Assembly (NCBI GenBank): GCA_025774935.1 | Contig: JALGZK010000006.1 | Location: forward strand, 1-64,000 | Source of the DNA: a bacterium | GTDB lineage: Bacteria; Joyebacterota; Joyebacteria; Joyebacterales; Joyebacteraceae | Length of the DNA: 64,000 nt | Direction of reading: 5' to 3' | Shown: positions 1-64,000 of the stretch, one piece after another | Layout of the letters: each line of letters opens with the position of its first letter | Position numbering within the stretch: position 1 is the stretch's first letter | Translations under genes and position numbers: made by a program | The notes under the pieces: model-generated | Databases searched by the model: none | What the model saw: the letters and a program-made list of their open reading frames with translations, nothing else | What the model was told of the DNA's origin: nothing

Positions 1-71
1 TCTACGCCCAGTCGTTGGGCGACACGCTCGAGGAAGTCGGCAGCGGGTGACTGGGGACCTTTCCCCGAGTC

Positions 72-1007
72 GTGTACTGGGACGCGGACACACGGAAGGA
101 CCTCCTGATCGGCCGGGCCGACGGCACGATCAACCTGTACACCAACATCGGCACCGACGCGGAGCCGACGTTCGACGCCGGCGTTCTCCTCGAGGTGGGC
201 GAGCCGGGCTCGAAGGTCGCCATCGACGTCGGCTCGAGGGCCACGCCCGTCGTGGTCGACTGGAACTCGGACTCACGCAAGGACCTGGTGATCGGAGGGA
301 TCGACGGGAGGATCCACGTCTTTCTGAACGAGGGGCTCGACACGCTACCGGACTTTCGCTCCGAGACGTTCGCCCAAGACGACGGCGGCGACCTCGTGGT
401 GCCCTCGGTCCGGTCGAGTCCCGAGGTCTTCGACATCGACCAAGACGGCAAGAAGGACCTTCTCCTCGGGAATACGAACGGGCAGCTCCTCTTCTACTCG
501 AACGTCTCGAGCGACGCGGCTCCGAGTTTCTCGGGATACGTCGCCGTCGAGGCGGACAGCGTTCCGATCGACCTCTCCGGAACCCCGCGGTCGCGCCCGG
601 GCCTCTGTGACTGGACCGGCGACGGCGAGCTCGACGTCCTCCTCGGTGCGAGCGACGGCCTGGTGCGGCTCTACCAGGGTCTCGAGCACACGCACTGGGC
701 GGGCATCCCGGGGGGCGAGGCCGCCGACGAGTCGGCGCTCCTCCTCGCCGCCCACCCCAACCCGTTCACGCCGCGCACCAGCATCCCGGTGGTTCTTCGG
801 AAGGGTGGCTCCGTCCGCATCGCCGTGCACGACGTCGCGGGACGCGAGGTGGCGGTGCTTGCCGACCGCCGTTTCGGTCCGGGCGTGCACGAGGTGACGT
901 GGCGCGGCGTCGATGAGACGGGGAGGCAGGTGCCCTCGGGCATCTACTTCGTGCGCCTCGTGGCCGACGGCTCGTCCGCGACGCGGAAGGTCGTTCTGCT
1001 TCGCTGA
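72..1007 (+). CDS. FG-GAP/VCBS repeat protein, 3' part, with FlgD-like C-terminal domain
   Basis: This is the 3' part of a secreted repeat protein. About three FG-GAP/VCBS-type units are visible, each with a core like DWNSDSRKDLVIGG or DIDQDGKKDLLLGN, which are Asp-rich calcium-binding loops of a beta-propeller. The last 85 or so residues form a FlgD/T9SS-like Ig domain: it opens with AHPNPFTP, has VHDVAGREVAVL and SGIYFVRL, and ends in KVVLLR. The GTG at 72 is only the first possible start after an in-frame TGA at 48-50. The same frame reads coding-like residues upstream of that TGA to the window edge, inside a repeat unit, so the gene probably begins outside the window and is interrupted, recoded or mis-sequenced at that codon. 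A strong terminator follows at 1053-1082. Likely surface-exposed or secreted; ligand unknown. Confidence 0.75.
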   Translation: MYWDADTRKDLLIGRADGTINLYTNIGTDAEPTFDAGVLLEVGEPGSKVAIDVGSRATPVVVDWNSDSRKDLVIGGIDGRIHVFLNEGLDTLPDFRSETFAQDDGGDLVVPSVRSSPEVFDIDQDGKKDLLLGNTNGQLLFYSNVSSDAAPSFSGYVAVEADSVPIDLSGTPRSRPGLCDWTGDGELDVLLGASDGLVRLYQGLEHTHWAGIPGGEAADESALLLAAHPNPFTPRTSIPVVLRKGGSVRIAVHDVAGREVAVLADRRFGPGVHEVTWRGVDETGRQVPSGIYFVRLVADGSSATRKVVLLR

Positions 1008-1052
1008 TCCGCAGGGCGCGGAGTCGCGCGCCGGCATGCCCCACGCACGCAG

Positions 1053-1082
1053 AAGGCCCGGCCGTGAGGCCGGGCCTTTCCT
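1053..1082 (+). terminator. Intrinsic terminator after FG-GAP gene
   Basis: Perfect 11-bp inverted repeat AAGGCCCGGCC / GGCCGGGCCTT with a GTGA loop, followed by a short pyrimidine-rich stretch. It lies between two convergent genes. Confidence 0.8.
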
Positions 1083-1129
1083 TGAGTCGCATCCGTGCCG
1101 GTTCGCGACCCTCTCGGGTCGCGGTCGCT

Positions 1130-2425
1130 CTATCGGTACCTTCCCTTGATGGCGCCCCACGTCTGGTGCTCGACCGGCGTTCCGCACGGGCCGCAGATCT
1201 GCCTGTGCGAGCCGATCAGGATACCCCAGTCGTTGTTGTTGCCCCTGCACATCGAGTCCTCGCAGAGGTTGTAGTCGTCCCCGGCGCCGTCGCAGAAGAG
1301 CGGGTCGACCACGAGGTTGTTTCCGGAGACCTGGTCCCCGCCGGCGTTTCCGAACGTCACGTTGAACGTCGCGGTGATGGGCGTGAAGCCGAGGCGGTGG
1401 AGCGCGTTGCCGCTCTCGCTGAACGCGATGATCGACGTCGAGACCGTGGTCATGTTGTAGTCGGGATCCCCGGCACAGCAGAGCCCGCCGCCGTTGTGCG
1501 CGCTGTTCCACACGATCGTGCAGTTCTGGACGTCGAAGAACCCTGCGTAGTCGGTGTGCGAGTAGAGCCCCCCACCCTGGTAGGCCGTGTTCCGGACTAC
1601 GGTGCAGAAGGCGAACGAGACGAGTGCGAAGCTGTTCGAGAACAACGCCCCGCCCCTCGTCGCCTCGTTCTCCGTGAAGGTGCAGAACGAGATGATCGTC
1701 GGGATGAACCCCTCGCCTCCCGGCGCTCCGAGCATCCCCACGTAGATGCCCCCTCCGTCCTGGGCGGTGTTGCCCTCGAAGTCGCAGTAGAGCAGCCGCA
1801 CGGAGCTCGACGCCTTGATCGACATCGCTCCGCCGTTGATGCCCGCCTCGTTGTCGATGAACTCCGACTCGAGGACGTACGGCTGTCCCTGGTACGAGTA
1901 GATCGCGCCCCCGTAGTCGATCGCGACGTTGTTCCTGAAGATGCAGTTCTCGATGTTCGGGGCCGCGCCGACGCCGACGTGCATCGCGCCGCCGAAGCTC
2001 GCGCTGTTGCCGTCGAAGACGCAGTCCCAGATGGCGGGGGAGGAGTTCTCGATCCAGACGGCCCCGCCCTCGTACCTCGAGCCGTTGGTGACGGTGAACC
2101 CCTGGACGACGGTGTACCAGAACTCGCCCGAGTGGAAGTAGAAGCCGCGTCCGGCGTGCTCGCAGTCGATAATCGTCACCTCCGCCCCGCCCTCGGACTT
2201 CAGGAGGAGGTTCTTGCCTTGCAGGTCGATCTCACGGTTCCCGGCGCCGGTGTAGATTCCCGGCGCCACGAGAACCGTGTCTCCGATCGACTGCGCGGCG
2301 TCGATGCCCTCCTGGATGCTCAGGAAATCACCCGCGCCGTTCACGTCGACGCGGTAGGTGGCCGCGCCGGCGAGAGATACTGCTGCAAACAGAATGAAGC
2401 CAACGGCCGGAGCATACGGCTTCAC
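1130..2425 (-). CDS. Secreted beta-helix protein (Pmp-like repeats) with WGxIKxxYR tail
   Basis: A 431-aa exported right-handed beta-helix protein. The GTG start at 2425 is chosen because AAGGAGG lies just upstream and the promoter at 2483-2511 excludes the longer frame. A signal peptide (hydrophobic segment ending SLAGAA) is followed by a region typical of pectate-lyase-like helices (DFLSIQEGIDAAQSIGDTVLV). Then come at least five Pmp-type units such as FRNNVAIDYGGAIY, FIDNEAGINGGAMS, FEGNTAQDGGGIY and FTENEATRGGALF. These are the predicted outer-membrane-protein repeats known from Chlamydia Pmp proteins. The C-terminus is Cys-rich (CGPCG) and ends in GTPVEHQTWGAIKGRYR, the tail shared with six other proteins here. 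No catalytic residues were recognised, so an adhesin or surface role is more likely than enzymatic activity. Confidence 0.85.
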   Translation of the reverse strand: MKPYAPAVGFILFAAVSLAGAATYRVDVNGAGDFLSIQEGIDAAQSIGDTVLVAPGIYTGAGNREIDLQGKNLLLKSEGGAEVTIIDCEHAGRGFYFHSGEFWYTVVQGFTVTNGSRYEGGAVWIENSSPAIWDCVFDGNSASFGGAMHVGVGAAPNIENCIFRNNVAIDYGGAIYSYQGQPYVLESEFIDNEAGINGGAMSIKASSSVRLLYCDFEGNTAQDGGGIYVGMLGAPGGEGFIPTIISFCTFTENEATRGGALFSNSFALVSFAFCTVVRNTAYQGGGLYSHTDYAGFFDVQNCTIVWNSAHNGGGLCCAGDPDYNMTTVSTSIIAFSESGNALHRLGFTPITATFNVTFGNAGGDQVSGNNLVVDPLFCDGAGDDYNLCEDSMCRGNNNDWGILIGSHRQICGPCGTPVEHQTWGAIKGRYR

Positions 2426-2482
2426 GGTAGACCTCCTTGGGGGGCAGGGGTGCGTCGCCGGTGGGGGGGGAGCGACGCCTTC

Positions 2483-2511
2483 ATTGTAGCGGAAAACCCG
2501 GTTCGCGACAA
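2483..2511 (-). promoter_or_regulatory. Sigma-70-type promoter of the beta-helix gene
   Basis: On the minus strand TTGTCG, 17 bp, TACAAT. Expected start near 2476, about 50 nt upstream of the GTG at 2425. Confidence 0.65.
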
Positions 2512-2791
2512 GTCGGCGGTGAATGCTCTCCACCTCTACCGACACGGGCACTCGCGCCCCGGTTGCATATCGCGGTCCGCGGTACGTCGGTTCGGCATCG
2601 TAGTCCGTTGGTTCTCATCTTGACCCGGCCCGGGGCCGGACGCAAGACTCTCCAGACCCCGCCCGAGCGGTCCGCTGACGGGCTCGCCTCCGGCGGCCAC
2701 GGGCCCTCTCGGGGCTCCAGAGGGTGCTCGAGGGCCGTCCCCGTGGCGTCGGTCGCGCCCGCCCCATCCCGCGCGGCGAGTGTGATTCCGA

Positions 2792-2820
2792 TTGACGGGA
2801 ACAGGGATGTCTGGTAGATT
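2792..2820 (+). promoter_or_regulatory. Sigma-70-type promoter upstream of cspA
   Basis: TTGACG, 17 bp, TAGATT. Predicted start near 2827, giving a leader of about 230 nt before the cold-shock gene at 3060. The rest of the 634-bp gap from 2426 to 3059 shows no gene. Confidence 0.7.
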
Positions 2821-2875
2821 GGATTCTGGTGTAGGTGTAGCCACGTCGGTGTACGGATGTGTCCGAGAGCACACG

Positions 2876-2907
2876 AAAGGGCCTGGCGCACGCGCTGGTC
2901 CTTTTTT
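2876..2907 (+). terminator. Intrinsic terminator inside the cspA leader
   Basis: AAAGGGCC / GGTCCTTT (8 bp, one G-U) with a small inner GCG/CGC stem, running into six T residues at 2902-2907. It lies between the promoter at 2792 and the cold-shock ORF at 3060. It could be an attenuator, or it could end a separate small RNA of about 80 nt. Confidence 0.65.
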
Positions 2908-3059
2908 GCGCACTTGGGGCCGTCGGCGGTGCGGATCCGGCGACGGAGGTCATCGGTTCAGGGTGATGGCGCACCCATGCGGGTGGAAGGCCCGCGCGAC
3001 AGGATGGTCGGGAGCACCGGGGGCTCCGGGCGCCGACCGCAGGTTGGAGGTGTGGCTGG

Positions 3060-3275
3060 ATGAGCACGACCGGACGAGTGAAGTGGTTCAATGACAGCAA
3101 AGGCTACGGCTTCATCACGCCGGATGATGGATCGAAGGACTGCTTCGTCCACTTCTCGGCGATCAAGACCGGCGGCGACTTCAAGACGCTGAACGAAGGC
3201 GACCGCGTCGAGTTCGACATCGTCCCGGGCGACAAGGGCCCGGCCGCGGAGAACGTTACCGTCATCGAGGAATAG
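3060..3275 (+). CDS. cspA: Cold-shock domain protein (CspA family), copy 1
   Basis: A 71-aa single cold-shock domain (OB-fold) protein that binds single-stranded RNA/DNA and acts as a cytoplasmic RNA chaperone. The RNP1 motif KGYGFI and RNP2-like motif CFVHF are intact, and [15 protein letters not shown] is the classical opening. ATG at 3060 is preceded by TTGGAGG. The gene stands alone, with a promoter about 230 nt upstream, an intrinsic terminator inside the leader (2876-2907) and a terminator behind the gene (3303-3330). The long structured leader recalls E. coli cspA, but cold regulation here is an inference. A second copy lies at 12440-12667. Confidence 0.95.
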
Positions 3276-3302
3276 CCTTCGTCCGATGTCGATGGAATCG
3301 AA

Positions 3303-3335
3303 CGGGGCCGCCCATCAGGGGCGGCCCCGTGTTCA
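3303..3335 (+). terminator. Intrinsic terminator after cspA
   Basis: CGGGGCCGCCC / GGGCGGCCCCG, loop ATCAG, followed by TGTTCAT. It lies between cspA and the convergent OmpA-type gene and may serve both. Confidence 0.7.
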
Positions 3336-3395
3336 TATCGGGATCACACGTGGCAGGATGCTCCTGCCTGCGGGTCCGGGTGAGGTGAGGGTACT

Positions 3396-4079
3396 CTAGC
3401 CCTGTCCCTCCTCGCGCGCGGCCTCCTCCTCGGCCCAGCTCTTGAGGTCCTCGTTCGCCCAGATCGCGACCTCGACGCGCCGGTTCTCCTGCCTGCCCAT
3501 CTCGGTCTCGTTGTCGGCGATCGGCTGCATCTCGCCGTACCACATCGCCGTCATCCGGCTCGCGATGACGTCCTGCTGCATCAGGAACATCAGGACGGAT
3601 TTCGCGCGACGTTCGGACAGGCTCATGTTGTAGTCTTCCGGGCCGGTCGAGTCCGTGTGGCCCTCGAGCAGGATGTCGGTCTCGGCGTACTTCACCAGGA
3701 TCACTGCGAGCTCGGCCAGGTTCTCCTCCGCCTCGGGTCTCAAGTCCGCCTTGTCGACGTCGAAGAGGATCCCCGAGTCGAACGTGACCTTGATGCCCTC
3801 GCCGACACGCTCGACGGTCGCTCCCTCGAGGTCGGCCTCGATCTCCGCGGCCTGCTCGTCCATGTAGTTGCCGATGATGCCGCCGGCGGCTCCACCGATG
3901 ACGGCGCCGAGGATGGCGCCCATCGCCGTGTAGCCGGTCGCAGCGCCGATCACCCCACCGACCACCGCGCCTCCCGACGCGCCGATCGCCACGCCCTTGT
4001 CCTGATTGCTCATCCCGGCGCAGCCCACGAGCCCAACGACCAGGAGTCCGATCAGGACGCTCGTCACGATTCTCCGCAT
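3396..4079 (-). CDS. OmpA-family outer-membrane lipoprotein with glycine-zipper segment
   Basis: A 227-aa lipoprotein. The N-terminal signal ends in the lipobox LVGC (Cys20). Residues of about 28-72 are a Gly/Ala-rich glycine-zipper segment (GASGGAVVGGVIGAATGY and GAVIGGAAGGIIGNYMD). Residues 95-215 form an OmpA-like peptidoglycan-binding domain with LLEGHTDSTG and LSERRAKSV, the residues that hold diaminopimelate in this family. Expected to sit in the outer membrane and tether it to peptidoglycan. It is similar in layout to YfiB/Pal-like proteins, but no tol genes are nearby, so it is not called Pal. Promoter at 4151-4179. Confidence 0.92.
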   Translation of the reverse strand: MRRIVTSVLIGLLVVGLVGCAGMSNQDKGVAIGASGGAVVGGVIGAATGYTAMGAILGAVIGGAAGGIIGNYMDEQAAEIEADLEGATVERVGEGIKVTFDSGILFDVDKADLRPEAEENLAELAVILVKYAETDILLEGHTDSTGPEDYNMSLSERRAKSVLMFLMQQDVIASRMTAMWYGEMQPIADNETEMGRQENRRVEVAIWANEDLKSWAEEEAAREEGQG

Positions 4080-4150
4080 AGCCCGCGCCCTCCTCTCTCG
4101 CTCCCTCCCGGGAGCGCGTCCTCTCCGTCCTCTTCCGTTTGCGACGCCCG

Positions 4151-4179
4151 ATGCTAGGGGAAGGTCTCACTCGAGTCAA
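4151..4179 (-). promoter_or_regulatory. Sigma-70-type promoter of the OmpA-family lipoprotein gene
   Basis: On the minus strand TTGACT, 17 bp, TAGCAT; predicted start near 4144. The rest of the 358-bp gap 4080-4437 holds only the terminator at 4374-4398. Confidence 0.7.
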
Positions 4180-4373
4180 CAGCGCCCGCCCACTTGCCGG
4201 ACGGTCTCCTGCCGCGCTTCACAGGTGACTGACGCGCGTGGCTCCAGTTCCATTCACTCTCACTCACCCGGACCAGGATGCCCCTCTGAAGTGGCGCTGC
4301 GCCGGCGCCCACAGGGTCGGGAGTATCTTGACAGACGGAGATAATGCGATTCTCCTCTTCCCGAGCGGACACG

Positions 4374-4398
4374 AAAACACCCCGCCTCGGGCGGGGTG
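4374..4398 (-). terminator. Intrinsic terminator of the fibronectin-III protein gene
   Basis: On the minus strand CACCCCGCC, short loop, GGCGGGGTG, followed directly by TTTT. Confidence 0.85.
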
Positions 4399-4437
4399 GT
4401 CGGTGTGCGGTCGAACGGTCGGGCCGCTGTCGCCGCG

Positions 4438-6735
4438 TTATCTCAGCACCATGACCTTCGTGCGAAGGCTCCCGCTGCTGCACGACGCCACGCAGAAGTA
4501 GATGCCGCTCGCGAGGCGCCTGCCGCGCGAGTCCGTGCCGTCCCAGTACGCCGTCGCTATTCCGGACTCGGTCCTGCCCTCGGCCACTACGTCGATCTGA
4601 CGCCCCCTGGCGTCGTACATCGACACGGTGTAGCGGGTGCCGCCCCTCTCGGAGCCGGGCAGGGCGAAGCGGATCGTGGTTCCATCACTCACGGGGTTCG
4701 GGTAGACCCAGAGCCGGCCGCCCTCCCCGGTTCCGGGGACCGCCGTCGCATGAGTCGAGAGGGCGCTCTCGTTCCCGGCGTCGTCCACCGCCGTGACCGC
4801 GTAGACGTAGATGAGACCCTCCTCGACGTCGCGGTCGACGAAGCCCGTCTCGTTCCAGGCGAGGGTCGCAAGCTCGGAGAAGAACGCGTCCCCCTCGGGC
4901 CTGCGGTACAGGACGTGAAAGGCGCAGTCCGGATCGCCGCTCAGGCTCCAGTTCAGCCTCACGCTGCTCCCGTCGGGTACGGCCGTGAGACCTGAGGGGA
5001 CCTGCGGAGGCATGAGATCGACGACCTCCAGGGTCGAGAACGTGCCCACCGGCGAGACCGCCTCGTTGCCGGCCACGGCCCGGGAGCGCACGCGGTAGTA
5101 GTAGAAGCTCCCCGGGGCGAGACCCGTGAGGTCCATCTCGTGGTCCGTGACGTATGCCTGGTCGGAGACCGCGAGCTGGCAGTCGTCGGTCAGCCCGTAT
5201 TCCACGACCGAGGTCGCGGGCAGGCTCGTCCACCAGGAGATCGTGGCGGAGGACGTCGTCGTGTCGGAGACCGTGATGCCGAAGAGCCCGACCGGAGGCG
5301 GCTCGTTGGCGTCGGTCTCGACCATCTGGTCGTCCGACACGGCCTCGCTGCCGAATGTGTCGGTGCTCCTCACGCGGAAGTGGTAGGTGGAGGAGGGGAG
5401 CAGCCCGTCCACGATGACCGTGTGGACCGCCACGAGGTCCGGATCGACCGGCGTCGCGCTCCCGTAGGCCTCGCTCGTCCCGTACTCGACCTGGGAGTCC
5501 GCGGGGCGGTTCGTCACCCAGCCCACGGTGAAGAACGACGGAGTGACCTCGATGACGGTGAGATCCGAGATCGTGAGCTCGCTCGGCGGCGTCTCGAAGG
5601 TCATGTCCTCCGAGACTGCGTAGGCGCCCTCGGCCTCGGTTGCCGTCACCCTGAAGTGGTACAGCTCGCCCGCCTCGAGACTCGTGAGATGGACGGCGTG
5701 GTTCGTCTCGTAGTCCTCATCCCCGGCCACGAGCCCGTAGCCCTCGTCCGGCCCGTACTCCACGATCGAAGTCGTCGGGAGGTTGGTGAGCCACCGGACC
5801 GTCACATCGTGCGGTCCGACCTGCCCGACGGAGATCTCGTAGATGATCACGAGATTCGTCTGTCCCGACTCCTCGGTCACGAACGTCTGGTCGGACGACT
5901 TCACCTCTTGCCCGTACGCGTCGGCCGACAGGACGCGGAAGTGGTAGAGCGTCTCCGGATCGAGACCCTCGATTACGACGGTGTGCTCGTTCGTGAGTGC
6001 CGGATCGAGCTCCGTCATGTGACCGTAGCCCGCGCTGGTTCCGTACTCGACGCAGGACGTCGCCGGCGTCGAGGTCGACCACGTGATCGTCGCCGTGCTC
6101 GACGTCGTGTCCGCTACGGTCACCCCCATGATCGTCGGCCGAAGCGGATACGTCGTGAACGACATGTCCGCGGAGATGGCCCCGCGTCCGAAGTCGTCGA
6201 ACGAGACGGCGCGGCAGTGGTACGTCGTCAGGGGAGTCAGGCCGTCGAGGACGATCTCGTGGTCCGTCACTAGCGATGTTTGGACGGGGGTTATGCTCCC
6301 ATAGAGGTCCGTCTGCCCGTAGATGGCCTGCGACGTGGCCGGCGAGTTCGTCTGCCAGCAGACGGCGGCGCTCACGTCGGAGACCACGCAGACGTAGGCT
6401 CCGGAGATCGTGAACGAACCGTCGTTCCCCCCGCCCACGCAGATGATGGACGCGGTCTGGTCGTGGTCGTGCTCGAGTGTGAAGCTGAGGAACCCGAGCG
6501 GGTCGGAGATAGCGGACCCGCGCTCGGCGCACATGCTGCAGCTCACGTCGAAGGCCATGTTCGGCGTGATGCCGACCATGACGTGCGCCGTCTCACCGGG
6601 TTGTACGAGGGGTTCGGCATGCACGAAGGGCACCACCACCAAGCAGAGCAGCGTTGCGATGAAGGCCGCGCTCATGGTGTGGCGTACAGCTGTAGGTACC
6701 GCTCTATGTTCTCCACGCGCCACCGCGGAGATCAT
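4438..6735 (-). CDS. Secreted multi-fibronectin-III protein with FlgD-like C-terminal domain
   Basis: A 765-aa exported protein. ATG at 6735 is chosen because a very good promoter at 6763-6791 lies just upstream and GGGAG precedes it. The signal peptide has a hydrophobic core FIATLLCLVVVPFVHA at about residues 24-40. At least five fibronectin-III-like modules follow, each with a core such as SATISWWTSLPATSVVEYG and HEMDLTGLAPGSFYYYRV. This resembles the N-terminal module of purple acid phosphatases, but no metallophosphatase domain is present. A further Fn3-like unit and a FlgD/T9SS-like C-terminal domain follow (LWVYPNPVSDGTTIRFALP, WDGTDSRGRRLASGIYF, end KVMVLR). Likely a surface or secreted adhesive or structural protein; ligand unknown. 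The gene is monocistronic. Confidence 0.85.
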   Translation of the reverse strand: MISAVARGEHRAVPTAVRHTMSAAFIATLLCLVVVPFVHAEPLVQPGETAHVMVGITPNMAFDVSCSMCAERGSAISDPLGFLSFTLEHDHDQTASIICVGGGNDGSFTISGAYVCVVSDVSAAVCWQTNSPATSQAIYGQTDLYGSITPVQTSLVTDHEIVLDGLTPLTTYHCRAVSFDDFGRGAISADMSFTTYPLRPTIMGVTVADTTSSTATITWSTSTPATSCVEYGTSAGYGHMTELDPALTNEHTVVIEGLDPETLYHFRVLSADAYGQEVKSSDQTFVTEESGQTNLVIIYEISVGQVGPHDVTVRWLTNLPTTSIVEYGPDEGYGLVAGDEDYETNHAVHLTSLEAGELYHFRVTATEAEGAYAVSEDMTFETPPSELTISDLTVIEVTPSFFTVGWVTNRPADSQVEYGTSEAYGSATPVDPDLVAVHTVIVDGLLPSSTYHFRVRSTDTFGSEAVSDDQMVETDANEPPPVGLFGITVSDTTTSSATISWWTSLPATSVVEYGLTDDCQLAVSDQAYVTDHEMDLTGLAPGSFYYYRVRSRAVAGNEAVSPVGTFSTLEVVDLMPPQVPSGLTAVPDGSSVRLNWSLSGDPDCAFHVLYRRPEGDAFFSELATLAWNETGFVDRDVEEGLIYVYAVTAVDDAGNESALSTHATAVPGTGEGGRLWVYPNPVSDGTTIRFALPGSERGGTRYTVSMYDARGRQIDVVAEGRTESGIATAYWDGTDSRGRRLASGIYFCVASCSSGSLRTKVMVLR

Positions 6736-6762
6736 GTGCACTCCCGGGCTCAGGTTGCGCCG

Positions 6763-6791
6763 AGGATAGAGGCGAGCAAGAAAGTTGTCAA
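6763..6791 (-). promoter_or_regulatory. Sigma-70-type promoter of the fibronectin-III protein gene
   Basis: On the minus strand TTGACA, 17 bp, TATCCT, ending about 28 nt upstream of the ATG at 6735. The remaining part of the gap (6792-7062) shows nothing I can name. Confidence 0.8.
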
Positions 6792-7062
6792 GCCGTAAGT
6801 GCGCGTTTTTCGGCACGTTCTGGGTGTGCACAAATCTCTGCGCTTGTGCCGGAACTTGCGCGTGGTGGGGCTCCGGTCGCTCGGCTGGAATGTGTGCGAG
6901 AAGCGGGCCAGACGCAAATGGAATCGCACAGCGCGAGACGATTGTGCGCGGACGAGCCTCACTCGTTCCGACTCGAGCAGGGCGCGGGTGCTCGCGAACG
7001 GGCGAGCGCTCGTGAGCCCGTGCGTGGCCGGGCGTCAGTCACTGGAGGTTGTCGTGGGGACG

Positions 7063-8100
7063 TCAACGGTAGAGTGCCTTGATCGCGCTCCAGGAGGCAG
7101 GACTCACCGTTGTCGTGCAGTCGCCGCACCCCTGCGCCTCGCTCCCGATCAGGAGGCCCCAGGGGTTGTTGGCGGCGAGGCACGGCGAGTTCGAGCAGAG
7201 TGATACGGTCCCCTCTGCGAGATCGCAGAGGAGGGGGTCCTCCGACTCGTTGTCGTGGTGGTCGCCCGGGAGAGCGTCTCCGCCCTCGTTCCCGAACACG
7301 TAGCAGTGGAAGATCTCCGGATCGCCGCCCTCGATCCCGCTCCCGTTCGTGCTGAAGGCGACGATGCATCTCTCGATCGTCCCGCCGGAGCCTTCGAGGG
7401 TAATCCCTCCGGCGGTGAAGCTCGAGTTGCCGGCGATCGTGCAGCTCCGGACCACGGGCTCGGAGCTCGCGAACCAGAGGGCCCCGCCGTCGGCGGCGGT
7501 GTTGTCGTGGAAGGTGCTCCCGACGACGGCGACCGAGCCGGAGGATACGGAGACGGCCCCGCCGGTATCGTCGGCGGTGTTCCCGCGGAACTCGCAGTTC
7601 CTGACCTTCGCCGCTCCTCCGGAGACCTGGATGGCGCCGCCTCTCACGGCCCAGTTCTCCTCGAAGAGGCAGTTCCTGATGATCGGGGAACCTCCCCAGC
7701 AGTCGATGGCCCCGCCCGTCGTCGCGCTCCCCCGGATGAAGCGGAAAGCGTCGATGACGGTGGTCGAGTCGATGGCGGCGCCGAAGGCGAAGGCCCTCGC
7801 CGCGTTCTGGCAGTCGACGAGGGGAGTCTCCCAGTCGGGCTCGCCGGCGAGGGCGAGGCCCTGCAGGAGGATGTTCCGGCCGCCGAGATCCAGGTCGCGG
7901 TTCCCCTCTCCTCTGTACAGCCCGCCACGGACGAGCACCGTGTCGCCGCCGGCGACCGCGTCGATTCCCTCCTGGATCGTCAGGAACTGGCCGAAGCCGT
8001 TCGAGTCCACGAGGACGACACTGGCGGGGAGACGTCCCGTCAGCAGAGGGCCGGCAAGCGCAGCGCACGTGAGGAGAGCTGTGATGACGTTCCGGATCAT
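7063..8100 (-). CDS. Secreted beta-helix protein (Pmp-like repeats) with WGxIKxxYR-type tail, second copy
   Basis: A 345-aa exported beta-helix protein, the same design as the one at 1130-2425. It has a signal peptide (ITALLTCAALAGPLL), then FLTIQEGIDAVAGGDTVLV, then Pmp-like units FEENWAVRGGAIQVS, FRGNTADDTGGAVSV and FHDNTAADGGALWF. The C-terminus has the same Cys-rich segment (NSPCLAANNPWGLLIGSEA) and ends in SPASWSAIKALYR, where Ser replaces the usual Gly after Trp. ATG at 8100 has only a weak upstream GGA. The promoter at 8140-8169 supports a start near here and separates it from the upstream ABC operon. Confidence 0.83.
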   Translation of the reverse strand: MIRNVITALLTCAALAGPLLTGRLPASVVLVDSNGFGQFLTIQEGIDAVAGGDTVLVRGGLYRGEGNRDLDLGGRNILLQGLALAGEPDWETPLVDCQNAARAFAFGAAIDSTTVIDAFRFIRGSATTGGAIDCWGGSPIIRNCLFEENWAVRGGAIQVSGGAAKVRNCEFRGNTADDTGGAVSVSSGSVAVVGSTFHDNTAADGGALWFASSEPVVRSCTIAGNSSFTAGGITLEGSGGTIERCIVAFSTNGSGIEGGDPEIFHCYVFGNEGGDALPGDHHDNESEDPLLCDLAEGTVSLCSNSPCLAANNPWGLLIGSEAQGCGDCTTTVSPASWSAIKALYR

Positions 8101-8139
8101 GATCGTGTCCGCGAGTTCGTGATTCGGTGTCCACCCACG

Positions 8140-8169
8140 ATGGTATTGGTCGTTCGGACGGGGGGTCAA
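8140..8169 (-). promoter_or_regulatory. Sigma-70-type promoter of the second beta-helix gene
   Basis: On the minus strand TTGACC, 18 bp, TACCAT, about 40 nt upstream of the ATG at 8100. Confidence 0.6.
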
Positions 8170-8219
8170 CTTCGAATCCCCTGGCCCGTGGCAACCACCG
8201 GGCGCCCCGTCCCCGAGGG

Positions 8220-9047
8220 TCAGCGCTCGACTCCGCTCGTGAGGCCCTCGACGATCCTCCGCTGGAAGAGCGCGACGAGAGCGAGGACCGGCAGGACGCT
8301 CACGACGGTGGCGGCGGCGATCGTCGCCCACGGGAGCTCGTGAAGCCCCGCGAAGAGCGCGAGCGCCACGGGCACGGTCCGGGACTCGGGCGTCGAGGTC
8401 ATGATGAGCGCGAACAGGAACTCGTTCCAGGCGAAGATGAAGATGAGCACCGCCGACGTCGCGAGCCCCGGGGCGGAGAGAGGGAGGATGACGCGAACGA
8501 ACGCCTGGACCGGCGTGCACCCGTCGACGAGGGCCGCGTCCTCGAGGCTCCCCGGAAGCGTAGAGAAGAACTGCGTCAGGATCCAGATCGCCAGCGGGAG
8601 CGAGAGGAGCGTGTACGGAAGGACGAGCGCCGGGTAGCGGTTGATCAAAGCGAGCCGCGCCATCGCGATGTAGAGCGGGCCGATCATCCCGATCGCCGGG
8701 AAGATCGCGAGGCCGAGGAACGTCGCGAGTATCACGTTCTTGCGCCGGACCCGGAGGCGCGCCAGCGCGTACGCCGCCGGCGACCCGAGCACGAGCGTGA
8801 GGAGCGTCGTCAAGGACGCCACCACGAAGCTGTTCAGGACGTTCCTGGGGAACTGGTTCACCCGGAACACGGCGCGGAAGTTCTCGAGGGTCGGCGGCCT
8901 CGGGAAGTAGTCGAGCGGCGTCTTGTAGAGAGCCTGCGACGTCGAGAGGCTCACGTTCAGGATCCAGTAGAGCGGCACGAGACACGCGGCGACCACGAGC
9001 GCCCTCGCGAGCCAGAGCAGGATCCTGCCGTGTCGAAGCCTCCGCAT
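8220..9047 (-). CDS. Sugar ABC transporter permease (MalG/LacG type)
   Basis: A 275-aa inner-membrane permease of the carbohydrate-uptake (CUT1) family, with about six transmembrane segments. The EAA loop that contacts the ATPase is visible as EDAALVDGCTPVQAFVRV followed by ILPLSAPGL at about residues 170-195. It starts 9 nt after the MalF-like gene (9057-9932) and is last in a solute-binding protein / permease / permease operon. No ATPase gene follows, so it must share an ATPase encoded elsewhere, as MsmK-type systems do. Substrate not deducible; an oligosaccharide is likely. Confidence 0.95.
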   Translation of the reverse strand: MRRLRHGRILLWLARALVVAACLVPLYWILNVSLSTSQALYKTPLDYFPRPPTLENFRAVFRVNQFPRNVLNSFVVASLTTLLTLVLGSPAAYALARLRVRRKNVILATFLGLAIFPAIGMIGPLYIAMARLALINRYPALVLPYTLLSLPLAIWILTQFFSTLPGSLEDAALVDGCTPVQAFVRVILPLSAPGLATSAVLIFIFAWNEFLFALIMTSTPESRTVPVALALFAGLHELPWATIAAATVVSVLPVLALVALFQRRIVEGLTSGVER

Positions 9048-9056
9048 GTGTCGCTC

Positions 9057-9932
9057 CTACCGCGGCTCGGAGGAGAGCCTCATGAACCGGATGAGTCCGA
9101 GGCTCATGAGGAAGATGATCGCGAAGAGCGCGACCGTCATCGCCGAGCCGTATCCCAGGTCGGAGTACCGGAAGAGCACCCGGTAGATGTAGATCGAGAG
9201 CGTCTCCGTTCGGGAGGCGCCACCCGTGAGCACCCAGATGAGGTCGAAGATCCGGAACGCGTCCATCGCGCGGAAGAGCACGGCGACCGCGATGAACGGC
9301 TTGAGCAGGGGAAGCGTGATCGCGCGGAACGTCGCCCACCGACCCGCTCCGTCGATCTCCGCGGCCTCGTAGTACTGACGCGGGATCGACTTGAGACCCG
9401 CGAGCAGGATGATCGCCACGAACGGCGTCGTCTTCCAGACATCGGCGAGGATAACCGAGGTCATGGCGAGCCGCGGACCGAGCCAGACGATCGGCGCGTC
9501 CGTGAGGCCGATCCGCCCGAGGACCGAGTTCACGAGGCCGATGCGGTCGTTGAGAAGGAGCGACCACATCGTCGCCGCGACCACCGTCGGCAGAACCCAC
9601 GGCATGAGGATCGACGAGTTCATCGCCGTCCTGCCGCGGATGACATTGTTCAGGATGAGCGCGATGGCGAGACCCAGCAGGAGCTCGAGCGAGACGGAGA
9701 CGACCGTGAACGTGAAGGTCTGACCGAGGTCGCGCCAGAAGGCGTCGTCGCCGAGGAGGCGCGCGAAGTTCGACAGGCCGACGAACCCCTGCTCGGCGGG
9801 GAACTTGAGGTTCAGATCCGTGAGGCTCAGGACGAACTGGGAGCACACGGGGAACGCGCCGAGGACGATGACGAAGGCGAGCGCAGGGGTCAAGAGCCAC
9901 AGCGCGAGGCGAGTCTCGTGTCTCCGGATCAT
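9057..9932 (-). CDS. Sugar ABC transporter permease (MalF/LacF type)
   Basis: A 291-aa inner-membrane permease, partner of the MalG-type protein downstream. The N-terminal helix LWLLTPALAFVIVLGAFPV and a conserved periplasmic segment precede the core. The EAA motif reads YEAAEIDGAGRWATFRAI then TLPLLKPF at about residues 190-215. It lacks the long extra periplasmic loop of E. coli MalF. It starts 27 nt after the solute-binding protein gene, so the two are surely co-transcribed. Confidence 0.95.
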   Translation of the reverse strand: MIRRHETRLALWLLTPALAFVIVLGAFPVCSQFVLSLTDLNLKFPAEQGFVGLSNFARLLGDDAFWRDLGQTFTFTVVSVSLELLLGLAIALILNNVIRGRTAMNSSILMPWVLPTVVAATMWSLLLNDRIGLVNSVLGRIGLTDAPIVWLGPRLAMTSVILADVWKTTPFVAIILLAGLKSIPRQYYEAAEIDGAGRWATFRAITLPLLKPFIAVAVLFRAMDAFRIFDLIWVLTGGASRTETLSIYIYRVLFRYSDLGYGSAMTVALFAIIFLMSLGLIRFMRLSSEPR

Positions 9933-9959
9933 GGGTTCCCCGTCCCGGCGGCCGCTCCG

Positions 9960-11210
9960 CTACAGGTCCGCGATCTCCGCAAGCTCGCTCACGATTGCCG
10001 CCGCCGCGTCGCCGGGCGCCGTCTCGCGCGCGAGGGCGGCGTGCACGTGCTCCTGGATTGTGTCGGAGACCCGCGGGTAGTGCGGCGAGCTAGGTCGGTT
10101 CCTCGTGTTCCGGAAGACCTCGAAGAAGCTCCCGAAGTGGGGGTTGGCGGCGAGGACGTCGGGGTCCTCGTACGTGGCGTTCCTCGTCGGGAGGTACCCG
10201 CCCTCGATCGCGCGCAGCTTGAGCGCGCGTTCGCTCGTGATGAACGCGAGGAACTCGAGCGCCTCTTCGGGGTGCTCTGTGTAGCTCGACACGGCGACGT
10301 TCCAGCCGCCGATCGTGGAGTAGCTCTTCTCGCCGTCGGCGTGCATGAGCGGGGCGATGCCGACGAGCCCCTTGACTTTCGATTCCTCGCCCTCGGCCAT
10401 GCTCCACGCGTACGGCCAGTTCCTGTGGAAGAGCGCCTGTCCCTCCGTGAAGAGCCTCCGCGAGTCCTCCTCCTTATAGGTGAGGACACTCTCGGGGGAG
10501 AGCCCGTCGTCGAAGAACGACAGGGCGAGCTCGATCGCCGCCGCGATGTCACTCTCCACCGCGGCCGGGTCGGTCCGGATCCGGTCGAGCTCGATCGATC
10601 CCCCGAGCCCCCAGAGGAACTCGAGGTAGTCGCAGATGAGCCCTTCGTACCGCGCGCCCTGCCAGACGAAGCCGTCCATGCCGCGGGGGAGGGCCACCTG
10701 GCGGCACGCGCGCCTGAACTCGTCCCACGTCTCGGGGACCGGGACGCCCGCCTCCTCGAGGAGGTCCTTCCGGTAGTACATGACGCCCGCGTCGGTGAAC
10801 CACGGGACGCCGTAGAGGACTCCCTCGTACGTGAGGCTCGCCAGCGGCCCCTCGAGGAAGTCCCCGGGATCGATGAGCCCGTCGGGGAGGGGCGCGATCC
10901 ATCCCGCCTTCGCGAACTCCGCCGTCCAGATAACGTCGAGGCTGTACAGGTCGATCGCCGTTCCGCGCGCGGAGAGGATCGTGACGTAGTTGTCGTGCTG
11001 CGTGTCGGTGTTGGCTGGCATCGGCTGGAACTTCACGATGACGCCGGGATGCGAGGCGTTGTACTCGACGACGAGAGAGTCCGTCGCGCCGGACGGGTCG
11101 TTCCCCGCCGCGAAGATGATCTCGATCTCGCCCTCCTCCGGGGTCGAGCACCCCAGGACGAGCGCGACCGTCGCCGCCAGGACGGCGGCGAGCAGGAGTC
11201 CCCCCTTCAC
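9960..11210 (-). CDS. Extracellular solute-binding lipoprotein of sugar ABC transporter (family 1)
   Basis: A 416-aa periplasmic-facing lipoprotein with signal LLLAAVLAATVALVLGC, lipobox LVLGC at Cys21. The family-1 solute-binding fold is recognisable by the IDLYSLDVIWTAEFAKAGW segment, the GVPWFTDAGVMYYRKDLLEE segment and AALFHRNWPYA-like strands (here QALFHRNWPYAW), as in trehalose/maltose ThuE-type proteins. It binds the sugar and delivers it to the permeases encoded downstream. The upstream kelch lipoprotein gene ends 59 nt before this start with no terminator between, so it may be in the same transcript. Confidence 0.93.
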   Translation of the reverse strand: MKGGLLLAAVLAATVALVLGCSTPEEGEIEIIFAAGNDPSGATDSLVVEYNASHPGVIVKFQPMPANTDTQHDNYVTILSARGTAIDLYSLDVIWTAEFAKAGWIAPLPDGLIDPGDFLEGPLASLTYEGVLYGVPWFTDAGVMYYRKDLLEEAGVPVPETWDEFRRACRQVALPRGMDGFVWQGARYEGLICDYLEFLWGLGGSIELDRIRTDPAAVESDIAAAIELALSFFDDGLSPESVLTYKEEDSRRLFTEGQALFHRNWPYAWSMAEGEESKVKGLVGIAPLMHADGEKSYSTIGGWNVAVSSYTEHPEEALEFLAFITSERALKLRAIEGGYLPTRNATYEDPDVLAANPHFGSFFEVFRNTRNRPSSPHYPRVSDTIQEHVHAALARETAPGDAAAAIVSELAEIADL

Positions 11211-11269
11211 TCCGTCAACCTCCCGCGTTATCTGGTGGGTGCGTGGGTCTGTGAGCTTCGTGTGCTCCG

Positions 11270-12181
11270 CTACCGGTAGACCCAGAACTCCGACGAGCCC
11301 CCGCCGGGTCTTGCGTAGACCCCGTCGCCGTCCGAGACGATCGCGCCTCCCTCGTCGAAGCCGTCAGGCGCGTCCTCCAGCCGTGTCCACTCATCGGTCA
11401 CGATGTCGTAGTGCCAGAAGTCCGGCCTGCCGCCGCCGACTGTCGCGAAGATCGAGTTCGCTCCGTCGTAGGCGAGCCACCCGCCATCGGCGAACTCGTC
11501 CGGGCTCTGAGCCTTCTCCGTCCACGTCTCCTCGGAGATGTCGTAGACCCAGAACGTTGTGTCGGTGGCGGTTGCGAAGATCCAGTCGCTGCCACCCCAG
11601 GTGATGGAACTCCCGTGGCCGATCGGTCCCGGCACTGAGGCGAGCGTGTCCCACTCACCGGAGGTGAAGTCGTACCGCCAGAAGTCATCAGTGTCAAAGC
11701 CGCGCACTGCGTAGACGTAGTCGCCCTCGTTCGGGTACACCAGGCTGTTGCCCGCCCAGCGGACGCCGGTCTCCGGGGTGTCCGTCTCGTATTCCCACCC
11801 GTCGAAGAGCGGCGAGTACGCGAACATGTTGTTCGTGCCGTTCCCCTGGAGGTGGTAGATGTAATCGCCGGTGTGGGCGAGAGAGGATGACCAGTACGGA
11901 TCGGCGATGGCGTCCGCCAGTCGCTCCCACGTGTCGCTCGTGATGTCGTACTCCCAGAACGCTCGGTCGAACTCGTCTCGGTCGTCTGACGAGCCCCGCA
12001 GGGCGTAGATCGTGTTCAGTCCGTCCCAGCACATCGAGCCGCCCCAGTAGACACCCTCAGGAGCATCGGCCAGGCTCTGCCAGGTCGGCTCCTGGGGATC
12101 GCTCGACTTGTCCTCACAACCGATCATCGCGAGCGCCGCGATCGCGGCAGCCACGGCCAGCAGAATGGTCAGTCGCCTCAT
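11270..12181 (-). CDS. Kelch-like beta-propeller lipoprotein
   Basis: A 303-aa lipoprotein. ATG at 12181 is fixed by AGGGAGG upstream and by the promoter at 12246-12274. The signal ends in lipobox AMIGC (Cys20). The body consists of about six repeats of 45-50 residues, each with a pattern like FWEYDITSDTWERLADA, FWRYDFTSGEWDTLASV, FWVYDISEETWTEKAQS and FWHYDIVTDEWTRLEDA. These are kelch-like beta-propeller blades. It ends in a half blade, SSEFWVYR, as expected for a closed propeller. It is first in the likely operon with the sugar ABC transporter, so a role in glycan capture at the surface is an inference from context. Confidence 0.88.
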   Translation of the reverse strand: MRRLTILLAVAAAIAALAMIGCEDKSSDPQEPTWQSLADAPEGVYWGGSMCWDGLNTIYALRGSSDDRDEFDRAFWEYDITSDTWERLADAIADPYWSSSLAHTGDYIYHLQGNGTNNMFAYSPLFDGWEYETDTPETGVRWAGNSLVYPNEGDYVYAVRGFDTDDFWRYDFTSGEWDTLASVPGPIGHGSSITWGGSDWIFATATDTTFWVYDISEETWTEKAQSPDEFADGGWLAYDGANSIFATVGGGRPDFWHYDIVTDEWTRLEDAPDGFDEGGAIVSDGDGVYARPGGGSSEFWVYR

Positions 12182-12245
12182 CGGGGTACCTCCCTTTCTT
12201 GGATAGAACCCCACTATATCGCGTTCATATGCCGAAGGCGGGCCC

Positions 12246-12274
12246 ATGCTAAGCCCGCGCGGCCTGCGTGTCAA
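12246..12274 (-). promoter_or_regulatory. Sigma-70-type promoter of the kelch/sugar-transport operon
   Basis: On the minus strand TTGACA, 17 bp, TAGCAT; predicted start near 12239, about 58 nt upstream of the ATG at 12181. Confidence 0.7.
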
Positions 12275-12391
12275 TGCAGATACGCGCAGGCCTCCCATCG
12301 GGTGGTTGCAAGACGCGGGCCTCTCGGGCGCGTTTCAGGAGAAAGCACGGGTCCCTTAGCCCGGTGGCGGGAGGCCCAGGAACGAGAGAAA

Positions 12392-12413
12392 GCCCGCCTG
12401 GCTCCAGGCGGGC
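12392..12413 (-). terminator. Intrinsic terminator of second cold-shock gene
   Basis: On the minus strand GCCCGCCTG, 4-nt loop, CAGGCGGGC, followed by TTTCTC. Confidence 0.8.
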
Positions 12414-12439
12414 CTCCTCGCATTCGTTCGTCGGCTCGG

Positions 12440-12667
12440 CTAGTAGGACGGCTGGCCTTCGGCCCGTGTCTTCACGACGACGTTCGCCGCCTTCGGTCCC
12501 TTGCCGTCGTTGACGACCTCGAACTCCACCTCGTCGCCCTCGGCGAGCGTCTTGAACCCCTCCATCTGGATAGCGGAGTAGTGGACGAAGATGTCCTCGC
12601 CCTCCTCGACCTCGATGAAGCCGTAGCCCTTCGACACGTTGAACCACTTGATCTTACCGAGTGGCAC
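12440..12667 (-). CDS. cspA: Cold-shock domain protein (CspA family), copy 2
   Basis: A 75-aa single cold-shock domain protein with RNP1 KGYGFI and RNP2 IFVHY. GTG at 12667 is chosen because the protein opens with [16 protein letters not shown] there and GGGGGA precedes it; the longer frame crosses the promoter. An excellent promoter at 12783-12811 gives a leader of about 110 nt, and a terminator follows at 12392-12413, so it is monocistronic. Compared with copy 1 it has a longer basic tail ([11 protein letters not shown]). It is a cytoplasmic RNA chaperone by family; whether it responds to cold is not visible. Confidence 0.95.
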
Positions 12668-12782
12668 TCTGAGATCCCCCCTCGCGCGCGGGACCGCCGA
12701 CGAAAGCGGCGATGAAGGGCACGACGTCATCGCCGAGGACTCACTGCACTCCCGGACCGGCACTGCACGATCGAACGCGCGC

Positions 12783-12811
12783 AGTATACCTGTTTCTCGG
12801 CCCGCAGTCAA
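12783..12811 (-). promoter_or_regulatory. Strong sigma-70-type promoter of second cold-shock gene
   Basis: On the minus strand TTGACT, 17 bp, TATACT, the best pair in the window. Predicted start near 12776. Confidence 0.85.
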
Positions 12812-12843
12812 GATTAGAGGCCGACGGGATGCCCGGACCGCCC

Positions 12844-12871
12844 TTGACAGGTGTCCCGACTCTGGTATGGT
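12844..12871 (+). promoter_or_regulatory. Sigma-70-type promoter of mscS
   Basis: TTGACA, 16 bp, TATGGT. It lies 33 bp from the divergent cspA promoter and excludes starts upstream of about 12878. Confidence 0.7.
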
Positions 12872-12931
12872 TCGGGGGCGGAGACCCGCCGCTACCCGGC
12901 TCGATGGACCGACGCTACCGAGGGACGCACC

Positions 12932-13885
12932 GTGATTCCCGACATCACCCAGTTCATCTCGACGACCGCGAACGTGGGTCCTGACACCGCGCACGGCATC
13001 GTCCGGACAGTGGTGGCGGTCCTCGTGATCTGGGCCGTCCGCCGCGTCGTCCTCTTCATCGTCTTCCGGCGCGTCGAGGACGCCCGCCGCCGCTACGCCT
13101 GGCGGAAGACCACGGGGTATCTCGGGGCAGCGATCGGCGCGGTCACGCTCGCGGTCATCTGGATCGAGGACGTCGGCTCGGTCGCGACGTTCGTCGGGCT
13201 CGTCGCGGCCGGCGTCGCCATCGCCCTCCGCGACATCGTCGTGAACCTCGCGGGCTGGCTCTACATCGTCGCGCGGCGCCCGCTCGTGGTCGGCGACCGC
13301 ATTCAGATCGGAACCTACGCGGGCGACGTGATCGACATCCGGCTCTTCGCGTTCACGATCCTCGAGATCCGGAACTGGGTCGAAGCAGACCAGAGCACCG
13401 GCCGCGTGGTGCACATTCCGAACGGGCAGCTCCTCAGGGAGCCGCTCGCGAACTACAACCAGGGCTTCAGCCACATCTGGAACGAGATCCCCGTCCTCCT
13501 GACATTCGAGAGCAACTGGAGGAGGGGCAAGGAACTCCTGGAGGAGATCGCCCGCGAGCACGCCGAGAGCCTGAGTCAGACCGCCGAGCAGAAGCTCCGC
13601 GAGGCGAGCAAGCGGTTCATGATCTACTACACGAAGCTCACTCCGGCGGTCTACACGACCGTGAGCCAGAGCGGCGTCCTCCTGACGATCCGCTACCTCA
13701 CGCAGCCGCAGCGTCGTCGGGTCACCGAGGCCGAGATGTGGGAGGACATCCTGACCCGGTTCGCCGAATCGCCCGACATCGAGTTCGCCTACCCGACCAC
13801 GCGGTTCTTCGACCACGTCCGCGAGACGATGTCCCCCGACCTCCCGGGATCTCCGGTCGCCGCAGGGCCGGAACGAGACAAGTAG
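12932..13885 (+). CDS. mscS: MscS-family mechanosensitive ion channel
   Basis: A 317-aa inner-membrane channel that opens under membrane tension and releases solutes during osmotic downshock. GTG at 12932 follows GAGGG and lies downstream of the promoter at 12844-12871. Three transmembrane segments fall at about residues 22-42, 65-82 and 88-112. The pore helix is [20 protein letters not shown], with the Ala/Gly packing pattern of MscS TM3. The beta domain follows ([13 protein letters not shown] and [15 protein letters not shown]). The C-terminal alpha-beta domain continues to about residue 300. Length is close to E. coli MscS (286 aa) with a longer C-terminus. Confidence 0.93.
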
Positions 13886-13918
13886 CCGGACCTCACACGC
13901 ACTGCCACGCCCGCTCGT

Positions 13919-13936
13919 GCCGGCCTCCCGGCCGGC
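13919..13936 (+). terminator. Weak hairpin after mscS
   Basis: GCCGGCC, loop TCCC, GGCCGGC, followed by CTCTC. No T run, so termination is uncertain. Confidence 0.4.
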
Positions 13937-14066
13937 CTCTCAGGGAAGAAACCCCCTCTCACAGACGTCCGTTGAGGTGACGGGTCGCGCCGTCTCTGTT
14001 CGCGGGAATCGCGGACGGGCGCGGACCGGATGCCGATATCAGGTACGTGACGAGGAGGGTCCGGAG

Positions 14067-15467
14067 ATGAGACGACACGATCGACTCACCAGACTTCTTC
14101 CGGTCGCCGTCCTTCTGGCCGGGGTGCTGATCCCGGTGCTCGTGAGGAGCGGGGGAGACGCTCCGCCTCCCGAGACCGTGGAGCGGAGACTGCGTGGGAA
14201 GACGGCGCGCGAGTGGGTCGCCCTGGCGGAACGCGCGAGCGCCGAGGGAGCACACGCACGCGCCCTCGCATGCATCAAGACGGCGGAGAAGGTCGAGCCC
14301 GGGACGCAGTACGCCGAGCGTCTCGCCGGGATCCGGCGCGCGCGGTGGCGGAGCAGGACGATCGCGGCCGAACGGACGAGACTCCGTGGCGGCGAGATCG
14401 ACGCAGTCGAGTACGGCGCCGGCGGGAACGTCGAGTCCGCGTGGCGTCTCGCGGTCGTGTTGCCGGGCGAGAGCCTGTGGAGCCTGGCGCGGAGCGCGGT
14501 CGCTGCCGACCGCGGGGTCATGCCCGCCGACGTTCCCGATGCCGACCCCGACGTCCACAGGACGTGGGACGTCCTCACCGATCTGAACGGCGTGCGTGAA
14601 CTCGAGGTAGGGGAGCTGATTCGAGTGCCCCTGATCGACGCGGAGCGCGCGGCGATTGAGGCGGCGAACCGCTCCGACCTCGCCAGGATCGACCAAGCCG
14701 GACGAGCGCTCGCTGCGGGAGATCTCGAGGTCGCGCGCGAGCTCAGGGCCGAGGTGGCCGGCGTCTACGCGAGCGGTACCGCCGCGTGCGCGGACCTCGA
14801 CGCCGCGCTCGCTGCCGCCGTCCGCGCGGAGCGTGCCCGGGAGCTCGACGCCGCGGCTCGGGCGGAGGCTGCCGAGCATCGGTTCTCGAGAGCAGACAGC
14901 CTCGCCCTGGCGGCGGTCGAGATGGGCGCAGACCCGTCGCTCCTCCACGGCGTCGATCTTCTCCGGGATGCGAGGGAGGAGGCGCTCGTCGTCGAGGCCT
15001 ACGATCTCATCGTGGCGGCCGAGGAGCTGCCGAGGGCGACCCGGTACGCCGAGTTCCGGGACAGCCTCGAGCGCTCGCACTCACTTCTCACGGAGGCCGA
15101 GGGCCTCTCCGACGGGGTCCAGTACGGACGGGCGTCGATGCTCGTCGCCGGCATGCTCGAGGACGCGGAGAAGGTCCGCGTGGCGGGCGACGGAACCGTC
15201 GTGGCGGCCAAGCCCGCGGGGGTCGACTACACGGAGGCCGCGAGGGCGGCGGTGGAGTGGCTTCTCGGCAGGACGCTCGCGACGAGCGGGAAGCAGTTCC
15301 CGCACCACGCCGAGAAGACCGCAGACGAGCTCGCATGGGCGCGGTACCTCGCGGACGCCTCCGAGATGGCAAGGCGCGGCGGCGCCGACTTCGCGTCGCT
15401 CCTGACGTCTTCCGAGAGCGAGCTCGAGCTCACGCTCCCGAACCCCGACGGCTATTTCACCGAGTGA
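14067..15467 (+). CDS. Membrane-anchored protein with LysM-like module
   Basis: A 466-aa protein. ATG at 14067 follows GAGGAGG and is followed by a hydrophobic anchor LLPVAVLLAGVLIPVLV at residues 8-25, with no clear cleavage site. Around residues 128-195 there is a LysM-like unit: VLPGESLWSLAR, then DVLTDLNGVRELEVGELIRVP, the usual two conserved halves, with a longer insert than normal. The rest is Ala/Glu/Arg-rich helix (residues 200-330), probably coiled coil or TPR-like. The combination suggests a cell-envelope protein that binds peptidoglycan. The last 130 residues are not recognised. Confidence 0.75.
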   Translation: MRRHDRLTRLLPVAVLLAGVLIPVLVRSGGDAPPPETVERRLRGKTAREWVALAERASAEGAHARALACIKTAEKVEPGTQYAERLAGIRRARWRSRTIAAERTRLRGGEIDAVEYGAGGNVESAWRLAVVLPGESLWSLARSAVAADRGVMPADVPDADPDVHRTWDVLTDLNGVRELEVGELIRVPLIDAERAAIEAANRSDLARIDQAGRALAAGDLEVARELRAEVAGVYASGTAACADLDAALAAAVRAERARELDAAARAEAAEHRFSRADSLALAAVEMGADPSLLHGVDLLRDAREEALVVEAYDLIVAAEELPRATRYAEFRDSLERSHSLLTEAEGLSDGVQYGRASMLVAGMLEDAEKVRVAGDGTVVAAKPAGVDYTEAARAAVEWLLGRTLATSGKQFPHHAEKTADELAWARYLADASEMARRGGADFASLLTSSESELELTLPNPDGYFTE

Positions 15468-15566
15468 GCCGCGACGGGGCGGCGCGGACTTCGCGTCCCT
15501 CCGTTTCCTTCTTGAACGGGCCGGCACTCTCCCGCTACGCTCGGCGTAGACGCCGTCCGTTCTCCG

Positions 15567-15594
15567 GCAGGCCCGCGCGACAGCGTGGGCCTGC
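15567..15594 (+). terminator. Intrinsic terminator after LysM-like gene
   Basis: GCAGGCCC ... GGGCCTGC with extra CGC/GCG pairs, followed by CTCGTT. It lies 19 nt upstream of the next ATG, so it may also affect the methyltransferase gene. Confidence 0.6.
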
Positions 15595-15612
15595 CTCGTT
15601 CCGGGAGGAAGC

Positions 15613-16410
15613 ATGGCCGACTGGACCGATACCTTCTTCGAAGGATTCTGGGGTCTCATGCAGCGGGCTCCGGTCGTGTCCGAGTCCGCGCCCGAGGAGG
15701 CGCGCCACATGCGCCGGCTCCTCAGGCTCCGAAGGGGCTCGAGGGTCCTCGACGTGCCGTGCGGGGACGGGCGCATCTCACTCGAGCTCGCGAGGGCCGG
15801 CTGCGAAGTCGTCGGCGTCGACCGGTGCGAGCCGAGCGTTCGGCGGGCGCGTAGGAGGTTCCGTACGGCGGAGCTCACGGGCAGGTTCCACGTCGGAGAC
15901 ATGCGGCGCCTCCGGGCGGGCTCCGGATTCGACGCCGTCGTGAACTGGTGGGGGAGCTTCGGCTACTTCGACGACGGGACGAACCTCGAGGTTCTCCGGG
16001 GGTTCGCTTCCGTCATCAGACCCGGCGGCCGCGTGCTCGTCGACCAGGTGAACCGCGAGCGCATCCTTCGCGACTTCCGGGAGCACAACGCCTTCGACTA
16101 CGGCGGACTCCGGATTATCACGAGGAACCGGTGGGACGCGGAGGCCGAGCGGGTCGAGGGCATCTGGGTCTTCTCGAGGGGAGGGCGGAGAGTCCGGCGG
16201 CACAGCTCGATCCGCCTCTACACGCCGTCCCAGATGGAGCGACTCATGGCGTCGGCCGGGCTCTTGCTCGAGCGGCTCTACGACGGGACCGACGGCTCCG
16301 ACTACACGAGAGGGAGCCGGCGGCTGACGGCCGTCGGGCGGAAACCCGGACGCGCTCCGCGGAAGGAGCGGCGGGGCAGAGGAGTGCGGAAGCGCGCGGC
16401 CGGCCGGTAG
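15613..16410 (+). CDS. Class I SAM-dependent methyltransferase
   Basis: A 265-aa cytoplasmic methyltransferase with GGGAGGAAGC before the ATG. Motif I (SAM binding) is VLDVPCGDGRISLELA at about residues 45-60, the acidic end of strand 2 is VVGVDRCEPSV, and motif IV is FDAVVNWWGSFGYF. The fold and the WWGSFGYF segment match small-molecule methyltransferases of the UbiE/Methyltransf_25 kind. The C-terminal 25 residues are an Arg/Lys-rich tail (RKERRGRGVRKRAAGR). Substrate unknown. Confidence 0.88.
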   Translation: MADWTDTFFEGFWGLMQRAPVVSESAPEEARHMRRLLRLRRGSRVLDVPCGDGRISLELARAGCEVVGVDRCEPSVRRARRRFRTAELTGRFHVGDMRRLRAGSGFDAVVNWWGSFGYFDDGTNLEVLRGFASVIRPGGRVLVDQVNRERILRDFREHNAFDYGGLRIITRNRWDAEAERVEGIWVFSRGGRRVRRHSSIRLYTPSQMERLMASAGLLLERLYDGTDGSDYTRGSRRLTAVGRKPGRAPRKERRGRGVRKRAAGR

Positions 16411-16454
16411 CCCGGTGACCGCGCGCTCACACGTTCGCTCTCGGAGGCCGGGTT

Positions 16455-17390
16455 CTACCTCCCGGACATCCTCTTCAAGTACTTCAGGTAGTCGCTCTCG
16501 GTCGTGAGGATGACCGACGTGTCCCCGCCGATCGTAGCCTTGTAGCTCTCGAGCGTCCTAAGGAACGAGAAGAACTCAGGGTCCCTGCCGTAAGCGGCCG
16601 CGTAGATGCCCGTCGCCTCAGCGTCGGCATCGCCGCGGACCTCCTGAGCGATGCGGTAGGCCTCGGACGTGATGCGTTCGAGCTCCTTCTCCTTCTGCCC
16701 CCGGATCTCCGCGCTCTGCCCCTGCCCCTCGGAGCGATAGCGCTCCGCGATCCGTTGCCGCTCGGAGATCATCCGCTCGTAGACCTTGAGCCTGACCTCC
16801 TCCACGTAGTTGACCCGCTTGATCCTGACGTCGATGAGCTCGATGCCGTACCGCGGCATCTGCTCCTCGGCCTTCTCGAGGATCTGCCGCGTGATCTCGG
16901 ACCGACCGACCTCGATTACCTCGCCCTCGCGAGTCTGGACGTCGAGCTCGGTCGCCGCCATCTTGCGGTTCGAGGTTCTGACGACCTCGATGAGGTCGTG
17001 GCTCGTGACGAGGTCTCGCGTCACGGCGTCGATGACGTCGTCGAGCCGCGCCTGCGCCCCGAGCTCGTTCGAGACAGACTGCATGAACCTGAGGGGATCG
17101 ACGATCCTCCAGCGCGCGAAAGTGTCGACCCAGATGTACTTCTTGTCCTTGGTCGGGATCTGGGAGGGGTTCCCGTCCCACTCGAGTATCCGCTTCTCGA
17201 AGACGTTCGCCTTCTGGATGAACGGGACCTTCATCTTGAGGCCCGGAGTCGTGATCGGGTCCCCGATCGGACGGCCGAACTGCGTCACGACAACCTGCTG
17301 CGTCATGTCGACGACGTAGATCGAGCTCGTCAGGAGGATGAGCACGACGACGCCGAGGATGATTGTGGTCGCGATCGTTCCCGTTCTCAT
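16455..17390 (-). CDS. hflC: HflC, SPFH-domain partner of FtsH protease
   Basis: A 311-aa band-7/SPFH protein. An N-terminal membrane anchor (TIILGVVVLILLTSSIYVV) places the rest in the periplasm, followed by VVVTQFGRPIGDPITTPGLKM and the SPFH core. The C-terminal half is a Glu/Arg-rich coiled coil. HflC and HflK form a large cage around FtsH in E. coli and modulate its proteolysis. Its start overlaps the end of hflK by 4 bp (ATGA), so translation is coupled. Length matches HflC (334 aa in E. coli). Confidence 0.95.
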   Translation of the reverse strand: MRTGTIATTIILGVVVLILLTSSIYVVDMTQQVVVTQFGRPIGDPITTPGLKMKVPFIQKANVFEKRILEWDGNPSQIPTKDKKYIWVDTFARWRIVDPLRFMQSVSNELGAQARLDDVIDAVTRDLVTSHDLIEVVRTSNRKMAATELDVQTREGEVIEVGRSEITRQILEKAEEQMPRYGIELIDVRIKRVNYVEEVRLKVYERMISERQRIAERYRSEGQGQSAEIRGQKEKELERITSEAYRIAQEVRGDADAEATGIYAAAYGRDPEFFSFLRTLESYKATIGGDTSVILTTESDYLKYLKRMSGR

Positions 17391-18379
17391 TCTCCACCTC
17401 CCTTCTGCTGCAGCTGAAGGAGGGGGATGAGGTTCTCGAGCTCGGGATCTACGATGTACTTGTTCTTAATGCCCGGCAGGACGTCGGTCAGGGTCTCGAG
17501 GTAGAGCCTCCGTTTCGTGACGTCCTTCGCCTGCGAGTACTCGCGCCACACGGCGACGAACCGTTCCGCGTCGCCCTGCGCGCGGTTGACCCTCGCGAGG
17601 GCGTAGCCCTCGGCGTCCCGGATCATCCGCTGGGCCTCGCCCTCGGCGGCCGGGATCGCTTTGTTGTACTCCGCCCAGGCCTCGTTGATGAGTCGTTCCT
17701 TCTCCTGCTTTGCCTCGTTCACCTCGTTGAACGAGGGCTTCACCTGGTCGGGTGGGTTCACGTCCTTGAGGTTCACCGTCACGATCTGGATGCCGGTCTC
17801 GTACTCGTCGAGGATGGCCTGCATGATCTGCTGCGTCTCGTCGGCCACCTCCCGGCGCCCGACCGTCAGGACCTCCGTCACGCTCCGGTCGCCGACGATG
17901 CGTCTTGTCGCCGCTTCCGAGACGTCCCGGAGGGTCTCCGGCACCTCTCGCACCTTGAAGAGGTACTTCACCGGGTCGCTGATCCTGTACTGGACGATCC
18001 ACTCAACCACCGCCGCGTTGAGGTCCCCCGTGAGCATGAGCGACTCCCCGGAGAAGTCCCCGCGCCGGTAGACCGTCCGGATCCCCGGGCGCTCCGTCGC
18101 GAAACCGAACTCCTCCTTGAAGACGTACCTCACGCGCACCTTGTGGACCTTCTCGAGCGCGAACGGGAGCTTGAGGTGGAGTCCGGGCTGCACCGTCCGC
18201 GCGTACGCTCCGAGTCTCTTCACGACGCCGACCTCGTCGGTCGCGACGGAGTAGAAGGTCGTCGACAGGAGGATGATCGCGACGATTCCGATGACGACCC
18301 AGCGAGCCAGGTCGCCCCGGAGCGCCGGGATTTCGAGGCGTTTCCTCGGTCTCACGAGCATCTCGGGATCGAACTCCAT
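17387..18379 (-). CDS. hflK: HflK, SPFH-domain partner of FtsH protease
   Basis: A 330-aa SPFH protein. ATG at 18379 follows AAAGGAG, and the promoter at 18479-18507 rules out the longer frame. The anchor is VVIGIVAIILLSTTFYSVAT at about residues 30-50, then VGVVKRLGAYARTVQPGLHLKLP, of which the YARTVQPGLHLKLP part is typical of HflK. DVNPPDQVKPSFNEVNEAKQ is the signature region of the C-terminal helix. It lacks the Gly/Pro-rich N-terminal tail of E. coli HflK. It forms a two-gene operon with hflC. Confidence 0.95.
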   Translation of the reverse strand: MEFDPEMLVRPRKRLEIPALRGDLARWVVIGIVAIILLSTTFYSVATDEVGVVKRLGAYARTVQPGLHLKLPFALEKVHKVRVRYVFKEEFGFATERPGIRTVYRRGDFSGESLMLTGDLNAAVVEWIVQYRISDPVKYLFKVREVPETLRDVSEAATRRIVGDRSVTEVLTVGRREVADETQQIMQAILDEYETGIQIVTVNLKDVNPPDQVKPSFNEVNEAKQEKERLINEAWAEYNKAIPAAEGEAQRMIRDAEGYALARVNRAQGDAERFVAVWREYSQAKDVTKRRLYLETLTDVLPGIKNKYIVDPELENLIPLLQLQQKGGGE

Positions 18380-18478
18380 GAGGGCTCCTTTCCGATCGGC
18401 ACGGGCGACGCGTGGCGCGGGCACACCGCTTCTGCCCGGTCGATCCGGATGGTGGTCGTTCGTCTTCGGCGTGCGGCC

Positions 18479-18507
18479 ATGGTATCCGGGGGGGAGGGGA
18501 CTTGCAA
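18479..18507 (-). promoter_or_regulatory. Sigma-70-type promoter of hflKC
   Basis: On the minus strand TTGCAA, 17 bp, TACCAT; predicted start near 18472. Confidence 0.55.
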
Positions 18508-18582
18508 CGGGCAACCGCCGGAGGAGGCGCGTGGCCCCGCCCGCCACGGGCCGGCCCACGGACTTCGGCCGCGGGCTGCTGC

Positions 18583-18611
18583 TTGACGAGCCGTGCTCTA
18601 TATGCTAGAAT
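18583..18611 (+). promoter_or_regulatory. Sigma-70-type promoter of the candidate selenoprotein gene
   Basis: TTGACG, 17 bp, TAGAAT. Predicted start near 18618, about 105 nt upstream of the ATG at 18723. Confidence 0.8.
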
Positions 18612-18722
18612 CCCTCCAATGAGCGGATTATGAGATGTCGCGGGACTGGCTGCCCAACGGCTCGCAGCAGCCTGAGCCCGCGGCGCGTGTCCATGAGGCC
18701 GTGAGGCCGGGGAGACTGGGAG

Positions 18723-19745
18723 ATGAAGTACGCGTCTGTCGTCGCCCTCGCGCTCCTGGCGCTGGCAGGTACGGCGTTCGGTGCGCAGAGGATCGTACAC
18801 TACGAACACTTCACAGCCGTGTGGTGAAGCACGTGTCCGGCGGCCGCAATCACGCTGGACGCGTGGCAGTTGCCACACACAGAAGCTGGTGAGATCTGTC
18901 TTGTTCAGAACGACTACGACGATTCCTTTAACTCCGCGAGGGTGTCGTTCCTCGGCGTGTCGGCGTGGCCGACCGTCTGCGGGAGCGGTCTCTCCGACTG
19001 CTGGCCCCTCACCTGGCTCGAGGCCGACTTCCAGGCGCACGCGGCGGTCCCCTCGCCGCTGACCATCTCCATCACCGAGAACGGGCAGGGCGACTTCACG
19101 GCGCACATCGAGGCCGAGGAAGACGTCGTCGACGCTGACTTCTTCATGGTCGCGACGCTCGACGAGTACGTACCCTCGGCCTCCGGGATGTCGCACCTCC
19201 CGCACCACGTGAAGGTCTACATGACCCCGCCGAGCTCGGGGGAGCCCTTCACCCTTCTGATGGGCGAGAGCGTCGACATCAACAAGACGTTCACCGTCCA
19301 GCCCGAGTGGGACTACAGTGACATGGGCGTCGCGGCGTGGGTCAGCAGGCCCGGCGGCACGAACACGAGCCCCTGCCCCTACGGCGACATCGGGAACAAG
19401 AACGAAGTGCTCCAGTCCAGCTGGATGGCGGCTGGCGGCACGTCGGTGCCCGAGGGCGTCAAGGCGAAGTTCGCGCTCTCGGCCCCTTCGCCGAATCCGT
19501 TCTCCGGGAAGTCCCGCATCGCCTACAGCCTGCCCGACAACGGCCGGGTCACGATCCAGCTGTACGACGTGGCGGGGAGGCACGTGGCTGTATTGCAGGA
19601 CGACGTCCTCCCGGCCGGGCCTCACGCCGTGACGTGGGACGGTCTGGACGAGGGTGGCCACGAGTGCGCGGGCGGGATCTACTTCGTTCGCATGACGTTC
19701 GAGGACGGACAGGTGGCGAGCGAGAAGGTCGTGAAGCTGAAGTAG
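18723..19745 (+). CDS. Candidate selenoprotein: secreted thioredoxin-like (Omp28-like) protein with U-x-x-C site and FlgD-like C-terminal domain
   Basis: The frame from ATG 18723 (GGGGAG 8 nt upstream) to 19745 is open except for one TGA at 18825-18827, codon 35. Upstream of it lies a full signal peptide (MKYASVVALALLALAGTAFG) and EHFTAVW. Downstream come STCPAA and the rest of the protein. Omp28/thioredoxin-like proteins have FTxxWCxxCP here, so the TGA replaces the first Cys, giving W-U-S-T-C-P. A 13-bp hairpin starts 3 nt after the TGA. The domain continues with the expected cis-Pro loop (SAWPTV) and ends in a FlgD/T9SS-like C-terminal domain (SPNPFSGKSRIAYSLP, GGIYFVRM, KVVKLK). If the TGA were a true stop, the remaining ORF from 18870 would lack both signal peptide and active site. 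Function: extracytoplasmic thiol/selenol redox, inferred. A sequencing error of a Cys codon is the main alternative. Confidence 0.75.
18830..18865 (+). promoter_or_regulatory. Candidate bacterial SECIS hairpin after in-frame TGA
   Basis: CACGTGTCCGGCG (18830-18842) pairs with CGCTGGACGCGTG (18853-18865) over all 13 positions, two of them G-U. The 10-nt loop GCCGCAATCA begins with G. The stem starts 3 nt and the loop 16 nt after the TGA at 18825-18827. Bacterial SECIS elements are hairpins directly downstream of the UGA with a G near the start of the apical loop. Confidence 0.65.
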
Positions 19746-19818
19746 GTGGGCCGGGACGTCGCTCGCGGGAGCTGCTGCGCAGGTTCCCGGGAGCTCCCGG
19801 CTTCACACCGATGGATCC

Positions 19819-19848
19819 AGGACGGGCGCCCGAATGGGCGCCCGTCCT
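19819..19848 (+). terminator. Strong hairpin, probable terminator, after candidate selenoprotein gene
   Basis: AGGACGGGCGCCC, loop GAAT, GGGCGCCCGTCCT; perfect 13 bp. No T run follows. The 310-bp gap 19746-20055 also holds a TTGACA at 19880-19885 with a weak TACCTG 17 bp on, a possible promoter for the PEP-CTERM gene. Confidence 0.6.
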
Positions 19849-20055
19849 GCGTGAGGGCACAGCTCTCCGAAGAAAGCCATTGACACCAGACGCCATATGC
19901 TCTACCTGTACAAGTGATCGGCACGTGGGGCGCCTGTGGCGGGACGGAGTCCGGTCATGGCGCGCTTCATGCATCTGCCATGCGATGGGTGTAACAGGAG
20001 CCGTCGCATGCGGCTCAAGGGAACCGGGACTGCGCTCCCGGGGAGGTGAGGCAGC

Positions 20056-20373
20056 GTGAGGAAGCTGCTGCTGGTGTCAGTGTTGCTCGCGGCGCTGTTC
20101 GTGGCCACCGGCGCGTCGGCGACCATCTTCCTCTACGAGGACTACGACTCGAACACCGAGAGCACCACGTTCGCTGCTCGCGGCTCGAGCAACGGGACCT
20201 CGGTCGAGGGGAGCGGCGGGTCGGGCGGACCGGGCGGATCCGGTGGCGACCTGATGACACCTGAGATCGAGGATCCACCACCGCCGCCCGTGCCCGAGCC
20301 TGCTACGTGGGCGCTTCTGAGCACCGGGCTGGTGGGATTCGGCGCCGCCTTCCGGAAGAGGCTCTTCCGGTAG
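20056..20373 (+). CDS. Small PEP-CTERM sorting-domain protein
   Basis: A 105-aa exported protein. GTG at 20056 is preceded by GGGAGGTGAGG. The signal peptide (LLLVSVLLAALFVATGASA) is followed by a short low-complexity Ser/Gly region, a Pro run and a classical PEP-CTERM tail: VPEPATW, then a hydrophobic helix ALLSTGLVGFGAAF, then basic RKRLFR. In known systems this tail is cut and attached by exosortase (EpsH/XrtA) in bacteria that make exopolysaccharide. No exosortase gene lies in this window. The protein itself has little else besides the tail. Confidence 0.9.
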   Translation: MRKLLLVSVLLAALFVATGASATIFLYEDYDSNTESTTFAARGSSNGTSVEGSGGSGGPGGSGGDLMTPEIEDPPPPPVPEPATWALLSTGLVGFGAAFRKRLFR

Positions 20374-20510
20374 GTCGCGATTCCGCAGAACAGAGTCATT
20401 CCGCGACGGGGCGGGAACCCAGGTTCCTGTCCCGTCGTTCTCGTGCGCCCGGGAGTGCGGCACGGGCGCCGGGGCGCGAGTGGCCCCGGAACCTCCATTC
20501 CCACAAGTAC

Positions 20511-20539
20511 TTGACCGGGCGGGACATGTGTGCTATCCT
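20511..20539 (+). promoter_or_regulatory. Sigma-70-type promoter of tagged repeat-domain gene
   Basis: TTGACC, 17 bp, TATCCT; predicted start near 20546, about 89 nt upstream of the ATG at 20635. Confidence 0.75.
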
Positions 20540-20634
20540 GTTATCTAAGGACTCGCAACGAGAGCCCCGGCTCGGGCCGAGGTAGGCGTATGTTCATGCC
20601 CGGGCGGGGCAGGAGAGATTGAGAGGAGGCAGGA

Positions 20635-21453
20635 ATGAGAAGGTGTTATCAGATCGCGATCGTCGCCCTCGCGCTGGCCCTCGCCACGTCGGCGTTCGCC
20701 ACGGAGTACCTCGAGGTGAGCGCGAAGGGCGCTCCTGCGGGCGACTGTCTGGGCCTCGACCAGGTCGGTGGGGTGAACATCTCGCTCACGCCGGGCATGA
20801 TCTACACGGTGACGGTCGACGGCGACGCTCGCGCGAACCCGCTTCCGGGAGGTGAGTTCGACGGCCTGTTCGTCTACTACTACGACGGCACGGCACCGGA
20901 CCATCCGATCCAGTACTTCCTCCCGAAGAACGAGCCGCTCGTGTTCGTCGCGAGCGACACTCCGTTCTACGCGTTCCTGGTCGACAAGACCCTGAAGGAC
21001 GTCGCCGACAACTCAGGCATCTTCACGTTGACGTTCGAGGCGGCCGGAGGCACGCGCGAGACTCTCGACGTCAACGCGATCTTCAACTGCATCGGCCTCG
21101 AGGACATGGGCGCGGCGAAGATCATCCTGACACCGGAGCAGTTCTACTCGATGTCAGTGACGGGCGAGGCCTGCACGAACGGGCAGCCCGACGGGTGCTT
21201 TGACGGCGTCTGCCTCTTCTACCGCAGGATAGACGAGGAGCCTCCGCGACCCATCCACCCGATCCTTCAGGTCCTCCATCCGGGCGAGGTTCAGAACTTC
21301 CAGATCCACGTCACGGGATGGGTCTACTCGTTCTTCGTCGACGAGAGCTTCTTCACGGTCGGCAACAACTACGGGGCCATGACGCTCGCCTTCGACGACC
21401 AGACCCCGGTTGAGAATGCGACCTGGGGAACGATTAAGGCGCTGTACCGGTAG
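20635..21453 (+). CDS. Secreted two-repeat protein with WGxIKxxYR tail, function unknown
   Basis: A 272-aa exported protein; ATG at 20635 follows GAGAGGAGG. The signal peptide is IAIVALALALATSAFA. The mature part is two tandem copies of an unrecognised domain of about 115 residues. Compare CLGLDQVGGVNISLTPGMIY with CIGLEDMGAAKIILTPEQFY, and FDGLFVYYYDG with FDGVCLFYRRI. Each copy predicts as beta-rich. The second copy has additional Cys residues. The protein ends in TPVENATWGTIKALYR, the shared tail. It is monocistronic, with its own promoter and terminator. No enzyme motif was seen; surface attachment is inferred from the tail only. Confidence 0.82.
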   Translation: MRRCYQIAIVALALALATSAFATEYLEVSAKGAPAGDCLGLDQVGGVNISLTPGMIYTVTVDGDARANPLPGGEFDGLFVYYYDGTAPDHPIQYFLPKNEPLVFVASDTPFYAFLVDKTLKDVADNSGIFTLTFEAAGGTRETLDVNAIFNCIGLEDMGAAKIILTPEQFYSMSVTGEACTNGQPDGCFDGVCLFYRRIDEEPPRPIHPILQVLHPGEVQNFQIHVTGWVYSFFVDESFFTVGNNYGAMTLAFDDQTPVENATWGTIKALYR

Positions 21454-21507
21454 TCCCCCGACCGCCGGTGACCGCGGCCCAGGGCCGCGAAACAGGAGCA
21501 ACATGAA

Positions 21508-21541
21508 AGAGGGGCTCACCCGCGGGTGAGCCCCTCTCTTC
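21508..21541 (+). terminator. Intrinsic terminator between convergent genes
   Basis: AGAGGGGCTCACCC / GGGTGAGCCCCTCT, perfect 14 bp, followed by CTTCGTT. It serves the tagged gene and perhaps the convergent C25 gene. Confidence 0.85.
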
Positions 21542-21581
21542 GTTCCGTTGCGGGCGCGCCTGCCCGCGCCGGTCGCGGCGG

Positions 21582-24500
21582 CTACTTGATGAGAACGGTC
21601 TTCCTGGTCCGGTTCTCGCCGCCCGCGGCGAGCCTCACGAAGTAGATCCCGTTCGCGACCCTGTTCCCACCCGCGTCGGTGCCGTCCCAGGTCTCCTCGT
21701 GGGGGCCGGCGTCATACGGACCCGACGCCACGACCTTCACCAGGCGTCCGGCCACGTTGTAGACCTCGAGCTCGACGTCCCTGCTGTCAGGGAGGAAGAA
21801 GCGCATCGTCGTCACGTTCCCGAACGGGTTCGGGAACGCCGGGTTCAGGGCGAGGTGCCTGGTGGTCGCCGGCTCGACCGAGGTGAGTCCTAGGTCGACG
21901 CGGATCGCCCGCTGGTGCGCTCCGGCGTTCCCGCCGACGCGCAGCCAGAGCGTCGCGAGAGAATCCTCGCGGGCGTCAGACACCACGAGCACGAAGGGGT
22001 CGCCTTCGTTCGCTCCGTTCCCGCCGGCGGGGATGTCCGCGATCGCCGCCGTGCTGTCGACGACCGCGACCGAGGAGTCCCCGGCCGAGAGCGTGAGCTC
22101 GACGCCGCTGGCGGCGGCGAGCCCCTCGTTCGAGAGCTCCACGACGAGCGAGACGGTCTCGCCGACCTCCGCCTGCCCGTTCCCGTTGCCGCCCTCGCTG
22201 TCGTCGACGGCGAGCCCCTCGAACACGAGCCACGGAAGAAGGAGTGTCTCCGGCGGAACCGTCGTGAAGCGGACGGCGAGGTCGTCCTGAAGAGGCGCGG
22301 CCCGCGGATCGTACACGCCGTTGTGGACGTACTGGAGCCCGTCACGCTGGTCGGGACTCTCGATGCCGACCGTACAGCTGTCCGGGTCCGCGACCGTCTT
22401 GTACTGGAAGAGGATCACGCTGTTCCCCGACGGCGTCGGGTAGAAGTTCGGGTCGTAGAACACGACCTGGAAGGTCTCGGCGTCGGGGCTGTTCTTGTGC
22501 CGGACGGCCTCGTACTGGACGACGAACCTGTGGCCGATCATGTCGCTCCAGGTGTAGACGTCGCCGCCCACGGAGGGATCGAGGTCGGTCCAGAAGGGAG
22601 CCACCATGCTCGGCGGCCCCAGGTCCGACGGGATAGGCGTGTTCGTGCCGTACTCGAAGTTGGTCATCTCGAGCGCCACGAACCCGTTCGAGCAGAGCAC
22701 CGCGTACGGCGTGGGGTCGTCGTAGTACGTGTTAATGAACGGCGGGAAGACGAGCTTCGTGTCGTCGTCGTTGTCGCTCACGCGGTTCATGCGGACGCCC
22801 GGTCCCGGCGGCGCGATCTCGATCCACTCGAACTCCGGCGCCTCCGCGAACAGGGTGTCCGTCGAGTCGTACGCGTAGTAGCCGTGGAAGTCGGGTCCCG
22901 AAGGGAGGGTGTGGAGCGACGTGAACACGTCCAAGTCGATCGTGAGACTTTCGGCGTAAGCGTACGAGGCCGCGTCGGCCTCGACCCTCAGCCTGAGCGT
23001 CGCGGTGTAGTCCGAGGGGACGCTCGGTGCGATCGAGACGACGAACGGCGCGTCCACGTTGACGGCGTTCGACCCCTCGTCCACGTCACCGTACGCTGCG
23101 TGGTCCGCGGCGACCGACACGTACGGGTCGTCGCTCGAGAGGTAGGCCCTTACCGCATCGAGGCCGGAACCGGATTCGTTCCCGAGCGTCACGGTGAGGC
23201 CGGCCGTCTCGCCGGGCGCCGCGGCCCCGTCGCCGTTCCCGCCGGGAGTCGCGTCGTCGACGGTGAAGGAGGTGACGGCGAGGTCGCCCGTCACGGTCTC
23301 GAGAGGCGCGGGGCGCCACGTGCTCGAGGTGCCCGCGTAGGCCATGGCGAGCGTCACCGGGATGTGGGCGCCTCCGGGCCACGTCTCCGAGAGCTCGAGC
23401 GTGAATGGCGTATTGGAGCACGCCGTCCCTCCCGACGGGATGTCGGGGAACGTGGCGACGCTGTCGACGAGCGTCACGAACTCGTTCGGCGTGCGGAGTG
23501 TCACCGAGACGTCGGTCGCCTCGGTCCCGCCGATGTTGGAGACACAGAAGGAGACCTCCGCCGTCTCGCCGGGGCTCAGGTAGCCGTCTCCGTTCCCGCC
23601 GCCCGCGTCGTCGACGTCCGCGCTCTCGTCGATGAGATACGCCGCGGCCGGACCGAGGAGCCTCCGTCCGTTCCAGGGGATGGCGTTCTTCGTGGCGGCC
23701 GTGAGGTCAACGCTGCAGGGGAGGGCCGCCTCGAAGGAGAACACGATCTCGCCGCCGCCGTCGGTCTCGCCCCACATGAAGAGCGAGGTGTCCATCGCGC
23801 ACGTCACGGCTGCGTCGGCGACGGGCCCCCTGTCCGACGTCACGGTCAGCGTGAGAGCAACGTCCTCGTAGTCGACGGCCACGTCGAGCGCGACGTCGAG
23901 GGGCGAAGCCTGGGCGGTCCACAGCGAGAGCGCCGGGTCCCCGAGCAGGCTCCAGCCCTCGTACTCCTCCTGGTCGTAGACGTGCGCGAAGAGGTTCGCT
24001 TTCGCGGCGAGGGTCGCCTCCCCGAGAACGGTGCCCTCGCGGAGGGCGCTTCCGAAGAATCCCTCGCAGACGTAGCCCCTCTTCCGAGAGAGAGCCTCTC
24101 CCTGTCCAAAGGTACACGTCCCGTAGAAGGCCGCTCCGCCTATGAGGTCGTCCGGAGATCCCGCCTTGAGCCACAGCTCGGAGAAGTGTGGATCTCCTAC
24201 GAACGCGCCCGTGAAGCAGGTCGCCGACATCACGATCGGAAGCTCGCCCACGTTCGTGAGCATCGTCGGCGCGAACGTGAAGGGCTGAGCCCAGAAGTCC
24301 CCCGCGACCCCACGGTAGCTCACGTACCCCGGCCCCGCGTTCAGCGAAGCGTACGTGTCGGAGATGTCGATGCCGTCGGCGGCCGCGAGGAAGTCGACCG
24401 GGGCGAACCCTAGCGAGTCCATCAGGTCCTCCACGAACCCGGTGTTCTCGTAGTAGATCATGTCACCCATGTCGAAGTCGTCGCGCAGGAGGAGGCTGCC

Positions 24501-25595
24501 GGAGAGCATCCACGTCGGGTCGTCCGCCAGCCACGGCCTGTCGTACGCGAAGCACTTCGCGATCATCGTCTCCAGCTCATCGACGGTGTCGGCGGGCAGC
24601 CGACCGACGAGGATGTCCGACAGGAAGTCGTTCCCGTCGACGGCCGCGTACCGGTTGTCCGAGTGGAACTCGACGCTCGGCCGGTACGTCGGCACGAGCT
24701 CCGAGTCGCCGACGATGAGGAGGAACTCGGGCGGTATATCCCAGGTGTGATAGGCGTTCGAGACGTAGTCCTGAACGTCCTCGAAATCGAAGCCGGTCTC
24801 CAGGATCGACACGACCTTCGGGCGAAGGCCCGCCGCGGCCCTCCACTCGACGAGCGGCATGATGGCCTCCTCGAGCGAGTGGCCGGTGATCACGAGGTAG
24901 CGGGCCCCGGTGGGCGCGGCGTCGCGTCCGCGTCCCCCGTCCCGGGGGAGGGGCGCCAGGCCGACGCCGGTCGGCGCGCCAGAGTAGTTGATGATCTGCC
25001 CTTCGTAGATCCGGCGGAAGATCGGCGAGACCGGGTTCGGCGGTCCCGACTTCTCGTTCGTGCCTGCGCCCGGCGCGGATCGGAGCGTGAGCTCGATGGG
25101 GGCGCCGTCGCCCGGCGCGTATGTCACCTGCACGACGCGGACGTCCCGCAGGATCGCCGGCTCGGACACGTCGAGGGACGCGGCGGGACCGGTCCCGGCC
25201 GGTGCCGGGACTCCCGTGACCTCTGTCTCGATCGCACCCGTCGGAGGGACCTCGACCAGGACGGTGAACGGCCCGATCGCCGACGAGACCGCGAGCCACG
25301 AGCTTCCTCCGTAACGGTCCGCGCGCTCGGGCCGGAATCGCACGGGCCCGCCTTCCGCGGACCCGCCGCGCGGGGTGCCCGGCCGCCAGTCCGCCTCGAA
25401 GCGGAGCGTCACGTAGTCGTCGCTCTCCGAGACGACCGTCGCGGTCGACTCGCAGCGCGGAGTGTCTTCCGACGCGCGCGCCACGTGTGACGCCTCGCCG
25501 TTCGACGAAGACGTCGTCCCGACGTGCGGGAGTGACAGAACGAAGACCGCGACCAGGAACGTCGCGGCCATGACGGTAGGTACGGGACGCGACAC
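21582..25595 (-). CDS. Giant secreted peptidase-C25 (gingipain)-like protein, catalytic His replaced, FlgD-like C-terminal domain
   Basis: A 1337-aa exported protein; GTG at 25595 follows GGAGG. The signal segment is VMAATFLVAVFVLSLPHVG. A propeptide-like region reaches to about residue 230. A C25 domain follows at about 230-590, with ARYLVITGHSLEEAI, FLLIVGDSELVPTY, FLSDILVGRLPADT and LPIVMSATCFTGAF. The catalytic Cys aligns with Cys460, but the GHG that holds the gingipain catalytic His reads G-V-A (Val430). Then come three Ig-like modules opening with GGNGDG-type Asp/Gly loops, a nidogen-like region (SNGFVALE, APFWTDLDPSVGGDVY) and a FlgD/T9SS-like C-terminal domain (PAFPNPFGNVTTMRFFLP, GIYFVRLA, KTVLIK). 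Secreted or surface-bound. It may be an inactive or altered peptidase. Paralogous to 25824-29882. Confidence 0.87.
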   Translation of the reverse strand: MSRPVPTVMAATFLVAVFVLSLPHVGTTSSSNGEASHVARASEDTPRCESTATVVSESDDYVTLRFEADWRPGTPRGGSAEGGPVRFRPERADRYGGSSWLAVSSAIGPFTVLVEVPPTGAIETEVTGVPAPAGTGPAASLDVSEPAILRDVRVVQVTYAPGDGAPIELTLRSAPGAGTNEKSGPPNPVSPIFRRIYEGQIINYSGAPTGVGLAPLPRDGGRGRDAAPTGARYLVITGHSLEEAIMPLVEWRAAAGLRPKVVSILETGFDFEDVQDYVSNAYHTWDIPPEFLLIVGDSELVPTYRPSVEFHSDNRYAAVDGNDFLSDILVGRLPADTVDELETMIAKCFAYDRPWLADDPTWMLSGSLLLRDDFDMGDMIYYENTGFVEDLMDSLGFAPVDFLAAADGIDISDTYASLNAGPGYVSYRGVAGDFWAQPFTFAPTMLTNVGELPIVMSATCFTGAFVGDPHFSELWLKAGSPDDLIGGAAFYGTCTFGQGEALSRKRGYVCEGFFGSALREGTVLGEATLAAKANLFAHVYDQEEYEGWSLLGDPALSLWTAQASPLDVALDVAVDYEDVALTLTVTSDRGPVADAAVTCAMDTSLFMWGETDGGGEIVFSFEAALPCSVDLTAATKNAIPWNGRRLLGPAAAYLIDESADVDDAGGGNGDGYLSPGETAEVSFCVSNIGGTEATDVSVTLRTPNEFVTLVDSVATFPDIPSGGTACSNTPFTLELSETWPGGAHIPVTLAMAYAGTSSTWRPAPLETVTGDLAVTSFTVDDATPGGNGDGAAAPGETAGLTVTLGNESGSGLDAVRAYLSSDDPYVSVAADHAAYGDVDEGSNAVNVDAPFVVSIAPSVPSDYTATLRLRVEADAASYAYAESLTIDLDVFTSLHTLPSGPDFHGYYAYDSTDTLFAEAPEFEWIEIAPPGPGVRMNRVSDNDDDTKLVFPPFINTYYDDPTPYAVLCSNGFVALEMTNFEYGTNTPIPSDLGPPSMVAPFWTDLDPSVGGDVYTWSDMIGHRFVVQYEAVRHKNSPDAETFQVVFYDPNFYPTPSGNSVILFQYKTVADPDSCTVGIESPDQRDGLQYVHNGVYDPRAAPLQDDLAVRFTTVPPETLLLPWLVFEGLAVDDSEGGNGNGQAEVGETVSLVVELSNEGLAAASGVELTLSAGDSSVAVVDSTAAIADIPAGGNGANEGDPFVLVVSDAREDSLATLWLRVGGNAGAHQRAIRVDLGLTSVEPATTRHLALNPAFPNPFGNVTTMRFFLPDSRDVELEVYNVAGRLVKVVASGPYDAGPHEETWDGTDAGGNRVANGIYFVRLAAGGENRTRKTVLIK

Positions 25596-25658
25596 AGTGT
25601 CCTCCGGTGTAGACCTATCGGGGGCCCATCCGCGTCCGGCTAGCGGAGCCTCCTCATC

Positions 25659-25687
25659 ATTATGGCATCGCGAGTCGCCCCTGTCAA
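25659..25687 (-). promoter_or_regulatory. Sigma-70-type promoter of the first C25-like gene
   Basis: On the minus strand TTGACA, 17 bp, CATAAT; predicted start near 25652, about 57 nt upstream of the GTG. Confidence 0.75.
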
Positions 25688-25734
25688 TCCGTTCGGGGAG
25701 CGTCGCTTACGGGCCGTCGCCGCCGCCCCAAGAG

Positions 25735-25762
25735 GAAGCGCCCGTCGTTCGACGGGCGCTTC
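25735..25762 (-). terminator. Intrinsic terminator between the two C25-like genes
   Basis: GAAGCGCCCGTC, 4-nt loop, GACGGGCGCTTC; perfect 12 bp. It separates the paralogues, which therefore have independent transcripts. Confidence 0.75.
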
Positions 25763-25823
25763 GAACTGAGCGCAAGCCATCTGCGTCAGGTGCCGCTCTG
25801 CCGCGCGTGTTCCGCGGCCGTGG

Positions 25824-28800
25824 CTATCTCAGCACGACTGCCTTCCTGGAGGCCGTGTTGCTGCCGGCCTCGACGCGGACGAGGTAGACGCCGCTCGCGA
25901 CCCTCCCGCCCGAGTTGTTCGTTCCGTCCCACGGGAGCGCGTGCTCGCCGGCCTCGAGCGGGGCATCGCAGACGGTCTTCACGAGCCTGCCCGCCGTGTT
26001 GTAGACGCGCACGGTCACCCTCTCGGACTGGGGGAGGGTGAGCCGCATGGTCGTGCTGCCCTGGGTCGGGTTCGGGAAGCACGGCATGAACCTGAAGGCG
26101 AGCACCTCGCCGTCATCGATGCCGGTCTCATCAACGACGATGTGGAGGTCGAACCTTGCGCTGCCCTGGTACGCGCCGCCGTTCGCCTCGACGAGCGCCC
26201 ACAGCGTCGCGATCGAGTCGGCCGCCGCGTCCGAGACGTAGAGCTCCAGGTCTCCCTCGGCGCTGCTTCCCGTCCCGCCCGAAGGGATGTTCGGCACGGC
26301 CGCGGTGCTGTCCGTGACGGTGATCGCGCTCTCCGCCGACGTCAGCGTGAGCGAGACTCCGTTCGCGGCTTCGATGCCCTGGTTGGTGAACTCGAGCGAG
26401 ATCTCGATCGTCTCTCCGGGCTCGGCTCTCCCGTTCCCGTTTCCGCCCGACGAATCGTCGATCGTTGCATCGTTAAGGACGAGCCACGGCGCCTGCGGTT
26501 CGCCCGGCTCGATCGTCGTGAACCGGATCACGTTCCCGTCCACGAGCGGCGCGGCGTGCAGGCCGTACGACCCGTCGAAGAGGTACTCGATGCCGTCGGT
26601 CTGGATCGGGTTCTCGATGCCCACGGTGCACTCGTCGGGGTTCGTGACGGTCTTGTACACGAACAGGAGCTCGCTGTCGCCCGTCGGCGTCGGATAGTAG
26701 TTCCGGTCGCGGATGATGACCTGGAACGTCTCGGCCTCCGTCGTCCCCCAACGATAGACGCCCTCGTACTGGACTATGTAGCGGTGGTTGGCTACGTCGT
26801 TGTACCTGTACACGTCGCCGCCCGCCGAAGGATCGAGGTCGTCCCAGAACGGCGAGATCATGGCCGCCGGGCCGTGAAGGCTCGGGATGCCCGAGTTGTC
26901 ACCGTAGATGTAGTCGTTGGGTCCGGCCGTCACGAAGCCGTTCGACGAGATCGAGAACCAGTAGAAGATGGTGCCGTAGAACTGGATGCCGAACGGGAGC
27001 GGCAGCGGAGTGATGGCCGCGTCCTCGTCCGTGATCTGGCTCACGATCGTGCCGGGGCCAGGAGGAGCGATGTCGAACCACTCGTAGGTCGGAACCGGCG
27101 CGAAGAGCGTGTCCGTGACGTCGTACGCGTAGTAGCCGTACTCGTCCGGTCCGGTGGGGAAGCTTGCCGGCTGTCCGATGATCGTGAGGTCGACGTCGAG
27201 CGTCTCCGCGTACGCGTAGCTGTGGCCCGCGGCGGAGAGGATCAGATCGAACGACGCCGTCTGGCCGGTCGGCGTGTTTGGCATGACCGACACGACGAAT
27301 GGTACGGCGTGGTTCGCGACGTCGGCACCGGGAGCCGCGTCGGGGAACGTCGTATGTCCCGTCGTGACCGCGACGAAGGACGACTCGCTCACGAGCGTGG
27401 CGTCGATGTCGGCAAGACCGCAGAGCCCGGAGTTCGTCAGCGTAAGAACCAGTCCCGCCGTCTCACCGGGGCCGACGTTCCCGTCCCCGTCGCCTCCCGG
27501 CGTCGGGTCGGATACGGCGGTCCCGTCGTAGACGAACCTGCCGGTCGCGATCGGGATCGGCGGCATGTCGGAGATGATCGTCTCGCCGTCGAACGTGATG
27601 GAGAGCCACGCGGGCGCCTCGTGCCCGACCGGGCACGACGCCGAAATGGTCAGCTCGAAGTCGTCGAGTCCCCACGTCGTCTCGCCGGCCGGTATCGTCC
27701 CGTAGGCGGCAGTGCTGTCGGTCACCGTCGCGTGGGGGTCATCCGTGCGCAGGGCAGCGGCCGTCGTGACGGCCGTCTCGTCTCCCACGTTATGGAGTTC
27801 GACCGCGACCGTCGCCGTCTCGCCGGGGCTCAGGTAGCCGTCGCCGTTCCCTCCGGACGAGTCGTCGAGCGTGAGCTCGGAGAAGATGACGAACGGCCCG
27901 CTGTCCAGCACCTGCGCGACCGCCTCGTACGCGTAGCAGTTCCTCCGCGTGATGGTGAGCGCGAGCTCGCCGGGCGTCAGGGGTTCGATCGGTATCGACA
28001 CGTTGCCGGTCGCGTCGGTGTACCCGAACGAGAACACCTCGCCGTCCTTGGTCAGCGCGACGAGCGCGTCGGCCGCCGGGGTGCCCTCCACGGTCACGGA
28101 GACGGCGAACTCCTGGAGTCCGATCTGCACCGCGTGGACGTGCTCGACCGTCATGTCCACCGGGTCGGCGGTCCAGAGGGAGAGCTCCGGATCGCCGAGG
28201 AGGTTCATCCCCTCGTACTCCATCTGCTCCGGTTCGATCATGTAGAGCTTGAGCTTCCCGGCGTTGCAGGCTTCGCCCAGCGTGAGTCCGTTCTCGCCGA
28301 ACGCGTTCTCGAAGAAGCCCGTGCACACGTACCCCCGGCGGCGTGAGAGCTGCTGACTCCCCTCGATCGCGGTGTTCGACCCGAAGAACGCGACGCCGCC
28401 CTTGGGGTTCGTGCTGGTGCCCGCCCGCACCCACGCCTCGCAGACGTAGAAGTCATGATGGAAGGTCCCCGTCCCACAGGTCGCCGAGACAACGACCGGG
28501 AGCCGGTTGACGTTCGTGAGATTGTACGGGTCGATGTCGAACGGGTTGTTCCAGTTGTAGAACGCCTGCCCGCGGAAGTTGAGGAAGCCCTTCCCGGCGT
28601 TGACGGACGCGTAGACGTCGCCCGTCGTCGAGTCGTTCCTGCGGAAGAGCGTGTCGATCGGGGCGAGCTCCATCTCGTCCATGAGGTCGTACACGTCCCA
28701 CGTGTTGTCGTAGTAGATGTAATCGCCGTTGTCGTAGTCGTCGGCCACCATGAGAGTCGCGCTCGCCGGCCAGTGCGCGTACATGCGAGGCGGCGTCCTC

Positions 28801-29882
28801 TCGTACTTCAAGTACTTCACGACCTGGGTCGCGCACTGCCCCGACGTGTCGGCCGAGAGCCGCCCGATGAGGATGTCCGCGAGGTAGTCGCCGCCGTCTA
28901 TCGCGGCGTAGTAGTTGTCGGTCGGCGTGAGGCCGTCGCCGATCGGGAGGGCCTCCGTGTCGCCGACGAGCAGCACGAACTCAGGCGGGATGTCCCAGGT
29001 GTTGTAGGCCTCTGTGATGTAGGCGCGAATCTGCGACTTGGAGGAGCCGATGAGCGAGAGCCTTGTGACGATCGTGCTCACACCCTTGAGTCGCTTCCAC
29101 TCCGCGAGCGGCTCGACGAGGCCCTCGTACAGGTCGCGGGTGATGATGAGGTAGCGCGCGCCGAACGGGTCGCGTCCGCCGGGACCCCGGTCCGGGGAGA
29201 CGGCGTCCGCCGGCTCCGGCCGGTAGTTCACGATGCTCGTCTCGTACATGCGGCGGAACGCGGGAGACGGCGGCATCCGCCTGCCGACCTTCTCGTTCGC
29301 TCCCTGCTCGGAGGTTGCGCGGAGCGAGAGAACCGCGGCGCTCACGGGCGCGCGCCCGCTGGTCGCGGCGGGGGAGAAGGTGACACGCACGAGACGCACG
29401 TCGCGCATGATCGCGGGCTCGGAGATCCGGAACAGGTCGCCGACCTCGAGCTCGCTCGCCGCGCCGTCGACCGACTCAAGGGTCGCCTCTACCGCTCCAC
29501 GGTCCGGCACCTGAACGAGTATCGAGAACGCGGCGGGACCTCGCGCACTCGCGGACCACGCTCCGTCGGGGAAGGCACTGCCGTTGCTTTCCGTTCTCTC
29601 GTACGCCGCGTTCGCGAGCTCGGGCGTCTCGTCGTCGGCCGCGCCCGGAGAGCGCCATGCGTCCGGCGGCCCCGTCGCCTCGAAGCGAAGCACGACGGCG
29701 TCCGCCGTGCTCTCCTCGACCTCGACCGACGATTCGACGACCGGCGGACTGTCGCTGGTGTGAACGGCCCGCGTGATCCCCCCGGTCCACGCGGTCTCAG
29801 TGATGACTGCCCCGGATGCGACCAGAACGACGGCCGTCATGGCGAGCGCGAACCCCACGTTCAAGCGCGACCCACGAAGCAC
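25824..29882 (-). CDS. Giant secreted peptidase-C25 (gingipain)-like protein, catalytic His replaced, second paralogue
   Basis: A 1352-aa exported protein. GTG at 29882 follows GAGGGAGGG and lies downstream of the promoter at 29950-29978, which excludes the longer frame. The signal segment is FALAMTAVVLVASGAVI. The C25 domain is recognisable from ARYLIITRDLYEGLV, FVLLVGDTEALPIG, YLADILIGRLSADT and LPVVVSATCGTGTF. Cys469 matches the catalytic Cys, but the GHG position reads G-Q-A (Gln439). Ig-like modules with GGNGDG loops, a nidogen-like region (SNGFVTAG, SPFWDDLDPSAGGDVY) and a FlgD/T9SS-like C-terminal domain (PCFPNPTQGSTTMRLTLP, GVYLVRVE, KAVVLR) follow in the same order as in the neighbour. 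The pair arose by tandem duplication, and both keep the Cys while losing the His. Confidence 0.87.
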   Translation of the reverse strand: MLRGSRLNVGFALAMTAVVLVASGAVITETAWTGGITRAVHTSDSPPVVESSVEVEESTADAVVLRFEATGPPDAWRSPGAADDETPELANAAYERTESNGSAFPDGAWSASARGPAAFSILVQVPDRGAVEATLESVDGAASELEVGDLFRISEPAIMRDVRLVRVTFSPAATSGRAPVSAAVLSLRATSEQGANEKVGRRMPPSPAFRRMYETSIVNYRPEPADAVSPDRGPGGRDPFGARYLIITRDLYEGLVEPLAEWKRLKGVSTIVTRLSLIGSSKSQIRAYITEAYNTWDIPPEFVLLVGDTEALPIGDGLTPTDNYYAAIDGGDYLADILIGRLSADTSGQCATQVVKYLKYERTPPRMYAHWPASATLMVADDYDNGDYIYYDNTWDVYDLMDEMELAPIDTLFRRNDSTTGDVYASVNAGKGFLNFRGQAFYNWNNPFDIDPYNLTNVNRLPVVVSATCGTGTFHHDFYVCEAWVRAGTSTNPKGGVAFFGSNTAIEGSQQLSRRRGYVCTGFFENAFGENGLTLGEACNAGKLKLYMIEPEQMEYEGMNLLGDPELSLWTADPVDMTVEHVHAVQIGLQEFAVSVTVEGTPAADALVALTKDGEVFSFGYTDATGNVSIPIEPLTPGELALTITRRNCYAYEAVAQVLDSGPFVIFSELTLDDSSGGNGDGYLSPGETATVAVELHNVGDETAVTTAAALRTDDPHATVTDSTAAYGTIPAGETTWGLDDFELTISASCPVGHEAPAWLSITFDGETIISDMPPIPIATGRFVYDGTAVSDPTPGGDGDGNVGPGETAGLVLTLTNSGLCGLADIDATLVSESSFVAVTTGHTTFPDAAPGADVANHAVPFVVSVMPNTPTGQTASFDLILSAAGHSYAYAETLDVDLTIIGQPASFPTGPDEYGYYAYDVTDTLFAPVPTYEWFDIAPPGPGTIVSQITDEDAAITPLPLPFGIQFYGTIFYWFSISSNGFVTAGPNDYIYGDNSGIPSLHGPAAMISPFWDDLDPSAGGDVYRYNDVANHRYIVQYEGVYRWGTTEAETFQVIIRDRNYYPTPTGDSELLFVYKTVTNPDECTVGIENPIQTDGIEYLFDGSYGLHAAPLVDGNVIRFTTIEPGEPQAPWLVLNDATIDDSSGGNGNGRAEPGETIEISLEFTNQGIEAANGVSLTLTSAESAITVTDSTAAVPNIPSGGTGSSAEGDLELYVSDAAADSIATLWALVEANGGAYQGSARFDLHIVVDETGIDDGEVLAFRFMPCFPNPTQGSTTMRLTLPQSERVTVRVYNTAGRLVKTVCDAPLEAGEHALPWDGTNNSGGRVASGVYLVRVEAGSNTASRKAVVLR

Positions 29883-29949
29883 GTTTCCCTCCCTCTCTTC
29901 AAAGGCGTGATCCTGCACCACGGCCAAGGCCATGTGGTGCAACCGTTCC

Positions 29950-29978
29950 AGTATATCACATGAATGGTCATTCGTCAA
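29950..29978 (-). promoter_or_regulatory. Strong sigma-70-type promoter of second C25-like gene
   Basis: On the minus strand TTGACG, 17 bp, TATACT; predicted start near 29943, about 60 nt upstream of the GTG at 29882. Confidence 0.8.
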
Positions 29979-30056
29979 CCAGTGGGGGCATCGGCGCTCT
30001 GTTCCGTGTGACTGCGGCGTCCACTCCAGGGGGCGTTCTCACCAGGCCTGCGGGGG

Positions 30057-30506
30057 CTACGGGGATCCGGCATCCTGCCGCGCGGCGAGCCACTCGGCGG
30101 GCAGGGGGCCCATGTCGATGCACCTGGCGGTGGCCTTCGCGACCTCCGTCCCGTCCGGGAGGAGCCCTTCCGCCTCGACCTCGTAGACCTTCCCCCGCTT
30201 CCCGGTGAGGCGCGCGCGGACCTCGAGCGGGCTCTCGACTGGGAGAGGCTTCAGGAACCGGACGTTGAGCTCCGCCGTGACCGCCAGCCTGCCCCTCATG
30301 TTGATGAGTGTGACCATGGCCTCGTCGAGGACCGTCGAGAGGAGGCCACCGTGCACGACGTCCCGGTAGCCCTGGAACTTCTTGGGGAACGCGACCGACG
30401 TGGCGACCTCGTCGCCGTCGAAGGTGAACTCGAGCTTCAGCCCGTCGGCGTTCCTCTTGCCGCAGGCGAAGCACATGTGGTCGTCCCTGAGATCCACTTC
30501 GGCCAT
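30057..30506 (-). CDS. PaaI-type hotdog-fold thioesterase
   Basis: A 149-aa cytoplasmic acyl-CoA thioesterase-like protein. The hotdog signature is VVHGGLLSTVLDEAMV at about residues 50-65, with the His-Gly-Gly and the downstream acidic residue used by PaaI-type enzymes. The second half (AELNVRFLKPLP) matches the family beta strand. The N-terminus carries CFACG, a short Cys pair found in one subfamily. It starts 27 nt after the DUF2007 gene and probably shares its transcript. Substrate unknown. Confidence 0.9.
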   Translation of the reverse strand: MAEVDLRDDHMCFACGKRNADGLKLEFTFDGDEVATSVAFPKKFQGYRDVVHGGLLSTVLDEAMVTLINMRGRLAVTAELNVRFLKPLPVESPLEVRARLTGKRGKVYEVEAEGLLPDGTEVAKATARCIDMGPLPAEWLAARQDAGSP

Positions 30507-30533
30507 AGAGCCTCCGTCCGGGGCATGCCCCGG

Positions 30534-30833
30534 CTACTCGCCGTCACCGACCGGCTCGGCGGGGGTCTCGACGATCGCCCGCGCTTCCTCCAGCCTCTCC
30601 GTGGGCACCATGACCTTCACGGCGCCGAGTCCGTCGACGGACACGGGGAGCACCGTCGAGACCGACTCGTACTGGAACTCCACCGGGATGCCCGCGGCCT
30701 CCAGCGCCGACTTGATCCCGTTCGCTTCAACCTCGCCGTTCGCCGTGCACACCTCGTCGTACGCGAGCTCGTGGGACTCCGAGCGAGCGCCCTCGGTCTG
30801 CGCGCCGCCGTTCGGTTCGTTCTCGTTCGTCAT
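30534..30833 (-). CDS. DUF2007 small protein
   Basis: A 99-aa cytoplasmic protein; ATG at 30833 follows AAGGGG. After a disordered Asn/Glu/Gly-rich start, residues 28-90 match the DUF2007 (putative signal-transducing) fold: LAYDEVCTANGEVEANGIKS, then LEAAGIPVEFQ, then VMVPTERLEEARAIVE. Members of this family have no established function and the sites of interaction are unknown. It is first gene of a two-gene unit with the thioesterase. A TATACT lies at 30908-30913 on the minus strand, but no good -35 box accompanies it. Confidence 0.82.
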   Translation of the reverse strand: MTNENEPNGGAQTEGARSESHELAYDEVCTANGEVEANGIKSALEAAGIPVEFQYESVSTVLPVSVDGLGAVKVMVPTERLEEARAIVETPAEPVGDGE

Positions 30834-30980
30834 GGGCGACCCCTTGTTCTGACTCCGCCGCCCCTCGAGGGAACGGCGTTCGTCGTCCGAAGCCCGCTTC
30901 TCCACGCAGTATACCCCCGGAGACCCCGCTGGGCCAGCCAATCCACCGTGCGGCTCGACTCGCCCGCCACGCCCGGCCCC

Positions 30981-31009
30981 TCGACCCCGGCGTGAGGCTG
31001 TGCTAGCAT
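30981..31009 (+). promoter_or_regulatory. Probable promoter of DUF2723-TPR gene
   Basis: TCGACC, 17 bp, TAGCAT, about 65 nt upstream of the GTG at 31075. Confidence 0.5.
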
Positions 31010-31074
31010 CCCCGTTGGGTCGCCGCCGCGACCCTCCGCAGACACAGCGACGCGTTCAGCAGAGGAGCCGAAGG

Positions 31075-33777
31075 GTGCGTTCGTTCGGTCGCCGCTGGGT
31101 GAACCTGGCGTTCATCCTCACGCTCGCGGTCTTCGCCGCCGCTCTCGCCGTCTACCTCGCGACGGCGGCTCGCTCCCTGACGTGGGGCGGGACGGCCGAG
31201 CTCGCGACGATCGCTCGCACGCTCGGCGTCGCCCGCCCGCCGGGGCACCCCCTCTACACGCTCGTCTCGGCCTTCGTCGTCCGCGTCCCTCTGGGCGCGC
31301 CGGTCTTCCGCCTCTCTGCTCTCTCCGCGCTCCTCGCAGCCGGTGCCGTCGCTGCTTTGACCCGGCTGACGTGGGAGCTCACGGGCGTCGCTTTCCGACC
31401 GAGCCCCTCGCCGGCGTCGGCGGTCGGTCGGGCGGCCGGTTCCGTCCTGGCAGGGGCCACCTTGGCCCTCTCGCCGACGTTCTGGACGCACGCGACGGAC
31501 GCCGGCATCCACCCGATGACAGCTCTGACGGGCCTCTCGGGGCTCGCGTTCCTGATCGCCTGGGTGGGGGCCGGGACATGGCGCGGGGCCGCAGGCGGGG
31601 GCACGAGCGAGGCCGCGGAAGGGGAGTCGGGCCCGGCTTCGCAGGAGGCAGGGGCAGGGGGCGACCGCGCTCTCTACGCCGCCTGGTTCCTTCTCGGGCT
31701 CTCCCTCGCGCACGTGCCGACCGCGGTGTTTCTGGTCCCGACCTTCGTCATCCTCACCTGGGGTGGGCTGAGGAGACGTCCGGGCTTCCTCGCGGTCGCG
31801 GGATCGCTCACGCTCTTCGCGGTCGGACTGTCGGCCTACGTCTACCTCCTGCTCCGCTCGCAGCAGGGCCCGGGCGTCGCGAGCGCGGAGCTCACCGGCT
31901 GGTCCGACGTGCTTCGGTACGTGGCGTCCTCGTCCGCGGTCACCCCGGAGAGGATCGCTCCGTTCCTCGAGGTCGCCCGCGAAGCGGTGGCGGCCGCGGT
32001 GCGGCTTCCCTCCGAGATTCACTGGACCGTGCTCGCCGCAGCGGCGGCGGGGCTCTGGGTGCTGTGGAAGAGGAGCCCGCTGCTCCTCGTCGCTTTGGCG
32101 CTCCCCGGAGTTCTCGCGGCAGCGCACGCGGTCGGCTTCTTCCTGCGCGCCTCCGGCGATTACCTGGTTCCGGCGTACACGGTTCTGGCGATCGGCGCGG
32201 GGGTGGGTCTCACCGCTGTCGTCGCGAAGGCGCACTGGCGGTCGGGCGTCATTCGGGTCGCCGTTCTCGCCGTCCCCGTCGCCGTCCTCGCGGTCGTGAT
32301 GACGAACAGGATCGAGTCGCTCTGGCCGGCGCACGACCGACGGGCGGAGGACGCTCCTTCTGTCTACCTGGGCCGCCTGCTGGACGGGCTGCCCGGGGAT
32401 TCGATCGTATACACCGAGGCCGATCACCTCGTCTCTCTCCTCCGCTACGCACGGTCCGTCGAGGGAGTCCGGCACGATGTCTCCGTCGTCGACGTCCGAG
32501 ACCGCGCGCGGCGGGTCGACGCGCTGTCCACGGGCGTCGCCCTTCCCGTCGAGTCGGAACTCGCTGCCTTCTTCGGTCAGGAGAGCGCGGTGCCGTGCGA
32601 GCCCCTGGCTCGGGACGTGCTTCCCGTCCGCGACTACCTGCCCCTCGTCCTCTCGAAGAACGCGGGCGAGCGTCCGCAGTTCGCCGACGTCCGGCTCGGA
32701 GCGGCGTCCTTCCCCGACAGGTGCGTTCGTGCCGGCCTCCTCGTGGAGGTCGCGCCGTCCCGCATCGTGACGGTCCCGTCCGCGACGCCGCTCACCGCTG
32801 ATGCGCCGTGGAGCGGGTACCTCCGCGATCTCACCGACGGCGGGAGCACCTCGCAGGCGACGCTCGAGACCTACGCGGGGACGCTCGCGGAGTACGGGCG
32901 GCTGGCCCTCGCCAAGAGCGCGGTGGAAGAGGCGATCCCCGTGCTAGAGGCCGCGCGAGACCTTGCGCCGTGGCTCCCGGAAGCGAGGAACGCTCTCGGC
33001 GTCGCGTTCCTGCGGGCGGGCCGCGTGCAGGAGGCCTTCGTCGAGCTTGAGCACGCGCTCGAACTCGCTCCCGGCCTGGCGGAGACGCGCTACCACCTGC
33101 ACGAGTGGTATCTCGGTGGTGGCGACCTGGAACGCGCGCGCGACGAGCTCACCGCGGCGGTCCGCCTCGACCGGTGGAACGCGGGGTACCGGCTCGATCT
33201 CGCGGCGCTCCTCGAGCGGATGGACGAGCTCGAGCGCGCGGATTCGGTCTACCGTTGCGCCGAGCGCGTGCTTCCCTACGAGTGGTCCGTGAAGTTCGCC
33301 TACGGCGACTTCCTGGCGAGACACCGGCGGTACCCCGAGGCCGTCAGCGCCTACCGGCGAGCGGAGGAGCTGGGCCCGGTCTCCGCGGTGTCGCTCCGGA
33401 ACATCGGGCGGTGCTACTGGGAGGTCGACGATGCGGAGCGCGCCATCTCCGCCCTCAGACGCTCTGTCGAGCTTCAGCCGTTCAATCCCGGGCTCAAGTA
33501 CGACCTCGCGGTGATGCTGAGAGCCTCCGGCCGTCCCCACGAGGCCCTCGACCTCCTGGAGGAGGCCATCCGCATCCTCCCCGGAATCTGGCGGGCGCGC
33601 GTTCTGAAGGCGAGCATACTCGGGGACCTCGGCCGCTACGCCGAGGCGCGGCGGGTCTTCGAGTCGGCGGAGACGCTGGGCGCCGACGGCCCCGGGTTCT
33701 GGGGTGCCTGGGTCGAGATGGAGCGCGCGGCGGGAGACAGCGTGAGAGCCGACGAGATCGGAGCTCGAATGAACTGA
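31075..33777 (+). CDS. DUF2723 multi-pass membrane protein with C-terminal TPR repeats
   Basis: A 900-aa inner-membrane protein; GTG at 31075 follows GAGGAG. Residues of about 8-450 hold ten or more hydrophobic segments. The DUF2723 signature is near the start: LTWGGTAELATIARTLGVA, then RPPGHPLYTLVSAF, similar to GT-C-type glycosyltransferases that use a polyprenyl-linked sugar. Residues 600-895 are about seven tetratricopeptide units, for example AIPVLEAARDLAPWLPEARNA and AFVELEHALELAPGLAETR, and lie outside the membrane. By family resemblance it may transfer sugar to secreted proteins, but no activity is established. Possible partner substrates are the many secreted proteins nearby; this is speculation. 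Confidence 0.85.
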   Translation: MRSFGRRWVNLAFILTLAVFAAALAVYLATAARSLTWGGTAELATIARTLGVARPPGHPLYTLVSAFVVRVPLGAPVFRLSALSALLAAGAVAALTRLTWELTGVAFRPSPSPASAVGRAAGSVLAGATLALSPTFWTHATDAGIHPMTALTGLSGLAFLIAWVGAGTWRGAAGGGTSEAAEGESGPASQEAGAGGDRALYAAWFLLGLSLAHVPTAVFLVPTFVILTWGGLRRRPGFLAVAGSLTLFAVGLSAYVYLLLRSQQGPGVASAELTGWSDVLRYVASSSAVTPERIAPFLEVAREAVAAAVRLPSEIHWTVLAAAAAGLWVLWKRSPLLLVALALPGVLAAAHAVGFFLRASGDYLVPAYTVLAIGAGVGLTAVVAKAHWRSGVIRVAVLAVPVAVLAVVMTNRIESLWPAHDRRAEDAPSVYLGRLLDGLPGDSIVYTEADHLVSLLRYARSVEGVRHDVSVVDVRDRARRVDALSTGVALPVESELAAFFGQESAVPCEPLARDVLPVRDYLPLVLSKNAGERPQFADVRLGAASFPDRCVRAGLLVEVAPSRIVTVPSATPLTADAPWSGYLRDLTDGGSTSQATLETYAGTLAEYGRLALAKSAVEEAIPVLEAARDLAPWLPEARNALGVAFLRAGRVQEAFVELEHALELAPGLAETRYHLHEWYLGGGDLERARDELTAAVRLDRWNAGYRLDLAALLERMDELERADSVYRCAERVLPYEWSVKFAYGDFLARHRRYPEAVSAYRRAEELGPVSAVSLRNIGRCYWEVDDAERAISALRRSVELQPFNPGLKYDLAVMLRASGRPHEALDLLEEAIRILPGIWRARVLKASILGDLGRYAEARRVFESAETLGADGPGFWGAWVEMERAAGDSVRADEIGARMN

Positions 33778-33850
33778 CGGCCGGCTCCCTCTTACCTGAC
33801 GGCGGTTCAGCGAGGACCGGCGCCGGATTCATGACCTCCCGAGCAGGCTG

Positions 33851-33880
33851 TTGCATCCCTCACGCTCGTTTGTGTACCAT
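33851..33880 (+). promoter_or_regulatory. Possible promoter of the S-component/TonB-receptor gene
   Basis: TTGCAT, 18 bp, TACCAT. Modest match. No cobalamin, TPP or FMN riboswitch core was recognised between here and 33963. Confidence 0.4.
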
Positions 33881-33962
33881 CGGGACGGTGGCACGGAGCC
33901 CGGGCGGCCCAGTGCGTCGGGCCACCGCCTCACCGGAGCGGTCGGGAAGGAAGAGGAGCCCA

Positions 33963-36608
33963 TTGGGTACCGGCGAGAGCGGGACGGAGTCCAGTGCCCG
34001 AAACGGGCGGAGCCGCGCGCGGTTCACGAGCCGTGAGATCGCCATCCTCGGTCTCATGGCTGCGCTCTGGGGCGTCATCGAGATCACCGTCGGCGGGATG
34101 ATCAAGCCGTGGCGCGTCCCTTTCGGCGGAGCCCTGCTCGCGAGCTTCGGGGTCGTCATACTCCTGACCGCCAGGGCCAACGTCCCCGGGCGATGGTCGA
34201 CACTCCTCGTCGGAATAGTCGCGGCCGGCATCAGGTTCACATCCGGGTTCGCTGCCGCCCAGTTCGCGGCAATCGGCATCATCGTCGAGGCGCTCATCGT
34301 CGAGCTCGTGCTCACCTTCTCGCCTCGGCAGAAGCAGGCCGCGAGGATGCTCGCGGGGATTCTGGCGGTCCTCTGGGCCCTCGTTCATCCGTTTCTCGTG
34401 CAGGGCTACATCGCGGGTATCGGGCCGGCCACGATGTACAGAGACACCATCGGGCGGATCGCCGGCTCCGCGTCGCCCGGTGCGGGTCAGGCACTCCTCG
34501 TACTCTTCTTCCTCATCGTCGTCCACACAGCACTGGGGGTGAGCGCCGTGCTGTTCGTCGACAAGATCCTCCTGGCGCCAGGACGTCGCGCCGGCGTGCC
34601 CATCGGACGCAAGCTCTCGGGTCGTGGCAGACACAAGAGCCGGCCGCCCGGTTCGGGCGGGGCGGGCGGCGGCACCGCGGCCGGGATCGTCGCGATCGCG
34701 GCCGCACTCCTTCTCGCCGCCGCGCCCGGCGCTCGCGCTCAGGACGCGGGGCCCTCCCTCGGGGCGGGCAACGGAGCGGCGGAGACGACAGACGCGGGCG
34801 CGAAGCCGATCTACGCGCTCCCCGAGATCACCGTCTTCGGCTCGCGGCTCTTCGGGCCGTACTCGGTATTCGAGATCGACGAGGGCGATATCCAGGACGT
34901 CGGCGCGGACAACCTCGCCGAGGCGCTCGAGCTCGTGCCCGGGATGGTCGTCAGGACCGACTCGAGGGGGGAGGCCCGGCTCTCCACGCGAGGGCTCGGC
35001 GAGCGCGAGATGGTTGTCACGGTTGACGGCGTGCCGATCTCGGACCCGTACACGGGATCGGTCAGCTCCCAGATGGTGCTCTCGGGCGCGATGGGCGCCG
35101 TGAACGTCACGAAGGGCCCTGCGGCGAGCGTCTACGGCGCGAACGCGATCGGCGGGGTCGTCGCGGTCACCACGGCGGGCCTCGGGCGGACGGGCATCGG
35201 CTTCCAGCTCGTCGCCGGGAACGACGGGCGCTACTCGGGCTACGTCACCGGAAGCGGCAGCGTCGGACCCGTCCACCTCTCCGGTGGAGTCGCGGCCAAC
35301 TCGCGGTCGGATTTCACGCTCCCCGAGTCCTACGAGCCGGAGGACTGGGAGGACGGCGGGACCCGTGACTACTCCAGCGGCGAAGAGCTGCTCCTGTGGA
35401 GCAACGCCTCCTGGGGTCTCGGAGAGAACGCCGACGCCTCCGTCTCCGTCCAGGTGGCCGACGGGCGGCGCGACGTCCCGGCCTCGACGAGTTCGTCCCG
35501 CCCGCGCTACTGGCGGTTCCCGTACTGGCGGGAGGTGAGGACCATCGGCTCCGTCGACTGGAGGCCGGACGAGTTCCTGTTCGTCGAGGGGAAGCTGTTC
35601 TACGGAACGAACAACAACCAGCTCGCCGCCTACAGCGACTTCGACCGAACCGATCCCACGTGGCTCTCGACCGTCTCGAACGAGGCGTACGGGGGCTACT
35701 TCTTCTCGGAGTACCTGGGCATCGAGGGACACAAGCTCTCGGCGGGACTGAACCTGAGGGAGGACATCGCCGGACTCCAGCGCGACGTCGAGCTCGACTG
35801 GAACCAGTACGAGTCGACGACGATGTCGCTCTTCGGCCAGGACGTCTTCCGTCTCGGGAAGTCGAACCGCGTGGCTCTCGCGCTCAACACCGACCTCATG
35901 GCCGGCGAGGAGCGCTTCCTAGTGAGCGTGAACCCGCAGGCGTCGTGGTCGCGCGCGCTCCCGGCCGGGTACGGGCTCCGGCTCCTCGGCGGACTCAAGA
36001 CGCGCTTCCCGACGCTCAAGGAGTGGTTCAGCCCGGAGATCGGGAACCCGGACCTCAGACCCGAGAAGTGCGCGGCGGTCGAGGCGGAACTGTCAAAGCG
36101 GACGACTGCCGGCTCGCGGTTCTCGCTCCTGTTGTTCGAGCAGTGGGTCCGTGACATGATAGTGACCTCGGGCTGGGGCGAGCCGGCGAGAAACCTCGGC
36201 TCCGTCACGTCATGGGGCGCCGAGTTCGGAGCCGAGCACCATGTGACGAGGGACTTCCGGGTCGACGTGAGCCTGGCCCTCACGTCGGCGCGCGACGACG
36301 ACACAAAGGACCCGGTCCCCCTAGTTCCGCGGACGACCGGGGCGGTAGGCGCCTCGTACCGGCACGGGCCGTACCAGGCCATCGCGCGGGTCGCCAGGGT
36401 GGGCGCGAGGAGCGACGGCAGAGGCGGGAGTCTCCCCGCGCACGTCCTCACGGACCTCCGCGGGGTAGTCGAGACGAGATGGGGCAACTTCTTTGCCGGC
36501 GTCGAGAACCTGTTCGACGTGCTCTACGAGGACGAGATTGGGTTCCCGCAGCCCGGGAGGAGATTCGAGGTGGGCGTCATGCGGGACCTCTACACGCAGG
36601 ACCCTTGA
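33963..36608 (+). CDS. Fusion: ECF-type S-component-like membrane domain + TonB-dependent receptor
   Basis: One open frame of 881 codons from a TTG at 33963 (GAGGAG just upstream; start uncertain). Residues of about 24-205 hold five or six membrane helices arranged like an energy-coupling-factor substrate-binding (S) component: REIAILGLMAALWGVIEI, FTSGFAAAQFAAIG, LAVLWALVHPFLVQGYIAGI. Then comes a basic linker and, at about 238-258, a second signal-peptide-like segment AAGIVAIAAALLLAAAPG ending ARAQ. A TonB-dependent receptor follows: plug at about 283-400 (LAEALELVPGMVVRT, STRGLGEREMVVTVDGVP, GANAIGGVVAVTT), then a beta-barrel to the C-terminus (VENLFDVLYEDEIGFPQPGR). The halves belong in different membranes. 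Either the product is cut at the internal signal site, translation starts again near GTG 34596, or a stop was lost. Substrate probably a vitamin or metal cofactor, by family only. Confidence 0.72.
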   Translation: MGTGESGTESSARNGRSRARFTSREIAILGLMAALWGVIEITVGGMIKPWRVPFGGALLASFGVVILLTARANVPGRWSTLLVGIVAAGIRFTSGFAAAQFAAIGIIVEALIVELVLTFSPRQKQAARMLAGILAVLWALVHPFLVQGYIAGIGPATMYRDTIGRIAGSASPGAGQALLVLFFLIVVHTALGVSAVLFVDKILLAPGRRAGVPIGRKLSGRGRHKSRPPGSGGAGGGTAAGIVAIAAALLLAAAPGARAQDAGPSLGAGNGAAETTDAGAKPIYALPEITVFGSRLFGPYSVFEIDEGDIQDVGADNLAEALELVPGMVVRTDSRGEARLSTRGLGEREMVVTVDGVPISDPYTGSVSSQMVLSGAMGAVNVTKGPAASVYGANAIGGVVAVTTAGLGRTGIGFQLVAGNDGRYSGYVTGSGSVGPVHLSGGVAANSRSDFTLPESYEPEDWEDGGTRDYSSGEELLLWSNASWGLGENADASVSVQVADGRRDVPASTSSSRPRYWRFPYWREVRTIGSVDWRPDEFLFVEGKLFYGTNNNQLAAYSDFDRTDPTWLSTVSNEAYGGYFFSEYLGIEGHKLSAGLNLREDIAGLQRDVELDWNQYESTTMSLFGQDVFRLGKSNRVALALNTDLMAGEERFLVSVNPQASWSRALPAGYGLRLLGGLKTRFPTLKEWFSPEIGNPDLRPEKCAAVEAELSKRTTAGSRFSLLLFEQWVRDMIVTSGWGEPARNLGSVTSWGAEFGAEHHVTRDFRVDVSLALTSARDDDTKDPVPLVPRTTGAVGASYRHGPYQAIARVARVGARSDGRGGSLPAHVLTDLRGVVETRWGNFFAGVENLFDVLYEDEIGFPQPGRRFEVGVMRDLYTQDP

Positions 36609-36738
36609 CCGGAAACGGTCCCCGTCCCTGAGCATCTAAGTAAATGAGTGCGTATTCAGGGGCGGAGCGGGATCGGCGCAGAACGCGCCGGCTCTGGCCG
36701 TCCATCCGATCGGGCGTTGAGGAACGGAGTTCGACGAG

Positions 36739-37320
36739 ATGAGCGTGACGACAGGGTGGGGGAAGACAGCGAGGGCGGTCGCGGCGGCAGTGATGCTCGT
36801 CGCGGTCGCGTTGACGACATCGGCGTGGGGCGCGGACGGCGTCCGGGTCGAGGGGGAGGACTACAACCTCTACGGCTCGCACAACATTGGCGGCTACCCC
36901 ATCAGCACCGAGTACTGCGGCAGCGCGAGTCAGTACTTCGCGGCCGACGGCATCGACCTTCCGGGCGAGTGGATCATGCTCGAGGTGATGGTCGAGGAGA
37001 CGGGCTGCTACGACGTCACTGTCGCGTACCAGTCCTACTTCCAGAACGCCGTCGGGCTCAGGCTCAGGGTGGTCGACTATCCCGAGCCGGGTCAGTCTGT
37101 CGTCTCGGACTTCACGCTCACGGAGGGCTACGGATTCGGGTGAGGCCCCTTCTCGATGAGCGCCGGCGGCGCTCAGGTGTGTCTCGAGCCTGGGGTCTAC
37201 ATGTTCCTCATCGAACACCTCTCCGGTGACCGGGCAAGGGTCGACTACGTGGAATTCGTGCTGATGGACACTCCTGTCGAGCGATCGACGTGGGGTTCCA
37301 TCAAGAACATGTACCGCTAG
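36739..37320 (+). CDS. Secreted CBM6-like protein with in-frame TGA and WGxIKxxYR tail
   Basis: The frame from ATG 36739 to TAG 37320 is open except for one TGA at 37141-37143 (codon 135). A signal peptide (AAAVMLVAVALTTSAWG) is followed by a carbohydrate-binding-module-like fold, CBM6-type by its opening (VRVEGEDYNLYGSHNIGGYP) and by IDLPGEWIMLEVMVEETGCY. After the TGA the same frame continues with coding-like residues (VCLEPGVYMFLIEH, RVDYVEFVL), as such modules end, and finishes in TPVERSTWGSIKNMYR. The tail proves the downstream part is, or recently was, coding. An 8-bp hairpin with loop GGC begins 13 nt after the TGA, so selenocysteine insertion is possible; a nonsense mutation or sequencing error is the alternative. 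Followed 52 nt later by the OM barrel gene. Confidence 0.68.
37157..37175 (+). promoter_or_regulatory. Hairpin downstream of in-frame TGA, possible SECIS
   Basis: TGAGCGCC / GGCGCTCA, perfect 8 bp, loop GGC (37165-37167). The loop lies 21 nt after the TGA at 37141-37143. In DNA this GC-rich, chance hairpins are common. Confidence 0.4.
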
Positions 37321-37372
37321 CGGATTTCCGAAGCAGTTCGGCCGGACAACCCTGCGTCAACGGGGAGGGTGA

Positions 37373-38542
37373 ATGCGATATCTGCACATCTGCGTTGTGG
37401 CAATCTTGCTCTGCGCCGCGGTCGCTTACGCTGACCTCACGCACATCACGATCGGTGACATCCCCCGAACCAACACCCACTTCCTGAACTCAACCGAGGC
37501 GGCGCTCGCGCGCGCGAACGTCGCGGTCGGCGGGCTCAACGCCTACTTCTACAATCCCGCCTGCGCGTCCGACGTGATGGGTGCGGAGGGCGAGGCGACG
37601 GTCAGGTACAACGTCAAGAACCGCGACTACCTGCCACGGGACCTCAGCGTATCGGAGGACGGCTTCAACTTCCCGCAGGCCGTTGCGGCCAAGGGGTCGG
37701 CCCAGTGGGTCTTCGGGATCGGCTACTCGAACCCGTCGCACAGGAATGTCGAGATCTCCGGACGCTACACGCCGGAGGGAATGCCGACCGAGAGCTACAC
37801 CGGCAAGTTCACGGGCGACGTCAGATTCTTCGAAGCCATCGCTGCGGTCAGCATCGGCGAAGGCGGGCAGGGCGGCTTCGGGATCGCGGCCGGCCTCGCA
37901 ACGCTGACCGAGTCGGCGCGCGAGACCCACGACGGAAGCAATCTGGAGTCGGCGAACCTCGACGGGTCGGCGGCGTCGATCGCGCTTGGGTTCACCTACG
38001 ACGTCACCGAGCAGATCGGCATCGGTCTCGGCTACCGCTGGGGGACCCAGTTCGACGTCGACGGGGACTGGGACTTCGACGACCCCGACACCCTGGGGCA
38101 GACGGGCGACGTCAGCGGGACATCGAAGACGGCTCCCATCGGCGTCGCTGGAGTGAGGTTCAGCCCGTCGGAGAAGTACGATCTCTACCTCAGCTACATC
38201 CACGAGGGCTGGGACGAGGCGTCGGCATCCGTCTCTTCCCACTCCGACAACGGGGGGAGCAGGGACGAGTTCGACAAGCCGCTAAGGACGATCGCACTGG
38301 GCGCCGAGGGGAAGTTCTCCGAAGGGAAGTACGTCGCCCGTCTCGGTGCTGCGTTCCAGCTCGAGAGTGGCATCGAAGGCGCTCTGATCCCCGCGTACTC
38401 GTTCGGACTGGGAGGCGTCTGGAACTTCACCCAGTACGCGTTCGAGACCGCGATCACGCTGGAGCAGTTCGACCTGAACGGAGACGTCTCCGGACAGACC
38501 ACGAACTACGGGTTCTACTTCACCGTGGCATACAGGCTCTAA
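37373..38542 (+). CDS. Outer-membrane beta-barrel protein, FadL/PorV-like
   Basis: A 389-aa exported protein; ATG at 37373 follows GGGGAGGGTGA. The signal peptide is ICVVAILLCAAVAYA. The mature start (AALARANVAVGGLNAYFYNPA) matches the FadL/PorV-type opening in which an Asn-Pro-Ala segment precedes the first strands. The remainder alternates polar and aromatic residues in long amphipathic strands such as IGLGYRWGTQFDVDGDW, YDLYLSYIHEG and TNYGFYFTVAYRL, with the usual C-terminal aromatic-rich strand. Probably a pore or OM assembly protein. It lies 52 nt after the CBM-like gene with no promoter between, so co-transcription is likely. Confidence 0.83.
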   Translation: MRYLHICVVAILLCAAVAYADLTHITIGDIPRTNTHFLNSTEAALARANVAVGGLNAYFYNPACASDVMGAEGEATVRYNVKNRDYLPRDLSVSEDGFNFPQAVAAKGSAQWVFGIGYSNPSHRNVEISGRYTPEGMPTESYTGKFTGDVRFFEAIAAVSIGEGGQGGFGIAAGLATLTESARETHDGSNLESANLDGSAASIALGFTYDVTEQIGIGLGYRWGTQFDVDGDWDFDDPDTLGQTGDVSGTSKTAPIGVAGVRFSPSEKYDLYLSYIHEGWDEASASVSSHSDNGGSRDEFDKPLRTIALGAEGKFSEGKYVARLGAAFQLESGIEGALIPAYSFGLGGVWNFTQYAFETAITLEQFDLNGDVSGQTTNYGFYFTVAYRL

Positions 38543-38550
38543 CCACGAGG

Positions 38551-38583
38551 GGGCGCCTCCGGATTCTCCGTCCGGAGGCGCCC
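38551..38583 (+). terminator. Intrinsic hairpin between OM barrel gene and mnmA
   Basis: GGGCGCCTCCGGA / TCCGGAGGCGCCC, perfect 13 bp. It ends only 12 nt before the mnmA ATG, and no separate mnmA promoter is visible. Confidence 0.75.
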
Positions 38584-38595
38584 ACTTCCGACGAC

Positions 38596-39660
38596 ATGAG
38601 AATCGCGGTAGCCATGAGCGGCGGAGTCGACAGCTCCGTCGCTGCGTACATGCTGAAGCGGCAGGGGCACGAGGTCCTCGGTCTCACGATGAAGATCTGG
38701 ACCTGCGACGAGGACGCCCCCGTCGATCCTCGCGTCTGCTGCGGTCCCGCGGCGATCAGCGACGCGCGCCGGGTCGCCGAGGAGATCGGGATCCGGCACT
38801 ACGTGGTCGGGATGCGCGGTGTCTTCGAGGAACTGGTCATCGACCACTTCGTCGCCGAGTACGCGCGCGGGCGCACTCCGAACCCGTGCGTGCGCTGCAA
38901 CCGATACGTCAAGTTCGAGCCGCTCCTCGCGAAGGCTGACGCACTCGGAGCGACACACCTCGCGACGGGACACCACGCGATCGTCGAGTCCGGTCCCGAC
39001 GGTCGCTTCGCGCTCAGGCGGGCGAAGGACGCGCGAAAGGACCAGACGTACTTCCTCTACTCCATGACCCCGGACCAGCTCGCTCGCGTGCTCATGCCGA
39101 TCGGGAGGCTCACGAAGGACGAGGTCCGAGCCCTCGCGCGCGAAGCGGGCCTTCCCGTCGCCGACCGTCCCGAGAGCCAGGACGTGTGCTTCGTCCCGGG
39201 TGGAGACATCGGGGAGCTCATCGCCGAGCGGCTCCCGTCGGCGCTCGAGCCGGGGCCGATCGAGGACCTCGACGGACGCGTGCTCGGCGAGCACCGCGGC
39301 ATCGCGCGGTACACGATAGGGCAGAGGAGCGGCCTCGGGCTCGCGCGGCCGCGTCCGGCCTACGTCGTTCGCATCGACCGGCCGCGGAACGTGGTCGTAG
39401 TGAGTGACGACGAGGACCTGTTCGCCGACTCGCTCACCGCCGACGAGCTCTCGTGGATCGCGGGCGAGCCGCCGGCGGCGGAGTTCCGGACCAGCGCGAA
39501 GGTCCGCTACGCCGCGCGCCCGGCGCCCGCCGCGGTCGAGGTCGTCGGAGATGAGGCGAGAGTCAGTTTCGACGAGCCAGAGCGCGCGCTCGCGCCGGGT
39601 CAGGCGGTCGTGTTCTACGACGGAGACCGCGTGCTCGGAGGTGGCACGATCCGGGGGTGA
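38596..39660 (+). CDS. mnmA: MnmA, tRNA-specific 2-thiouridylase
   Basis: A 354-aa cytoplasmic enzyme that puts sulfur on U34 of tRNA-Lys, -Glu and -Gln, taking it from a persulfide relay and using ATP. The PP-loop is SGGVDSS (residues 8-14). The catalytic Cys pair is visible: one in NPCVRCN (about residue 98) and the other in QDVCFVPGGD (about residue 197). IGQRSGLG is the conserved segment of the central domain. Length is near E. coli MnmA (368 aa). No Shine-Dalgarno is apparent, and a strong hairpin ends 12 nt upstream of the ATG, an unusual 5' context. Confidence 0.96.
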   Translation: MRIAVAMSGGVDSSVAAYMLKRQGHEVLGLTMKIWTCDEDAPVDPRVCCGPAAISDARRVAEEIGIRHYVVGMRGVFEELVIDHFVAEYARGRTPNPCVRCNRYVKFEPLLAKADALGATHLATGHHAIVESGPDGRFALRRAKDARKDQTYFLYSMTPDQLARVLMPIGRLTKDEVRALAREAGLPVADRPESQDVCFVPGGDIGELIAERLPSALEPGPIEDLDGRVLGEHRGIARYTIGQRSGLGLARPRPAYVVRIDRPRNVVVVSDDEDLFADSLTADELSWIAGEPPAAEFRTSAKVRYAARPAPAAVEVVGDEARVSFDEPERALAPGQAVVFYDGDRVLGGGTIRG

Positions 39661-39709
39661 TCCCGGTCCTCGCGCCGAGGCCCGCTCCCACGTTCCATCA
39701 CACGACCCC

Positions 39710-39738
39710 TTGGCAACTTCGAGTGATGGTGCTACAAT
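39710..39738 (+). promoter_or_regulatory. Sigma-70-type promoter of nucleotidyltransferase gene
   Basis: TTGGCA, 17 bp, TACAAT; predicted start near 39745, about 39 nt upstream of the GTG at 39784. Confidence 0.75.
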
Positions 39739-39783
39739 GATCCCAGAAGCGGGGTCCGACCGATCTCCTGGAGGTGTGAAGGG

Positions 39784-40524
39784 GTGAAGGCCGTCGTCCT
39801 TGCCGCAGGCAAGGGAACGCGGATGGGCGAGATCACCGACTCGATCCCGAAGCCCATGGTGATGGTCGGCGACAGACCCGTGCTCTGGCACGTCCTCACA
39901 GCGCTTGCGGGCGCCGGCGTGACCGAGGCGGCGATCGTCGTGGGCTACATGGCCGAGTCGATACGGTCGTACTTCGGCAGCGGCGCCGATGTCGGGGTTC
40001 CGCTCTCGTACTTCGTCCAGGAGGTGCAGGACGGGACGGGGAGGGCGGCGGACCCGGCACGCGAGTACCTCAGCGGCGGTCCGTTCTTCCACGCTTTCGG
40101 CGACATCCTCACCGAGCCTTCCGCGTACCGGGCGATGGCGCGCTCCTTTCGAGAGACACCGACCGACCTCCTACTCGCCGTTCGCCACGTCGACGACCCG
40201 TCACGGTTCGGAGTCGTCGAACTCGATGGCGAACACATCACGGGGATCGTCGAGAAGCCGGCGCCGGGCACGGAGCCATCGAACCTGGTGAACGCCGGTG
40301 TCTTCATCAGCACTCCTCTGTTCTTCGACTACACGGCGAGGCTCGAGCTCTCGCCGAGAGGTGAATACGAGCTGCCGGACGCTTTCCGGATGATGATCGA
40401 CGACGAACGCGTCGTCCGCTGCCACAAGCTGGACTCCGACTGGCGCGACATCGGAACGCCGGAGGATCTGGAGGCGGCCCACCGAGAGCACGGAGGGGCG
40501 GACGAAGCGATTCCGGACTCGTAG
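39784..40524 (+). CDS. Sugar-1-phosphate nucleotidyltransferase
   Basis: A 246-aa cytoplasmic enzyme of the NTP_transferase family, activating a sugar-1-phosphate to an NDP-sugar. The nucleotide-binding signature is LAAGKGTRMGEITDSIPKPM (residues 6-25). Other family marks are FFHAFGDIL (metal-binding Asp), VVELDGEHITGIVEKP and NAGVFI. RmlA, GlmU and GDP-mannose pyrophosphorylase domains are close relatives; substrate cannot be fixed by eye. GTG at 39784 follows GGAGG. The two Cys-rich tagged genes start 39 nt downstream without a promoter and may be co-transcribed. Confidence 0.92.
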   Translation: MKAVVLAAGKGTRMGEITDSIPKPMVMVGDRPVLWHVLTALAGAGVTEAAIVVGYMAESIRSYFGSGADVGVPLSYFVQEVQDGTGRAADPAREYLSGGPFFHAFGDILTEPSAYRAMARSFRETPTDLLLAVRHVDDPSRFGVVELDGEHITGIVEKPAPGTEPSNLVNAGVFISTPLFFDYTARLELSPRGEYELPDAFRMMIDDERVVRCHKLDSDWRDIGTPEDLEAAHREHGGADEAIPDS

Positions 40525-40563
40525 CGGTCATTCCCGAAGTACATCGAAAGGGAGGTGAGCACC

Positions 40564-41052
40564 ATGAAGGGGATCGCCGTCGCAGCGGCAACCGTCGTGC
40601 TCTTCCTCACGTCTCTCGCAGCGGCGCAGGAATGCGGCGAGTCCGTCGTGTTCACAACGTCGCCGGGAACGATCGAGCTTCACCACAACCAGAGCGAGTA
40701 CAACTGCTGTTCGTGGATAGGGTTCGACGTGCTTCACGACGCATTCTCGATCGAGGTGGTGGAGTGGGAGCACCTCAACTACGGGGGGTGCGACTGCCAC
40801 TGCTGCATGGACACGAACGTCGAGATCGGTGGGCTCGAGCCCGGCGAGTACACCGTGACACTGTGGAAGAACACCGAGCACGGTGGCATGGAGTTCGTCG
40901 GCGTCTGGACCGTCGAGGTCAGCGGGGAGTCGGAGCCTTACGTCTACGCGACCTTCGCCCCCTGCGAGTCGACCGACATCGACGGCGAGCACGAGAGCTG
41001 GGGCGCAATCAAGGGCTCGTACAGGAACGGGAACAGGAGGGACCGCAGATGA
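40564..41052 (+). CDS. Small Cys-rich secreted protein with WGxIKxxYR tail (extended), paralogue A
   Basis: A 162-aa exported protein; ATG at 40564 follows GGGAGG. The signal peptide is AVAAATVVLFLTSLAAA. The mature part is a single beta-rich domain of unknown family with an unusual Cys pattern: SEYNCCSWIGFDV and GGCDCHCCMD, followed by IGGLEPGEYTVTLW. It ends in ESWGAIKGSYR, but here the tail is followed by eight extra residues (NGNRRDRR): the frame runs on to a TGA that overlaps the ATG of paralogue B by 4 bp. The tandem neighbour ends exactly at the tail. Metal binding or disulfide crosslinking is possible; function unknown. Confidence 0.82.
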   Translation: MKGIAVAAATVVLFLTSLAAAQECGESVVFTTSPGTIELHHNQSEYNCCSWIGFDVLHDAFSIEVVEWEHLNYGGCDCHCCMDTNVEIGGLEPGEYTVTLWKNTEHGGMEFVGVWTVEVSGESEPYVYATFAPCESTDIDGEHESWGAIKGSYRNGNRRDRR

Positions 41053-41525
41053 GACGCGCAGTTCCGCTCGCACTCATCGCGGTACTGACGCTGACCACGC
41101 TGGCTTCCGCGCAGTTCTGCGAGGAGGCGGTCGAGGTCACGGCCGGCCCGGGCACGATCTACGTCGACCACTCGAACGCGGAGTTCAACTGCTGCTCCTG
41201 GACCGACGTCGACGTCGCCCACGAGGGCTACAGCATCGTCGTGACCGAGTATGAGAGGTTCGAGGAAGGACCCTGCTTCTGCTTCTGCTGCTTCGAGGTC
41301 TCCGCGAGCGTCTCGGGCCTCGATCCGGGTGACTACGAGGTCGAGGTCGTCAAGGCCTACGACAACTTCGACGGATCCTGGACGTACGAGCCGCTCGGAG
41401 TCTGGTTCGTGACGGTCGGGGGGGAGTCCCTGCCGGCCGTCTTCACGAGCTACGTCCCCTGCGCGAACGTGGGCGCCGCATCGGGCCCCGCGAGCTGGGG
41501 CGTCATCAAGGCTCTCTATAGATAG
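41049..41525 (+). CDS. Small Cys-rich secreted protein with WGxIKxxYR tail, paralogue B
   Basis: A 158-aa exported protein, tandem paralogue of the preceding gene and translationally coupled to it (ATGA overlap). The signal peptide is LALIAVLTLTTLASA. The same landmarks recur: AEFNCCSWTDVDV, PCFCFCCFEV, VSGLDPGDYEVEV. It ends in SGPASWGVIKALYR, the shared tail without extension. The CC and CxCxCC clusters are conserved between the pair, so they are structural or metal-binding. Terminator follows at 41608-41634. Confidence 0.83.
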   Translation: MRRAVPLALIAVLTLTTLASAQFCEEAVEVTAGPGTIYVDHSNAEFNCCSWTDVDVAHEGYSIVVTEYERFEEGPCFCFCCFEVSASVSGLDPGDYEVEVVKAYDNFDGSWTYEPLGVWFVTVGGESLPAVFTSYVPCANVGAASGPASWGVIKALYR

Positions 41526-41607
41526 AGGGTCGTGCGACCGAAGGTCGGCGCGCGACGGCGGGCGGCTGAGAGGGCGGAGCGCCCGACGACGCGGCGTGTG
41601 AACGAGA

Positions 41608-41638
41608 GAAGGCCCCGGAGTGTCCGGGGCCTTCGTTT
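41608..41638 (+). terminator. Intrinsic terminator after Cys-rich pair
   Basis: GAAGGCCCCGGA, loop GTG, TCCGGGGCCTTC, followed by GTTT. Confidence 0.85.
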
Positions 41639-41718
41639 GGATTCTGTCCGGCCCCTCCGGCCCGGCCGTTGGGCGGATCCGTGTGCGAGCGAGGTCGGTC
41701 CTCAGTACGTCTGTCGGG

Positions 41719-42417
41719 TCAAGCCGTGAAGCGGTACCCGATTCCCCGGACGGTCGAGACGAGCTCGCGGCCCGTCGCCGCCCCCAGCTTCGAGCGGAGC
41801 CTGCTCACGAGTACGTCGACCGTTCTTCCGATCACGCCGTCCTCGTTCCCCCAAACGAGCTTCTTGAGCTCCTCCCTCGTGCAGGTGCGCTCTTCGTTCA
41901 GCACGAGGATCTGGAGGAACTTGAACTCCTTCTTCGTGAGCTCGACGTGTTTCCCCGATACCTCGACGGTCATCGTGACGGGGTCGATCATCACCTCGCC
42001 GCAGAGGATCTTCTCCGCGAAGCGCTCAGGAGCGTTGCCCTCGCTCAGATCGAACGCCTCGTTCACGAGCGTCACGATCTGGTCGACGTGCGACCAGCGC
42101 ATCACGGATCGTTCGGCGGACTCCTCCATCATGGCGGTGTCCTCGGCCGGAGTCCCCGGACCGGCGGCGACGATCGTCCTGATCGGTTCCTTGTCGCCGT
42201 TCGTCTCGAGGATGCGGGCGAGATCCCTGCCGCGCATGTCGGGTAGGGCCAGGCTCACGATGGCGAGGTCGGGACGTTCCATCTGAACGTACCGGAGAGC
42301 TTCCCTTCCGCTCTCGGCCTCCCAGGTCGCGTAGCCGGTGGCGCGGAGCGCGCTCGCGAGACGCTCCAGCGTCTGCGCGTCGCTGTCCGCAATCAGGATG
42401 TGCCTGACTTCCGACAT
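41719..42417 (-). CDS. OmpR/PhoB-type response regulator with Ser in place of phospho-acceptor Asp
   Basis: A 232-aa DNA-binding regulator; ATG at 42417 follows GGAGGAAG. The receiver domain (residues 5-120) has the acidic pair (ILIADSDAQ, Asp11/Asp13), but the phospho-acceptor position reads LAIVSLALPD, Ser55 instead of Asp. The C-terminal winged helix is of the OmpR class: VELTKKEFKFLQILVLNEER, TCTREELKKLVW, RTVDVLVSRLRSKL, TVRGIGYRF. It probably works without phosphorylation or through another signal. No histidine kinase is adjacent. Two palindromes lie upstream (42534-42545 and 42552-42579), possible operators. Confidence 0.88.
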   Translation of the reverse strand: MSEVRHILIADSDAQTLERLASALRATGYATWEAESGREALRYVQMERPDLAIVSLALPDMRGRDLARILETNGDKEPIRTIVAAGPGTPAEDTAMMEESAERSVMRWSHVDQIVTLVNEAFDLSEGNAPERFAEKILCGEVMIDPVTMTVEVSGKHVELTKKEFKFLQILVLNEERTCTREELKKLVWGNEDGVIGRTVDVLVSRLRSKLGAATGRELVSTVRGIGYRFTA

Positions 42418-42533
42418 TCGTCTTCCTCCACGGGGAGCGTCCCGTCCCTGCGCTAAAGGGCCGAGCTTCAGCGCTACGCCGTGTGTTGCTTGCAAGAGGT
42501 GTGCCCGGACGCGGACGCTCGGAACTGACCATC

Positions 42534-42545
42534 AGACAGCTGTCT
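42534..42545. promoter_or_regulatory. 12-bp perfect palindrome upstream of response regulator
   Basis: AGACAGCTGTCT, about 117 bp upstream of the regulator start. Possible operator; no bound protein known. Confidence 0.3.
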
Positions 42546-42551
42546 ACGCGC

Positions 42552-42579
42552 TCCGAGGTGTCTCCGGAGACGCCTCGGA
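42552..42579. repeat. 28-bp inverted repeat upstream of response regulator
   Basis: TCCGAGGTGTCTCC joined to GGAGACGCCTCGGA with no spacer; 13 of 14 pairs are Watson-Crick and one is T-G. It lies about 135 bp upstream of the regulator start and may be an operator or a hairpin. The rest of the 830-bp gap 42418-43247 holds only the promoter at 42891-42920 and no gene I can support. Confidence 0.45.
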
Positions 42580-42890
42580 AGCCGCTTCTGAGACGGTATC
42601 AAGGAGCGAGACCTGTTTAGTGTTGCCCGCGTTACCAGTGTTCGTCCGCTCCCGGAAGACCTTGGTGGAGGCCGGGGTGCGGTCGTGGCGGTCGCCCGGC
42701 CGACTCGCTCGAAGCCGGGACGCACGATCCGGGAGGAGCGCCCGGAGGCGAATCGCTCCGCGAGCCCCGCGCCCGGTCGCGCCCGGCGTCACGCTAACGG
42801 GAAGTCCCGCGCGCGAGGCCGCGGCGTTTCACGCGACCGCGTCTCACGGGGCGGTGCGCACCTCGCGAGTGGCGGTCACTCAAAGAGGGC

Positions 42891-42920
42891 TTGACGCTCC
42901 GCTCGCCGCCCGGATACCAT
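42891..42920 (+). promoter_or_regulatory. Sigma-70-type promoter of redox cluster, long leader
   Basis: TTGACG, 18 bp, TACCAT. Predicted start near 42927, which leaves a leader of about 320 nt before the ATG at 43248. Confidence 0.55.
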
Positions 42921-43247
42921 CGGACGGAACCGAACAGAGACGAATACCTGCCGCACCGTCTGGTGGACCACCACGTCTCGGGGGTCGATGACGAGAGCGC
43001 CGCACGACGGCTGACAGACGAGAATCGGGATGCCGCGGGGGCCGCTGCGGCTTTGCCGCGACGCGGTCCGTATTCGTGCAGGCGGACCTCAAGCTGGTCT
43101 CGATCCCTTACTCCGCGTGAGAGGCATGGTGCGAAGCGCCGTGCCTCGCTCTGTCTCTGGTTCAGACGCGGGGGACGAGGTCCGACCTCGCGGGCGACGC
43201 TCAACGGGACGAAGGCCCTCCCGCGAATGCAGAGAGGTAAGGGGTCA

Positions 43248-43793
43248 ATGGCGACCGAAGCTTGCAGACACTCCTGGAGCATGACCGACGTCCGGTACGG
43301 GTTCATCGTCGTCGAGAAGTGCTACCACTGCAACGACGAGCGTAGCTACTTCGCCGCGGAGCACGTCCCGCCGAAGGAGGAGTACCGGGAGGGGGAGCAC
43401 TTCTGGGACTACATGGGCAGCTCGCAGTCCGTCCAGTTGAACCTGAAGTGCGAGCAGTGCGCGGAGGTGGTCGATCTGCGTGAGCTCCTCGGGCTCATGA
43501 CGTGTTCGGGCTGCACCGACGAGTGTGATCTGAACGTCCTGTCCAGAATCTGCGAGTCGCAGAGGATCTGGGTGTACGCAGCCCTGACCTACGATCCCGA
43601 CGTCGAGATGAAGGCTCACATGGCGGAGAAGCTCGCGGTCCTGAGCCAGTACTTCAACGACAGGATCAGGACCGAGGGGAAGAAGATACTCGTGGTGCCT
43701 GGGTGGCTCGTGCACGACATCGACACGTGCCACGGATCGGTGCTGCGGGACGTCGGGATGTTCGAGGTCGAGCCCGAGCCGCAGACGACATGA
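43248..43793 (+). CDS. Cys/His-rich protein of unknown function at head of hydrogenase-like cluster
   Basis: A 181-aa cytoplasmic protein with no signal peptide; ATG at 43248 follows GAGAGGTAAGG. Pairs of metal-binding type recur: C-x-H at the start (ACRHSW), CYHCND, CEQCAE, and CSGCTDEC, enough for two zinc or Fe-S sites. The C-terminal part (KAHMAEKLAVLSQYFNDRI, then KILVVPGWLVHDIDTC) is well ordered but not recognised. It stands 90 nt upstream of the DRTGG gene on the same strand, so a role in the redox cluster is inferred from position only. Confidence 0.78.
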   Translation: MATEACRHSWSMTDVRYGFIVVEKCYHCNDERSYFAAEHVPPKEEYREGEHFWDYMGSSQSVQLNLKCEQCAEVVDLRELLGLMTCSGCTDECDLNVLSRICESQRIWVYAALTYDPDVEMKAHMAEKLAVLSQYFNDRIRTEGKKILVVPGWLVHDIDTCHGSVLRDVGMFEVEPEPQTT

Positions 43794-43883
43794 CCGGCGA
43801 GCCGGGCGACGAGGTCCCGCGCGACAGGTAGGACCGAACGACTACGACCCGAAGGGCCAACGCAAGAAGAGGAGGCACGAACG

Positions 43884-44210
43884 ATGAGGCTGGCTGAGCT
43901 CAAAGACAAGCTGTCCCTCAAGCCAATGAACGACGTATACGACAAGGAAGTCGAGGGCGCGTTCGTCAGCGACATGGTGAGCGACGTGATGGCAGGGGCC
44001 AGGCCCGCGAACGTCTGGGTCACCACGCAGACCCACAAGAACGTGGTCGCGGCGGCCAACCTCGTCGACGTCGCCGCCGTCATCGTCACACGGGGGAGGC
44101 CGGTGTCCGACGAGACTCTCGAGATGGCCAGCCGAGCCGAACTGACGATCCTCTCCACTGATCTGGACACGTACAGCCTGGTCGGGAAGCTCCACGAAGC
44201 CGGGGTGTAG
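43884..44210 (+). CDS. DRTGG-domain protein
   Basis: A 108-aa protein consisting of a single DRTGG domain (named for a motif in phosphotransacetylase and CBS-linked proteins); ATG follows GAGGAGG. The family pattern is clear: VEGAFVSDMVSDVMAGARPA, NVWVTTQTHKNVVAAANL, AAVIVTRGRPVSDET, LTILSTDLDTYSLVGKLHE. Free-standing DRTGG proteins usually sit next to NuoE-like and [FeFe]-hydrogenase-like genes in anaerobes, as here. Probably a ligand-sensing regulatory subunit; ligand unknown. Confidence 0.9.
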   Translation: MRLAELKDKLSLKPMNDVYDKEVEGAFVSDMVSDVMAGARPANVWVTTQTHKNVVAAANLVDVAAVIVTRGRPVSDETLEMASRAELTILSTDLDTYSLVGKLHEAGV

Positions 44211-44366
44211 CGGCTCCGAAGGACGGCTCGCCTTCCGGGCGGCCGTCCGGAAGACCGGCACGCATCCAGCGCCGTGCGCCTCGCCCCACCCCGCGGGCGC
44301 CCGACCCAACCCTCCTTCCCCCGGGCCCGGTCCCGGGAGCGCCGGCACTGTGCCGGCAGACAGCCG

Positions 44367-44750
44367 ATGACCAAACTCACCCGCGAGGGACTCGAACGCC
44401 TGAGAGAGGAACTCCGATCCGGGAGACGGACCGGAGTCGCCACGACCCGGGCGCGGCTCACCGTGCACCTGGGGACGTGCGGTTTCGCTTCGGGCGCTGG
44501 GAAGGTGCTCGACGCCGCGCGCCAGGCGCTGGAGGAACTCGCTCCGGACGCCGTCGAGCTCGCCACGACGGGCTGCGCGGGTCTCTGCTGCCGCGAGCCT
44601 ATGGCGACGGTCGAGCGCGAGGGCGAGAGGCCGGTCAAGTACGCGGACCTCGATGCCGCAGCGATCGTCGACGTCGTGCGGGAGCATGTCCTGGGCGGCC
44701 AGGTGGTCGAGAAGTACGCCCTCGCGGTGGGTGAGGAGACAGTCGCGTAG
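44367..44750 (+). CDS. NuoE-like thioredoxin-fold [2Fe-2S] ferredoxin
   Basis: A 127-aa protein. ATG at 44367 is chosen because the family fold starts soon after (LERLREELRSGR); the upstream part is low-complexity, and no strong Shine-Dalgarno is seen. The cluster ligands are spread as in NuoE-like ferredoxins: HLGTCGFASGAGKVLDAA with the first Cys, then TTGCAGLCCREPMATV with the others. It carries electrons between NADH-oxidising and hydrogenase-like subunits in related clusters. The downstream hydrogenase-like gene follows after about 100 nt. Confidence 0.87.
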   Translation: MTKLTREGLERLREELRSGRRTGVATTRARLTVHLGTCGFASGAGKVLDAARQALEELAPDAVELATTGCAGLCCREPMATVEREGERPVKYADLDAAAIVDVVREHVLGGQVVEKYALAVGEETVA

Positions 44751-44851
44751 GCCCCCGGAGCGCACCCCCTCGACCCCACGTCGAACGCGCCTGCGACTGG
44801 GAGACACTCGCGTCGAGGATCTTCCTGGGAGAGCACCAGGGGCGCTGGCCG

Positions 44852-45709
44852 ATGATCTCCGGGTTCTGTCCCGCCGTCGTTCGACTCATCCAGGTCAAGT
44901 ACCCGGAGCTCACCGAGCACATCATGCCTCTGGAGGTCCCGCGCGAGATCACGGCCCGCGAGGCGAAGCTGAAGCTCAGCCACGACCTCGGCCTGGACGT
45001 CTCGGAGATCGAGGCCGTCTACATCACGCCGTGCCCGGCGAAGGTCGTGGTGATCCGGCAGCCGGCGGAGAAGGAACGCTCCTGGCTCGACCGAGCGATC
45101 GCGATCTCGGAGGTCTACGGGCCGCTGCGTTCGGCGCTGGCCGCCACCGAGTCGGCTCCGTCGAACGAGCTCTTCGAGAGCGCCACGTACGGCCCCGGCT
45201 GGTCGAGACTCGGCGGCATGACGAGCCTGCTCCGGACCGACCGGTGGATCGCGGTCTCGGGCATGAGCGACGTCACGCAGATCCTGGACGACATCGAGAA
45301 CTCGCGCCTCCGCGACGTGGAGTTCATCGAGACGTCGGCGTGCCTCGGCGGCTGCATCGGCGGACCGCTCACGGTCGAGAACATCTACGTCGCCAGGAGC
45401 CGAACCTACCGTCTGGGGAAGAAGTGCGGCCGCAACATCGAGCGACACGCGACCGAGGTCGAAGAGCTGTACCGCGACAGGTTCTTCTCGATGGAGAACC
45501 CGCTCGCCCCGCGGCCGCTCTCGCCGCTCGACCCCAACATCGGCAAGGCGATCGAGATGGTGCGGTATCGCGACGAGATCTACGAGTCACTTCCGAAGAT
45601 TGACTGCGGCGCCTGCGGCTCGCCGAACTGCCAGGCGTTCGCTGAGGACGTCGTCAAGCGAGACGTCGAGCGCTCCGCGTGCATCGTGCTCCGCGCCAGG
45701 GCGACCTGA
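44852..45709 (+). CDS. [FeFe]-hydrogenase-like H-cluster domain protein with C-terminal Fe-S domain, 5' end truncated or unclear
   Basis: At least 285 aa. The H-cluster motifs of iron-only hydrogenases are present in altered form: SGFCPAVV (canonical TSCCPxW), TPCPAKV (canonical MPCxxK) and ETSACLGGCIGGPLTVEN (canonical ExMxCxGGCxxGGG). All cysteines of the latter two remain. A four-Cys Fe-S domain follows (KIDCGACGSPNCQAFAEDV). The same frame shows family-like residues upstream (RACDWETLASRIFLGEHQGRWP), back to about 44777, but a TGA lies at 44732 and there is no ATG, GTG or TTG between. The N-terminal ferredoxin part usual in this group is absent. So the gene may be a 5'-truncated remnant, mis-assembled, or begin at ATG 44852 without its leading strand. 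Sensory or electron-bifurcating role by family. Confidence 0.78.
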   Translation: MISGFCPAVVRLIQVKYPELTEHIMPLEVPREITAREAKLKLSHDLGLDVSEIEAVYITPCPAKVVVIRQPAEKERSWLDRAIAISEVYGPLRSALAATESAPSNELFESATYGPGWSRLGGMTSLLRTDRWIAVSGMSDVTQILDDIENSRLRDVEFIETSACLGGCIGGPLTVENIYVARSRTYRLGKKCGRNIERHATEVEELYRDRFFSMENPLAPRPLSPLDPNIGKAIEMVRYRDEIYESLPKIDCGACGSPNCQAFAEDVVKRDVERSACIVLRARAT

Positions 45710-45740
45710 GGTCGCCGGCTCGAGCGCCCGTCGTGAGGAA

Positions 45741-45772
45741 GCCCGCCGGTTCGCCGGCGGGCGCGGTCTTTG
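45741..45772 (+). terminator. Intrinsic terminator after hydrogenase-like gene
   Basis: GCCCGCCGG, loop TTCG, CCGGCGGGC, then GCGGTCTTT. It lies between convergent genes. Confidence 0.75.
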
Positions 45773-45790
45773 GGCGCGGCGCGGCTGGAC

Positions 45791-46840
45791 TCAGACGGTC
45801 TCGTCCAGATCGATCGTCGCGGACGAGTCGGCCGGCACGCGCGTCTCCCCAGGTTCGAGGTCTCTCAGGAACCCGGTGATCCTCCGCATCACGTAGGGCT
45901 TCCAGGGTCCTCCGGCCCAGTGCGTTCCCCAGAGCCACGAGATCGGCGGCTGCCCGAGCTCGTTCCAGAGCTGCAGGGTCGCAGGCCGCGGGATGATGGG
46001 ATCGACGCGCGCGTTCAGCATGAGCACGGGCCGCGAGCGGAGGTGCCACGCGAACGTGAGAGGATCGAACAGGAAGTAGGCGTGGGCAGGGGAGACGTCG
46101 AGCGGGTGGCCGGCGTGCCTGACGTCATCGAGGTACCGGCGGTAGGTCTCGCGCGCCGCGCGGCGACGCTCCACGGTGACGTTCCGGTCCTCGAGCTGCC
46201 GCTCGACGATCGTCCTCAAGCTCCCCTGGAAGACGATGACGTGCAGGTCCCCGCCGCCGAGTACGGCCACGACGCTCTCGAATCGCCGGTCCAGCGCCGC
46301 CGCGATGATGCCGACCATCGCGCCGAGACTGACCCCGAGGATCGCGGGGCCGGGCCTTCCAGGAACGGGAGCTCCCTCGTCGCTCGAGAGGAGCCAATCG
46401 AGCGCCGCCCTCGTGTCGGCGACGGCCTGCTCGTACGCGGGGAGCGCCACCGAGGCATCCGTGCTCGAGTACGCCGAGCCGTGCGGGAACTCGGGCACGC
46501 TCCGTTCGCAGAGGTAGGGGAGACAGACCAGGAGCGTCGGGAACCCGCGCGCGGCGAGCGTCATCGCGAACGACTCCCAGAGCCAGAGCCAGCTCTGGCC
46601 GAACCCGTGCAGGAAGACGATCGGCTGTCCCGGTGAACGTTCCCGATGGCGGAAGAGCCGCGCGCGCGCCGTGTCGTTCTGCGCGTGCCCGGACGGGACC
46701 AGGCTCGGGAAGCGGACCTCCGTCATGCGGAGTGCCCCCCGTCGATGCTCGGGATAGACCTCGACGTGTTCCGGCGGGCCGGAGTACGGATAGAACCCGT
46801 CCCGTTCGCGCCACGCTGCGTGCCTGGGTCCGTCCGGCAT
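45791..46840 (-). CDS. Alpha/beta-hydrolase
   Basis: A 349-aa hydrolase; ATG at 46840 follows GGAAGG and lies downstream of the promoter at 46901-46929. The fold is shown by IVFLHGFGQSW (oxyanion region), the nucleophile elbow ILGVSLGAMVG (G-x-S-x-G), an acid candidate in LMLNARVDPIIPR and the catalytic His in LWGTHWAGG near the C-terminus. There is no signal peptide, so it is cytoplasmic. Close in type to acetyl-xylan esterase/dienelactone-hydrolase-like families, but the substrate is not deducible. Confidence 0.88.
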   Translation of the reverse strand: MPDGPRHAAWRERDGFYPYSGPPEHVEVYPEHRRGALRMTEVRFPSLVPSGHAQNDTARARLFRHRERSPGQPIVFLHGFGQSWLWLWESFAMTLAARGFPTLLVCLPYLCERSVPEFPHGSAYSSTDASVALPAYEQAVADTRAALDWLLSSDEGAPVPGRPGPAILGVSLGAMVGIIAAALDRRFESVVAVLGGGDLHVIVFQGSLRTIVERQLEDRNVTVERRRAARETYRRYLDDVRHAGHPLDVSPAHAYFLFDPLTFAWHLRSRPVLMLNARVDPIIPRPATLQLWNELGQPPISWLWGTHWAGGPWKPYVMRRITGFLRDLEPGETRVPADSSATIDLDETV

Positions 46841-46900
46841 CGTCACCTTCCGCACCGCTCTCGGTGGGGGGGAGGCCGGGTGAGTCCCGGCTCCACAAGG

Positions 46901-46929
46901 AGGGTATTGCCCCGGCCGCGGCAAGTCAA
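46901..46929 (-). promoter_or_regulatory. Sigma-70-type promoter of hydrolase gene
   Basis: On the minus strand TTGACT, 17 bp, TACCCT, about 60 nt upstream of the ATG at 46840. Confidence 0.6.
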
Positions 46930-46974
46930 GAGAGCCGGACGATGATCCCCCGGGCGGGCCGAGGGCGTTCCGCC

Positions 46975-47004
46975 TTGACCGCCCGCCTGCAACGGGGTTA
47001 CGGT
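46975..47004 (+). promoter_or_regulatory. Possible promoter of large membrane protein gene
   Basis: TTGACC, 18 bp, TACGGT, 31 nt upstream of the ATG at 47036. Divergent from the hydrolase promoter. Confidence 0.45.
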
Positions 47005-47035
47005 GTCAGCGCCTCCAGCGGAAGGATGCAGCCGA

Positions 47036-49081
47036 ATGGCCGCACGCCGGAACCGAATCGCCGACCTCGTCACAGTGGCCGCGCTCCTCGCGGCAGGCGT
47101 CGTCATCGCCTGGCCGGTCCTGACCGACGGGTACCTCACGTATCTCGACAACCCGTCGCACCTCGCCGAGGCGATCTCCCTCGCGGGCGAGGCCCGGGCG
47201 GGTTGGTCCGACATCGCCTGGTGCGGGTTCCCGATCGGCGTCCTCCACTCGCCTCTCTGGTACGGGCTCCTGGCATGGCTCATCCGCGCGGGGGTGGACG
47301 CGGCGCGCGCGTATCCGCTCCTCGCCTTCATCGGTTTCGTTTCTCCGGCTCTCTCGGTCTACGCGGTCGCCAGGCGACGCCTGCCGGCGACGGGGGCGGG
47401 TGCGCTCGCGTTCCTCCTGCTCGTGCAGAGGCCGGCGGTCGTGGGCGTGGGGTCCGCTCTCGGCGGCATGTGGACGTTCTACATCGCGGCCGCAGCGATC
47501 GCCCTGCTGATCGACCGACTCGCGCGGCCGTGCCGGACCCCTCGCGACGTCGCGTGGGTCGCCGGGCTCTCCGGGCTCGTCGGCCTCACGCATCTGTTCG
47601 CCGCGGTTCCGATCGTTGTGCTCGTCGTCGTCGATCTCGCGCGCTCCGCGCTGGCGCGCCGCGAGTCCGGCGCGGGCCGGGGGAGGGACGAGCCCCCGGG
47701 AAGGCAGGCCGCGATGAGGCTGGCGGCGTGGGCGCTCGGCGCGGGACTCGCCGGACGCTACTGGCTCCCCGCACTCATCGCGCGAGGGGAGACGGTCGTC
47801 CACGCACAGAACCTCTCGTTCCCCGCGGCCCTCGCGAGGCTCGCCGTTCCGACCGACGTCCTCGCGCTCCTGAACGGCAGGTTCGAAGCCGTCGACGCCC
47901 GCTTCTTGCTCGACGCCGCGCCGATGCTCGTTCTCGTCGCGCTCGGATTCGTCGGTGTCGCCCTCATCAGGAAGCGCGAGGATGACGTGCCGCTCCTCGG
48001 CGCGTGGCTCGCGCTGACGGTGTTCGTCCTGGTCGCGGTGGTCGTGCCGCTCACGGGAACGGCGTTCCTCGGGCCCGTGAGCTGGCGCATGATCTACTTC
48101 GTGAGGCTGGGGCTCGCGCTCGCCGCGGTGCCGGCGCTCGCCGGGTTCCGCCCGGGGCGAGTTCGAGTCCCCGGCGCGGCGGTCGCCTCGGTCCTCGTCG
48201 TCGCGGCCTTCCTTGGGGCATCGGTCTGGGGGGCGCCGCTCAGGCGCGCGGTCCCGCCGAGGGCTTCCGGGTCAGAGATGGCGGAGGTCGAATCGCTCTG
48301 GAAGTGGCTCGCCGCGAGCGCGCGGAGCGACGGGGGCCGGGTCTACGTACAGGACACCTTTGCGACGCCGCCGCGAGACGCGGCCCTGGCGCGCTCGCAC
48401 GTCCTCGCGATGACGTCGGAGCGGACAGGGGTCCGGCAGCTCGGTGCGACCTACAGCGTCGCGCCGTACCGCACGGCCGAGTGGACGCGCGGGGAGGGCG
48501 GGAGGCTCTACAACCTCCGGCTCGACGACCCGCGGGAGGTCCGCGAGCTCCTGCTTCTCATGCGGTACAGCAACGCCGGGCGCCTCGTGACGTCGGACCC
48601 GACCGCGGCGGAGAGGATCGCGACCGTCGAGGTCTTCAACGAGCTCCATCGTGCGGGGCGCTTCGCTGTGTTCGAGCTCGAGGGGAACGCGTCGAGCTGG
48701 GTGGAACCGCTGAGCGAGGGGCTCACGGCGGAGGGCGACCCCGGGACCGGCGCGGACGGCGCCCCCGACGCGTCGAGGTTCGCCGTCCGATACCGTTCGG
48801 AGCGAGACGGGGGTGCGCTCCTCGTGAAGTCGTCGTATCACCGGTTCTGGCGGTACGTCGGGCCGGGGGCAGATGCGCAAGGAGGCGTGGCGCTCCGGGC
48901 CCACGACTCCGGGCTCACGATCGTCGACGGACTTCCGGCCGGCGAACACGAATTCGAGCTCGTCTACCGGCAGCCGGCGTGGCCTCTGTGGATCACGCTC
49001 GCGGCGCTGGCCGCGGTGGTCGCGATCGCGGTACGGTCACGTCGGAGGGGGGAGGGACCCCGCTCCGCGTCGCCCGCGTGA
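47036..49081 (+). CDS. Large multi-pass membrane protein, GT-C/YfhO-like
   Basis: A 681-aa inner-membrane protein; ATG at 47036 follows GAAGGA. About ten hydrophobic segments fill residues 10-410. The first periplasmic loop carries YLDNPSHLAEAISLAGEARAG, typical of polyprenyl-sugar GT-C glycosyltransferases and 6-pyruvoyl-tetrahydropterin-synthase-related membrane proteins, where Asp/His contact the lipid donor. Residues 420-650 form a soluble domain with RLVTSDPTAAERIATVEVFN, resembling the YfhO C-terminal part, and a last helix anchors the end. Likely acts on surface polysaccharide or glycoprotein; activity unproven. Confidence 0.77.
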   Translation: MAARRNRIADLVTVAALLAAGVVIAWPVLTDGYLTYLDNPSHLAEAISLAGEARAGWSDIAWCGFPIGVLHSPLWYGLLAWLIRAGVDAARAYPLLAFIGFVSPALSVYAVARRRLPATGAGALAFLLLVQRPAVVGVGSALGGMWTFYIAAAAIALLIDRLARPCRTPRDVAWVAGLSGLVGLTHLFAAVPIVVLVVVDLARSALARRESGAGRGRDEPPGRQAAMRLAAWALGAGLAGRYWLPALIARGETVVHAQNLSFPAALARLAVPTDVLALLNGRFEAVDARFLLDAAPMLVLVALGFVGVALIRKREDDVPLLGAWLALTVFVLVAVVVPLTGTAFLGPVSWRMIYFVRLGLALAAVPALAGFRPGRVRVPGAAVASVLVVAAFLGASVWGAPLRRAVPPRASGSEMAEVESLWKWLAASARSDGGRVYVQDTFATPPRDAALARSHVLAMTSERTGVRQLGATYSVAPYRTAEWTRGEGGRLYNLRLDDPREVRELLLLMRYSNAGRLVTSDPTAAERIATVEVFNELHRAGRFAVFELEGNASSWVEPLSEGLTAEGDPGTGADGAPDASRFAVRYRSERDGGALLVKSSYHRFWRYVGPGADAQGGVALRAHDSGLTIVDGLPAGEHEFELVYRQPAWPLWITLAALAAVVAIAVRSRRRGEGPRSASPA

Positions 49082-49089
49082 GCGCGGAC

Positions 49090-49118
49090 TTGACGGTCGT
49101 ACACAGGGCCCGTACACT
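49090..49118 (+). promoter_or_regulatory. Sigma-70-type promoter upstream of symporter gene
   Basis: TTGACG, 17 bp, TACACT. Predicted start near 49125, upstream of the hairpin at 49140-49171. Confidence 0.6.
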
Positions 49119-49139
49119 CCGCTCGAGTCATGCCAGGCT

Positions 49140-49171
49140 CCGGCCACCCAGACTCACGGGTGGCCGGTTTG
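49140..49171 (+). terminator. Terminator hairpin between membrane protein and symporter genes
   Basis: CCGGCCACCC / GGGTGGCCGG, 10 bp, then TTTGCTT. Because the promoter at 49090 precedes it, it would also lie in the symporter leader and could act as an attenuator. Confidence 0.7.
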
Positions 49172-49259
49172 CTTATCCGGAGGACGGACCGCCGGATGCC
49201 GCCGACCGACCGGCCGTGCGGGCCGGCGCGGTCGACCTGTCCGCATCGCGGGAGGGCGC

Positions 49260-50963
49260 ATGTTCCTGAAGGCCGCCATCGTGCTGGGCTATCTCGCGGC
49301 CGTCGTGGCCGTCGGTCTCGCAGGCCGACGAGCGAGGCGCGAAGGAGGAGCAGCCGATTTCTTCCTCGCGGGACGCACGCTCGGCCCGCTCGTGCTCGTC
49401 GCCACGATGGCGGCGACGAACTTCAGCGGGTTCACCGTGGTCGGGTTCTCGGGCGCCGGGTACCGGCTCGGGTTCTCCTTCTACCCGGTGATGGCGTTCG
49501 GCACAGGGTTCATGGCGTTGACGTTCGTGATCGTCGGGATACCCGTGCACCGCCTGGGGAAGCGCCTCGGCCTCATCACGCCGCCCGAGCTTCTGACCGC
49601 GCGGCACGGGTCGCGGCCGCTGACCGTGCTGTTCGCGCTTGCGATGGCCGTCTTCACGCTCCCGTACCTCGCGATCCAGCCGATGGCCGCGGGCTACGCG
49701 CTCCAGGCGCTCCTCGGGATTCCGTACGCGCTCGGGGCCGGGCTCGTCACTGCGCTCGTCCTGGGCTACGTTCTCCTCGGGGGCATGCGCTCCGTCGCGT
49801 GGACCGACGTCCTCCAGGGGTTCACGATGCTCGCCGTCCTGCTCGTCGGGTTCCTTGTCGTTGCGGGCGGGTCGGGGGGACCGGCGGCGAGCTACGGCCG
49901 GCTCTACCGGGAGGTGCCCGAGCTCTTCATGCGCCCGGGCGCGGGAGGCGGGCTCCTCATCGGCGTGTGGGCGAGCTACATGCTTCTGTGGTTCCTCGCC
50001 GACCCGATGTTCCCCCAGCTCTTCCAGAGATTCTACGCCGCGCGGAGCGAGCGGTCGCTCGTTCGAACGATGGTCCTCTACCCCCTGGTCACGACCGTGC
50101 TCTTCTTCTTCCCGGTCGCGATCGGCGTGCTCGGGCGCCTCCACTTCCCGGGGCTCGAGGGCAAGGAGACCGACACCATCCTCCCGCTTCTCATGGAGCG
50201 CTTCGGGGGAAGCGGCCTCGCGGCGCTCGCCAGCGCCGGTCTCGTCGCCGCGATCATGTCGACGATGGATTCGCAGCTCCTTACGCTCGGCTCGATCGTC
50301 GAGCGAGACATCTTCGGGCACCGCCGGGCCGAGCCATCGGCGCGAAAACGTCCCGAGCTGGCGACGACGCGGATCGCCCTCTCGGTGCTCGCCGTCGTCG
50401 GCTTCCTGCTCGCGCTCAGGCCCCCGGCGACGATCCTCACAATCGCGACCGAGACGTTCGCCGGGCTCGCCGTGCTCTTCCCGGCGATCGTCGCCGCGAT
50501 ATACTGGCCGCGCGTGACCGCCTGGGGGTCGTTCGCGTCGATCGCAACGGGCGAACTCGCGGTCGTCCTCTATCACTTCAAGCTCCTGCCGACCTTCGGT
50601 CTCCTGCCGGCGCTCCCCGCGACGGCGCTCGCCGGGGTGGTCCTCATCGCCGTTGGCCTCGTCGCGGGGCGCGGCGATACGCGTCCGGCCGGGTGGGTCG
50701 ACGCCGCCATACGGATGCCGCTCCGCGGCAGGGTCGCGTGGGAGCTCCTGTTCGTGGCGTTCCTCGTGCTATCGGTCGACTGGTGGCGGTGGGGGAGGCT
50801 CCCGGTACTGCTTGGCGGGATCCCGGGGTGGGTCGCGTACTTCGCGGCACTCGGGGTGCTGCTGGCGATCGCGTTCGTCTTCTTCGGGAGAGCCGTGCTT
50901 GCCGGGCCGGGCGGGGAGGGCACGGCGCGCGCGATCCCGGGGGAGTCCCCGACGAGTCGCTAG
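49260..50963 (+). CDS. Sodium:solute symporter family protein
   Basis: A 567-aa inner-membrane transporter with about 13 helices; ATG at 49260 follows GGGAGGG. The SSS fold is recognised from FFLAGRTLGPLVLVATMAAT, then NFSGFTVVGFSGAGYRLG (first broken helix), the Na2-site-like LAALASAGLVAAIMSTMDSQ with LLTLGSIVERDIF, and WTDVLQGFTMLAVLL. It would co-transport a small organic solute with Na+. The family includes proline, pantothenate, sugar and acetate carriers; substrate not assigned. The long C-terminal end has two or three extra helices. Confidence 0.93.
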   Translation: MFLKAAIVLGYLAAVVAVGLAGRRARREGGAADFFLAGRTLGPLVLVATMAATNFSGFTVVGFSGAGYRLGFSFYPVMAFGTGFMALTFVIVGIPVHRLGKRLGLITPPELLTARHGSRPLTVLFALAMAVFTLPYLAIQPMAAGYALQALLGIPYALGAGLVTALVLGYVLLGGMRSVAWTDVLQGFTMLAVLLVGFLVVAGGSGGPAASYGRLYREVPELFMRPGAGGGLLIGVWASYMLLWFLADPMFPQLFQRFYAARSERSLVRTMVLYPLVTTVLFFFPVAIGVLGRLHFPGLEGKETDTILPLLMERFGGSGLAALASAGLVAAIMSTMDSQLLTLGSIVERDIFGHRRAEPSARKRPELATTRIALSVLAVVGFLLALRPPATILTIATETFAGLAVLFPAIVAAIYWPRVTAWGSFASIATGELAVVLYHFKLLPTFGLLPALPATALAGVVLIAVGLVAGRGDTRPAGWVDAAIRMPLRGRVAWELLFVAFLVLSVDWWRWGRLPVLLGGIPGWVAYFAALGVLLAIAFVFFGRAVLAGPGGEGTARAIPGESPTSR

Positions 50964-51016
50964 ACCGTCCGGGAGATCGGGTGTCTGAGGCGCGTACTCC
51001 CGCAGTCAGTCATCGG

Positions 51017-52078
51017 TCATTCCGTCGCCCAAGAGAGCCAATCGATCGCGTTCACGAAGAGGACGAGGTTCGACTGGTTCTCTGCGAGCAGCACGTCCTC
51101 GAACATCCGCGCGTTCCCGATAACGACGAAACGTGTCCCGATCCCCTTGTCGATCGCGTCCGGCGGGTGCGTGAACCGGACGTTCCCCTCGTCGTCCTCG
51201 ACGATGACCGGCATCCCCGCGAAGGCGCTCGTGAGCGCGCCCGTGACCGCGACGGCCAGCGGGCGACTCGGACCGCTGCCGGCCCGGACGGCGTCCGCCT
51301 GCTCGTCCGGTGGGACGAACGACCCCCTCGGGTCGAGATCGGACGTCACCGGCACCGTCCACGATCTCCCGGAGGAGCCTGCCAGCACCGTCGCCTCAAC
51401 ACCAGGAGGGAGCCGGTCTGCTACGGCGATCGACGAGGTCCACGTGAAGACGACCGCCTCGAGACTCGCGACGACCGGATGCTCCCTCGACAGGTTCGGC
51501 GGGACCGCCTTTGGCCAGCACGGGTAGGGCTTCGTCCCCGTCTCGTCGCCGCGCCGGAACGGCACGTCCGCACTGACCTCGTCGAGCACGAAGTCGCGGT
51601 TCACGGTGACCCCGTACGACCGGAGGAAGTCGAAGACGTTCACCACGACCGTTCTTCCGCGCATCGTTCCGGGTTCGATTACGCCGCCGTCTAGGAGGAA
51701 GAGCGCGCGACCGCCCTTCATGAGGAACTGGTCGATCTCGAAGAGCTCGGCGTCCGGCACGTCCGGCGCCCCCGCGACGACAAGCGTCGTGACCTCCGCG
51801 AGCACGGACGGTGTGTCGGCGAGGTTCACCTCGCGGACCTCGTAGTCCGCCTCGAGGGCGGCGACGACGGAACGATACTGCGTTCCGATCTCGCGCTCCC
51901 CGTGGCCCGTCAGGAACCCGACCGTGCGAGGTGCTCGCTCCGTCTGCACGGATCCCTCGTCCGGGCCGACGCGCGAGAAGAAGTTCACGAAGAGAACGGA
52001 CGCGACGACGAGGATCACCACCACGATGACCGCCCTGAGGGCAGCGTTCGCGCCGGTGCTGTGCAGGCGGTTTCTCAC
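51017..52078 (-). CDS. GldG-like ABC-associated periplasmic protein
   Basis: A 353-aa protein with an N-terminal anchor (AVIVVVILVVASVLFVNFF at about residues 16-35) and a periplasmic domain; GTG at 52078 follows GGAGGTGA. The family of ABC-type uncharacterised transport proteins, including GldG of gliding motility, is recognised by VGFLTGHGEREIGTQ, then VVAGAPDVPDAELFEIDQFL, then GGRALFLLDGG, and by VVIGNARMF near the end. Its usual partners, an ABC ATPase and a GldF-like permease, would be expected upstream on this strand. Instead 0.9 kb with no recognisable gene follows. It may be an orphan or act with a distant transporter. Confidence 0.83.
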   Translation of the reverse strand: MRNRLHSTGANAALRAVIVVVILVVASVLFVNFFSRVGPDEGSVQTERAPRTVGFLTGHGEREIGTQYRSVVAALEADYEVREVNLADTPSVLAEVTTLVVAGAPDVPDAELFEIDQFLMKGGRALFLLDGGVIEPGTMRGRTVVVNVFDFLRSYGVTVNRDFVLDEVSADVPFRRGDETGTKPYPCWPKAVPPNLSREHPVVASLEAVVFTWTSSIAVADRLPPGVEATVLAGSSGRSWTVPVTSDLDPRGSFVPPDEQADAVRAGSGPSRPLAVAVTGALTSAFAGMPVIVEDDEGNVRFTHPPDAIDKGIGTRFVVIGNARMFEDVLLAENQSNLVLFVNAIDWLSWATE

Positions 52079-52406
52079 CGCGTCACCTCCGCCTGGTGGT
52101 TCTGCATGTTCTGGTCGGATGCTCGCGACTGGAAAGGGGGACGGACTTCGACGCCGCGCACGGACGCCTCAAGCCACATTGATATCCGATACCGTCTCGC
52201 CGCGCAAGAACCGAATAGGGCACGGAAGCCCCGCGAGAGCCCGCAGGAGCGCCGGAACGGCACGGCGGGGGGAACCGCGCCGGATCATCGGCGCGGCTGG
52301 AGGTTGGGTGTGAGGCCAGCTGGACCTGGTGACCGAGGGTCACGAATGCGTCCGGGGAGGACGGTCGTGACGAGGTTCCGTCGAGCGCGGGAGTGCAGGA
52401 AATAAC

Positions 52407-52435
52407 TTGACCCTGAAACAGGCTGGTGGTACATT
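52407..52435 (+). promoter_or_regulatory. Orphan sigma-70-type promoter in 0.9-kb gap
   Basis: TTGACC, 17 bp, TACATT. It points into 52442-52860, where I see no convincing ORF. A 10-bp hairpin (52879-52907) follows. The gap 52079-52990 otherwise shows nothing I can name, and no RNase P, tmRNA or SRP core was recognised. Confidence 0.45.
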
Positions 52436-52878
52436 GTGGTTGCCCCACTTCAGAAGGAAGGAGCGTCCGGACCCAAGCAGGACCCCCCCCGAGAGCAGCA
52501 GGGATCTGAGACGACCACGCACCGATGAGAGCGACATCAGAGAACCGCGATCCCGCAGCGATCGTCTGGACGGACCGCCCACTCAAGGACAGTCCCCACA
52601 GAGCTGCGCACTCCCTCGAGTCGACCTCGAGGCGTCGGCGACGTTTGATCGCCGGTGGATCTGAGCCGCCCTGCGCGCTCGAAGGACACCCGGAGGGAAT
52701 GTGAACCACGGCCGAATGCGAGAGCGTCGGCCGTCGTCACAGAGCGCAACTGAAACGAAAGACATGAGGCCGCTGGGGGTACGTCGAGAGAAGACGGGCT
52801 AGACTAAAGGTGCCAAGAAGATAGCGTCAGCCGCAGCCCAGCTCCTATCCTCGACCGTGCTCCCGGAGGCCTCTTTGA

Positions 52879-52907
52879 TTGCCCGCGCAGCTACCAGGCG
52901 CGGGCAA
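52879..52907. other. 10-bp hairpin upstream of rubrerythrin operon
   Basis: TTGCCCGCGC / GCGCGGGCAA with a 9-nt loop, directly before the promoter at 52914. No T run on either strand. Could end an upstream transcript or be a regulator site. Confidence 0.45.
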
Positions 52908-52913
52908 ATGCTA

Positions 52914-52942
52914 TTGACCTCCGGTCAGCCTTCAGCTATCTT
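52914..52942 (+). promoter_or_regulatory. Sigma-70-type promoter of rubrerythrin operon
   Basis: TTGACC, 17 bp, TATCTT; predicted start near 52949, about 42 nt upstream of the ATG at 52991. Confidence 0.75.
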
Positions 52943-52990
52943 GAGCGACCTGACACACCCCGCACACATCTGCCGAGACAAGGAGACCTC

Positions 52991-53443
52991 ATGGAGAAGC
53001 GCACCTTCGATGAGATCCTCGACTTCGCCATCCAGAAGGAGGACGAGGCCGCGGAGGGTTATCGGGCGCTGAGCGAGGCGGCGAAACGGTCGAACGTCAG
53101 GGACATGTTGATGAGGATGTCGAAGCAGGAGGCAGGCCACGCCGCGAAGCTGCGCGGAATCAACCGCGAGAAGGTGGAGAGCGCGGCCATAACGAGGGTC
53201 CCGGACCTCAAGATCGCGGACTACTCGGACAACGTCGACGTGACGCCGGACATGAGCTACCAGGACGTCCTGACCGTGGCGATCAAGCGCGAGCAGAAGG
53301 CGCACAACCTGTACATGAGTCTCGCATCAAACACGGATGACCAGGGGCTGAGGAAGCTCTTCCAGGTCCTGGCGCAGGAAGAGGCCAAGCACAAGCTCGA
53401 CCTCGAGATGGAGTACGACGAACACGTTCTGACGGAGAACTGA
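52991..53443 (+). CDS. Rubrerythrin-type ferritin-like di-iron protein, first copy
   Basis: A 150-aa four-helix-bundle protein without the C-terminal rubredoxin domain of classical rubrerythrin; ATG follows AAGGAG. Di-iron ligands are visible: E-x6-Y in EDEAAEGYRALSE, E-x2-H in SKQEAGHAAKL, the second helix pair EQKAHNLYMSLA and EEAKHKLDLE. These proteins reduce peroxide in anaerobes with electrons from rubredoxin. It is the first gene of a four-gene unit with another ferritin-like protein, rubredoxin and an FAD oxidoreductase, a coherent oxygen-defence pathway. Confidence 0.92.
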   Translation: MEKRTFDEILDFAIQKEDEAAEGYRALSEAAKRSNVRDMLMRMSKQEAGHAAKLRGINREKVESAAITRVPDLKIADYSDNVDVTPDMSYQDVLTVAIKREQKAHNLYMSLASNTDDQGLRKLFQVLAQEEAKHKLDLEMEYDEHVLTEN

Positions 53444-53488
53444 CCGACGCGCTCAGCGCGGGAACCGCTGGACGACGGGAGGAGATTG

Positions 53489-53998
53489 ATGATCGAGTAC
53501 CTGAATGAGGACGAGGTGTACCGGGTCGGGATGTGCATCGAGGAGGCGGGTCTCGACTTCTACACGAAGATGGCAGAGAAGGCGGACGACGCCGCGACGA
53601 AGCGGGTCTTCCGGCGCCTCGCCCGCGACGAGAAGCAGCACCTCGCCTTCTTCGAGTCGATGGACCTCAAGACCGCCGGCGGCATGGGCTCACGACCGGC
53701 CGAGCAGGACGCGGAGCTGTCGAGGTACGTCTGCTCGATCGTGGACGGCGGCATCTTCAGGAGCGTCGCGAGTATGGACGTCGTCGCGCGAGCCAAGTTC
53801 AACGCGGAGAAGGCGCTCGAGCTGGCGCTCCAGGTCGAGAAGGACGCCGTGCTCTACTACACCGAAGCGTACATGGCGAACAAGAAGAAGAGGGCACGCG
53901 AGGCTCTCTCGAGGCTAATCGACGAGGAGAAGGGGCACGTCGTCGAGATCCAGAAGCGCCTCGACAACCTCCGGAAGAAGAAGGCGAAGAAGAAGTAG
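53489..53998 (+). CDS. Rubrerythrin-type ferritin-like di-iron protein, second copy
   Basis: A 169-aa four-helix-bundle protein; ATG at 53489 follows GGGAGGAG. Iron ligands: [35 protein letters not shown] and [10 protein letters not shown]. It ends in a Lys-rich tail (RKKKAKKK). It diverges clearly from the first copy and has a longer loop between helix pairs (residues 63-100). Electrons are expected from the rubredoxin encoded 17 nt downstream. Confidence 0.92.
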
Positions 53999-54015
53999 CG
54001 GAACGGAGGAAGGAC

Positions 54016-54174
54016 TTGAAGCAGTACAGGTGCACGATCTGCGGGTACGTCTACGACCCCGCCGCGGGTGACCCCGACGCCGGCGTCGCCCCCGATACGG
54101 CCTTCGACAACCTGCCCGAGGATTGGGTCTGCCCGATCTGCGGCGCGACGAAGGACCAGTTCGAAGAGTTGTAG
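54016..54174 (+). CDS. Rubredoxin
   Basis: A 52-aa electron carrier with one Fe(Cys)4 centre. Both knuckles are intact: CTICGY and CPICGA, with the family segment [20 protein letters not shown] between. The start is TTG at 54016, preceded by GGAGGAAGGA; no ATG or GTG fits, and the resulting length is exactly that of typical rubredoxins. It probably takes electrons from the downstream FAD protein and hands them to the two ferritin-like proteins. Confidence 0.95.
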
Positions 54175-54196
54175 GACAACAGGCAGGGCGGGGACC

Positions 54197-55417
54197 ATGA
54201 AGGTCCACATCATAGGGAACGGCGTTGCGGGCGTGACGGCCGCGAGGTGGATCCGCGAACACGATCCAGACTGCGGAATCGAGATCTACGCCCGCGAGCC
54301 TTATCATTACTACTACCGGCTCCGCCTCCCCGAGGTCGTGGCCGGCGAGATCGACATCGACGAGATCGTCGCCAACCCTCCGGACTGGTACGACTCCCAC
54401 CGGATCGACGTCCATCTCTCGACCCCGGTCGCCTCCGTCGACGCGGGGGAGAGGACGTTCACCCTCGAGGACGGTTCCACTGTCCCGTACGAGACACTCC
54501 TCATCGCTTCCGGCGCCGACCCGTTCATCCCGCCCGTCGACGGCGTCGACAGGGCTGGCGTCTTCGCGCTCCGGACGGCCGACGACGCGATCGCGATCCG
54601 CGATCGGGCGAGGCGGTCGCAGCGGGCGGTCATCGTGGGAGGAGGGCTGCTCGGTCTCGAGGCCGCGCGCGGGCTCGTGGCGTCGGGTGTCGAGGTCCAA
54701 GTTCTCGAGACGGCGCCGCGGCTTCTCCCGCGGCAGCTCGACGATCGCGGGGCGCACGTGCTCGCGACGGAGATCGAGAGACTGGGAATCAAGCTCCACA
54801 TCGGTGTCAAGATGTCTGGTGTCACCGGGAACGGAGAGGCGACCGGCGTCGCGCTCGACGACGGGACCGAGGTGCCCGGCGAGCTCGTCCTTTTCTCGAC
54901 CGGCGTCCGGTGCACGACCGATCTCCTGAAGGGGAGCGGGGTCGATGTGAACCGGGGAGTCGTCGTCGACTGCGGCATGAGGACGAACGTCCCCGGCGTC
55001 TACGCTGCCGGCGACGTGGCCGAGTACGAAGAGCGGGTGTGGGGGATCATCCCCGTCGCGCTCGCGCAGGCCGACTCGGCCGCGAAGACGATCACCGGAG
55101 ACGCCTCGGAGAAGGTCTGCGAGGTGACGCCCCACAACACGCTCAAGATCACGGGCATCGACGTCTTCTCCGCGGGCACGGTCACGTGCGAGGCCGAGGG
55201 GTGTCGCGAGTACGTCGAGGAGGACCTCGCCAACTGCCTCTACAGGAAGATCCTCGTGCGGGGCGGGAAGCCGATCGGCGCGATCGTGATAGGCTCCAGA
55301 AACGGCGTCAGGCAGCTCGCGCAGATGATCGAGCACGGCGTCGACGTCCGGAAGTGGGGAGACGCGATCGCCCGGGACGACTTCGACTACGACGGCGCGC
55401 TCAAGGCTGCTGTGTGA
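54197..55417 (+). CDS. FAD-dependent NAD(P)H:rubredoxin-type oxidoreductase
   Basis: A 406-aa flavoprotein of the pyridine-nucleotide-disulfide oxidoreductase fold. The FAD-binding Rossmann is VHIIGNGVAGVTAARWI (residues 3-19), the NAD(P)H-binding one is RAVIVGGGLLGLEAARGL (about 143-160), and the second FAD contact is GVYAAGDVAEYE. There is no redox Cys pair near the FAD, as in NADH:rubredoxin oxidoreductases. The C-terminal 90 residues (TLKITGIDVFSAG and YRKILVRGGKPIGAIVIG) are the usual NROR/nitrite-reductase-like dimer part. It completes the chain NAD(P)H to rubredoxin to di-iron peroxidases in this operon. Confidence 0.9.
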   Translation: MKVHIIGNGVAGVTAARWIREHDPDCGIEIYAREPYHYYYRLRLPEVVAGEIDIDEIVANPPDWYDSHRIDVHLSTPVASVDAGERTFTLEDGSTVPYETLLIASGADPFIPPVDGVDRAGVFALRTADDAIAIRDRARRSQRAVIVGGGLLGLEAARGLVASGVEVQVLETAPRLLPRQLDDRGAHVLATEIERLGIKLHIGVKMSGVTGNGEATGVALDDGTEVPGELVLFSTGVRCTTDLLKGSGVDVNRGVVVDCGMRTNVPGVYAAGDVAEYEERVWGIIPVALAQADSAAKTITGDASEKVCEVTPHNTLKITGIDVFSAGTVTCEAEGCREYVEEDLANCLYRKILVRGGKPIGAIVIGSRNGVRQLAQMIEHGVDVRKWGDAIARDDFDYDGALKAAV

Positions 55418-55518
55418 GCAGCGCCGAAGGACGTCATCGCAGGATCTCACGCTCTGCCATCCGTCCAGGAAGTCAACCAGCCCTCCCAGTAATCCTGATT
55501 CCCGCCCAGCCCTCGAAG

Positions 55519-55527
55519 TGATATAAT
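55519..55527 (+). promoter_or_regulatory. Extended -10 promoter of tagged gene
   Basis: TG-A-TATAAT, a perfect -10 box with the TGn extension; the -35 region (TTCCCG) is poor, as allowed for extended -10 promoters. Predicted start near 55534. Confidence 0.65.
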
Positions 55528-55670
55528 GACCAACAGACAGGATCTCCTGCCTGCGTTCCGCTGAGCTTCAGGAACGGTGCGATGACAGTCGTGCCCGAGT
55601 TTCGGGAGCCGGCAGAGCGGAGTTGGACGCGGCCGGACACACCCTTCCACTAAAGAGGGAGGTTGTTGCC

Positions 55671-56255
55671 ATGAGACTTGTGCTCACGGTTCTTCTGACC
55701 GCGGCCCTCGCAGTGTCCGCGTCCGCAGGCCTGAACCCCGACGCCCGGATGTACCTCGATTTCGACCCGCCGGACGGCGTTCACCGGATCGAGGAGCCCC
55801 CGGACCCCGTCGTGAACATCTACGTTGTGCTGGACTGCCTCGGAGTGGACAGCGGAATAAACGGGTGCACGATTCACTTCGAGCGGACCTTTGGGGCCAC
55901 GGCTCACGACGAGGTCTGCCTGATCGGCTTCTTCAGCGGCGGGGACGTCGAGGACCCGGAGTTCGGATGGTACATCGTTACCCAAGGCGAGTGCATCTAC
56001 CCCGACGCGAACGGGATGATCATCGTCGGCTACGTTCTCTACTATTACACTGGTCCTCCCGGCTACGTGAAGATCGCTGCGGCCGAGGTTGCAGGCAAGG
56101 AGGTGCTCGACTGCAACAACATGACCGACGTGTACTGCGTAGCCGACAACGCCGGCATCGGTGCCGACCCGCCTCCGGGCGACCCCGGCTGCTACTGTGG
56201 ACCGGTGCCCGTCGAGGACGCGAGTTGGGGGACGATCAAGTCCCTGTACCGGTGA
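55671..56255 (+). CDS. Secreted beta-rich protein with WGxIKxxYR tail, function unknown
   Basis: A 194-aa exported protein; ATG at 55671 follows AGAGGGAGG. The signal peptide is LTVLLTAALAVSASA. The mature region is one beta-rich domain, with VNIYVVLDCLGVDSGINGC near the start, VLYYYTGPPGYVKIAA later and several Cys residues that probably form disulfides; family not recognised, though cohesin-like or NEAT-like Ig folds are conceivable. The end is CYCGPVPVEDASWGTIKSLYR, the shared tail. It is monocistronic, with an extended -10 promoter and a terminator at 56294-56322. Confidence 0.82.
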   Translation: MRLVLTVLLTAALAVSASAGLNPDARMYLDFDPPDGVHRIEEPPDPVVNIYVVLDCLGVDSGINGCTIHFERTFGATAHDEVCLIGFFSGGDVEDPEFGWYIVTQGECIYPDANGMIIVGYVLYYYTGPPGYVKIAAAEVAGKEVLDCNNMTDVYCVADNAGIGADPPPGDPGCYCGPVPVEDASWGTIKSLYR

Positions 56256-56293
56256 GACAGCGAAGCCGGCGCCGAGCCGGCCTGAGAGCGAAC

Positions 56294-56325
56294 GAAAGGG
56301 GCGGCCCAGCGCCGCCCCTTTCTCG
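56294..56325 (+). terminator. Intrinsic terminator after tagged gene
   Basis: GAAAGGGGCGGC, loop CCAGC, GCCGCCCCTTTC, then TCGTT. Confidence 0.85.
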
Positions 56326-56355
56326 TTGTGGGGACGCGGGGACGGCAGGTAGAAT
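56326..56355 (+). promoter_or_regulatory. Probable promoter of amylase/tldD/pmbA unit
   Basis: TTGTGG, 18 bp, TAGAAT; about 90 nt upstream of the ATG at 56448. Confidence 0.5.
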
Positions 56356-56447
56356 GGATGAACGCCCGAAATCCACCGAATCGTGCGGACCCTCGGAATC
56401 GCGGGAGTCCACGTGGCCTGACCCGTAGTCCGAAGGAGAGGAACTCC

Positions 56448-58805
56448 ATGCCAGGCAGAGCCTTACGGCCGATCGCCCTCGTCGTCGTGGCAGTCTGCGT
56501 CGTCGCGGTCGCGGCGCCGGCGCCGTGCTCGGACTCGGGATCGGTCCTCCGGAAGGTCCCGTTCACGTTCGTTCCCGAGAGGGACTACGCGAGGGTCTTC
56601 CTCGCGGGGACCTTCAACGCATGGAGCACCGACGCGACGCGCATGAACGAGGTCGAGGGGAGGTACGAGATCGATCTCCTCCTGCCGCTCGGGCAGTACC
56701 AGTACAAGTTCGTGGCGGACGGGGACTGGATTACCGACGAGACGGCTCAGGCGTTCGCGCCCGACGGCTTCGGAGGGCAGAACTCCGTCGTGACGGTCGA
56801 CGGTTCCTTCGAGGCGGTCCCACTCGAGGTCGGCGACGGGCGCATCGTGACTGAGCACCTGGGGCACGGGCAGAACGCGTGGGAGGTCGTGCGGGCAGCC
56901 GACGGGAGCGTGTCGCTCCGGACGCGCGTCTGGAGCGGCGACGTCGAGGGGGTCACTGTTCGATGGCGCGTGGACGGTGGAGGGGCCGCCGGTGCGGAGG
57001 CGCCCGCGGGGGCCATCCCGATGGACCTCGTCGACGGCGACGGTCTCTTCGACTACTACGCGGCGACGATCGTGGCCGGCGCCACCTTCGACTACTTCTT
57101 CGAGATCGAGGACGGCGGGACGGTCTTCCGCCAGGGGCCGGACGGCCTGGTGGAGGCGCCGGGGTCGGCGGGGGAGTTCCGATTCGACGCCGATGAGTTC
57201 CCTGTCTTCCAGACGCCGGACTGGGTGAAAGAGGGGATCATCTACCAGATCTTCCCCGAGCGGTTCGCCAACGGGGACCCCGACAACGACCCCGACTTCT
57301 CCGAGTGGTATTACGAGGGACTCACGGACCTCCCGAACTCGGGACGGTCCAACGAGGAGTACTTCCACCTCGTCGACGACTGGTACGACATCGAGGGACT
57401 CGCGAAGAGCCCGTATCGGACGGACGAGAAGCCGGACTGGTACTCGTTCTACGGGGGCGACGTCGCCGGGATCCATCAGCACCTCGACTATCTCGCGAAC
57501 CTCGGGATCACGATCATCTACCTGAACCCGATCTTCCAGGCGAAGAGCAACCACAAGTACGACGCCGCGACCTACACGGAGATCGACCCGCACTTCGGGA
57601 CGAACGAAGAGTTCGCCGCGTTCGTCGAGGCGTGTCACGCGCGCGAGATCCGCGTCGTGATCGATCTCGCGTTCAACCACACCGGCGAGACGTTCTGGGC
57701 GTTCGTCGACACGCGCGAGCGGGGTGAGCGATCGGAGTACTGGGATTGGTACGAGTGGAAGAAGTGGCCGCTGCCCGACGGCTGGACGAGCGGAGGCCTC
57801 GAGTACTACGACTGCTGGTGGGGGTTCGGGCAGATGCCGAACCTCAACTTCGACCTCTCACGGCCCAACCCCGAGGAACACACGGTCAGGGACATCGACG
57901 ACGCCGAGGTCAACTGGCCCGTCGTGAATCACCTGCTCGACGCGACGATCTACTGGCTCACCGAGATCGACGTCGACGGGTTCCGGCTGGACGTCGCGGG
58001 GGAGGTGCCGTTCTGGTTCTGGGAGCTCTTCCGCGGGCGCGTCCGGGCCGCCAAGCCCGACGCCTACATCCTGGGCGAGCTCTGGGGCGCGTCGCCCGAG
58101 TTCGTGAACGGGAAGTACTACGATGCGGTTATGAACTACGCGTTCTTCCGCGACCCGCTCCTCGCGTTCGTTGTCCGCGGCGAGATGGACGCCGCGGCGT
58201 TCGACAGCGCGATCGCGCCCGGGAGGTTCGTCTACCCCGACGAGGGCGTGAGGGCGATGATGAACCTCCTCGACAGCCACGACACAGAACGCCTCCTGAC
58301 GACGGCGTGGGGCGACACGCGCCGGCTCAAGCTCGCGGTCCTCTTCGGGATGACCTACGTGGGCGCACCGGCCCTCTACTATGGGGACGAGATCGCCATG
58401 CAGGGCGGTCGCGATCCGGACTGCCGCCGGCCGTTCCACTGGAAGTGGAGGGACGACCCAGTGCGTGCGGACGTGCACGCGTACACGAGGCGGCTCATCG
58501 CGCTCCGAAAGGAACACCCGTGCTTCGCGCGGGGTTCCTTCCGGACGCTTCTCGCCGAGGGGCGCGTGTACGCCTACCACCGGAGCGCCGCCGGCGACGA
58601 CGCCATCGTCGTCATGAACGCGGGGACCGAGCGGTCGACCGTGATGGTCCCGCTCGAGGAGGCGCCGCCGCACGACCTCCTGAACGTCCTCACGCAGGAG
58701 ACCGTGGCGGTCGCGGAGTCAGGCGACGGCCTCTCGTTCGAGGTGAGCGTCCCGCCGCTCACGGGCTACGTCTTCACCTACAGGAAATCGGAGAGCGAGC
58801 GCTAG
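56448..58805 (+). CDS. Secreted GH13 alpha-amylase-family glycosidase (neopullulanase/cyclomaltodextrinase-like) with CBM48
   Basis: A 785-aa exported enzyme; ATG follows AAGGAGAGG. The signal peptide is IALVVVAVCVVAVAAPAP. Residues of about 30-120 are a CBM48-like domain (ARVFLAGTFNAWS, GQYQYKFVADGDW), then a linker Ig-like region. The catalytic barrel runs from about 255 to 700. GH13 motifs are all present: DLAFNHTG (about 405), GFRLDVAGE with the nucleophile Asp (about 512), LGELWG with the acid Glu (about 542) and DSHDTER (about 609). IIYQIFPERFANGD is the typical entry of neopullulanases. It cuts alpha-glucans outside the cytoplasm and could feed the sugar ABC transporter, but that link is inferred. 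The tldD gene follows after 23 nt. Confidence 0.93.
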   Translation: MPGRALRPIALVVVAVCVVAVAAPAPCSDSGSVLRKVPFTFVPERDYARVFLAGTFNAWSTDATRMNEVEGRYEIDLLLPLGQYQYKFVADGDWITDETAQAFAPDGFGGQNSVVTVDGSFEAVPLEVGDGRIVTEHLGHGQNAWEVVRAADGSVSLRTRVWSGDVEGVTVRWRVDGGGAAGAEAPAGAIPMDLVDGDGLFDYYAATIVAGATFDYFFEIEDGGTVFRQGPDGLVEAPGSAGEFRFDADEFPVFQTPDWVKEGIIYQIFPERFANGDPDNDPDFSEWYYEGLTDLPNSGRSNEEYFHLVDDWYDIEGLAKSPYRTDEKPDWYSFYGGDVAGIHQHLDYLANLGITIIYLNPIFQAKSNHKYDAATYTEIDPHFGTNEEFAAFVEACHAREIRVVIDLAFNHTGETFWAFVDTRERGERSEYWDWYEWKKWPLPDGWTSGGLEYYDCWWGFGQMPNLNFDLSRPNPEEHTVRDIDDAEVNWPVVNHLLDATIYWLTEIDVDGFRLDVAGEVPFWFWELFRGRVRAAKPDAYILGELWGASPEFVNGKYYDAVMNYAFFRDPLLAFVVRGEMDAAAFDSAIAPGRFVYPDEGVRAMMNLLDSHDTERLLTTAWGDTRRLKLAVLFGMTYVGAPALYYGDEIAMQGGRDPDCRRPFHWKWRDDPVRADVHAYTRRLIALRKEHPCFARGSFRTLLAEGRVYAYHRSAAGDDAIVVMNAGTERSTVMVPLEEAPPHDLLNVLTQETVAVAESGDGLSFEVSVPPLTGYVFTYRKSESER

Positions 58806-58828
58806 GCCATCCGCCACTGGAGCAGCGA

Positions 58829-60217
58829 ATGAGAGAGACACTCAAGACGATCGTCGCGGACTCGAAGCCCTGGCTCGAGCTCCGCGTTCACGACAGGCGC
58901 GCCCTCCACATCCTGTCCAGGAAGGGGATCATGGAGGCCGCGTCGTCCAACAAGAACGCGGGCGTCGGCGTCCGTGTCCTCGTGAACGGGACGTGGGGCT
59001 TCTCGAGCACCGCCCGCCTCGACCGCGAGGGCATCGAGGAGGCCGTGAGGGACGCGACCGTCTCTGCTGAGAAGTCGTCGGGCGGGAGGAACAAGAAGAT
59101 CGAGTCGCTCGCCGAGTGCGAGCTGGCGGTCGGCGACTTCGTCTCGGGCGACGCCGCCGAAGCGGCCTCCCACTCGACCGAGGAGAAGACCGAGCTCGTC
59201 GTCGAGACCGAACGCGCGACGCGCGAGTCATCGAGGTTCGTACGGTCGGCGATGTGCAAATACTCCGAGATCGTCGACGAGAAGTGGATCGTCTCGACCG
59301 ACGGGGCGGACGCGCACATCGAGGACTCGAAGCTCGAATTCGCGGTGAGCGCGGTCGCAGGCGAAGGCGACGACATGCAGGTCAGCTACCACGGGATCGG
59401 GGTGACCGGGGGGTGGCCGGAGCTCTTCCGGAAGTGGACTCCCGAGAGCATGTCCGAGCACGTGAGCCAGGTCGCCGTCGACCTCCTCACGGCGCCGTAC
59501 GCGCCCGGCGGGAAGGCGACGGTCGTCATGAACCCCGAGCTCGTCGGGCTCCTCGCGCACGAGGCCATCGGCCACACGGTCGAGGCCGACTTCATCCTCT
59601 CTGGCTCCGCGGCGAGCGGGAAGATCGGTCAGAAGGTCGCGAGCGACCTCGTCACGATGGTCGACAGCGGACCGGCAACGCTCGGACACAGGTCCGCTGG
59701 CGGTGTTGTGCTCGTCGACGACGAGGGAGTCCCGACGGGGCGCACGGTCTTGATCGGTGGCGGGGTCCTGAAGTCTTACCTGCACGACCGCGAGACCGCC
59801 GCGAGGTTCGACGTCGAGCCCACGGGGAACGCGCGAGCCTGGCAGTACAGCGACGAGCCCCTCATCCGGATGCGGAACACGTACCTCGAGCCCGGCGAGG
59901 CCTCGTACGACGAGGTCATCGGGAGCGTCAAGGACGGCTTCCTGCTCAAGGGGGCGGGAAGCGGGCAGGCCGACGCGAATGCCGAGTTCATGTTCGGCGT
60001 GCAGGAGGCGTACGAGATCAAGGACGGGAAGGTCGGCAGGCTCCTCCGGGGCGCGTCGATCTCGGGCGACGCCTTCGAGGTCTTGAAGAGCGTCGACATG
60101 CTGAGCAGCGACTTCGAGTGGGCGATCGGGAGCGGATACTGCGGCAAGGGACAGGCGGCCAAGGTCGACGGCGGCGGACCGTACGTCAGATGTCAGGTCG
60201 TCGTGGGAGGGAGATAG
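58829..60217 (+). CDS. tldD: TldD metalloprotease
   Basis: A 462-aa cytoplasmic zinc protease subunit. The metal motif HEAIGH (residues 244-249, HExxxH) is intact and flanked by GLLAHEAIGHTVEADFILS as in the family. DNEG-like and DD-rich segments (VLVDDEGVPTG) and GFLLKGAGSGQADANAEFMF match the TldD C-terminal domain. It works as a heterodimer with PmbA (TldE), cutting unfolded peptides and modified peptide precursors such as microcins. ATG at 58829 has a weak GGAGCAG before it. The pmbA gene follows 6 nt after the stop. Confidence 0.95.
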   Translation: MRETLKTIVADSKPWLELRVHDRRALHILSRKGIMEAASSNKNAGVGVRVLVNGTWGFSSTARLDREGIEEAVRDATVSAEKSSGGRNKKIESLAECELAVGDFVSGDAAEAASHSTEEKTELVVETERATRESSRFVRSAMCKYSEIVDEKWIVSTDGADAHIEDSKLEFAVSAVAGEGDDMQVSYHGIGVTGGWPELFRKWTPESMSEHVSQVAVDLLTAPYAPGGKATVVMNPELVGLLAHEAIGHTVEADFILSGSAASGKIGQKVASDLVTMVDSGPATLGHRSAGGVVLVDDEGVPTGRTVLIGGGVLKSYLHDRETAARFDVEPTGNARAWQYSDEPLIRMRNTYLEPGEASYDEVIGSVKDGFLLKGAGSGQADANAEFMFGVQEAYEIKDGKVGRLLRGASISGDAFEVLKSVDMLSSDFEWAIGSGYCGKGQAAKVDGGGPYVRCQVVVGGR

Positions 60218-60222
60218 AGCGC

Positions 60223-61560
60223 ATGGACGAGCTTCTCACGATCTGCGAGCGGGCCGTCGACCGAGCGCTCGGGGCAGGCGCCGACGAGGCCGAGGCGTTC
60301 GCCGTCAGGGAGAAGAGCATCAATGTGGAGGTCCAGAAGAACGACCTCCAGATCGCGAAGAGCATGATGAGCGACGGGCTCGGAATCCGGCTCTTCAAGG
60401 ACCGGAGCCTCGGGTTCGCGTTCGTCAACGCGTTCGACGAGAAGGGCGTCGGTGAGTCGATCGAGCGGGCGCTCGGGATCGCATCGGCGGCGCCGCGCGA
60501 CGACCACAACGGGCTTCCCGAGCCGACGGGCGTCGACTATCAGGACGGGCTCTTCGACGAAGACGCCGAGTCGTACGGGATCGACAGGGCCGTCGAGCAG
60601 GCGCTCGCGATGCTGAGGGCTGCGAGGGACTACGACCCGCGCGTCACCGTCGACGTCGGCGAGCTCGCCGGCCAGCATGGCTGGAAGGCGATCGTGTCCT
60701 CGAAGGGCGTCCGAGCCATGGAGGCCTTGAGCGTCTTCTACTGCTACATCCTGGGGATGGCGAAGGAGGGGGAAACCGTCTCCTCGTTCGACTACCAGTT
60801 CGACGGGTCGGTGTCGCCCGCGGGGTTCGACCCGACCGCGGTCGCGCGCAAGTTCGCGGAGAACGTGGTGGGCTCGCTCGGCGCCGTGCAGGGCGAGAGC
60901 TTCAAGGGTCCGATCCTGCTCGCCCCTAAAGCGGCGGCCGACGTCGTCGGATACCCGATCGAGTACTCGATCCGGGCGTCGACCGTCCAGAAGGAGACCA
61001 GCAAGTTCTGCGGCAAGCTCGGTCACGCGGTCGCCTCGGATCTCCTCTCCGTGACCGACGACGCCACGCTCAAGGACGGGTTCTCGTCCTCCTCGTTCGA
61101 TCGCGAGGGCCTGGCGCGGCAGATCCTCCCGATCGTCGACGGCGGTGTGCTCAGGAACTTCCTGTATGACTCGTACACTGCCCGGAAGGAGGGCCTCGAG
61201 AGCACGGGCCACGCGGGAGGCGGCGCCGGAGCTGTGCCGTCGATCTCCACGACGAACCTCGTGTTCTCGCCGGGGGAGACGCCGCTCGAAGAGATCGTCG
61301 CGGGCATCGACCGTGGGATCCTCGTCACGAGGTTCTCCGGGAACGTCGACCCGGTGAGTGGCGACTTCTCTGGTTCGGTCAAGGGCGGCAGGATGATCCG
61401 CGGCGGGAAGCTCGAGGAACCGCTCTGCGGGACCATGATCGCTGGGAACATCTTCGGGCTCCTGCCCGGCATCTCCGCGGTCTCGAAGGAGCGCGAGCGG
61501 CTCTTCAGCGACGTGCTGCCGTACGTCAAGCTCGAGGACGTGGCGGTGACGAGCGGGTAG
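60223..61560 (+). CDS. pmbA: PmbA/TldE, partner of TldD
   Basis: A 445-aa cytoplasmic protein, the non-catalytic half of the TldD/E protease; it lacks the HExxxH motif, as expected. Family marks are EVQKNDLQIAKSMMSDGLGI, FDREGLARQILPIVDGGVL (with the conserved LYDSYTARKEG), GGRMIRGGKLEEPLCGTMI. ATG at 60223 follows GGGAGGGAGA. It stands 6 nt after tldD. No modified-peptide precursor gene was recognised near it, so a specific substrate is not suggested. Confidence 0.95.
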   Translation: MDELLTICERAVDRALGAGADEAEAFAVREKSINVEVQKNDLQIAKSMMSDGLGIRLFKDRSLGFAFVNAFDEKGVGESIERALGIASAAPRDDHNGLPEPTGVDYQDGLFDEDAESYGIDRAVEQALAMLRAARDYDPRVTVDVGELAGQHGWKAIVSSKGVRAMEALSVFYCYILGMAKEGETVSSFDYQFDGSVSPAGFDPTAVARKFAENVVGSLGAVQGESFKGPILLAPKAAADVVGYPIEYSIRASTVQKETSKFCGKLGHAVASDLLSVTDDATLKDGFSSSSFDREGLARQILPIVDGGVLRNFLYDSYTARKEGLESTGHAGGGAGAVPSISTTNLVFSPGETPLEEIVAGIDRGILVTRFSGNVDPVSGDFSGSVKGGRMIRGGKLEEPLCGTMIAGNIFGLLPGISAVSKERERLFSDVLPYVKLEDVAVTSG

Positions 61561-61610
61561 CGGTCGTGAGCCGCTCGTCGCGAGATGGCCGCCCGGACGC
61601 ACGAAGTCCA

Positions 61611-61642
61611 ACGGCGGGCCCCGCTGGGGGCCCGCCGTCTCG
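61611..61642. terminator. Intrinsic terminator between convergent pmbA and PilX-like genes
   Basis: ACGGCGGGCCCC, loop GCTG, GGGGCCCGCCGT; perfect 12 bp, then CTCGTT. Confidence 0.8.
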
Positions 61643-61683
61643 TTGGCGCAGACGAGGGCGCCGCGGATTCGTCTCTTTTCCTT

Positions 61684-63144
61684 CTAGGTCTGCTGCCCGT
61701 CCTCCAGGGGAACCTCCCGCCAGCCGAGACGCGTGTACCCGCCCGTCTGTGAGAAGCGATAGAACCCCGGCGGGTACATCTCCTGAAGCCTCCAGTCGTA
61801 GTGGTAGTCCTTCGCGTACCCCGACGTGATGATGACCTCGTCGCCCTGGATGAGTCCGCTACCCACCGGACCGCGGAAGCTCTGGACGAGGCTGCCGTGC
61901 ACAGTGAGGTCCCCCCTCGGGACCCCGGAGTTCCAGTTCTGCGCGGTGAACGAGTTCGCGAGGGTCATGAGCGCCCCGTGGATCTCGCAGTCGTCCTGGT
62001 TGGGGGCCGTGTCGCCTATGACGATGTCGTTGCAAGCGATGAGCCCGAGGAGATCGTCGCAGCCCTCCAGGGGTCCGTACTCGTCGCTCCCCGCGTAGAC
62101 AACATCGTCGGTGATCTCGATGATCCCGTTCGTCGCGATCGTCACCTGGCCGTCGACCACGCCGTGGACGCTCAGGTTCCCGTTGACATAGATGAGTCCG
62201 TTGATTGAGCTCAGGTCGACGTCGACCCACCCGAGTCCGGGCTTGCTGTAGCTCACGTAACCGAGCATCGGGTCGCCGTTCTCGTCCGGTCTCCCGAAGT
62301 AGAAGTCGTAGTCGCCCGAGACGCTGACTCCGCCGGCGCGCGCCTCATCCTTGAGAAGGCTAATGTCGCCGGTGGACGGGAGGGTAAGCTGCGGCGCGCC
62401 GAGGGTGTAGCTGTCGACGAACGTCGGCTCGTCGTGCGGCGCGTTGCTCTCGAGCTCCGACTCGAGGTGATTCGTCGACGATCCGTTATAGTACAGGAAG
62501 AGCGGTTCGTGGTTGTCGTTGTTGTCGCCGGGTCCGCCGTAGGCGCTCGTCACCCTGCTCAGGAACGTGGGGTCGCCGAAGATGCTGATCTGGTCGTTCG
62601 TGAACAGCGGCCCGTCGACCACGTCCGGCGTGACGAACCAGAGCGGGTTGCCGCCGCCGGGCATGTGCTCGGTGTCGGTGAAGTAGAGGAAGTCGGAGAG
62701 AAGCTGCGTCTGGATGTCGACCTCCACGCACCGCGAGTGATCACCCTCAGTACCTCTCGAGACGATCGTGAAGTTGTGCCGCCACGTGGTCCCGTTCGTC
62801 GTGTCGGGGACGATCGTCACGAAGTACTTCCCTCCCGCAAGCCCCTGCTCCTCCGCCCCGAACGGATGGAAGGGCGCGAGCTGGGCCGGCGGGGTCCCCT
62901 GAGCGCAGAGCCACACCATCGCCCGCGCTGCCCCGGACTCCGCGAGGTAGAGCGCCTGGGACCTGTCGTGGGCGTGAGCCACGAGGATTGCGTCCTGCGT
63001 GGCCAGCTGGAAGAGGGCGAGGATGGCTATGAGCACGATGGCGGCGATGAACGTCACCGAGACGATGGTGAAGCCGCCCTGGGCCCGGGGCCTCGAAAAG
63101 GGCCTCTGGGGCCGTTTGGTCCGGTTCTCTCGTGTGTGTCCCAT
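61684..63144 (-). CDS. PilX-like type IV prepilin-family protein
   Basis: A 486-aa protein with a basic leader and a prepilin-type cleavage site, GGFTIVSVTFI, followed by a hydrophobic helix (AAIVLIAILALFQLA). Residue 5 after the cut is Ser instead of Glu, as in PilX/GspK-like minor pilins. The helix continues into ALYLAESGAARAMVWL, the hallmark of the PilX N-terminal domain. The large C-terminal body (residues 100-486) is beta-rich, with repeated loops such as GLIYVNGNLSVHGVVDGQ and NGIIEITDDVVYAGS, suggestive of a beta-helix. It probably caps or modifies a type IV pilus or type II pseudopilus. The upstream sigma-54-type site (63203-63218) fits known pilin regulation. Confidence 0.8.
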   Translation of the reverse strand: MGHTRENRTKRPQRPFSRPRAQGGFTIVSVTFIAAIVLIAILALFQLATQDAILVAHAHDRSQALYLAESGAARAMVWLCAQGTPPAQLAPFHPFGAEEQGLAGGKYFVTIVPDTTNGTTWRHNFTIVSRGTEGDHSRCVEVDIQTQLLSDFLYFTDTEHMPGGGNPLWFVTPDVVDGPLFTNDQISIFGDPTFLSRVTSAYGGPGDNNDNHEPLFLYYNGSSTNHLESELESNAPHDEPTFVDSYTLGAPQLTLPSTGDISLLKDEARAGGVSVSGDYDFYFGRPDENGDPMLGYVSYSKPGLGWVDVDLSSINGLIYVNGNLSVHGVVDGQVTIATNGIIEITDDVVYAGSDEYGPLEGCDDLLGLIACNDIVIGDTAPNQDDCEIHGALMTLANSFTAQNWNSGVPRGDLTVHGSLVQSFRGPVGSGLIQGDEVIITSGYAKDYHYDWRLQEMYPPGFYRFSQTGGYTRLGWREVPLEDGQQT

Positions 63145-63202
63145 GAGTTCACACTCCGGCTGTCACAGTCCGGTGAAGGGTGTTACCGTACTTCCATTCA
63201 AA

Positions 63203-63218
63203 AGCACATTCTGGGCCA
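63203..63218 (-). promoter_or_regulatory. Sigma-54-type (-24/-12) promoter of PilX-like gene
   Basis: On the minus strand TGGCCCAGAATGTGCT, against consensus TGGCACG-N4-TTGCW; both invariant doublets GG and GC are present with correct spacing. Predicted start about 47 nt upstream of the ATG at 63144. Confidence 0.55.
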
Positions 63219-63290
63219 TTTTGGCAGGATGTTACAGAGTAGGCGGGGCGTAGGGGGGAGGTCCAGCGTGGAGAGGCGGGAGCGACAGAA

Positions 63291-63318
63291 GAGGGGCCCC
63301 GGATGACCGGGGCCCCTC
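63291..63318 (-). terminator. Intrinsic terminator after the last gene of the window
   Basis: GAGGGGCCCCGG, 4-nt loop, CCGGGGCCCCTC; perfect 12 bp. On the minus strand it is followed by TTCTGTC. Confidence 0.75.
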
Positions 63319-63358
63319 CCTCGTGGTTGCCTCGCTCGCGTTCACCTGCACGCGGATA

Positions 63359-63991
63359 CTACTCGTCGCCTCCCACGTTCGGGATGTTCTCCGCGAGTTT
63401 CGGGTGCACGAGGTGGATGGTGACGCAGCCCTCCCAGTCGAACTCGAGCGGCTCGGGCATGGGGTCAGGTGAGCCGCTGTCGTTCTCCACGCTGAAGATG
63501 AATGTAGGATTCGCACCCCAAAGCCTGTAGTCCGTTATCGCGTCGTTGATGAGCTGAACGCCAGCGGTGGTGAGGTCCGCGTAGATCGGCGCGGGCATCG
63601 CAGCGGCGAGGTTCTGACTCGTGTACGTTATGAGAGTGTACGGTCCTTCCTCGTAGCCGGCATCGGTCCGCTCGACAGTGATCGAACCCGAGATCACCCA
63701 GTCGGTCGTTCCCGCGATATCGATGACCTGATATGTCGCGCTTACCACGAACGCCGTGTCGATGTCGGCTCGCGTCAGCTCCAGATCAGCAAGGATGTCG
63801 TCGAGCTCGTCTGCGACGTCCACCTCTTCGGGCGTCGTCCAGTTGAAGTCCGTGTGGTACTCCGGGAACAGAACGCAGACGTAGCCGGTGAGCACAAGCT
63901 CGACGATTCTGTCGACGAGGAGACAGCCGGCCCCGCTCATCATCGCGAAGACGAGGAGCGCGAGAACCGGAACGAGCAGTTTCTTTCTCAT
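63359..63991 (-). CDS. Exported protein of unknown function, possible lipoprotein
   Basis: A 210-aa protein with signal VLALLVFAMMSGAGC; the site GAGC resembles a lipobox but lacks the usual Leu at -3, so lipidation is uncertain. A middle region (VDVADELDDILADLELTRAD) predicts helical, then beta-rich segments such as WVISGSITVERTDAGYEEG and FIFSVENDSG follow. No family recognised. Its promoter would lie outside the window; a terminator follows at 63291-63318. It shares strand with the PilX-like gene but that gene has its own promoter. Confidence 0.72.
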   Translation of the reverse strand: MRKKLLVPVLALLVFAMMSGAGCLLVDRIVELVLTGYVCVLFPEYHTDFNWTTPEEVDVADELDDILADLELTRADIDTAFVVSATYQVIDIAGTTDWVISGSITVERTDAGYEEGPYTLITYTSQNLAAAMPAPIYADLTTAGVQLINDAITDYRLWGANPTFIFSVENDSGSPDPMPEPLEFDWEGCVTIHLVHPKLAENIPNVGGDE

Positions 63992-64000
63992 GGTCTTCTC

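What the first reader, a model, noticed from the sequence alone, without database searches (positions are those of the whole stretch)
18723..19745. Selenocysteine at a thioredoxin-like active site: W-U-S-T-C-P with a 13-bp SECIS-like hairpin
Seen: one TGA (18825-18827) in an otherwise open 341-codon frame. It splits a signal peptide from the rest of the protein and falls on the first Cys of a W-C-x-x-C-P motif. A perfect 13-bp stem (18830-18865) with a G-first loop follows. Known: bacterial selenoproteins often have U-x-x-C in thioredoxin folds, and a SECIS hairpin directly downstream of UGA. Inferred: a secreted Omp28-like redox selenoprotein carrying a FlgD/T9SS-like sorting domain. I know of no described selenoprotein with this layout.
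Basis: partly seen in the sequence, partly recalled or inferred. Interest (0 to 1): 0.88.

Follow-up and report, generated by a model that had tools for sequence, protein, structure and literature searches.

The report
Exported selenocysteine thioredoxin-like protein, Omp28/HBP35 type
A bacterium from a poorly known phylum uses the rare amino acid selenocysteine, instead of cysteine, in the active site of a secreted thioredoxin-like protein, and the same genome holds at least five related genes of the same kind, so these uncultured bacteria appear to run a selenium-based redox chemistry outside the cell.

Summary
The TGA at 18825-18827 lies in an otherwise open 341-codon frame, and the genome has tRNA-Sec(UCA), selA, selB and a selD that itself carries an in-frame UGA. 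Twelve distinct homologues from independent MAGs all have TGA at this codon and form one fully supported, all-Sec clade. Across 89 wider relatives the same column is UGA (54) or Cys (35) and nothing else. Sec copies, but not Cys copies, carry SECIS-type hairpins well beyond synonymous shuffles, with compensatory changes. The predicted core (pLDDT 95.5) matches P. gingivalis HBP35, a T9SS-exported surface thioredoxin (Foldseek E 8e-11). The tail passes the T9SS type A cut-off, and the translocon SprA is in the genome. Best reading: a T9SS-exported Sec thiol-disulfide oxidoreductase. The closest described selenoprotein is GOS_C/NF045500 ('Omp28-related selenoprotein'); this is the same kind but scores 12 bits against a cut-off of 200, so a separate subfamily. 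Caveat: the window gene and its closest sister replaced the family's canonical hairpin with an 11-13-bp one that, in the window gene, misses published bSECIS limits by one nucleotide. No protein-level proof.

The parts
18723..19745 (+). CDS of the predicted selenoprotein (340 aa with UGA read as Sec; ATG start, TAG stop)
   Evidence: homologues
18709..18714 (+). possible ribosome-binding site GGGGAG, 8 nt before the ATG
   Evidence: sequence
18723..18785 (+). predicted signal peptide MKYASVVALALLALAGTAFGA (cleavage after residue 21 inferred)
   Evidence: sequence; helix 2-15 in the model; hydrophobic N-terminus in the homologues
18825..18827 (+). Sec UGA codon 35, first residue of the U-x-x-C motif
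   Evidence: TGA in 12/12 family members; UGA 54 / Cys 35 / other 0 in relatives
18834..18836 (+). resolving Cys38 of USTCP
   Evidence: invariant
18830..18865 (+). SECIS-like hairpin: 13 bp (18830-18842/18853-18865), 10-nt loop, loop begins 15 nt after UGA
18820..18877 (+). outer helix 18820-18827/18870-18877 that encloses the UGA and the hairpin (not kept with significance in the sister gene)
18786..19433 (+). Omp28/HBP35-like core: thioredoxin-like part followed by a beta-sandwich
   Evidence: model pLDDT 95.5, best PDB match 5y1a HBP35 E 8.4e-11; profile match to 5y1a E 9.8e-10
18969..18971 (+). Pro83, the probable cis-Pro of the thioredoxin fold (AWPT)
   Evidence: invariant in 66/66 rows
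19491..19736 (+). C-terminal FlgD_ig / T9SS type A sorting domain
   Evidence: TIGR04183 30.4 bits (cut-off 23), PF13860 32.7 bits (cut-off 27)
17387..18559 (-). hflK, divergent neighbour kept next to the gene in 8 loci; ends in a normal TGA stop
   Evidence: TIGR01933 278 bits; synteny; stop codon
16455..17390 (-). hflC
   Evidence: TIGR01932 279 bits

Best explanation
The gene encodes a selenoprotein. During translation UGA-35 is decoded as selenocysteine by SelB and tRNA-Sec(UCA), guided by the hairpin directly downstream (decoding inferred from machinery, conservation and RNA structure; not shown at protein level). The precursor crosses the inner membrane by its signal peptide. The mature core is an HBP35/Omp28-type thioredoxin fold fused to a beta-sandwich, with Sec35-Ser-Thr-Cys38 as the redox pair and an invariant cis-Pro (shown by profile and model). 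The FlgD/T9SS type A tail most likely hands it to a type IX secretion system, so it acts at the cell surface or outside (inferred: tail model and SprA are present, transport untested). There Sec35 would make a selenenylsulfide with Cys38 and reduce or rearrange disulfides or peroxides of partner proteins (inferred from Trx chemistry and from HBP35, which reduces insulin). Without selenium or SelB, translation would stop after residue 34, leaving only the leader.
For: Complete Sec machinery in the genome; selA in 17/20 and tRNA-Sec in 19/20 genomes of the phylum. TGA at the same codon in all 12 distinct family members from independent MAGs. The active-site column in wider relatives is only UGA or Cys, and the family is one all-Sec clade (12 rows, 100/100 support). 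SECIS: canonical 7-bp hairpin in most of the 12, 4 pairs with changes on both sides, 0/500 shuffles reach the covariation score. Over 54 Sec genes, 25 meet the bSECIS model against 7.5 expected from synonymous shuffles, while 35 Cys genes give 1 against 2.3, and a control region 60 nt downstream shows no excess in Sec genes (1 against 1.2). TGA is a normal stop elsewhere, e.g. hflK. Fold and tail. SprA about 530 bits in a 2208-aa frame. HBP35 is exported by the Por/T9 system (PMC3120885) and has thioredoxin activity that needs its two Cys (PMC2907840).
Against: The window gene and its sister (L016/L100) do not form the family's canonical hairpin; the window's own stem has spacing 15 nt and loop 10 nt, against published limits of 16-37 and 3-9 (PMC13188914). 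The window protein alone hits no thioredoxin or Omp28 model above cut-off; the fold assignment rests on the family profile and the model. Three members (L101, L102, L108) lack the FlgD/T9SS tail, so the export route is not a constant of the family. No raw reads, transcripts or proteomics were available.
Confidence: 0.87

Rival explanations
1. The TGA is a sequencing error or a recent nonsense mutation, and the gene is a cysteine protein or a pseudogene.
For: A single TGA in a MAG contig could be an artefact; no reads were available.
Against: Twelve distinct homologues down to about 40% identity, in independent MAGs, all carry TGA at this codon and an intact frame on both sides.
Confidence: 0.01
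2. The UGA is a real stop: the gene makes a 34-residue leader, and the rest (from TTG 18870 or another start) is a separate, cytoplasmic product or is not translated.
For: By table 11 an ORF of 291 aa starts at TTG 18870.
Against: That start would remove the first beta strand and the U-x-x-C motif of the thioredoxin fold and the signal peptide. Residues across the UGA are conserved (E28, H29, C38, P39 invariant), and Cys replaces UGA in related proteins.
Confidence: 0.03
3. UGA is reassigned genome-wide to a standard amino acid (as in codes 4 or 25), so it is not Sec.
For: In-frame TGAs occur in several genes.
Against: hflK ends in TGA and 12 of 26 large open frames in the window end in TGA (not all of these frames are verified genes). 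The in-frame TGAs aligned in relatives sit at one redox-active column. The UCA tRNA found is a tRNA-Sec, and SelD has UGA in its UxxK motif.
Confidence: 0.01
4. It is simply a member of the known GOS_C / NF045500 Omp28-related selenoprotein family.
For: Same fold, same UxxC position; 11/12 members hit NF045500 weakly (best 1.1e-6); profile comparison with GOS_C-like paralogues is 99.9% probable.
Against: 12.1 bits for this protein against a cut-off of 200; none of the 20 genomes of the phylum has a match over that cut-off. In the tree the family is a clade of its own, separate from the GOS_C-like paralogues of the same genomes.
Confidence: 0.12

Closest known systems
GOS_C / NCBIfam NF045500 'Omp28-related selenoprotein' (PLoS Genet 2008, PMC2398784; review table PMC13188914)
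   Same: Omp28-related, thioredoxin-like fold, Sec as first residue of UxxC near the N-terminus, SECIS-like hairpin after UGA, many Cys homologues
   Different: This protein reaches 12 bits where the cut-off is 200; 340 aa, own clade, different beta-domain sequence, FlgD/T9SS tail. GOS_C-like paralogues (up to 68 bits) lie elsewhere in the same genomes
Porphyromonas gingivalis HBP35 (PDB 5y1a; PMC2907840, PMC3120885)
   Same: Thioredoxin domain plus beta domain plus T9SS C-terminal domain; best structural match (TM 0.71 on the query, E 8.4e-11)
   Different: HBP35 uses W-C-G-Y-C-P, not Sec; about 14% identity; heme binding was not tested here
Omp28 family (PF11551 / NF033782; P. gingivalis Omp28, PDB 2r2c is one domain)
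   Same: 12/12 members hit NF033782 (best 1.2e-8), 7/12 hit PF11551
   Different: The window protein is far below the NF033782 cut-off (13.5 of 150 bits); 2r2c matches only partially (E 1.2e-3, TM 0.49 on the target)
Selenoprotein thioredoxins, DsbA/DsbG-like and TlpA-like selenoproteins (PMC13188914 Table 1)
   Same: Sec in a redox motif of a thioredoxin fold
   Different: No beta-sandwich or T9SS tail is named for them in the table

Membership tests
Bacterial selenoprotein | In-frame UGA in a conserved coding frame | tested here: met
   12/12 homologues
Bacterial selenoprotein | Cys-containing homologues at the UGA position | tested here: met
   35 Cys and 54 Sec in aligned relatives; not within the narrow family, which is all Sec
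Bacterial selenoprotein | Host encodes SelA, SelB, SelD and tRNA-Sec | tested here: met
Bacterial selenoprotein | bSECIS: 4-16 bp stem, 3-9 nt loop with G in first two positions, 16-37 nt from UGA, MFE <= -7.5 | tested here: inconclusive
   Stem, loop, spacing and G met by 10/12 family members, most of them also on energy. The window gene: stem length, energy and G-first met, spacing 15 and loop 10 just outside
Bacterial selenoprotein | Sec demonstrated by mass spectrometry or 75Se labelling | not testable with these tools
   -
NF045500 Omp28-related selenoprotein (GOS_C) | Score above curated cut-off 200 bits | tested here: not met
   12.1 bits
HBP35/Omp28-like thioredoxin fold | CxxC/UxxC at the helix start, cis-Pro, Trx part plus beta domain | tested here: met
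T9SS cargo | C-terminal sorting domain above cut-off | tested here: met
   TIGR04183 30.4 bits, cut-off 23; 8/12 members hit the model
T9SS cargo | T9SS translocon present in the genome | tested here: met
   SprA, 529.8 bits with neighbours in the frame; other T9SS parts not searched
T9SS cargo | Shown to be secreted in a T9SS-dependent way | not testable with these tools
   -

The most novel reading that the evidence does not exclude
These phyla export a set of selenocysteine thioredoxins through a type IX secretion system, with at least six Omp28-type Sec genes in this one genome, forming an extracellular selenium redox layer. No relevant paper in the searched library joins selenoproteins with T9SS.
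Probability: 0.5. Interest if true: 0.75.

Novelty: new variant of a known kind. Interest (0 to 1): 0.62.

Why it matters
Exported selenoproteins are an odd investment: Sec is costly and the protein leaves the cell. A lineage that keeps a pure-Sec exported thioredoxin family (12/12), next to a larger paralogue family in which Sec and Cys exchange repeatedly (6-7 changes on the tree), gives natural Sec/Cys pairs for asking what Sec buys outside the cell. Ordinary annotation cuts these genes at the UGA, just after the leader, so their number is probably under-counted. The unusual hairpin of the window gene is also a test case for how far bacterial SECIS rules stretch.

Tried and rejected
Rfam scan of the window: nothing over threshold. 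A full-length structure model from 12 sequences (pLDDT 75) gave only beta-sandwich matches with TM about 0.2 and was replaced by the 66-sequence core model. A first RNA test using overall MFE of 45 nt after the codon showed a clear excess only in class B paralogues and not in class A; the constrained bSECIS scan separated Sec from Cys genes. The 13-bp stem as a family-wide SECIS was rejected: only 57% of cells pair across the family. The synonymous-change test between window and sister showed no unusual conservation of the hairpin (3 of 16 same-residue codons changed, 75 of 295 overall), so it adds nothing either way. The 552-aa antisense ORF (18003-19661, minus) is taken as a high-GC by-product: it overlaps hflK and the sense gene, whose frame is the conserved one. 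The comparison A6 with A7 is circular and was replaced by A6 with A8.

Full report
OBSERVATION. The 341-codon frame 18723-19745 holds one in-frame TGA at 18825-18827 and ends in TAG. The encoded protein starts with a hydrophobic leader, then YEHFTAVW-U-STCP. The hairpin 18830-18865 is real: 13 contiguous pairs (two G.U), loop GCCGCAAUCA, -25.2 kcal/mol; an outer helix pairs the UGA region itself with 18870-18877. Codon-preserving shuffles of the same peptide rarely fold as well (P about 0.0007; sister gene 0.003).

MACHINERY. The window's genome (G000, 3.24 Mb, 96% complete) has tRNA-Sec with anticodon UCA (71.5 bits), selA (533 bits), selB (345 bits) and selD (371 bits). SelD carries an in-frame UGA in its UxxK motif (ECAG-U-ASK) and lies about 150 bp from the tRNA-Sec gene. 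selA was found in 17 and tRNA-Sec in 19 of 20 genomes of the phylum. TGA is also an ordinary stop here: hflK ends in TGA, as do 12 of 26 large frames in the window.

CONSERVATION. A search of the 20 genomes gave, counting the window gene, nine full or partial family members in eight genomes, all with one TGA at the same codon. A scan of 84,980 species genomes, with a query that deliberately left out the active-site codon, gave nine loci, of which six repeat these and three are new (L101, L102, L108), all with TGA. Record titles include Candidatus Krumholzibacteriia and Candidatus Eisenbacteria MAGs. So there are 12 distinct members, 12 TGA, no Cys form.

WIDER FAMILY. A profile of the family found relatives in 29 of 80 genomes of the phylum of L102's genome, and NF045500 found about 50 distant paralogues in the window's own phylum. 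When all were aligned, the first active-site position was UGA or Cys and nothing else (51 and 34 by context; 54 and 35 in the tree set). In the tree the finding's family is one clade with 100/100 support, all Sec; over the whole tree the Sec/Cys label changes at least 6-7 times. The own genome has at least six Omp28-type Sec genes: the window gene, C30 (two), C14 (two) and C1.

SECIS. In ten of twelve members the RNA after the UGA forms a 5-8-bp stem (7 bp as a rule) with loop AGUU, GGUC or AGGU, 20 nt from the UGA. Four pairs have changes on both sides, e.g. C-G to A-U and G-C to U-A in L019/L022; over all twelve 86.9% of cells pair, and 0 of 500 shuffles reach the covariation score. Applying the published bSECIS limits (PMC13188914) to hairpins alone, 25 of 54 Sec genes pass against 7.5 expected from synonymous shuffles; 1 of 35 Cys genes passes against 2.3 expected; a region 60 nt further on shows no excess in Sec genes. 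The window gene and its 87% sister are the exceptions: they lost the canonical pairs and make an 11-13-bp stem whose loop is centred about 2 nt nearer to the UGA, in the window gene missing the limits by 1 nt in spacing and loop length. That is a wrinkle, not a refutation, since the same review says that a subset of putative bSECIS elements fails these limits.

FOLD AND FUNCTION. Scans of the window protein alone recognise only the tail above cut-off, but other members hit Thioredoxin, Omp28, NF033782 and NF045500. A core model from 66 sequences has pLDDT 95.5 and pTM 0.91. Its best PDB match by far is 5y1a, P. gingivalis HBP35 (E 8.4e-11, TM 0.71 on the query); a profile search independently ranks 5y1a first (E 9.8e-10). 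HBP35 reduces insulin through its two active-site Cys (PMC2907840) and reaches the cell surface through the Por/type IX system by its C-terminal domain (PMC3120885). The window protein has the same order: leader, Trx part, beta part, tail. The tail passes the T9SS type A cut-off, and SprA, the T9SS translocon, is present in the genome (about 530 bits). The likely action is therefore thiol-disulfide or peroxide chemistry at the cell surface with Sec35 as attacking residue and Cys38 as resolving residue; direction and substrate are unknown. Three members have other ends in place of the FlgD tail, so the core, not the tail, defines the family.

NEIGHBOURHOOD. hflK-hflC lie divergently upstream in eight of the loci compared, and an uncharacterised protein with a leader (20635-21453) and C25-type peptidases lie downstream in most of those. 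HflKC modulates the membrane protease FtsH (general knowledge); a functional link is not shown.

KNOWN OR NEW. The closest described selenoprotein is GOS_C, found in 2008 in ocean metagenomes as 74 Sec sequences with a Trx-like fold and UxxC (PMC2398784), now NF045500 (PMC13188914). This protein is the same kind but scores 12.1 bits against a cut-off of 200, and no genome of its phylum passes that cut-off. Profile-profile comparison confirms distant common descent with the GOS_C-like paralogues (99.9%, E 2e-34). So it is a new selenoprotein subfamily, an HBP35-like T9SS-tailed variant, not a new principle. No relevant paper in the searched library links selenoproteins to T9SS or to these phyla; most subscription literature was not searchable.

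Noticed in passing
window 21424-21453 (+), 41496-41525 (+), 56226-56255 (+), 7063-7092 (-); 28 places in G000: A C-terminal motif W-G-x-x-I-K-[AS]-L-Y-R-stop ends at least 20 otherwise unlike proteins, most with a leader; 28 matches in the genome against 0 for the reversed pattern. Two members of the finding's family (L101, L102) end in W..VK[AS]LYR in place of the FlgD/T9SS tail, so it may be an alternative sorting or anchoring tail. The one such protein scanned (20635-21450) had no Pfam or NCBIfam hit.
   Followed up: partly
G000 C30, C14, C1; loci L053-L098, L118-L140: Large expansion of about 600-900-aa Omp28-type proteins with UGA at the same site in these genomes, often next to Cys copies; sibling genes switch between Sec and Cys, and two Cys copies close to Sec ones (L063, L065) still keep the SECIS-like hairpin sequence.
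   Followed up: partly
window 20056-20373 (+): Small protein with a PEP-CTERM sorting signal (TIGR02595 and PF07589 over cut-off) in a genome that also has T9SS-type tails.
   Followed up: no
window 21582-25595 and 25824-30038 (-): Two long neighbouring open frames; the first is a C25 (gingipain-type) peptidase with a T9SS type A tail, and both match the same proteins of related loci.
   Followed up: no
G000 C21:41496-41525 and C21:87782-87811: The same 30-base end of two tail-motif genes occurs twice on the window's contig, which suggests a recent local duplication.
   Followed up: no
G000 C14:177978-179137: selD and tRNA-Sec lie next to each other, while selA and selB are on other contigs.
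   Followed up: no
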